Shown here piece after piece: positions 1 through 28,334 of a DNA stretch of 28,334 nt; positions within the stretch are counted from its first letter, which is position 1; each line of letters begins with the position of its first letter. This DNA is from Nitrospinae bacterium RIFCSPLOWO2_12_FULL_45_22 (GTDB lineage: Bacteria; 2-12-FULL-45-22): positions 1-28,334 of the forward strand of contig MHDQ01000127.1 in assembly GCA_001803565.1 (NCBI GenBank). The letters are read 5' to 3'. Position numbers and translations under genes: made by a program. The notes under the pieces are model-generated. The model worked only from the letters and a program-made list of their open reading frames with translations, had not been told where the DNA came from and ran no database searches.

Positions 1-1328
1 TGATGGAGCTGGGCAATCCATTGGCAGATGCTGAGCCCCAGCCCTCCTCCATTAGCATCATGGGAGCGGGCCAGGTCTAGCCGATAAAACCGGTCAAAGA
101 TATAGGGGAGGTTTTCTCCTGGTATCCCGATACCAGTATCGGCCACTGTTACCCTGGCCTGGCTATTTACTGGTTCCAGAGAGACAGTTATATTGCCTCC
201 TTCATTAGTATACTTGATGGCATTATCCAGGAGGTTAACAAAGAGCTGCCGTAGTCTAAAGTCATCACCCAGGACAGCAATTCCCTGGGTAATATTGGCA
301 GAGAAGGTTATACCTTTGGTCTCAGCCAGGAGTTCGGCCTGCTCAGATACCTCTTCCATTATCTGATCTAATCTTATAGGTATTAGATTTAAAGTTTCTT
401 GCCCTGAGTCAGCCTTGGCCAGAAGAAAAAGATTATCTACCATCTGGGATAGCCGACAGAGGTCTTGCAGGCTATTTTTAAGAATCTGTTGGTATTCCTC
501 AACTGTCCGCTCCTGGGAAAGGGCAATCTCCAGCCCACACCTGACTGCCGCTAGCGGGCTCCTTATCTCATGAGAGGCATCGGCGGTGAATTGGGTTATT
601 CGCCTAAAGGAAGATTCCAGTCGCTCGAGCATAGAGTTTAGCACCCCTACCAGCCTCCCTATTTCATCCCGCGGATGAGGTGCTGCTAGCCGGAGCTTCA
701 AATCTTCTGCCGTGATCTTTTCCGTCTTACGTGTGATATCAGCAATAGGTTTTAAGGTTTTCCCGGCAATATACCAACCGGCCAGCCCGATAGCTAATAG
801 GATTATAGGTGAGCCTATCAGGAGGCTCAGGCGGAGTTCGTGGATAGAATTTATCATCTCTCCGGTGGATACTGCCATCTGTATCACTGTTTGAATCCCA
901 TTTTTATCTGATATAGGCATTACTATCATCCGATAGGGGCCGATAGCAGGAATGGTATTGTTTGCAAAGAAATCTTGGCCTGAAAAGGCATTCTGGAGGG
1001 TCTCGCGGTTTAAAGGCAAAGTTATTTTTTCATGCTCCAGATTTTCTGACTGGAGTATTACCTTTCCTGATTTATCTATTAACTGGATATATTTGTTTCC
1101 TTTAAACATATCCTGCTCATCCAGGAGCCGGGCAATATAGCTCGTTAGATCTATGTAGTTATAAAATCTCAGGTAATTTGCTAAACCATGGGTTTCTTCG
1201 GTAAGGAAAATATCAACCGCCCGATGAGATATATAGACAAAACCCATATAGAGCAGGATAGAACCGGTGGTAATTACCAAGGAGGTAATGACCGTATGCC
1301 ATAAGCAGATCTTTAGCCGGATAGTCAT
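1..1328 (-). CDS. Sensor histidine kinase, CusS/MprB type (3' end outside window)
   Basis: Inner-membrane sensor kinase that should phosphorylate the OmpR-type regulator encoded just upstream. Reading from ATG at 1328, about 442 codons are visible. There is a membrane segment at about residues 10-32, a periplasmic domain of about 130 residues, a second membrane segment at about 165-188, and HAMP at about 188-242. The HisKA box has its phospho-acceptor at H253 (DASHEIRSPLAAV). The HATPase domain shows the N-box (NLLDNAIKYT), DTGIGIP and the GGGLGLSI box right at the window edge. Only the last few tens of residues are missing. The start lies 9 nt after the regulator stop, with AGGAG within the regulator 3' end as ribosome site, so the pair is one operon. 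The family senses metals or envelope stress; the ligand here is unknown. It differs from the second kinase in this window in having no CxxCH motif. Confidence 0.9.
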   Translation of the reverse strand, partial: MTIRLKICLWHTVITSLVITTGSILLYMGFVYISHRAVDIFLTEETHGLANYLRFYNYIDLTSYIARLLDEQDMFKGNKYIQLIDKSGKVILQSENLEHEKITLPLNRETLQNAFSGQDFFANNTIPAIGPYRMIVMPISDKNGIQTVIQMAVSTGEMINSIHELRLSLLIGSPIILLAIGLAGWYIAGKTLKPIADITRKTEKITAEDLKLRLAAPHPRDEIGRLVGVLNSMLERLESSFRRITQFTADASHEIRSPLAAVRCGLEIALSQERTVEEYQQILKNSLQDLCRLSQMVDNLFLLAKADSGQETLNLIPIRLDQIMEEVSEQAELLAETKGITFSANITQGIAVLGDDFRLRQLFVNLLDNAIKYTNEGGNITVSLEPVNSQARVTVADTGIGIPGENLPYIFDRFYRLDLARSHDANGGGLGLSICQWIAQLH

Positions 1329-1337
1329 CTGTAACGC

Positions 1338-2009
1338 TTACTCCTGGAGGATATAGCCTACCCCTTTTATTGTATGGATCAGCTTTTTATCAAAATCCTT
1401 ATCAATTTTGTTTCTTAAACGATTAACCAGGACATCTATGACATTAGAAGTGATATTATCGAAGCTATAATCCCAGACGTGTTCAGAGATAACAGTGCGG
1501 GTAAGGACCTTGCTGGGATTTCGCATAAAGAATTCTAAGAGGGAGAATTCCTTGCTGGTGAGAGATATGGTATTCCCTGCCCTGGTAACCTGGTGAGAGA
1601 TTAAATCCATCTCTAGGTCCCCTACTTTTAGCTTTGTTTGGGGCTCTACCTTGCCCCGGCGCAAGAGGGCCCTGACCCTGGCGCATAGCTCTATAAAAGA
1701 GAAGGGCTTGGTTAGATAATCATCGGCCCCCTGCTCAAAGGCATCTACCTTGCTACTAACGGAATCTTTGGCCGTGAGCATCAAAACCGGTGTCTGGATG
1801 CCCTTTTGTCTAATTTTCTTCAGTACCCTGATGCCATCTATCTTGGGCAGCATAATATCTAAGATGACAAGGTCATATTCCTTAGACTCTAGCATATAAG
1901 CAGCTTCCTCGCCATCAGAAGCCAGATCCACGGCAAACGAATTCTCCTCTAACCCTTTCTTGAGATAGGAAGCGAGCCTCTTCTCATCTTCGGCTACTAA
2001 AATTCTCAT
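1338..2009 (-). CDS. OmpR/PhoB-family response regulator
   Basis: DNA-binding response regulator of 223 aa, the expected family length. The receiver domain (about 1-115) has the acidic pair E7/D8, phospho-acceptor D51 (VILDIMLPKIDG), the switch Thr in MLTAK and K101 (DYLTKPFSF). The winged-helix trans_reg_C domain (about 125-222) contains LTSKEFSLLEFFMRNP and ends in the usual NVIDVLVNRLRNKID and IHTIKGVGYIL segments. It is probably activated by the kinase directly downstream, which starts 9 nt after its stop. It follows the HypE/PurM-like gene by 66 nt on the same strand, so it may be the tail of the same transcript or have its own promoter. No strong Shine-Dalgarno is visible before the ATG. 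The closest relatives in sequence style are CusR, CopR and MprA regulators; target genes cannot be named. Confidence 0.92.
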   Translation of the reverse strand: MRILVAEDEKRLASYLKKGLEENSFAVDLASDGEEAAYMLESKEYDLVILDIMLPKIDGIRVLKKIRQKGIQTPVLMLTAKDSVSSKVDAFEQGADDYLTKPFSFIELCARVRALLRRGKVEPQTKLKVGDLEMDLISHQVTRAGNTISLTSKEFSLLEFFMRNPSKVLTRTVISEHVWDYSFDNITSNVIDVLVNRLRNKIDKDFDKKLIHTIKGVGYILQE

Positions 2010-2075
2010 ACTACTTACCAGCCAGTTTTTTCCCCTTCCCCAATCCCTTACCAGAACATGCTACCCTTGGAGGAA

Positions 2076-3089
2076 TTAAAATATCTTGGTAATCTCGTCT
2101 CTTTCAAATATGGGCAGGGGAGATGCCCCATCTCTATGCCGCAAGAGAATCTCGCCTCTCTTGGCGGTAATCCGACCAATACTAGCAGCCGGGATATTTT
2201 CCCGGGCAAGGGCAGTCAGGACTAATTCCGCTCCTGGTGGGGGTAAAGTTATGAGCAGTGCCCCGGAAGATATGGTACCTAATGGGTCCAGAGAATATTC
2301 TTTACATAATGCGGCCGATTCAGGGAAGATAGGGATATTATCTGCTTCAATCATTATTCCTACCCGGGCAGCCTGGGCCAGCTCGTGCAAAGCCGTGGCT
2401 AATCCTCCTTCAGTCGGGTCATGCATAGAGGTTACCCGGCCTGCCTGGCAGGCAGTAAGGGCATCTTTTACTACGCTGATCCCTGGGTGGAATAAAAAAT
2501 CCCGGGCCTTTTTTATTTCCTCTGGCGTATAGCCCCGTTGGCGTAAATCATCGGCCTTGGTGCGGGCAATGATAGATGTCCCCTCAATACATATCCCCTT
2601 GGTCAGGATAATAATATCTCCGGGCTTAGCCCCAGCCGTCGTCACCAGGGAGTCTTTGGCTACTTCACCTAGCATATGGCCGGAGATGATAGGCCGGTCT
2701 AAGCCATAAGTAATTTCCGTATGACCACCAACTAAAGCAATATTGAGGGCTTGACAGGCCATAGCTATCTGTCTGAATATCCCCTCTAGCATCTCTTCGG
2801 ACACCCCCTGGTCAGGCAGGAGCAGGGTTGCTAGAAACCACCTGGGGATTGCCCCACAGGTAGCAATATCATTGGCATTGACATTCACGGCATAATACCC
2901 TAAATCCTCAGTTACAAAGGTTATAGGATCAGATTTGACTACCAGATACCGGTCGCCCATATCAATCACTGCGGCATCTTCACCTACCTTTGCCCCTACT
3001 ACTATCCGGGGATCAACCCCGGCATACCGCTCCAGTAGGTTGGCTAAGAGCCCCATTGGTATCTTGCCTACATCAAATTTATGACCCAT
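2076..3089 (-). CDS. PurM/HypE-like ATP-binding protein (AIR synthase-related)
   Basis: Member of the PurM/HypE/ThiL/SelD ATP-dependent superfamily. The N-terminal half carries the nucleotide/metal motif GEDAAVIDMGDRYLVVKSDP, then NVNANDIATCGAIPRWFL and VGGHTEIT. The C-terminal half has MHDPTEGGLATALHELA and the SSGALLITLPP strand, as in HypE. HypE ends in a conserved cysteine that carries the cyano ligand for NiFe-hydrogenase. This protein ends in EITKIF with no terminal Cys, and no other hyp gene is near, so a hydrogenase role is not supported. The annotated ATG (3089) has AGGATGG upstream and gives a typical length of 337 aa. A longer form from TTG at 3152 (358 aa) is possible but has no visible ribosome site. 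It lies downstream of the cytochrome cluster behind a putative terminator. The reaction is unknown. Confidence 0.85.
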   Translation of the reverse strand: MGHKFDVGKIPMGLLANLLERYAGVDPRIVVGAKVGEDAAVIDMGDRYLVVKSDPITFVTEDLGYYAVNVNANDIATCGAIPRWFLATLLLPDQGVSEEMLEGIFRQIAMACQALNIALVGGHTEITYGLDRPIISGHMLGEVAKDSLVTTAGAKPGDIIILTKGICIEGTSIIARTKADDLRQRGYTPEEIKKARDFLFHPGISVVKDALTACQAGRVTSMHDPTEGGLATALHELAQAARVGIMIEADNIPIFPESAALCKEYSLDPLGTISSGALLITLPPPGAELVLTALARENIPAASIGRITAKRGEILLRHRDGASPLPIFERDEITKIF

Positions 3090-3260
3090 TCTACCCATCC
3101 TGTTGAGGTATTTCAATAATTCCATTCTATAGATTGGTAGGTTTTTTTTCAAGGGATAAACTGGGAAAGGAGGATAGGCTACTTTTTAGCAGGATTTATA
3201 TCTATTAAAAGGGGGGGTAATTATTTGCTGTTATTCTGACAAAAAATAGCCGTCCCGAAG

Positions 3261-3301
3261 AAAAAGTAACCTCTCCCCCTTTTTGTTGGTGGGGAAAGAG
3301 G
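3261..3301 (-). terminator. Possible intrinsic terminator after the cytochrome cluster
   Basis: On the minus strand the arms CCTCTTTCCCC (3291-3301) and GGGGGAGAGG (3270-3279) can form a stem with a small internal loop, closed by an A-rich loop and followed by ACTTTTTC. It lies 16 nt after the stop of the pentaheme cytochrome gene. It is imperfect, so termination may be partial. Confidence 0.45.
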
Positions 3302-3316
3302 GAGGGAGCTAGTTAG

Positions 3317-4555
3317 TTACTTAGTGCTTGATTCTGCCAGGAGGTTTTTTTCATCTCCAGCTAATTGCACTCTAATTTCCTCTTTTTTAATGACGCAAGG
3401 TTCATATAGATAAAATATATTAGCATTGGTGCTAACTTCTTCCTTAAGGGATATAGGGAAGAGAAATTCCTCCCTGCGGACCTCCTTGGGCGCTATCCGG
3501 TTATCTTTAATGATTTTGCTGCCTTTAATCAAGATATCACTCTCCTCGGATAATATATTCCTATCTTTGTCTATCACAATCTTTTCATATACCCGGCTGC
3601 TACTAAAGGCTTGATTATTGCCGGTTTTAACCTCTACCAAAAGGGCTAACTTTCGATTAGGCATGCCTGTAGGGATTTTATGGCCGGCACCATGGTTTTC
3701 TATTTCTACCACCATCGTCATTTCTTCTGGTTTCCTTACAATATCCTTAATATTAACTCTTACCGCCTCTTTCAGCATATCTAAAGTATTAACCCCTACA
3801 CAGCACAGAAGGGCTTCTTGTTTTTTTCCTTTTATAAGCTGAGGGTCTTCAAAAGCCAGGGTCCCCTTTCTCTGGGGTATATGGCAATAATGGCATTGTT
3901 TGCCATCAGCGGCATAGGGACTCTCTGTCCATTCAGAAAAGGTGCTCAGAATAGCCAACCCATGCTCGTTTTTATGCTCATGACAACCGGCACAAAAATA
4001 GGAGGTATTGAAGAGGAAGGCATATTGGGTCTCATGGGCAGGCGAGCGAGCATCTTTCAAGGGACCCCATTTGGTCAATCCTAGCTTGATCTCAAAGGGA
4101 TTCTCCTTATTAGTTAGATTCACGTCTTTGACGCTATGGCAAAAATCGCAGGTTACACCCTCTTTGGTGATTTCCTGTTTTAGATCATAATCATTATTAA
4201 TTAATACAGCCGGGGCATGGCACTTCAAGCAATTATATTTTGCTGCACCAGCAGTATTCTTATATACCTCCGCATAAGCCCCATTAAAGACAGGATCTTC
4301 TAAGGACTTAGCATGCATGGATTCTTTCCAGGTGTTATAAATGGATTGATGGCATTTGCCACAGATTTGACTACTGGTAAGAGAATCCTTCTGTAATTTA
4401 GGGATGTGTTGGGCAGTTGTTTTTTTAGTTTTGAGGTCTACGCTCTTTGTTTGGCCATGCTGGGCCTTTAGATTACGCCCCATCAAGATAAATAGAAGAG
4501 TAAGAGCAACTGCTAAGGCCCCCCCCCTATGGATCCAAAAAGGATTATTTTTCAT
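3317..4555 (-). CDS. Pentaheme c-type cytochrome, c554-like
   Basis: Periplasmic electron carrier of 412 aa. An N-terminal hydrophobic segment (about 12-26) serves as signal or anchor. Five CxxCH sites start at C65 (CGKCH), C109 (CLKCH), C136 (CDFCH), C188 (CAGCH) and C221 (CHYCH). The spacing and the IYNTWKESMHAKSLEDPVF segment after heme 1 match the cytochrome c554/c' type. After the hemes is a beta-rich tail of about 160 residues that opens with GAGHKIPTGMPNRKL, a motif common to multiheme cytochromes of this kind. The ATG is preceded by AGGAGGAGGG at good spacing. A run of nine G on the coding strand lies at codons 10-13. It follows the triheme cytochrome by 128 nt and is probably cotranscribed. 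The redox partner is probably the triheme protein or the quinone-linked complex upstream; that is inference. Confidence 0.88.
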   Translation of the reverse strand: MKNNPFWIHRGGALAVALTLLFILMGRNLKAQHGQTKSVDLKTKKTTAQHIPKLQKDSLTSSQICGKCHQSIYNTWKESMHAKSLEDPVFNGAYAEVYKNTAGAAKYNCLKCHAPAVLINNDYDLKQEITKEGVTCDFCHSVKDVNLTNKENPFEIKLGLTKWGPLKDARSPAHETQYAFLFNTSYFCAGCHEHKNEHGLAILSTFSEWTESPYAADGKQCHYCHIPQRKGTLAFEDPQLIKGKKQEALLCCVGVNTLDMLKEAVRVNIKDIVRKPEEMTMVVEIENHGAGHKIPTGMPNRKLALLVEVKTGNNQAFSSSRVYEKIVIDKDRNILSEESDILIKGSKIIKDNRIAPKEVRREEFLFPISLKEEVSTNANIFYLYEPCVIKKEEIRVQLAGDEKNLLAESSTK

Positions 4556-4683
4556 GGTGTATCCCTCCTCCTATGCTTTGGTCTCCACCTCAAAAAGACC
4601 TGAAGACCAAGATATCCTCTCCCCCATCCTTTTTCCGGGTAGAGTAGACTTTTTATTTGAATCTCTTCCGGTGAGGGGATAAT

Positions 4684-5640
4684 TTATGGTTGGTTTTTGA
4701 TAGTCACTATATCCCCGTCAGTCTTAAATTTTTGTATCGAGAGGAGATAGGCAGTTATATTGCCCATTTCCCTTTCAGAAAGCTTGACCGGGACAAGACC
4801 GCTATTTTTCATCTCTTGCTCCATTTCTGGAAAATGGTTCCACATTAAGCCTGCCACCTGTCCAACTGTCCGGGGAACGCCCTTATTAATCTGGCTGATG
4901 ATAGTAAACTCCGGCCCGGTATTTCCTCCTTTCCCACGGATAGAATGGCATCTTAGGCAAGTATTTTGCCTTATTACCTTTTCCCCTTCTTTTTGATCTC
5001 CAAGGGTAAGATAAACCTTTTCTTTCGGTGGGCTAAGTTTTTGGATATATGCCAGTAAATCGACTAAATCACCACCATTAAACTGTGGCCAGGGAATATT
5101 TGTCCTCTTCATCTCTTTTTTCATCTCCGGGGCATGGTTCCACATCCGGGCAATCCAGGAGACCGGGTTAGCGAACTTAGCCTTTGGTCTCAAATCAGGA
5201 GCAATCTTGTTATGGCACGAATTACAACTCTTCTCGGCTAAGACCTTTTCTCCTTTATCTGGATTACCCGGCCCATCCAAAGTCTGGATAAATTTGAGGA
5301 AAGAGACTAGAGCGGGAACCTCTCCCGGAGAAATCCTAATGGATAAGAGTTTATTATTACCCATCTTTATCCCTTCTTGTATGGCATGCTTCCCGTATTC
5401 AGTTGCCAGCTCTCCAAAAGGGAATCCGCTCAGATTGCTCTCTCCTTTTCCCCCCATATCCCAGATAGGGTGGCAATTTATGCACCCTTTTTCGTAAAAG
5501 ATTTTCCAACCCCGCTTAGGTTCCTCCAGAGTATAGGCATTACCCTCAGACAAAAGGAGTAAAGAGGGGCAAAATATCGATACAATAAGGAGTGAAAAGG
5601 CGATAAATCTTATTCTCTTAAGCTTCTTATCCACTTTCAT
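4684..5640 (-). CDS. Triheme c-type cytochrome with repeated class I modules
   Basis: Predicted periplasmic cytochrome of 318 aa. It has a signal segment at about 11-32 and three CxxCH sites: CINCH (C53), CNSCH (C139) and CLRCH (C228). Modules 2 and 3 are clearly related. Each heme site is followed about 30 residues later by a W-N-H-x-P-E-M block (ARMWNHAPEMKKEM and GLMWNHFPEMEQEM) and then a LLAYIQ / TAYLLSIQ helix. This suggests duplication of a class I cytochrome unit with Met as possible distal ligand. I chose ATG at 5640, which has a perfect AGGAGGTGAT in front; an ATG 33 nt upstream is in frame but has no such site. The gene lies between the slipin gene (270 nt upstream) and the pentaheme cytochrome, so it may be a late part of the sigma-54 operon or have its own promoter. 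Confidence 0.88.
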   Translation of the reverse strand: MKVDKKLKRIRFIAFSLLIVSIFCPSLLLLSEGNAYTLEEPKRGWKIFYEKGCINCHPIWDMGGKGESNLSGFPFGELATEYGKHAIQEGIKMGNNKLLSIRISPGEVPALVSFLKFIQTLDGPGNPDKGEKVLAEKSCNSCHNKIAPDLRPKAKFANPVSWIARMWNHAPEMKKEMKRTNIPWPQFNGGDLVDLLAYIQKLSPPKEKVYLTLGDQKEGEKVIRQNTCLRCHSIRGKGGNTGPEFTIISQINKGVPRTVGQVAGLMWNHFPEMEQEMKNSGLVPVKLSEREMGNITAYLLSIQKFKTDGDIVTIKNQP

Positions 5641-5910
5641 ATCACCTCCTTTTAAATTTGTTGGTATTGTCAAAACTTCACCACAGAGTACACAGAGAAA
5701 TCATTAAATATCAACCTGCCTGTGCCACGGCAGACAGGTAAGTTGTGAGGATTTTGATTTCCTCCCCTCTGTGCTCTCTGTGGCTTTATATTGTTCCCTC
5801 TCTTTTCATAAAACTTTTGACATTACCAATTTGCTAGGACACAGATTTATAAATTTTTTTATCTTTTGCATATTCCGTTGCATCCTGGAAATCCGGTCAA
5901 TAAAGTGGTA
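5641..5910. other. Intergenic gap with two inverted repeats
   Basis: This 270-nt gap separates the slipin and triheme cytochrome genes. It contains the large CACAGAG inverted-repeat pair (listed separately) and, between its arms, a smaller palindrome at 5714-5738 (ACCTGCCTGTGCC with GGCAGACAGGT). The first bases carry the ribosome site of the triheme gene. I see no ORF and no convincing promoter. Confidence 0.6.
5681..5783. repeat. Inverted repeat of the CACAGAG dispersed type
   Basis: Arms CCACAGAGTACACAGAG (5681-5697) and CTCTGTGCTCTCTGTGG (5767-5783) are reverse complements at 15 of 17 positions and flank 69 nt. A third related copy, single and in the orientation of the right arm, lies at 19831-19847 (TTTGCGTGCTCTGTGGT). 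Recurrence in unrelated gaps marks it as a dispersed repeat rather than a local operator. Confidence 0.65.
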
Positions 5911-6879
5911 TTAGTCTATGGCTAGTTCTTTAGCTTTTTTGAATTCCTCAGCCATGGCTGTCAACCCTGCGGCTGTGCCTAGATTCATACTATCAATCGC
6001 TGTTGATGGCACCAGCACTATAGTAGAGTTCCCTTTAAGCCCCTCAAACAGCATATTCATGGCCCTTAAATGCAGGGCAGTAGGGTTATTCACATAGACA
6101 CGGGATGCATCCTCGAAGCTCTTGGCTATCTGTCGTTCTGAATCACCCAGGATTACCCGGGCCTGACGCTCTCTTTCAGCCTGTGCTTGCATAGACATAG
6201 CATCTTGCAGCGCTAGCGGGATAATTACATCCCTTATTTCCACGGCCTCAATCTCGATCCCCCAGGGGATAACCCGGTCATGGATAAGTTTTTTGAGATC
6301 CGTGTCTAGTTGTTCCCTCCCCACTAGCATCTCTGAAAGATCATATTTGCCAATAATGTCTCGCAAGCCTGTCTGGGCTGCCCAACTCACCGCCATCGAA
6401 TAATCCTCTACCTCAAGAGCCGCCTTCATGGGGTCAGTCACCTTCCAGAAAAGTACGGCATCCACATCCACTGGCACATTATCGCGGGTCAAGGTCTCCT
6501 CTGCCCGGAAGATAGTGGTTATCACTCGAAGGTCAATCCAATACGGGATAGAGTCGATTATAGGTATAATAGTAAAGAACCCTGGTCCCTTGGTGCGATG
6601 ATATTTACCAAGCCGCAGGATGATGGCCCTTTCCCATTGATCTGCTATCTTGATCATGCTGGCAGCAATGACGGCTAATATGAGAATCATTATGCCGGGC
6701 AAGATATTTAAGGTGGCAATGGATAGCAAGATGCCTACCAGGAATATTATGCTGGCGATAAGGAAAGATAAGGGATTAAGACCAAATTTTTTCCTTGCCC
6801 GTTTGAGCAGTATCTGTTCCATTAAGGCCCTCTCCCTCTGATCTCCCCGTGCTCCTTCATTGGAAGATATATTAGCCAT
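5911..6879 (-). CDS. Slipin / stomatin-like SPFH (Band 7) membrane protein
   Basis: Membrane-anchored scaffold protein of 322 aa. A basic, charged N-terminus of about 30 residues is followed by two adjacent hydrophobic stretches (about 37-78), typical of slipins. The Band 7 domain then starts with IADQWERAIILRLGKYHRTK and contains GPGFFTIIPIIDSI, DVDAVLFWKV, the DLSEMLVGREQ segment, and EVRD-like EAVEIRDVIIPLALQDAMSMQ, followed by the AERERQARVILGDSERQ coiled coil. No NfeD partner gene is adjacent. The start has AAGGAGGGAG in front and overlaps the end of the TorD-ferredoxin gene by 8 nt, so it is translationally linked to the respiratory operon. SPFH proteins organise membrane microdomains. 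A role in assembling or stabilising the respiratory complex is inferred from position only. Confidence 0.92.
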   Translation of the reverse strand: MANISSNEGARGDQRERALMEQILLKRARKKFGLNPLSFLIASIIFLVGILLSIATLNILPGIMILILAVIAASMIKIADQWERAIILRLGKYHRTKGPGFFTIIPIIDSIPYWIDLRVITTIFRAEETLTRDNVPVDVDAVLFWKVTDPMKAALEVEDYSMAVSWAAQTGLRDIIGKYDLSEMLVGREQLDTDLKKLIHDRVIPWGIEIEAVEIRDVIIPLALQDAMSMQAQAERERQARVILGDSERQIAKSFEDASRVYVNNPTALHLRAMNMLFEGLKGNSTIVLVPSTAIDSMNLGTAAGLTAMAEEFKKAKELAID

Positions 6880-8149
6880 ATTCGCTCCCTCCTTCTAAAA
6901 AGTGAAATGATTTATCCTTGGTATTTGTTGCCCAGGGTGGACCTAATCCAGGGATTAGCTTTCGCCCGCGGCACCGTTCACATAGCTGAAGCAATGATAA
7001 TAATAAATCTCTTTCTCCTTCCTGCCCAAGCTTATGAAGGACATAGGCCTGACCGGGTAGAGGTATGATACCTCCACACTCCTGACACCTCCTAAGGGGA
7101 CTCCTCACCAATATCTCCTTGGTGGGCTCCCGGTTATCTCCGGGAGATCCTTTTCTAAGCACCTGCAACGCCTTTTCCGGACAATTTTCAATGCAGACAA
7201 AACATCCAGAGCACCTTGCCGGATAAAAGTTAAGCTGAACTTCCTCTTCCAATAAGGATATCTCTAATGCACCATCCAGGCACTGCAGGGAGCAAATCCC
7301 ACAAAAGGAGCAATCTTCTTTTTTAATATGTAACCAAATTGTCCTCTCCTTACCTGTATGCTCCTGTTTAAGGGGCGGGCACAGAATCCCACCACCATGC
7401 CTTAACGGCATTTTTCCATCCATACCAGGAATTTGGTGGCCTTTTGTTTGGTTGTCTGGAGAGACCTTTTTTTCGCCCAATGCTCCTTCTCCTAATAAAC
7501 TTTTCAAATAGCGCAGATCAGCCTTGATCCATCTTAGAAGGAGCCTTGCCAGAGAGGGATAAAGCGGTTCTGCCGCGTGCTCTTGCAAAGAATCAACAAA
7601 AGAGGGTAGCCACCATAGAATATGGCGGGAGAGAAACTGATATTGTTTTTCCCACCACTTTTCTGGTAAGTCGGCAAAAACTTCCTGCTCACAGAGAAAA
7701 CTCATAAACTCTAACTCGAGGATTAGGTGATCCGGCAAATCGTAGAAAGTTTCAGCTATCTCCAGGCCCTCTCTCCTATAGAGCTTGAGGGCATCTATAG
7801 CGGGCTGAGCCATAACCGACTGGCCTCGGGGATGGATATATGCAGATGCATATGGAGGTATTAAGGGCCTACCGGGGCCATAAAAGAGACGATTATAGGC
7901 TACCTCTAAAGCCAATAGGCCGTGCTCTTTATATCCTTTCTTGAAAGGGCAGAGAATATCTGTGACCTCTTGCAAAATTGATTGGATTTCAACGGGTGGG
8001 GGTTGATCTTCCGAACTACCTGACCAATCTTTACACCATCTGGTAATCTGCTGCAGAAACTCCTCGAGATAGGAATCTCCTTCTGGGCGCGAGAAAGCCC
8101 GGGCCATTAGGACATAACCTCTTTGTCGGATTTCAGCTAATAAGGCCAT
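6872..8149 (-). CDS. TorD-family chaperone fused to dicluster ferredoxin and CxxC domain
   Basis: Three-part cytoplasmic protein of 425 aa. Residues 1-220 are all-helical and match the TorD/DmsD/NarJ chaperone family: YNRLFYGPGRPLIPPYASAY is the characteristic middle motif, followed by LPDHLILELEFMSFLC. After a linker (about 222-270) come two ferredoxin motifs: C280, C283, C286, C290 and C313, C316, C319, C323, enough for two [4Fe-4S] clusters. The last part has C355/C358 and C390/C393, a possible zinc-ribbon or rubredoxin-like site. TorD proteins bind the Tat signal of their Mo partner and hold it until the cofactor is inserted; the Tat-tagged Mo subunit three genes upstream is the obvious client. 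The gene overlaps both neighbours (13 nt with the NrfD gene, 8 nt with slipin) and has AAGGAGA before its ATG. The fusion is unusual. Confidence 0.85.
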   Translation of the reverse strand: MALLAEIRQRGYVLMARAFSRPEGDSYLEEFLQQITRWCKDWSGSSEDQPPPVEIQSILQEVTDILCPFKKGYKEHGLLALEVAYNRLFYGPGRPLIPPYASAYIHPRGQSVMAQPAIDALKLYRREGLEIAETFYDLPDHLILELEFMSFLCEQEVFADLPEKWWEKQYQFLSRHILWWLPSFVDSLQEHAAEPLYPSLARLLLRWIKADLRYLKSLLGEGALGEKKVSPDNQTKGHQIPGMDGKMPLRHGGGILCPPLKQEHTGKERTIWLHIKKEDCSFCGICSLQCLDGALEISLLEEEVQLNFYPARCSGCFVCIENCPEKALQVLRKGSPGDNREPTKEILVRSPLRRCQECGGIIPLPGQAYVLHKLGQEGERDLLLSLLQLCERCRGRKLIPGLGPPWATNTKDKSFHFLEGGSEYG

Positions 8150-9690
8150 CGGTATCTCCTTGCTGATTCACGCTTGGGAAGGATACAGATTTGTAGAGGC
8201 AAGCTCCATAAGGTAATAATACCTAATACCCAGATAGCCGGTGCGGGTGGCGTTTCCCGAGTAATGATCCCAGTAGCTATAAGTCCTACCCCGGCTAGTA
8301 GAGTTAAAGGGATAGTAAAACGTTTTATTAATCCTAAGATGTTTTTTATCCTCTCATAAGGAGAGACATAGTAAGGTAATATTACCGGGCTATGCGTAGC
8401 TACGCGGACTTCTTCGGGCAGCTCTAAGACCGGCAATACTTTAACCAGAACGGTATAAAGGAAGGCACAGAAGATAAAGCTCCCGGCGATCAGACTCCAA
8501 TCGAAAAAAGTAGGCATATATGGGGCGATTTTATAAGGCAGGTGGGGGTGATAGAAAGAGGGTACTACAATAAGATAGCGCCAGATCCACATGGATATAA
8601 AGACCGGGATAGCTGCAAGAACTGTCAGCTTTATGCTGCATATCCGGGGATTGGCGCCCTGGATAAAAAATATCCAAAAAGGTACGACCATTCCCAGGAT
8701 AGTAGCTGGCCAGGTGATCTTGGCAAATCGGCCAAAAAGCACATCATTAAACACTACCCTTTCGGCTGCCGGTGGGGCATAGGTCCCGGTTAGCCACTCA
8801 CTGAATAGAAAATAGAGATATAGCCAGGTGACAAAACCTAGAAATACCCCCAGGCCTTTGAATATCCGCGGATAAAATATCTCTTGCCAGCCAAAGGTCT
8901 GCCGCAGGATAGCCAGGACTATAATGACAAAAGAGAAGCCTGTAACTATTGCCCCTAAGACAAAATAGGGGGCCTGGAAGGGATTAAACCATCCGGGCCT
9001 CCCGGCTTGCATCCCAAAGATATACCCATAGACTGAATGGACTGATACCATTATGGGAAGGATTATGACAGCCAGCCACCAGACCACCCGCTCATGGGTC
9101 TGACGGCTCTGGGGGGTGTCCGAATACCCCAGGGCCAGTAGTTTATATAGCCAGCGCTTATGAGAAGGCAATACCAGGGAGCAGATATATAAATCACGGC
9201 GCATAGCCAGGTATAAGTAAACACTACTACCAATAAGATATGTAGTGATGACAGTCATGGACCAGACAAAGGGGGCATGAAAGCGGCCATGCTTAACCAC
9301 ATTAAAGATAAAGCGATCTGGCCGGCCTACATCCATAGATATATTCAATACTGCTGTGGTTAAGGAAGCAAGGGTAACCAGCTCTGCTATGCGGGCTAAC
9401 TGCTTATATCGCTCTAAGTTTAATATGCGTACTACCGCAGAAATAGCGATCCCGACGTGGCTGATGCCAATAAAATGGACAATATCAGCCACCAGTATCC
9501 CCCAGATAGCACCCTGGGAGCCCTGGCCAGTAAAGTGATGCCCCTCAAAAAATTGGAGCTGAAAATTATAGAAAAGCCAGATTACCCCGGCCAGGAGCAA
9601 TCCAAAAAAGGGATAAAACATCCAACTGGTATAAATTAAGGGACGCAACAATAGTTCTAATTCTCTGTCTTCTATATATCCTCGCGCCAT
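8137..9690 (-). CDS. NrfD/PsrC-type quinone-binding membrane subunit
   Basis: Polytopic inner-membrane protein of 517 aa with about ten hydrophobic helices; the first is at about 20-42 and the last at about 478-503. Family features are the LVADIVHFIGISHVGIAIS helix, DVGRPDRF (residues 120-127), FVWSMTVITTYL and the HSVYGYIFGMQAGRPGW segment, as in the NrfD/PsrC/HybB family. Ten-helix members of about 400-500 aa occur as QrcD and ActC, whereas classic NrfD/PsrC has eight helices and about 320 aa, so the size points to the Qrc / alternative complex III side. It should exchange electrons between the membrane (mena)quinone pool and the FeS subunit. Its start overlaps the FeS subunit by 19 nt and has AGGAGAAGGGG; its end overlaps the chaperone gene by 13 nt, so these genes are tightly coupled. 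Confidence 0.92.
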   Translation of the reverse strand: MARGYIEDRELELLLRPLIYTSWMFYPFFGLLLAGVIWLFYNFQLQFFEGHHFTGQGSQGAIWGILVADIVHFIGISHVGIAISAVVRILNLERYKQLARIAELVTLASLTTAVLNISMDVGRPDRFIFNVVKHGRFHAPFVWSMTVITTYLIGSSVYLYLAMRRDLYICSLVLPSHKRWLYKLLALGYSDTPQSRQTHERVVWWLAVIILPIMVSVHSVYGYIFGMQAGRPGWFNPFQAPYFVLGAIVTGFSFVIIVLAILRQTFGWQEIFYPRIFKGLGVFLGFVTWLYLYFLFSEWLTGTYAPPAAERVVFNDVLFGRFAKITWPATILGMVVPFWIFFIQGANPRICSIKLTVLAAIPVFISMWIWRYLIVVPSFYHPHLPYKIAPYMPTFFDWSLIAGSFIFCAFLYTVLVKVLPVLELPEEVRVATHSPVILPYYVSPYERIKNILGLIKRFTIPLTLLAGVGLIATGIITRETPPAPAIWVLGIITLWSLPLQICILPKRESARRYRWPY

Positions 9691-10373
9691 TCCCCTTCTC
9701 CTAAATAGATAACCTTGGGATGAGTGCCTAGCTCTTCCAAGAGCCGGAAGGCCCGGCGGCTCCGGGCTAGCTTTGACACCATACTTTCTGGATCATCCAG
9801 GTCGCCAAAATAACGGGCCTTGGCTGGACAAGTCTGTACACAAGCAGTAACATATTCCCCCTCCCGGATAGGCCGGTCTTCTGACCGGGCCTTCTCCCGG
9901 GCCTTCTGCCAGCGATGGACACAAAAGGTACATTTTTCTACCACACCTAAGGGTCTGAGCGATACATCAGGGTTAAAAGCACTCTGCATTATTTCTGGCC
10001 AATGGCCCTTGCTCCAATTATAGAATCTCCTGCTATAGGGACAGGCACACATACAAAGCCGGCAGCCAATACAGCGGGCAAAGATCTGAAAAACTATCCC
10101 CTCTTCACTCTTATAGGTGGCCCTTACCGGGCAGACTTTTATACAGGAAGGCCGATCACAATGCATACAGGGAAGTGGGGTAAAACGTATGCGAGAATAT
10201 CCCTGCTCCCCTTCTTCCTTGAAGGGTAGTACCTGATTCCAGAAGATGGCTCTACCTTTAGAGGCATGATCGGGACCAGCAAAGGGGATATTATTCTCAT
10301 TCCGGCAAGCAATCGTACAGGCCTGACAAGCCGTACATCTATCCAGGTCTATCACCATACCCCACCTTGGCAT
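9672..10373 (-). CDS. Four-cluster ferredoxin subunit (PsrB/DmsB/QrcC type)
   Basis: Electron-transfer subunit of 233 aa with sixteen cysteines in four ferredoxin motifs: C13/16/19/23, C69/72/77/81, C101/104/107/111 and C148/151/178/182. It starts directly with MPRWGMVIDLDRCTACQACT, without an export signal, as expected for a subunit carried across the membrane with its Tat-tagged partner. The segment YSRRFYNW after the third motif is standard in this family. It should link the Mo-type subunit to the NrfD-type membrane protein. The ATG has AAGGAGGGAGG upstream and lies 18 nt after the Mo subunit stop. All sixteen ligands are cysteines; none is replaced by Trp or Asp, so four [4Fe-4S] clusters are predicted. 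Confidence 0.95.
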   Translation of the reverse strand: MPRWGMVIDLDRCTACQACTIACRNENNIPFAGPDHASKGRAIFWNQVLPFKEEGEQGYSRIRFTPLPCMHCDRPSCIKVCPVRATYKSEEGIVFQIFARCIGCRLCMCACPYSRRFYNWSKGHWPEIMQSAFNPDVSLRPLGVVEKCTFCVHRWQKAREKARSEDRPIREGEYVTACVQTCPAKARYFGDLDDPESMVSKLARSRRAFRLLEELGTHPKVIYLGEGEWREDI

Positions 10374-10391
10374 TCTACCACCTCCCTCCTT

Positions 10392-12842
10392 TTAAACTTT
10401 TACTAAACGTACCCGGGTAGAGCCCCAGGAAACATTACCCGTAAGATAATTAAATTCCGTCCCTATAATTTTATTCAGGTTTTCTCCCCTATTTCTTGCC
10501 CAGCGGCCATAAGAGCTATGGCCATATTCGAAGGGGACATTTAGGACATGCCGCTGAGCCCCTTCAAAGATCAGGGCTTTAAATTGGACCCGGCCAATAG
10601 GCGACTCTACCCATACCCGCTCTTCATCCTCTATTCCCAGAATGTGAGCATCTTCAGGGTGGATCTCCAGCCAGGGTTCCCAGCTCTTGCTATGCTGGAG
10701 GCCAAAGATTTCTTGCAGGTGGGGCTGATTGCCTCCTCTACCTTCGGCATGGGGCATAACCTTATAGGTATTGATCAAAAAAGGATATTCTTTTTCATCC
10801 CCTATGAACCGCAGGGGCTCATAATGGGGCATAAAAACCTCATCTCCCTGGCCGGATAACTGCAACTTTTCTATTAATTGCTCAAAGGCCTTTTCATGGG
10901 TTAATCCTTCTCTATCTGCGATCCTTTGTACTAGTTCATCTATCTTTAATTTCATGAGCAAAGAATAAAATTCAAACTTCCTTGAGGGGGTCCTTATAAC
11001 TTCCTGCCATTGAGCAAACGAATATGGTGGTGCCCACCAACCCCCATTATCTAAGAGGGCAGCCCAGAACTTTTGGGGTTCTTTTTCTTGGATAGAACCC
11101 CTTCCAGCGGTCCTTATTCCTTCTAAGGCATCTCTAACCATATCCAGATAATTATCTAAAAAGGCCGCCCCCACCGTTCCTCCAATGGCCTTAGCAATAG
11201 CGATCATTACATCCCCTGTATGCCTGGTATTATATAAAGGCTTAACCACAGGCTGCCTGATACCTAATAGAGGGTAGCCTGTACTCGAAGGGATCTCATC
11301 ATCTTCCCACCGCTCTAGATAAGTATGGTCCGGTAGGATTAGATCAGCCATATGGGTAGATTCATCCAAAAAGGGAGAAAAACTTACTATAAAAGGAATC
11401 TTAGTAAACGCCTCATAATATCTACTTATTTGTGGGCTAGAGAAGAGGGGATTAGTATAATATAAAAAAAGAGTATCTAATTTGTAGGGGTACCCTGCCA
11501 GGATATTATTGGGCAAGGTGGCATAGGCACTGGATGCAAAAGGAAATGTTTCTGAGCCGGCTAAGTCTATTCGAGGTTGTTTCAATCCCTTTATCGCTCC
11601 TGCATCCAAAGTCGGCTCCCACCACTCTTTGAAGGGTGGTCTTCTTTGAATCATTACCCCGCCCGGTATATCTAGAGAACCTATGAGGGCATTAAGAGAA
11701 TGGACAGCCATACAGGTATATAGCCCGTTGGATTGGCCACTAATCCCCCGGCCATATATAGCAATACCAGGTCTATGGCTGGCAAATTCCTGAGCAGTCC
11801 GTTCAATTACCTTCGTGGGGACACCGGTAATAAGGGAGACCTTTTCGGGGGGGTATTGTTCTATTACCAAATGTTTGAAGCCTACATGCTCCTTGCCAGA
11901 ATCATCCCGCCAGTCATCGAAGCCAAAGGTATAGTTTTTTACAAAAGTATGATCATAGAGATTGTCTCGGATAATGACATGGGCCAATCCTAAAGCCAGA
12001 GCCCCATCGGTACCTGGTTTTACTCCTATCCATTTATCGGCTTTGGATGCCGATATGGAATAACGGATATCTATTTGGACTAATTTAGCGCGGATTCCTG
12101 GCCGACCTCGATGCATTTGACCATACATGCGTAACCGGTAGGCAGCGGGCACTCCTGCCTCGAGTAAACTGGTGCCAAAACAGAGTATATAATTGGTATT
12201 TTCCCAATCATAGGCAAAATAGTCCTTAGCGCCTTGCATAAAATAGTGAGCTGACATGGCCCCTTCCATCCCCAGATCATGACTAATATTGTTAGGAGAC
12301 CCATAGACCTTAAGGAAGCGGTCCATGAGCGGACCCATATGGCCCCGGTAGTGACCCCCAATGACTGCTACTCTATGGCTTTCCCCCTTACTTCGGAGTT
12401 TAGCAAGTCGAGTCCCCAATTCTTTAATGGCCTGTTCCCAGGAAATGCTTTGCCATTTCCCTTCCCCTCGCTCACCAACCCGCTTCATTGGACCCCTGAT
12501 CCTGTCAGGGTCATAGAGCACCTGGAGCCCATTTTGGCCTTTGGGACAGAGCCCCCCCAGATTGGTGGGATATATAGGATTCCCTTCAATCTTTACTGCC
12601 CGGCCTTCAACTACCCTCACCTGAATGCCACACCCACCCGGGCATTGTAGACAGATACTTTTATAGTAACGCTCCTCCCCTAGCGACCATTCATCTGCCC
12701 CGGGCACTGGTGGTTTATCAATTTCATATTCTTCCGGCCATCCTTCCTCCAGGAGTTCTTCTATTCGACAGCTAGTCATGCTTCCAGCTAATAGGGCAGC
12801 ACTAGCCGATTTTAGGAAGGTTCGACGGGTAACTTTTGACAT
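10392..12842 (-). CDS. Tat-exported molybdopterin oxidoreductase, large subunit
   Basis: Large subunit (816 aa) of a complex iron-sulfur molybdoenzyme of the DMSO reductase superfamily. The N-terminus has a Tat signal (RRTFLK at 6-11, then a hydrophobic stretch ending in GSMTSC, C25, perhaps a lipid site). C64, C67, C71 and C99 form the [4Fe-4S] site. Molybdopterin-binding segments follow, including VQIDIRYSISASKADKWIGV and PGTDGALALGLAHVI, and the C-terminal domain (about 690-816) carries HPEDAHILGI and the NVPFEYGHSSYGRWA region. Where PsrA/PhsA-type enzymes have a Mo-ligating Cys, this protein reads NISHDLGMEGA (185-195) with no Cys. It lies between the pentaheme cytochrome and the FeS subunit, in the order of qrcABCD. 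Polysulfide, thiosulfate, arsenate or quinone-linked functions are all possible; the substrate is not known. AGGAGGAG precedes the ATG. Confidence 0.92.
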   Translation of the reverse strand: MSKVTRRTFLKSASAALLAGSMTSCRIEELLEEGWPEEYEIDKPPVPGADEWSLGEERYYKSICLQCPGGCGIQVRVVEGRAVKIEGNPIYPTNLGGLCPKGQNGLQVLYDPDRIRGPMKRVGERGEGKWQSISWEQAIKELGTRLAKLRSKGESHRVAVIGGHYRGHMGPLMDRFLKVYGSPNNISHDLGMEGAMSAHYFMQGAKDYFAYDWENTNYILCFGTSLLEAGVPAAYRLRMYGQMHRGRPGIRAKLVQIDIRYSISASKADKWIGVKPGTDGALALGLAHVIIRDNLYDHTFVKNYTFGFDDWRDDSGKEHVGFKHLVIEQYPPEKVSLITGVPTKVIERTAQEFASHRPGIAIYGRGISGQSNGLYTCMAVHSLNALIGSLDIPGGVMIQRRPPFKEWWEPTLDAGAIKGLKQPRIDLAGSETFPFASSAYATLPNNILAGYPYKLDTLFLYYTNPLFSSPQISRYYEAFTKIPFIVSFSPFLDESTHMADLILPDHTYLERWEDDEIPSSTGYPLLGIRQPVVKPLYNTRHTGDVMIAIAKAIGGTVGAAFLDNYLDMVRDALEGIRTAGRGSIQEKEPQKFWAALLDNGGWWAPPYSFAQWQEVIRTPSRKFEFYSLLMKLKIDELVQRIADREGLTHEKAFEQLIEKLQLSGQGDEVFMPHYEPLRFIGDEKEYPFLINTYKVMPHAEGRGGNQPHLQEIFGLQHSKSWEPWLEIHPEDAHILGIEDEERVWVESPIGRVQFKALIFEGAQRHVLNVPFEYGHSSYGRWARNRGENLNKIIGTEFNYLTGNVSWGSTRVRLVKV

Positions 12843-12863
12843 GGTCTCCTCCTACAAGAACTT

Positions 12864-12931
12864 AGATTGCTTCGTCGCTAACGCCCCTCGCAATGACATT
12901 GAGGTCTGATTTTGTCATTGCAAGTGAAGCG
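12864..12931. repeat. Dispersed palindromic repeat between two operon genes
   Basis: The block AGATTGCTTCGTCGCTAACG followed by CCCCTCGCAATGACA (12864-12898) and, after 14 nt, TGTCATTGCAAGTGAAGCG (12913-12931) form an inverted repeat whose core GCAATGACA / TGTCATTGC is perfect. The GTCATTGC..GAAGCAATC type is a well-known dispersed repeat in several anaerobe genomes (recalled, not searched). In the operon mRNA it makes a hairpin between the pentaheme cytochrome stop (12974) and the Mo subunit start. Confidence 0.7.
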
Positions 12932-12973
12932 CGGTTATCTCAAAAAGAGAATTCCTGTTTGAGCCAACTATCA

Positions 12974-13501
12974 CTACCTGTGGCATGCAGAACAATCATT
13001 AGATACCTTCCTCTGCTCGTGGCAGTCCATACAGGTGTCCATATTCAAAGTAGCCATGATGGGCTTGTCCAAAGGTAGTTCCTTTTCTCCGATATCCCCA
13101 TGGCAGGTTTTACAAGCTATCTTGCCTATTGCCGCATGCCGTTTATGGGAGAAATAGACATGACGAGGCAACTTGTATAGCCTTATCCAGGGTATTTGGC
13201 CTCCATTGGATGAATATTTCTCCAGAATATCAAAGGGTGGCGCGGTATTCCCCTCGTGACACTCCAGGCAAATTTCTAATCTGGGTATACCGGGATCAGT
13301 CCTAGTAAAGACAAACAGATGGCAATTCTCACATTCTAATCCGCTTTCGTTATGGATCTTATGGTTGAAGGGAAAAGGTTGTTTTAAAGAGTTAGAATTA
13401 AACGGATTGATTTTTTGGACATTGGCTTGGGCCAAAATAGATAAAAATACTATTCCCCCAATAACAGTGAAAAAAAGCCCCAAGAATAAAATCTTCTTCA
13501 T
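12974..13501 (-). CDS. Pentaheme cytochrome c subunit (QrcA/ActA-like)
   Basis: Small multiheme cytochrome of 175 aa. An N-terminal hydrophobic segment (4-24) ends near AQA and may be a cleaved signal or an anchor. Five CxxCH sites are present: CENCH (57), CLECH (78), CKTCH (130), CMDCH (157) and CSACH (170). Two histidine-rich blocks, QPFPFNHKIH and LPRHVYFSHKRHAA, precede sites 1 and 3 and supply likely distal ligands. The stretch PWIRLYKLPRHVYFSHKRH is the pattern I know from the cytochrome subunit of alternative complex III and Qrc (ActA/QrcA) and of cytochrome c7-like relatives. It is directly upstream of the Mo subunit, again as in those complexes. Five sites resemble ActA more than the hexaheme QrcA. 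AAGGAGGGG precedes the ATG. It would pass electrons between soluble cytochromes and the complex. Confidence 0.9.
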   Translation of the reverse strand: MKKILFLGLFFTVIGGIVFLSILAQANVQKINPFNSNSLKQPFPFNHKIHNESGLECENCHLFVFTRTDPGIPRLEICLECHEGNTAPPFDILEKYSSNGGQIPWIRLYKLPRHVYFSHKRHAAIGKIACKTCHGDIGEKELPLDKPIMATLNMDTCMDCHEQRKVSNDCSACHR

Positions 13502-13514
13502 AACCCCTCCTTTC

Positions 13515-13877
13515 TTAAGTACATGAGATCTTTTGGTTTAGCCGGTCCAGATTTAAGGGTTCCTCAAAACAATCGAAAAAATCGATCTTATTGTCCTCTA
13601 TTCCATCATCATTGAACTCCTTTCCTAGTAGTAGAATGATATGGATATTAGGATTAATCTTCTTTATTATGGGAGCTATATCATAACCGGTTAAGCCCGG
13701 TAGCTGTCCCTTTAGAATGGCGGCATCGATCCTTTCCCTAATACTAAGAGAGAGGGCTTCTTTGCTGCTCTCTGCCTGGATCACTTCGTGACCTTTGGCA
13801 GAAAAAAAATGGGCAATTTGTTCTCTCTCTTCCTTATTGTCATCTGCTATAAGGAGCCTTTTTCTTTTATCTATCAT
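13515..13877 (-). CDS. Degenerate receiver-domain protein (pseudo-receiver)
   Basis: Stand-alone CheY-like fold of about 120 aa, first gene of the sigma-54 operon. The N-terminal acidic patch is intact (LLIADDNKEERE), but the phospho-acceptor is replaced: the normal L-D-x-x-L/M-P-G position reads AAILKGQLPGLTG, a Lys for the Asp. The switch Thr/Ser is Leu-Gly (IILLLGKE) and the conserved Lys of the K-P motif is Glu (CFEEPLNLDRL). All three phospho-switch residues are therefore lost, so it cannot act as a classical phosphorylated receiver. ATG 13877 (AGAGGT eight bases upstream) is preferred over an in-frame ATG at 13925, which has only a weak site. It ends 13 nt before the pentaheme cytochrome. 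It might bind another protein or small ligand, such as the kinase or the activator upstream. Function unknown. Confidence 0.75.
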   Translation of the reverse strand: MIDKRKRLLIADDNKEEREQIAHFFSAKGHEVIQAESSKEALSLSIRERIDAAILKGQLPGLTGYDIAPIIKKINPNIHIILLLGKEFNDDGIEDNKIDFFDCFEEPLNLDRLNQKISCT

Positions 13878-13963
13878 AGCCAAACCTCTGGGCTCCAAGG
13901 ATTTATTTGATGGGCAAACCTTCATACCCTAACGGACACCACGAGGCATAAATAACTTGAACT

Positions 13964-14011
13964 GTAGCGTGAAAGTCTGCTTTCATAAATGCCAGCAAGC
14001 TGGTGCGCTAC
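13964..14011 (-). promoter_or_regulatory. Structured leader element, predicted three-way junction
   Basis: Three perfect nested stems: outer GTAGCG / CGCTAC (13964-13969 with 14006-14011), inner TGAAAG / CTTTCA (13970-13975 with 13980-13985) and CCAGC / GCTGG (13992-13996 with 13999-14003). It lies about 80-125 nt downstream of the predicted sigma-54 start and before the pseudo-receiver start. A competing pairing (GGCAT with ATGCC further downstream) can be drawn. It does not match a riboswitch class I know. Confidence 0.4.
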
Positions 14012-14099
14012 CTTATTTGTTAATGGAACCAAAATGCTATTTTCAGGACAAACAAATAAAGGTTTATGAAGGATTCTAAAACCAACTGAATAGAGACTG

Positions 14100-14115
14100 A
14101 GCAAATAGCGTGCCT
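14100..14115 (-). promoter_or_regulatory. Sigma-54 (RpoN) promoter of the respiratory operon
   Basis: The minus strand reads AGGCACGCTATTTGCT here. This fits the -24/-12 consensus TGGCACG-N4-TTGCT at all positions but the leading T, with the required GG-N10-GC spacing. Transcription should start near 14089 and run leftward into the pseudo-receiver and cytochrome/Mo genes. An NtrC-family activator is encoded immediately upstream on the same strand, which strongly supports the call. Confidence 0.8.
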
Positions 14116-14130
14116 TTACCGATTTCAAGC

Positions 14131-14171
14131 AAAAAAAAAGCCACCTAATTCTTACTTAGGTGGCTTTTTTT
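14131..14171. terminator. Intrinsic terminator, potentially bidirectional
   Basis: A perfect 11-bp stem, AAGCCACCTAA (14138-14148) with TTAGGTGGCTT (14156-14166), has a 7-nt loop and is flanked by nine A on the left and a T run on the right, so it has a U-tract on either strand. On the minus strand it ends the activator transcript about 210 nt after its stop and insulates the sigma-54 promoter beyond it. Confidence 0.88.
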
Positions 14172-14254
14172 GTATATGGGGTTATATAACACCGAGACCC
14201 AGAGCCGAGTAAGAAAAGAATTTTTAATTTATTTCTCTAAGTCTCCCGTGCCCC

Positions 14255-14274
14255 GGTGGTTAATTTTAATCACC
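14255..14274. promoter_or_regulatory. Imperfect palindrome, candidate activator-binding site
   Basis: GGTGGTTAATTTTAATCACC is a 20-bp dyad matching at 8 of 10 positions per half. It lies about 140-160 bp upstream of the sigma-54 promoter, the usual distance for an enhancer bound by an NtrC-family protein. Single copy seen; binding is inferred from position. Confidence 0.45.
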
Positions 14275-14379
14275 TCTTCAGGATCGCAATTTGAAATACC
14301 CCCTATCCCTAAGTCTAGATACCATAAAGGTTTTTAAGCCGCTATCCCAAATTTCAACACATCATTGCATTTTGCAATA

Positions 14380-15765
14380 CTAATCCCTCTTCTCAAGCCT
14401 TCGCCAGATAGTACTGGTACTAATTCCTAGAATCTCTGAGGCCTTCCTTCTATTCCATTTAGTGGCTTGCAGGACTTCCAAAATATAGTTCCTTTCCACT
14501 CTCTCCAGGGAGGGAAAGGATTCTAGCTGAGTACTATTTTTGGCCGTTCTTTTTTGCGAAATACTATTTTCTCGTCCTCTCTCCAGCAATTGGTTAAAAC
14601 TTTCAGGTTCGATCGAATCGCCTTCTGCCAATATAACTGCCCTCTCGACAACATTTTCTAGTTCCCGGACATTGCCAGGCCAGCTATAGTTAAGTAAAAG
14701 TGTCATAGCCTCTTCACTAAAACCCTGGATCTTCTTTTTAACTTCATTATTGTATTTTTTCAAGAAATGGTTAGCCAACAAAGGGATATCCTCTTTTCTT
14801 CCTCGGAGAGGTGGGAGAAAAACAGGAACCACATTTAACCGATAATAAAGTTCTTCCCGAAACTCACCTTTCTTTATAGCCTCTTTCAAGTCTTTATTGG
14901 TAGCGGCAATAATACGAACATCCACCGAGATACTTTTTTCGCTCCCCACTGGTTTTATTTCTCTCTCCTGTAAGGCCCGTAACAACTTAACCTGGAGATC
15001 CAAACTCATATATCCTATTTCATCCAGAAAAAGGGTACTCCCATGAGCCAGCTCAAAACTGCCTTTCCGGCTCCTCATAGCCCCAGTAAAGGCCCCTTTT
15101 TCATGACCGAACAGGTCACTTTCTAATAACTCTGCTGGGATAGCCGCGCAATTAACCGTAATCATGGGTTTATGGGAACGGTGACTCCTCTTATGGACAT
15201 CTTCGGCAACTAACTCTTTCCCGGTCCCAGTTTCTCCGAGAATCATTACGGTCGAGTTGGTCTTAGCTATTTTATTGATTAATCTATCAACCTCCCTCAT
15301 CTCCTGGCTCTCTCCCAGTAAGACCCGTTCTTCCTTATTTATCCTTAATCTTTCTCTTAAATCCCTATTCTCTATCACCAATCTCTGCTTTTCTAGGGCT
15401 TTCTTTACCAGCATTCTCAATTCTTCGGGAGTAAAGGGTTTGGGAAGATAGTCGTAGGCTCCCTCCCTCATTGATCTAACAGCGGTTTCTATGGTAGCAT
15501 AGCCAGTTATCATAATAACCTCTATCTGGGGATTGATTTTCTTTATTCTTTGCAATAATTCAATTCCATCCATCCCCGGCATCTTTATATCAGCCAATAC
15601 TACCTGATAATCTTTAGCCCCTATATTTTCTAGGGCTTCTTGGGCCCGGTTAGCAGTATCAATACTGTACCCTTCTTTAGTTAGGGCTTGGGTACAGGCA
15701 TCCAGGGTATCCTCTTCGTCATCTACTATTAATATCCATATGCCAGTTTGAGACTGTCTCTCCAT
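14380..15765 (-). CDS. NtrC-family sigma-54-dependent response regulator
   Basis: Activator of RNA polymerase-sigma-54, 461 aa from ATG 15765 (GAAGGGA upstream; a TTG 18 nt earlier is possible). Numbered from that TTG, the receiver (about 15-130) has D21/D22, phospho-acceptor D65 (VVLADIKMPGMDG), T/S in MITGYA and K115 (YLPKPF). The AAA+ domain (about 155-385) has Walker A GETGTGKE (183-190), the sigma-54 contact loop GAFTGA (230-235), Walker B FLDEIG and the arginine-finger region LYYRLNVVPVFLPPLRGR. The C-terminus is a Fis-type helix-turn-helix (WNRRKASEILGISTSTIWRRL). All active residues are present. It lies just upstream of the sigma-54 promoter of the respiratory operon and downstream of the CxxCH kinase gene, its probable partner, from which it is separated by inserted DNA. 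Confidence 0.95.
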   Translation of the reverse strand: MERQSQTGIWILIVDDEEDTLDACTQALTKEGYSIDTANRAQEALENIGAKDYQVVLADIKMPGMDGIELLQRIKKINPQIEVIMITGYATIETAVRSMREGAYDYLPKPFTPEELRMLVKKALEKQRLVIENRDLRERLRINKEERVLLGESQEMREVDRLINKIAKTNSTVMILGETGTGKELVAEDVHKRSHRSHKPMITVNCAAIPAELLESDLFGHEKGAFTGAMRSRKGSFELAHGSTLFLDEIGYMSLDLQVKLLRALQEREIKPVGSEKSISVDVRIIAATNKDLKEAIKKGEFREELYYRLNVVPVFLPPLRGRKEDIPLLANHFLKKYNNEVKKKIQGFSEEAMTLLLNYSWPGNVRELENVVERAVILAEGDSIEPESFNQLLERGRENSISQKRTAKNSTQLESFPSLERVERNYILEVLQATKWNRRKASEILGISTSTIWRRLEKRD

Positions 15766-15815
15766 CCTATATCCCTTCTCCAATTATCCTGAATCCAGAG
15801 CGAATGCTCTTTATG

Positions 15816-15941
15816 CTAAGAAAATAGTGGATCTTTTTTAGCATTTTGTAGTAGATGCTGGATGAACTCTAGGATTTGGTGAGCTTCCTCGCCGCTCAAT
15901 AATTTGATCATCTTATGTAGTGATTCTTTAACCGAACTCAT
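15816..15941 (-). CDS. Small antitoxin-like ORF, 41 aa
   Basis: Short ORF with a good ribosome site (AGAGGT, eight bases before the ATG), too short for usual gene finders. The product starts MSSVKESLHKMIKLLSGEEA and continues with HQILEFIQHLLQNAKKDP. This helical pattern, with an E-E-A-x-x-I/V-L-x-F-I core, is typical of small antitoxin-like proteins of toxin-antitoxin pairs. It lies 15 nt after the DUF433-like remnant in the same direction, and no toxin gene follows. It probably came with the same inserted DNA. Assignment to a named family would need a profile search. Confidence 0.5.
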   Translation of the reverse strand: MSSVKESLHKMIKLLSGEEAHQILEFIQHLLQNAKKDPLFS

Positions 15942-15956
15942 AATCGATACCTCTAA

Positions 15957-16142
15957 TTATGCACCTACTTCAAAAACCTGTTCTTCGCTAACTAACTCAG
16001 CGGCATATACATATAATAAAACAGCTTGTATATCTTCAAATTCCAATTCTGGATAATCTTCAAGCAAATTTTGCTTCAATAAAGAAATCCCGCCAAATGG
16101 ATCATCTGACGGGAACTTTCTATGAGTTGAGCCATCAAAAAC
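15957..16142 (-). pseudogene. DUF433-like antitoxin remnant, N-terminus lost
   Basis: The minus-strand frame ending at TAA 15957-15959 encodes LLKQNLLEDYPELEFEDIQ followed by AVLLYVYAAELVSEEQVFEV. The I/L-L-E-D-Y-P-x-L-x-x-E-D-I-x-A-x-L-x-Y-A-A pattern is the C-terminal half of DUF433 proteins, usually antitoxin-like partners of PIN/DUF5615 toxins. Upstream in this frame there is no start codon and no recognisable N-terminal half. An ATG in another frame (MAQLIESSRQMIHLAG) stops after 19 codons, consistent with a frameshift near 16090. The boundaries are approximate. Confidence 0.55.
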
Positions 16143-16153
16143 GCTGCCCGGCT

Positions 16154-16381
16154 TCAGTCGCCCGCCGTCATCAGCACCTGCTTTGCCTCTTCCGGAAGTT
16201 CAATAGGTGCAAACATTGATGCTGGATAAAGATAGCCGTCAGGCTCTGACTTGTCCTCATCAATGACGCGAAGCATGTTGTGCGCTTCTGCCTCCGGGTC
16301 TGACAACGTACGGTAAACTTTGCCCACGATCAGGCTTGCCGGATTGCTGTCATTGTTGATACAGATCACAAAATCGCTCAT
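16154..16381 (-). CDS. Small conserved hypothetical protein, 75 aa
   Basis: Complete small gene with AGAGGA before the ATG. The product begins MSDFVICINNDSNPASLIVG, continues with KVYRTLSDPEAEAHNMLRVI and DGYLYPASMFAPIELPEEAK, and has no signal or membrane segment. I recall similar 70-80 aa proteins (K-x-Y-x-x-L-x-D-x-x-A then G-x-L-Y-P) in scattered mobile or toxin-antitoxin-like contexts, without a known function. Its ATG overlaps the stop of the upstream fragment by ATGA, so the two were once a two-gene unit. G+C is visibly higher than in the flanking kinase and regulator genes, and it uses few of the ATA codons that they favour, which points to transfer. Confidence 0.7.
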   Translation of the reverse strand: MSDFVICINNDSNPASLIVGKVYRTLSDPEAEAHNMLRVIDEDKSEPDGYLYPASMFAPIELPEEAKQVLMTAGD

Positions 16382-16509
16382 CGTATCTTCCTCTTAATTT
16401 TGAAATCCTTACGACCGATGCCATGCGCTTCAAACCAGTGTATCTCAGCTTGGCAAATTGTACCATACCTCACCACCTCCTCTCTGGCATCGGGGTCAAA
16501 AAATCTGGT
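16378..16509 (-). pseudogene. C-terminal fragment of the upstream partner gene
   Basis: Open frame of 43 codons with no start codon, bounded by TAG upstream, ending IGRKDFKIKRKIR and overlapping the next gene by ATGA. It contains the run REEVVRYGTICQAEIHWFEA, which reads like the conserved C-terminus of a small protein family. The AEIHWFEAHGIGRK-type ending is familiar to me from small hypothetical proteins often paired with a gene like the one downstream, but I cannot name the family. The N-terminal part is missing, apparently cut by the junction with the recombinase fragment. Confidence 0.5.
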
Positions 16510-16562
16510 CTAATGGACTCTTAATTGCCATTAGATCCTTACTGGTGACATGGGTATAAATC

Positions 16563-16721
16563 TCAGGTGATATGCCTCTCCTCCTTCTGCCCATGAAAAA
16601 GCCATCTTTTGGGATGGGACTCAAGATAATATTCCTTCAAGGCTGCTAAGGCTACTCCTGAAAGCAAGGTATATCTATCCTTTCTACCCTTTGCCCCTTT
16701 AATATGAATCAATTTTCGCAT
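16563..16721 (-). pseudogene. Tyrosine recombinase (integrase) fragment
   Basis: A 52-codon open frame from ATG 16721 to TGA 16563. It encodes RKLIHIKGAKGRKDRYTLLS, then ALAALKEYYLESHPKRWLFH and GQKEERHIT. This is the middle of the catalytic domain of XerC/D-like recombinases, including the conserved G-K-G-x-K-D-R-x-x-x-L and W-L-F-x-G-Q motifs. The N-terminal half and the C-terminal HxLRH...GH...Y catalytic part are absent, so it is inactive. No ribosome site precedes the ATG and an in-frame TAA lies 15 nt upstream. It marks the edge of the inserted DNA. Confidence 0.75.
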
Positions 16722-16767
16722 TATATTACACGAGCTTTATGACAAAGAATAGCCACACCCTAATGAA

Positions 16768-18264
16768 TTAACTTTTCCTGACCGTAATGGGTAAGCTAAC
16801 CTTAAAGATGGTCTTAAATTCCTTTCCCTCTGTAGGGGAAGAATTTTGTGTCTCTACCCATATCTTGCCACTATGGCGCTCAACAATTCCATAGCATATG
16901 GATAATCCCAATCCTGTTCCCTCTTCTTTGGTGGTATAGAAAGGCTCAAATATCTTATCTAAACACTCCTTCGGTATCCCAGGGCCATTATCCTTTACTC
17001 CAAAAATGATACTTTCCTTGTCCTCCCCTAAATGAGTAAATACCTCGATCTTACCACCGTTATGTAGAGATTGGATGGCATTTTGGATCAGGTTAATGAA
17101 GACTTGTTGGATCTGATTTTTATCGCAAAGGACTTGAGGTAATGCGGGATCAGTATCTAATTGAACATCTATTTGCTGGATCTCCATATGATGCCGCAGC
17201 ATCATTAGCGATTTTTCTGCAATATCATTGATATTATTCGAGGTCATAACACTTTCTGACTCTCTGGTATAATCTAATAAGGCGGAGACAATATTTTTAC
17301 TCCTTATAGTATTATCCACGATCTTTTGGGTATTCTTATATTTTATATCCCCGGGCTCTAATTCTTCTAAAAGTAGTTTAGAATAGAGCATTATATTACC
17401 TATGGGGTTATTAAGTTCATGGGCAATACCGGCCGCTAGTTGGCCAGTAGCAGCCAGCTTCTCCGACTGAACCAGGTGACGTTGAATCTCTTTTAAGTTA
17501 GTAGTCATCCGATTAAAATGGTCTGCCAGATGGGATATCTCGTCCTTGCCCGGTATCTCTATCTTCTCTTCCAGCTTCCCCTCCCCTATTAGTTTAGAGG
17601 TTTTTTCTAAAAGCTTTAGTTTTTTTATAACCAATCTATTCATCAAAGAACTTATCACCAGTATTAATAAGCCAACCATTATAACCACCAGGAGAAACAA
17701 TTTACCTAAATTAGAAGAGAGCTGTCGATTAATATCGGCTAAAGAAAAATCCATCAAAATAATCCCATTGATTTTAACCTTGGGATCATGACACTCATGG
17801 CAGGGTTCCCGATTCAAGATAGGGCTAATATTGCGCAAAAATTCTCCTCCCTGTTTATCCTTTAAAAAGATGCTCTTGGTCCTTGTCTCTGGGGCTAATT
17901 GATGACAGATCTGACAGGTAGCATCTTGCTTATTCATTATCTTTCCTATGACCCCTTTATCAGAAGAGACTTTTATAACGCCTTCTTTATTAAGAATCAC
18001 AATATTTTCTACCCCGTCTTGCCTAGCCAGCTCTTCTACCATGCCATGGAGGATAAGGGGTCGGTTCATTAGCATGGCGTATTCCAAATTGTTCTGGACC
18101 AAGCTACTTAAATAAGTGACAGAGACTTGAAAACTGCTTATAAGCTGCTCTCGATGGAAGTTATATAAAAAGTAAAAAAAGACACCAAGAAAAACTGTTA
18201 GTATAGATATAGTGGCGGAGATTATTTTGAATTTCAATCTGTTGTAAAAAGAGATATTGAGCAT
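16768..18264 (-). CDS. Sensor histidine kinase with two periplasmic CxxCH motifs
   Basis: Membrane kinase of about 498 aa. Numbered from an alternative GTG start at 18273, membrane helices lie at about 17-37 and 191-212. The periplasmic domain between them contains two c-type heme motifs, CQICH (C120-H124) and CHECH (C158-H162), in a context like other two-heme sensor domains. HAMP spans about 212-262, the phospho-acceptor is H285 (AAGIAHELNNPIGN), and the ATPase boxes are NLIQNAIQS, DNGPGIP, FEPFYTTKEEGTGLGLSI. It should sense redox state or a heme ligand such as NO, CO or O2 and phosphorylate the NtrC-type regulator encoded downstream. ATG 18264 is chosen over GTG 18273; neither has a strong ribosome site. 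A sigma-70-type promoter lies 80 nt upstream. About 1 kb of inserted DNA now separates it from its probable partner. Confidence 0.9.
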   Translation of the reverse strand: MLNISFYNRLKFKIISATISILTVFLGVFFYFLYNFHREQLISSFQVSVTYLSSLVQNNLEYAMLMNRPLILHGMVEELARQDGVENIVILNKEGVIKVSSDKGVIGKIMNKQDATCQICHQLAPETRTKSIFLKDKQGGEFLRNISPILNREPCHECHDPKVKINGIILMDFSLADINRQLSSNLGKLFLLVVIMVGLLILVISSLMNRLVIKKLKLLEKTSKLIGEGKLEEKIEIPGKDEISHLADHFNRMTTNLKEIQRHLVQSEKLAATGQLAAGIAHELNNPIGNIMLYSKLLLEELEPGDIKYKNTQKIVDNTIRSKNIVSALLDYTRESESVMTSNNINDIAEKSLMMLRHHMEIQQIDVQLDTDPALPQVLCDKNQIQQVFINLIQNAIQSLHNGGKIEVFTHLGEDKESIIFGVKDNGPGIPKECLDKIFEPFYTTKEEGTGLGLSICYGIVERHSGKIWVETQNSSPTEGKEFKTIFKVSLPITVRKS

Positions 18265-18344
18265 TACTCTCACTCACTTTTCGGATCGCCTTGGGATAGG
18301 AAGCATTTAGAGAGGGGATGGTCAAAATCTATAACTTTACCGCA

Positions 18345-18374
18345 ATAATAAAGTAAAGGGGACAGTTCTGTCAA
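18345..18374 (-). promoter_or_regulatory. Sigma-70-type promoter of the CxxCH kinase gene
   Basis: Minus strand TTGACA (18369-18374), an 18-nt spacer and TATTAT (18345-18350), a perfect -35 and a 5/6 -10. The expected start is near 18337, giving a 5' leader of about 70 nt. A palindrome GACAGTTCTGTC covers the -35 box and could be an operator. Confidence 0.65.
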
Positions 18375-18428
18375 CCCAATTTGAACTGGAAAAGTAATGC
18401 CTTAATTACGTGGGTAATACCTATTTTT

Positions 18429-18505
18429 GGCAGGGCAAGGCCCTGCTGCTACAAGGTATTATAATCTAATTAGAAGGGATTGTAGCTGCAGCACCTTGTG
18501 CTGCC
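18429..18505. repeat. Two inverted copies of a 26-bp dispersed repeat
   Basis: The copy at 18429-18454 (minus) and the copy at 18480-18505 (plus) share the pattern TTGTAGC-GCAG-CCTTG-CTGCC and face each other across 25 nt. A third copy lies at 25324-25349 (plus). Each copy is itself a partial palindrome (GGGC AAG GCCC-like core). Confidence 0.7.
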
Positions 18506-18528
18506 ATGCTTTTAATATCTCCTCCAGG

Positions 18529-18557
18529 TTGACCTTTATAGCATGGTATGGCATATT
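18529..18557 (+). promoter_or_regulatory. Candidate promoter of the cysteine desulfurase gene
   Basis: TTGACC (18529-18534), a 17-nt spacer and CATATT (18552-18557). The -35 matches 5/6 and the -10 only 4/6. It lies about 50 nt before the start codon. Confidence 0.35.
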
Positions 18558-18604
18558 TTGGTAAGGATATTACTATGCTCTTAAGTTGAAGGGAGGAATA
18601 AAAT

Positions 18605-19765
18605 ATGCGGAGGGTCTATTTAGATAATAATGCTACTACGCCGATAGCCCCTGAGGTGCTGGAGGCTATGCTGCCTTTTTACCGGGATAATTTTGGTAAC
18701 CCCTCTAGTATCCATGCTTTCGGGCGGGAGGTAAAGGTGGCCATTGATGAGGCCAGGGAGCAAGTAGCTGCCCTTTTAGGCGCTGCAGCAGAAGAGATAG
18801 TCTTTACCAGCTCCGGGACAGAAGCAGATAACCTGGCTATTAAAGGCACTGCTCATGCCCTGCGGGGCAAAGGCCAGCATATTATTACCTGCAAGATAGA
18901 GCACCCGGCCGTGCTCAATACCTGCAAACACCTGGAAAAAGAGGGCTTTAAGGTCACATGCCTACCCGTGGACGAATATGGCATGATACGTCTCGAGGAA
19001 TTAGCCGGGGCGATAACTGATGAAACTATCCTGATTACTATCATGCATGGCAATAATGAGATCGGTACTATCCAGCCTATCGAAGAGATTAGCAGGATAG
19101 CTAGAGAGAGGTGTATCCGATTCCATACCGATGCCGTGCAGAGTCTAGGCAAGGTTCCTATTATAGTGCAAGAATTGGGGATAGACCTCCTATCCCTCTC
19201 TGCCCATAAGCTCCATGGCCCTAAAGGTATAGGGGCTCTTTATGTTAAGAAAGGTCTTAAGTTACAACCCATCCTGCATGGCGGCCATCAGGAACGGGGC
19301 CAGCGGGCTGGTACTGAGAATGTAGCTGGGATTGTTGCCCTGGGTAGGGCCTGCCAGTTAGCTGCCCAGCATATGGCGGACGAGGCAAAAAACCTGAGTG
19401 GGTTGAGGGACGGGCTCTTTGAAGGACTCCAGGAAAGGATACCCAGGGTAAAACTGAATGGCCACCCAACTAAACGCCTGCCTACTACTCTTAACTGTAG
19501 CTTTTATGGCATAGAAGGCGAATCCCTGTTAATGAATTTAGACCTGGCTGGCGTAGCGGTCTCGACCGGATCAGCATGCTCATCGGGCTCTATCGAGCCT
19601 TCCCATGTTTTGGTAGCCCTGGGGCTCCCACCGCAGCTATATCAAGGCTCTTTGCGCTTCAGCTTCAGCCGATATAATACCCAAGACGATATTGATTATA
19701 TCCTGGACATTCTGCCTCCTATAGTAGAGCGGCTCCGAAAGATGTCTCCCTTCTGGAAGGAATAG
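18605..19765 (+). CDS. Cysteine desulfurase, NifS/IscS family
   Basis: PLP-dependent enzyme of 386 aa that takes sulfur from L-cysteine for Fe-S cluster, thio-cofactor or tRNA thiolation. It opens with the diagnostic RRVYLDNNATTPIAPEVLEA. The PLP-binding lysine is in LSLSAHKLHGPKGIG, and the persulfide cysteine is in the loop STGSACSSGSIEPSHVL. Length and the GSACSSG motif fit group I (NifS/IscS). GGAGG precedes the ATG at good spacing. No iscU/nifU or iscR is adjacent. The next plus-strand gene is dxs, 383 nt further, so the desulfurase probably forms its own transcript. Given the many Fe-S proteins encoded nearby, a general cluster supply role is reasonable, but nothing in the sequence ties it to the respiratory operon. 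Confidence 0.95.
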   Translation: MRRVYLDNNATTPIAPEVLEAMLPFYRDNFGNPSSIHAFGREVKVAIDEAREQVAALLGAAAEEIVFTSSGTEADNLAIKGTAHALRGKGQHIITCKIEHPAVLNTCKHLEKEGFKVTCLPVDEYGMIRLEELAGAITDETILITIMHGNNEIGTIQPIEEISRIARERCIRFHTDAVQSLGKVPIIVQELGIDLLSLSAHKLHGPKGIGALYVKKGLKLQPILHGGHQERGQRAGTENVAGIVALGRACQLAAQHMADEAKNLSGLRDGLFEGLQERIPRVKLNGHPTKRLPTTLNCSFYGIEGESLLMNLDLAGVAVSTGSACSSGSIEPSHVLVALGLPPQLYQGSLRFSFSRYNTQDDIDYILDILPPIVERLRKMSPFWKE

Positions 19766-20148
19766 TTGCAGTAAAATAACAACGGAAACACCCAAAAATT
19801 CCTTCCCCCAACACCTTCATCTCGGTGTCCTTTGCGTGCTCTGTGGTTAGTCTCCTGCTTACCTGTTCTTCGGGTGAAATATACAGACAAGCGAGACGCT
19901 TGTCCTACTGGAGGTTGTGGTTAAAAAATAAAATCAATCGCTATTTTAGCTATTTTAGTAGAACTTTTCGTTGACACAGAAAGGCTAACATGATAAGGTA
20001 TATCTTTCCATAAAGGCAGGTTGATTTAACGAAATGGAAGCCTTTAAGGCTGCCAATGTCTAATGAGTGCTGGGTATCCTCACTCAGGAAAAAGGCCGGC
20101 CGGCTAAAATTTTTTAAAGCCAAAACCTATTTAGGAGATAGGGAGGGG
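19766..20148. other. Intergenic region before dxs
   Basis: About 380 nt. It holds one copy of the CACAGAG-type repeat (19831-19847), a perfect hairpin GACAAGCG-AGA-CGCTTGTC (19886-19904) and a TTGACA box (19971-19976) with a poor -10 (TAAGGT, 19994-19999). Near the start of dxs, AAAGGC / GCCTTT arms around 20008-20046 could fold in the leader. An upstream in-frame ATG (20056) exists but adds 31 residues not expected in Dxs. Confidence 0.5.
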
Positions 20149-22188
20149 ATGAACTCTTATTTAGATAAGATTAATGATCCTAAAGACTTGAAAAAGATCC
20201 CGATAAAAGAATTACCTAAATTAGCAGAGGAGATCCGGGAAGAAATCTTAGCTACGGTCTCTAATACTGGTGGTCACCTGGCCTCTAATTTAGGGGTAGT
20301 GGAGTTGACCCTGGCCCTCCATTATGTCTTCGATGCGCCAGAAGACCGCATTATCTGGGATGTAGGGCACCAGAGCTATACCCATAAACTCCTTACTGGC
20401 CGCAGAGAGCGGTTCTCCACATTACGACAATACCAGGGGTTGAACGGTTTTCCTAAGAGGGATGAAAGTATTTATGATACCTTTGATACTGGTCACAGTG
20501 GGACCAGTATCTCAGCCGCCCTGGGCATGCTGGAAGCCTTAGCGCTTAAAGAGGAAAACTGTAAGGTAATAGCTATTATCGGTGATGGTTCCATGACTTC
20601 AGGCATGGCCTTTGAGGGGGTTAACCATGCTGGGGGGAGCAAAAAAGGTCTGATTGTGATCCTGAACGATAATGAGATGTCTATCTCCCCGAATGTCGGC
20701 GCTTTAGCTTCTTATCTGAGCCGGGTCTTAACGCGTCGTCCCTATCGGCGTATCAGGCAAGTCCTAAAAGACCTTTTGAGCGGAGTTCCTCTGGTAGGCG
20801 AAGGGTTAGTAAAGGGGCTAAAGAAGTTTGAAGGGGCCTTGAAGGTACTTTTTACTCCTGGGGTCCTTTTCGAGGAATTGGGCTTCAAATATATTGGTCC
20901 TATCTCTGGCCATAGGTTAGATTATCTTATCGAGACCTTTGAGAACATCAAGGCTATAAAAGGGCCTATATTGGTTCATGTAGTTACCCAAAAGGGTAAG
21001 GGTTATTTACCGGCTGAGCGAGACCCAGTGTATTATCACGGTGTAGGGTCTTTTGATCTCAAGACTGGCCGCCCAAAGAAAGACAGTACCATACCTAGTT
21101 ATACAGAAATTTTTCAGCAAAGTATGGTTAAACTAGGATATTCAGATGATAAAATCATAGCCATTACGGCGGCTATGAGCAATGGGACAGGATTAGAAGG
21201 CTTTGGTAAGATATTTCCGAATAGATTTTTTGATGTAGGCATTGCTGAACAGCATGGGGTGACCTTTGCCGCAGGGATGGCGGCTGAAGGACTAAAACCT
21301 ATAGTAGCTATTTATTCTACCTTTCTGCAGAGGGCTTATGACCAGATCCTGCATGATGTCTGCCTACCTAATTTACCGGTTACTTTTGCCATAGATAGGG
21401 CAGGGCTAGTTGGAGAGGATGGCCCTACGCATCATGGGGCCTTTGATCTTTCTTATTTACGCTCCTTACCCAATATGGTAGTGATGTCTCCAAAGGACGA
21501 GGATGAGTTACAGCATATGCTGAAAACTGCGGTAGACTATCCTGGGCCCGCGGCGGTACGCTATCCTCGAGGGAGGGGTGTAGGAGTTCGGTTGGATAAT
21601 GATTTTAAGCGGCTGGAGATCGGGCAGGCAGAACTCCTAAAAGAGGGTCGAGATGCTGCTATTATTGCCCTGGGGCATATGGTTTATCCCGGTCTGAGGG
21701 CAGCGGAACAACTAGAACTGGAAGGGATAGACGTAGCAGTAGTAAATGCCCGCTTTGTGAAACCGCTGGACGAAGAGTTAATCCTGTCCCTGGCCCTGGA
21801 AGTAGGCACCTTGATTACGGTAGAGGAGAATGTCTTGCAAGGAGGTTTTGGTAGTGCAGTGTTAGAATTATTGGGGGAGCAGGGCCTGTCCCGGGTTCGG
21901 GTTAAGCGAATCGGTTTACCTGATATATTCATTGAGCACGGTTCGCAAGATATATTGAGAGCTAAATATGGCCTGACGGTCCGGGGTATAATAGATACAG
22001 TAAAGAGAGTAGTAGAGGGCGAATATGCCTATATTAAAATCCCTCAAAGAGAAGGGTCGCCTAGATACGTTGATGCTAGAAAAGGGGTTAGTGAAGAGCC
22101 GCCAAGAGGCCCAGGGCCTCATCCTGGCCGGCCTGATAACAGTCAATGGAGAGATTGTTACCCGCGCAGGCCAGAGGCTAAGCCCTGA
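20149..22188 (+). CDS. dxs: 1-Deoxy-D-xylulose-5-phosphate synthase
   Basis: Thiamine-diphosphate enzyme that condenses pyruvate and glyceraldehyde 3-phosphate, the first step of the MEP isoprenoid pathway. From ATG 20149 (GGGAGGGG in front) the product is 679 aa. It shows the DxS start [14 protein letters not shown], the [18 protein letters not shown] histidine segment, the ThDP motif [13 protein letters not shown]...[12 protein letters not shown], and the transketolase-like [18 protein letters not shown] and YPRGRG. The family normally ends soon after a segment like [19 protein letters not shown], near 630-640 aa. Here about 45 more residues ([13 protein letters not shown]...) continue over the start of tlyA in another frame, a 164-nt overlap. 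The tail looks like non-selected sequence, so either the stop has been lost or a frameshift lies near 22050. Confidence 0.95.
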
Positions 22189-22777
22189 ATCTACCATAAA
22201 GATATTACGAGACTATTGCCCTTATGTAAGCCGCGGCGGATTGAAGCTCCAGGCAGCATTGGATAAATTCCAGCTCCGGGTGGAGAATAAGATAGCTCTG
22301 GATGTAGGGGCATCTACCGGGGGCTTTACTGATTGCCTGCTGCAGCATGGTGCCCGAAAGGTATATGCGGTTGATGTAGGTCATGGTCAGTTGGACTGGA
22401 GATTAAGGAATGACTCCCGGGTTGTCCTTCTGGAAAGGACTAATGTACGTTATTTAAGACCTGCGGATTTACCAGAAAAGGCCGATCTAGCTACAATTGA
22501 TGTTTCATTTATCTCCTTGGTGCTGGTTCTCCCGGTAGTAAAAAATCTCCTTCATAGCCCCGGCCAAATCCTGGCCTTAATAAAACCCCAGTTTGAGGTA
22601 GGTAAGGGTGAGGTAGGTAAAGGTGGTGTAGTGAAGGACCTGGATAAGCATCAGGAAGTTATCCAAAAAATAACTGCCTGTGCCGAGAAATTAGGTCTAG
22701 TGCTGCATGGAGTAATCCAATCTCCCCTTAAAGGCCCCAAGGGCAACCTGGAATATTTTATCCATCTTTCCCAATAA
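22025..22777 (+). CDS. tlyA: TlyA-family rRNA methyltransferase (S4 + FtsJ-like)
   Basis: Predicted 16S/23S rRNA 2'-O-methyltransferase of the hemolysin A/TlyA family, 250 aa. The N-terminal S4 RNA-binding domain (about 10-70) begins [20 protein letters not shown] and contains [17 protein letters not shown]. The methyltransferase domain follows: [16 protein letters not shown], the SAM-binding [37 protein letters not shown] and the [11 protein letters not shown] segment, which supply the K-D-K-E type catalytic set. The ATG has GAGGGC upstream and lies inside the 3' part of dxs. A dxs-tlyA neighbourhood is common in bacteria (often with xseA, ispA, nadK), which supports both calls. The pair is cotranscribed. 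Confidence 0.93.
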
Positions 22778-22821
22778 TATGGTTATGGGTGATTGGTTAA
22801 TTGGTAATTAGATCCTACTCA

Positions 22822-23892
22822 CTACTCACCACGGAAAAAGTGGGATTCTTTATATTTTCTCAGCCCCAGCGTCACAAATACATTAGCTACTGCCCCAACC
22901 GGGACCGCTAGCAGGATACCAAAAAAACCGAAGAGCTTACCACCCAAGAGGATTACTATCATCACTACTACCGGGTGCAAGCCTATCTTCTTGCCTACTA
23001 TCCTTGGGGTAATTATGGTCCCTTCTAAAACCTGTACTATCGCAAATACTGCCAGCACCAATAAAAGCGGCTCCCAGGTGCGGTATTGCAAGAAGGTCAA
23101 GAGCAATGCTGGTACCAGCCCGATTATTAAGCCCAGATAAGGTATTATAGCCATAATACCCGCTATCACACCTATCAGGAGCCCCATGGGCACCTGGCAA
23201 AGGGTCAAGCCCAAACTATATAACCCAGCCAGGATAAGGGCTACCAGGAGCTGGCCCCTAATGAATCCGCTCAGCACTTCATCTATCTCTTTGAAGACCC
23301 CGATAACTTGATCCCTTAAGCCCAGGGGTATATATGCTTGCAGCCCCCCTTTGATCTTGTCAATATCCTTAAGGAAGTATACAGTAGCTACTGGGATTAT
23401 CAGTAAATTGAGGAGCAGGATAATTAGATTAAACAGGCTAGATAAAGACCCCCAGAAGAAATTAGCAATTCCCGTTAATATTTGAGTAGGTATATCCCCC
23501 AATCTCTTTAACACTTCCTCCAGCACCAGGCGGGTGCGTTCAGGGTTCTGACGGACTATACTTCCAATAAGCGGCTCAATCCACTCCCTTATGGTTTTTA
23601 TATAGTCAGGTATATGCTCTATCAGGTTGTCCAGTTGTAGTTTTATAATGGGATACAGGATAAAGACCAGCAAGACCAGCAAAAACACCAGGAGGATTAA
23701 GAAAGATACTATTCCAACCATCCGGGGTATCTTTCTCTTCTCTAATGCATCAATAGGGGGGTCTAAGAGATAAGCCAGGAAAAAAGCTATAAAGAAAGGG
23801 GTTAGGATGGTGCGCAGTAAAAATAGCAGATAAAAGAATATTAAAACCCCTGATAATATAAGCAAGTTTCTAACGGTTTTACCTGGGATCAT
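22822..23892 (-). CDS. AI-2E family transporter (PerM-like permease)
   Basis: Polytopic membrane protein of 356 aa. Hydrophobic helices lie at about 8-50 (two), 60-85, 150-178, 215-240, 242-270, 275-300 and 310-345. A soluble segment (about 86-145) holds IEHIPDYIKTIREWIEPLIG. Family motifs are FFIAFFLAYLLDPPIDALEK near the N-terminus, IDEVLSGFIRGQLLVALILA and PYLGLIIGLVPALLL, and IITPRIVGKKIGLHPVVVMI. The family includes the E. coli AI-2 exporter TqsA and Na+/H+ antiporter-like members, so the substrate is open. The start overlaps pgsA by 4 nt (ATGA). The 3' end is convergent with tlyA across 44 nt with no clear terminator hairpin. Confidence 0.92.
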   Translation of the reverse strand: MIPGKTVRNLLILSGVLIFFYLLFLLRTILTPFFIAFFLAYLLDPPIDALEKRKIPRMVGIVSFLILLVFLLVLLVFILYPIIKLQLDNLIEHIPDYIKTIREWIEPLIGSIVRQNPERTRLVLEEVLKRLGDIPTQILTGIANFFWGSLSSLFNLIILLLNLLIIPVATVYFLKDIDKIKGGLQAYIPLGLRDQVIGVFKEIDEVLSGFIRGQLLVALILAGLYSLGLTLCQVPMGLLIGVIAGIMAIIPYLGLIIGLVPALLLTFLQYRTWEPLLLVLAVFAIVQVLEGTIITPRIVGKKIGLHPVVVMIVILLGGKLFGFFGILLAVPVGAVANVFVTLGLRKYKESHFFRGE

Positions 23893-24410
23893 AGCTTAGC
23901 TATCTCACGATAAATATAATGGAGTCCAGAGAGGATAGTAAATAAGGCTGTTAGATCATACATAAAAGAGATTAAAACCAGGTTTTTCTCTAAGGCATAA
24001 AGGCTTAAGATCAAAAGTATAGTAACAAATTGGATAAGGGTGGTTATTTTCCCCAGGATAGTAGGAGAGACCGAGAGCTTTCCGGTCAGTATATGTATGA
24101 CTAATGCCCCAATAACCAGCATCCCATCCCGGCTGACCACAATTACCATAAGCCATACTGGTATAGCTTCTACGTATGCTAAAGTAAGAAAAGAGGCAGT
24201 CAAGAACAATTTATCAGCTATAGGGTCTAATATGCTACCCAGAGCGGTCTTCTGCTGCCAGGTGCGGGCAATAAAGCCATCCAGTGCGTCACTAAGGGCG
24301 GTAATAGAAAAGAGCACCACGGGCCAGACCCTATGTCCATAAACTAGCAAAGAAATAAATAGTGGTAATAAAAAGACCCGGAGCAGGGTAATAGCATTGG
24401 GTAGATTCAT
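23889..24410 (-). CDS. pgsA: CDP-diacylglycerol-glycerol-3-phosphate 3-phosphatidyltransferase
   Basis: Membrane enzyme of phosphatidylglycerol synthesis, 173 aa. It opens with MNLPNAITLLRVFLLPLFIS, typical of PgsA. The CDP-alcohol phosphotransferase signature D-x2-D-G-x2-A-R-x8-G-x3-D-x3-D is complete in SDALDGFIARTWQQ...GSILDPIADKLF (about 40-68). Four to five hydrophobic helices follow. It overlaps rluB-like upstream by 4 nt and the AI-2E gene downstream by 4 nt, so the three are translationally coupled. The length is near the usual 175-190 aa. Another CDP-alcohol transferase such as cardiolipin synthase of this fold cannot be excluded, but the N-terminus favours PgsA. Confidence 0.9.
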   Translation of the reverse strand: MNLPNAITLLRVFLLPLFISLLVYGHRVWPVVLFSITALSDALDGFIARTWQQKTALGSILDPIADKLFLTASFLTLAYVEAIPVWLMVIVVSRDGMLVIGALVIHILTGKLSVSPTILGKITTLIQFVTILLILSLYALEKNLVLISFMYDLTALFTILSGLHYIYREIAKL

Positions 24411-25138
24411 CTTTCTACTTTTTCCTCTACTATCGCCCGCAACCGCTTTATCTCATCTGGGGTTAAATACCGGTATCGTCCTGGTAATAACCCAGCCAGC
24501 CCCAAAAAGGAGAATTGCACCCGCTTCAGTTTTTGCACCGGATGGCCTATTTGCAGGAACATCCGTTTAATAAGACGATTACGTCCTTCCCAAACGGTAA
24601 TATCTACCCAGCTATTACCAGCCTTGGTGGTACCTTTACGCCTTGCAACAGCCGGCCGGGTGAGACCATCTTCCAGCCTTATGCCTCTTTTCAAGCTACT
24701 AAGCTTTTCTGCTGACGGTATCCCCTTTACTTTTACCAAATAACGCCTGGGGATATTATAACGGGGATGAGAAAGGATTTTAGCCAATTCTCCATCATTA
24801 GTAAGTAAAAGCACGCCCTCGGCATCATAATCCAGCCTCCCTACCGGAAATACCCTGATTTTTATTCTCTCAAGAAATTGCGGTATAGCCGGTCTGGAGC
24901 CCTCTTCTTTCATACTGGTTAGGCACCCTTTAGGCTTGTAGAATAAGATATAGGTGAGAGGTTCGGCTCCCTTAAGGAGTTTATTATCCAGTCTGATCTT
25001 ATCTTGCTCAGGATCAATTTGTACACCCAGAGTCGTTACCACCTGGCCATTGACTGAGACCCTACCCTCCTGCATCATCCGTTCTGCCGCCCTTCTGGAT
25101 CCTGCACCACACTGGGCAATAAATTTCTGTAGCCGCAC
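24407..25138 (-). CDS. rluB: 23S rRNA pseudouridine synthase, RluB/RsuA family
   Basis: RNA-modifying enzyme of 243 aa. The N-terminal S4 domain (about 1-60) begins MRLQKFIAQCGAGSRRAAER. The catalytic domain holds the family motif VFPVGRLDYDAEGVLLLTND with the nucleophile Asp in GRLD, then WEGRNRLIKRMFLQIGHPVQ, LKRVQFSFLGLAGLLPGRYR and the closing LTPDEIKRL. This order fits RluB/RluE/RsuA; RluB (23S U2605 in E. coli numbering) is most likely, but RsuA is not excluded. The start is GTG at 25138 with GAGAGGAG eight bases upstream; the ATG just before it is in another frame. It is the first gene of a three-gene unit with pgsA and the AI-2E transporter. Confidence 0.9.
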   Translation of the reverse strand: MRLQKFIAQCGAGSRRAAERMMQEGRVSVNGQVVTTLGVQIDPEQDKIRLDNKLLKGAEPLTYILFYKPKGCLTSMKEEGSRPAIPQFLERIKIRVFPVGRLDYDAEGVLLLTNDGELAKILSHPRYNIPRRYLVKVKGIPSAEKLSSLKRGIRLEDGLTRPAVARRKGTTKAGNSWVDITVWEGRNRLIKRMFLQIGHPVQKLKRVQFSFLGLAGLLPGRYRYLTPDEIKRLRAIVEEKVER

Positions 25139-25406
25139 GCCATAATCTCCTCTCTCACCCTATTTTAATAGACCACCAGCTAAAAGTCTAGCCGAGTGGA
25201 CAAAAGCAAAATTTATTAGTCGTTGAAGGACCATTCTGTTATAATTTAATAGTTAGCTGGAAAGCCCTAATGCCGTGACGCGTCTCGGTGTCTGTCCGAA
25301 ACGGACAAGGCTTACGGATACGATTGTAGCAGCAGAGCCTTGCTCTGCCACTTATATTAAACGGCAATAATAAGTACCTAAGGTCTGATATACGAAAGCA
25401 GGGGAG
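25139..25406. other. Divergent intergenic region before the proline catabolic gene
   Basis: About 270 nt. It holds a TATAAT box (25240-25245, plus) without a good -35 at the right distance, a small hairpin TGTCCG-AAA-CGGACA (25293-25307) and one copy of the 26-bp TTGTAGCAGCAG repeat. No small gene is supported. Confidence 0.5.
25324..25349 (+). repeat. Third copy of the 26-bp TTGTAGCAGCAG dispersed repeat
   Basis: TTGTAGCAGCAGAGCCTTGC followed by TCTGCC, same orientation as the copy at 18480 and nearly the exact complement of the copy at 18429. It lies about 60 nt before the proline catabolic gene start, inside its probable leader. Confidence 0.7.
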
Positions 25407-28334
25407 ATGCTCTCCTTGGATCACGAGCTGGTGGAGGAAAAGACTGAGGCTATTGGCAGGGAGATATTTTCCTCGATGGCCGAAGAGGGGCTTTCGTGGG
25501 AGGCCCGGGTATTGGAATGGTGCCTGGCCAATGAAGCCCTCAAATTCCAGATCCTGCGCTTTATAGATGTCCTACCTGCCCTCACTACCCCTAAAGAAGT
25601 AGCTAAACACCTGCGGGAATATTTCCCTCACCCAGACCAGCGGCTACCCATAGCCCTGCGGGTGGGGGTCACCTTTACTAGACCGGCCCTGATTACTTCC
25701 CGGGTGATAGCTGCTACTACCCGTTATATAGTTACCCGGATGGCCCGGAAGTTTATTGCCGGTGCTAGCGTCGAAGAGGCATTAAAGGCGATAAAGGGAC
25801 TCAAAGAAGGGCAGATGAGTTATACCCTGGATATTTTGGGAGAGGCTATTACCAGCGAAAAAGAAGCCGGCTTATACATGGAACGCTATATTGAGTTGAT
25901 GGAAGCGGTAGCCAGTAAAGAACCCACCAGCCAGATCAATATCTCCTTGAAACTATCTTCTTTATATTCCCAGTTCGATCCCATTGCTCCCGAAATTACA
26001 TCTGTTGTGGTAAAAAACCGGCTCCGGAAAATATTGCAGGTAGCCAGGAGATTAGGAGCCTTTGTGAACGTTGATCTGGAGCAGTATCAGTATAAAGACC
26101 TTACGCTGGAGATTTTTAAAGAACTATTAGTAGAAGAGGAATTTAGGGAATATACTCAGGTAGGAACCGTGATCCAGGCTTATCTGAGGGACGCAGAAGA
26201 AACCTTAAGGGATATCATTAATTGGGTGCAGCAGAAGCGACGAGGCCACCCTATCCAGATAAGGCTGGTCAAGGGTGCGTATTGGGATTATGAGACTATT
26301 ATAGCCAGCCAGAGGGGCTGGCCTATGCCGGTATTCACCAGGAAATGGGAGACGGATGCCAATTTTGAAAAGCTAATAGAACTCTTGCTCAAAAACTATG
26401 CCCATATCTATACGGCCGTTGCCAGCCATAATGTCAGGAGTATCGCCCATGCTATGGCAGTGGCCCATACCCTGAAGGTGCCTGAAGATAAGATAGAGTT
26501 TCAGATGCTTTATGGGATGGCGGATGAGATCAAAAAGGCCCTGATAAAGATGGGTCAGAAAGTCCGGGTCTATACGCCTTATGGAGAGCTTATCCCAGGC
26601 ATGGCTTATCTGGTACGGCGTATCCTGGAGAATACCTCTAATGAATCTTTCTTACGGCATCGGATAATTAAGGATCTTCCGCTAGAAGAGCTTATAAAAA
26701 ACCCAGGGGAAATCAAAAGCTCTGTAGTGCAAGAAGTAGAACTAAAGGATAAGCCAGAAGCTGGGGTAGTGCTGCCTTTTAAAAATTATCCGCTACTAGA
26801 CTTCTCTAAAGAAGAGAATCGCCGAAAGCTGAGACAAACTTTGCCGGCTATCCAGCGGCAATTTGCTGAACAATATCCCTTGATTATTAATAACAAAAAG
26901 GTCTGGACTAGCGATACCATCCCTTCTCTTAACCCTGCCCGGCCGCAAGAGCTGGTTGGTATAATAGCTAAGGCCAATACTGGACATGCTGCCGAAGCCC
27001 TCAGGGCTGCCCGCGAAGCCCTCCATAAATGGCGTACTGTGCCCTATAACCAACGGGCCGAGTATCTCATTAAAGCTGCCATAGCCATGGCCCGCAAGCG
27101 GATGGAACTAATGGCCTGGCAGGTGTACGAGGTAGGAAAGAGTTGGCGTGAGGCCGATGCCGATGTGGTAGAAGCCATTGATTATCTAGAATATTATGCC
27201 CGGGAGATGCTGCGTTTGGGCCCGCCACGCTTACTGGATCATATCCCCGGAGAGGTGAATCAATATAGCTATCAACCCCGGGGCGTAGGGGTGATCATTG
27301 CCCCCTGGAACTTTCCGCTGGCTATTCTTACTGGAATGACCTCTGCGGCTATTATTGCTGGTAATACCGTAATAATGAAGCCCGCAGAGCAGTCTTCAGT
27401 AGCAGGGGCCAAGCTTATGGAGATATTTCTGGAGATTGGATTACCTCCGGGTGTTGTTAATTATCTTCCTGGCATTGGTGAAGAGGTAGGAGAGTTTTTA
27501 GTAAAGAGCCCCGGGGTCAATTTTATTGCCTTTACCGGGTCAAAAGAAGTGGGCTTGCATATCAATCAGATAGCCGCTCAGACACAAGAGGGACAAGGAG
27601 GTATCAAGCGGGTAATAGCTGAGATGGGGGGCAAGAATGCCATCATTGTAGATGCCAGCGCTGACCTGGATGAAGCGGTTTTGGGGACGGTTCATTCCGC
27701 CTTTGGCTATCAAGGTCAGAAGTGTTCCGCTGCCTCCCGGGTCATTGTCCTGGAAGGAGTCTACCGGGTATTCCTTGAGCGATTGATAGAGAGTGCCCGC
27801 AGTATAAAGGTTGATTTCCCTGAAAAGCCAGATACCATTGTCGGACCCCTGATTGATGAAGCGGCCTTAAATAAGGTACGAGACTATATTGAGATAGGTA
27901 AAATAGAGGCTAAATTGGTGCTCGAGACCGATGTGTCTGGCATAGCCGGGGGAGGATATTTTGTCGGACCAACCATATTTGCCGATGTGCCATGGAGTGC
28001 TACTATTGCCCAGGAAGAGATATTCGGCCCGGTGCTGGCAGTCATTAAGGCCAGAGACTTTGCTGAAGCCCTCTCTATCGCCAATAATGTCCCTTATGGC
28101 CTTACCGGCGGAATATACTCCCGTACACCATCCCATATAGAACAGGCAAAACAGGACTTCCGGGTAGGCAATCTATATATCAATCGGAAGATTACCGGGG
28201 CGATTGTGGGCCGCCAGCCTTTTGGTGGGTTTAAGATGTCAGGGATTGGCTCCAAGGCTGGTGGGCCCGACTATCTTTTGCAATTCATGGAGCCCCAGAC
28301 TATTACAGAAAATACCATGCGGCATGGCTTTGCC
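25407..28334 (+). CDS. putA: Bifunctional proline dehydrogenase / P5C dehydrogenase (3' end outside window)
   Basis: Oxidises proline to glutamate in two steps. The 976 codons seen are one open frame. The N-terminal part (about 80-440) is a FAD-dependent proline dehydrogenase barrel: QINISLKLSSLYSQFDP, GAFVNVDLEQYQYKDLTLEI, IQIRLVKGAYWDYE, VASHNVRSIAHAMAV, FQMLYGMADEIKKAL and YLVRRILENTSNESFL. The C-terminal part (about 520-976) is an aldehyde dehydrogenase with GVGVIIAPWNFPLAILTGMT, the Glu loop IAEMGGKNAIIVDASADLDE, the nucleophile in GYQGQKCSAASRVIV, EEIFGPVLAVI, and the PutA-like NRKITGAIVGRQPFGGFKMS. No ribbon-helix-helix regulator domain is present. ATG 25407 follows GGGGAG with no gap; a TTG nine bases after that motif (25416) is an alternative start. 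Only a short tail is missing at the edge. Confidence 0.93.
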   Translation, partial: MLSLDHELVEEKTEAIGREIFSSMAEEGLSWEARVLEWCLANEALKFQILRFIDVLPALTTPKEVAKHLREYFPHPDQRLPIALRVGVTFTRPALITSRVIAATTRYIVTRMARKFIAGASVEEALKAIKGLKEGQMSYTLDILGEAITSEKEAGLYMERYIELMEAVASKEPTSQINISLKLSSLYSQFDPIAPEITSVVVKNRLRKILQVARRLGAFVNVDLEQYQYKDLTLEIFKELLVEEEFREYTQVGTVIQAYLRDAEETLRDIINWVQQKRRGHPIQIRLVKGAYWDYETIIASQRGWPMPVFTRKWETDANFEKLIELLLKNYAHIYTAVASHNVRSIAHAMAVAHTLKVPEDKIEFQMLYGMADEIKKALIKMGQKVRVYTPYGELIPGMAYLVRRILENTSNESFLRHRIIKDLPLEELIKNPGEIKSSVVQEVELKDKPEAGVVLPFKNYPLLDFSKEENRRKLRQTLPAIQRQFAEQYPLIINNKKVWTSDTIPSLNPARPQELVGIIAKANTGHAAEALRAAREALHKWRTVPYNQRAEYLIKAAIAMARKRMELMAWQVYEVGKSWREADADVVEAIDYLEYYAREMLRLGPPRLLDHIPGEVNQYSYQPRGVGVIIAPWNFPLAILTGMTSAAIIAGNTVIMKPAEQSSVAGAKLMEIFLEIGLPPGVVNYLPGIGEEVGEFLVKSPGVNFIAFTGSKEVGLHINQIAAQTQEGQGGIKRVIAEMGGKNAIIVDASADLDEAVLGTVHSAFGYQGQKCSAASRVIVLEGVYRVFLERLIESARSIKVDFPEKPDTIVGPLIDEAALNKVRDYIEIGKIEAKLVLETDVSGIAGGGYFVGPTIFADVPWSATIAQEEIFGPVLAVIKARDFAEALSIANNVPYGLTGGIYSRTPSHIEQAKQDFRVGNLYINRKITGAIVGRQPFGGFKMSGIGSKAGGPDYLLQFMEPQTITENTMRHGFA

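Follow-up and report, generated by a model that had tools for sequence, protein, structure and literature searches.

Genes encoding sigma-54 activators (EBPs) are known to lie beside their sigma-54 targets in Desulfovibrio (PMC4641369) and in the RpoN regulon of Geobacter (PMC2725144), and in both cases the EBP gene adjoins its sigma-54 promoter and the targets include electron-transfer functions, i.e., the Ohc complex in Desulfovibrio (PMC4641369) and cytochromes in Geobacter (PMC2725144). The circuit of promoter, activator and target in one line, which a first-pass annotation had proposed for the DNA studied here, is thus by itself a known arrangement. The one-component EBP genes reported from these bacteria are mostly divergent from, or located inside, the target operon (PMC4641369, PMC2725144). 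In the 28,334-nt stretch analysed here (the window), the EBP gene likewise adjoins a predicted sigma-54 promoter, but here a terminator separates the EBP gene from the promoter that directly follows it, and the first gene of the operon codes for a pseudo-receiver (Table 1). The target operon resembles that of the QrcABCD menaquinone reductase of sulfate reducers, with cytochrome, molybdopterin-family, Fe-S and NrfD-like subunits in identical order, except that the window operon encodes a TorD-like chaperone, which suggests a cofactor-loaded enzyme. The Geobacter sensors 3b47 and 3b42 are single-heme chemoreceptor domains. The protein in the window that resembles them is instead a histidine kinase carrying two CxxCH motifs; the likeness to these sensors (PDB 3b47, 3b42; PF21563) is weak at the sequence level and covers the C-terminal, heme-motif portion of its sensor, as found with 3b47, and the match of the kinase to PF21563 (Mcp40H-20_sensor) was weak and below the Pfam cut-off. 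In the CmrRST system of Clostridioides difficile, a pseudo-receiver is linked to a normal kinase/regulator pair and was proposed to act on that pair (PMC12632262). However, CmrT is an OmpR-family response regulator and its gene is in an operon with those of the kinase and regulator, whereas the window pseudo-receiver is a lone domain encoded in the target operon. A limited search of the open literature gave no case in which a lone pseudo-receiver is the conserved leader of an operon targeted by a diheme kinase/NtrC pair, and such a leader appears to be new relative to the known EBP-target arrangements.

The putative promoter element AGGCACGCTATTTGCT was found on the minus strand with exact GG-N10-GC spacing, and compared with TGGCACG-N4-TTGCW it showed a single departure, A replacing T at position 1. 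Using an approximate RpoN weight matrix with weights derived from the general consensus, it was the top RpoN site of the 28-kb window (16.1 bits, compared with 14.1 bits for the runner-up), in agreement with the first-pass annotation, which had called it an almost perfect -24/-12 element. Since T was present at position 1 in all other EBP-linked sites of the genome (see below), AGGCACGCTATTTGCT is slightly off the local consensus. The element had also been placed between the terminator of the activator gene and the first gene of the cytochrome operon. The hairpin separating the activator stop codon from the promoter was shown to be symmetrical and strong (-21.4 kcal/mol, z -6.6), which bears out the terminator, whereas the first gene of the operon turned out to encode a stand-alone receiver-domain protein and not a cytochrome. 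A riboswitch or structured leader was rejected, as there was no Rfam match at gathering thresholds and the leader had a folding z of -0.13.

Table 1. Features of the locus, with positions in the window (1 to 28,334).
Feature	Position	Strand	Remarks
Membrane sensor histidine kinase (HAMP, HisKA, HATPase_c)	16768..18273	-	Two CxxCH heme-binding motifs; predicted periplasmic domain
First CxxCH motif of kinase (CQICH, residues 120-124)	17902..17916	-	In predicted periplasmic domain
Second CxxCH motif of kinase (CHECH, residues 158-162)	17788..17802	-	In predicted periplasmic domain
Weak gene fragments (integrase-like, DUF433-like), 985 bp between kinase and activator	15784..16767	-	Both matches weak
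NtrC-type response regulator/sigma-54 activator	14380..15783	-	Start TTG 15783 or ATG 15765
Intrinsic terminator hairpin (A-tract/stem/T-tract)	14133..14171	.	Bidirectional; divides activator gene from promoter
-24/-12 (RpoN) promoter element AGGCACGCTATTTGCT	14100..14115	-	Predicted start near 14089
Predicted untranslated leader, 212 nt	13878..14089	-	Folding z -0.13, nothing unusual
Stand-alone pseudo-receiver, operon gene 1, 120 aa	13515..13877	-	Better start 13877; AGAGG 7 nt upstream
Multiheme cytochrome c, QrcA-like	12974..13501	-	5 CxxCH counted
Molybdopterin oxidoreductase catalytic subunit, Fe4S4 motif	10392..12842	-	ArrA/PhsA/QrcB relatives
QrcC-like Fe-S subunit	9672..10373	-	288 of 400 bits needed for QrcC
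NrfD/QrcD-like membrane subunit	8137..9690	-	Part of the Qrc-like complex
TorD-like molybdoenzyme chaperone fused to ferredoxin domain	6872..8149	-	Suggests a cofactor-loaded enzyme
SPFH/band-7 membrane protein	5911..6879	-	Also in module loci L135 and L136
Two more c-type cytochrome genes	4684-5673 and 3317-4555	-	Within 3317..5673

The host genome was found to encode RpoN (PF04552, E 1.5e-53). In genome-wide pattern searches, TGGCACNNNNNTTGCW (TGGCACN5TTGCW type) was detected 16 times, with the majority of sites intergenic, compared with a single match to the reversed pattern, which indicates that this genome uses such promoters. The exact string GGCACGNNNTTTGCW occurred only once in the genome, at the window site, and among seven matches to the non-T variants VGGCACN5TTGCW (2 for the control) the window site was the sole intergenic one. 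At least 23 near-complete EBP domains were present in the genome. Up to 1200 nt on either side of 23 EBP genes (20 stretches around EBP genes, the window and its paralog) were scanned for sites of at least 12.5 bits, and 11 of the 23 genes were shown to have a strong sense-strand site 41-672 nt downstream (12 sites in total), compared with no antisense site downstream, one sense site upstream and no antisense site upstream. The window promoter is one of these EBP-linked cases, situated 265 nt downstream of its EBP gene. Thus, this genome habitually places a sigma-54 promoter and its target after an activator gene. Flagellar operons of the flgBC/fliE type are classical sigma-54 targets, and a flgBC/fliE-like operon, as read from the sequence, was among the EBP-linked targets. 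Another EBP-linked sigma-54 operon (L100, contig C12 of the genome), located after TGGCACAATCTTTGCT, opens with a gene for a 111-aa protein similar to an isolated histidine-kinase dimerisation domain, and a second -24/-12 site lies behind this gene, ahead of a multiheme cytochrome gene; the 111-aa protein may be a further signalling module in leader position.

According to the first-pass annotation, the promoter would be refuted if its -24/-12 bases were not conserved at related loci, and the element passed this test. A kinase gene, a regulator gene and a Qrc-like operon were found to follow one another in the same order in a paralogous contig of the same genome (L038), in a Poribacteria MAG (L061) and in a Blastocatellia MAG (L062), with sense-strand -24/-12 elements between regulator and operon (TGGCATAAAAATTGCT, TGGCACATGGATTGCC, and TGGCGCGTAAGCTGCA, respectively); in L062 the element is directly 3′ of the regulator gene and other genes intervene before the QrcA-like gene. 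Five further loci (L042, L083, L078, L080, and L082) were also found to have sites ahead of their Qrc-like operons, and none of these sites was equalled by more than 6 of 1000 shuffles. The presence of equivalent sites ahead of homologous operons in the paralog, the two MAGs and other lineages makes the circuit well supported. No sigma-54 site was found upstream of the homologous operons in L039, L043, L035-L037, L041, and L081, and the complex is therefore not always under sigma-54 control. The regulators of L081 are of NarX/NarL type, and a site-like match at position 6557 of this locus was dropped because it is inside a kinase gene. Two divergent -24/-12 elements were observed between a cytochrome c554-like gene and the Qrc-like operon of L082 (8593-8608 and 8914-8929), and an opposite-strand TGGCACGCTATTTGCT in L062 (8061-8076) differs from the window element at the first base only. 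In L038, nested GCAAGGCTTCAGCCTTGC-type inverted repeats were seen approximately 225-170 nt upstream of the -24/-12 element at 4006, which have the appearance of a dispersed repeat and not of a regulator site.

A scan of the whole window for the consensus with up to two mismatches gave 1 match where 0.8 were expected, which is not significant and proves nothing alone, and therefore the weight rests on position and conservation. This chance-level result over 28 kb and the off-consensus first base are what one would expect if the element were a chance match and the operon relied on a sigma-70-type promoter or on transcripts reading through from the activator gene. We consider this very improbable, since the score of AGGCACGCTATTTGCT was reached only twice when the 800 nt preceding the QrcA-like gene were dinucleotide-shuffled 1000 times, sites are conserved in related loci, a strong terminator is located just upstream and sigma-70-like sites around the promoter were at chance level. 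The element at 14100-14115 is thus almost certainly a sigma-54 promoter, as judged from these comparisons.

It is very likely that this promoter would be driven by the adjacent regulator. With at least 23 EBPs in the genome, another EBP could act at it, leaving the adjacent regulator to act elsewhere, and two further observations fit such a situation: no activator-binding palindrome above chance (195 of 500 shuffles) was found between the activator gene and the promoter, and in L078, L080, and L082 similar operons have a site but the examined stretches yielded no close homolog of the activator. However, the coupling of EBP genes to sense-strand sites throughout the genome, together with the order kinase-regulator-site-operon, which was retained in L038, L061, L062, and L136, makes control mainly by another EBP improbable. 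This coupling and the conserved synteny also support the promoter/activator/target circuit of the first-pass annotation, from which we infer the link to the adjacent activator. An inverted repeat, GGTGATTAAAATTAACCACC, which precedes the element by about 160 nt, was rejected as an activator-binding palindrome because such quality is expected by chance.

The earlier reading of the circuit overlooked two parts, the sensor kinase with its two heme motifs and the leader gene that encodes the pseudo-receiver. Both CxxCH motifs of the kinase were invariant across four aligned kinases, and the sensor is predicted to carry c-type hemes and may sense the periplasmic redox state. All domains of the window regulator were intact, including a receiver with the phospho-Asp, an AAA+ domain with Walker motifs and GAFTGA, an AAA lid, and a Fis-type HTH (HTH_8). 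In five related module loci the gap between kinase and regulator genes ranged from -3 to 50 nt, whereas in the window the two genes are split by the 985-bp insertion, so that the two may not be co-expressed.

Among the EBP genes checked in the genome itself, two were adjacent to kinases with two CxxCH motifs, one in the window and one on contig C251, and the sigma-54 operons of both open with a lone receiver, as do those of L061 and L062. A profile built from these four kinases was searched in 386 genomes, and the neighbourhoods of the matches were examined. As the receivers in the four loci had been noticed before the profile was built, these loci are no independent test. In the whole set, 21 kinase-EBP pairs were found, the four discovery loci included, and three new diheme kinases belonged to the module clade (L135, L136, and L142). 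A lone receiver followed the regulator in L135 and L136 and was absent from L142 (2 of 3), compared with a short lone receiver in none of 14 kinase-EBP pairs outside the clade; for this independent part the one-sided exact probability is approximately 0.02 (3/136, calculated by hand), whereas the value of 0.0001 obtained when the four discovery loci are included is biased by discovery. In the kinase tree, the six module kinases and that of L142 were grouped (support 94/85). The combination of diheme kinase, NtrC-type regulator and stand-alone receiver was thereby found at six loci (window, C251, L061, L062, L135, and L136), all accompanied by a sigma-54 site, which in L135 was weak (best element AGGCACGATTTTTGTA, 11.1 bits); no site of at least 12 bits was found in L142. 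The targets are cytochrome/molybdoenzyme genes in most of the six loci. The L136 kinase was closest to that of the window (44% identity), its receiver also showed Asp replaced by Lys, and TGGCACGCAACCTGCA was found at the expected place ahead of Fe-S, NrfD, SPFH, molybdoenzyme, and cytochrome genes. The target in L135 consists of an 11-CxxCH cytochrome and an SPFH gene, and in C251, as read from the sequence, it is a CoA-transferase-like gene and not a respiratory complex. An SPFH/band-7 gene was observed to accompany cytochrome/molybdoenzyme operons in three lineages (window 5911-6879, L135:223-1188, and L136:6683-7675).

The start of the pseudo-receiver gene was set at 13877 because of its spacing from the ribosome-binding-like AGAGG. 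The receiver fold was assigned from Pfam matches (Response_reg, 49 bits). The phospho-acceptor Asp was replaced by Lys and the conserved Lys by Glu, and the protein thus fits the published description of pseudo-receivers (PMC12632262) and cannot accept a phosphoryl group on Asp. The module receivers were open and in the same gene order in six loci of different lineages, with 13-28% identity to the window copy and varying active-site losses. As the pseudo-receiver would be produced only when the operon is on, its most likely role would be feedback on the kinase or on the receiver of the regulator, a role that we propose tentatively. The low identity and varied active-site losses among the six, the absence of a receiver in L142 and the cupin-like protein in its place in the paralog L038 could also be explained if the pseudo-receiver were a passive remnant of a duplicated regulator with no role in the circuit, but this is unlikely, since an open frame and a receiver fold in all six loci are not expected of a dead gene. 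The cupin-like protein is encoded at L038:4209-4571, and the kinase of L038 is without CxxCH motifs. The six loci are spread over several bacterial phyla. Under the feedback reading, their diheme periplasmic redox kinase, together with the NtrC-type regulator, would switch on a sigma-54 operon led by a lone pseudo-receiver; by binding the kinase or the regulator's receiver, this protein could report the output of the operon to the sensor and so provide dedicated product-level feedback.

All scored Qrc subunits were under the NCBIfam equivalog cut-offs (QrcA 90 of 180, QrcB 301 of 440, and QrcC 288 of 400 bits). Identification of the complex as the Qrc menaquinone reductase was therefore rejected, and the complex was named Qrc-like. 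The cytochrome genes at 3317-4555 and 4684-5673 are probably the distal part of the operon.

Taken as a whole, the locus is likely to be best explained by a cis-encoded redox-responsive two-component circuit. The periplasmic redox state would be sensed by the membrane kinase, the two CxxCH motifs of which are predicted to bind c-type hemes, and the kinase would control phosphorylation of the NtrC-type regulator encoded nearby. The phosphorylated regulator would bind upstream of 14115, and its GAFTGA-containing AAA+ domain would open the sigma-54 polymerase at the -24/-12 element. Transcription would then proceed from near 14089, with the terminator shielding it from the activator gene, through the pseudo-receiver gene and subsequently the genes of a Qrc-like cytochrome/molybdoenzyme/NrfD complex that may exchange electrons with the quinone pool. 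The feedback of the pseudo-receiver on the kinase or the regulator's receiver would be the least certain step.

On this basis, a likely input (periplasmic redox state), a regulator and a promoter can be assigned to a respiratory complex of a barely sampled phylum, and inspection of the region downstream of each EBP gene offers a simple route to such circuits. With a conserved lone pseudo-receiver, the role of non-phosphorylatable receivers becomes testable in one compact locus.
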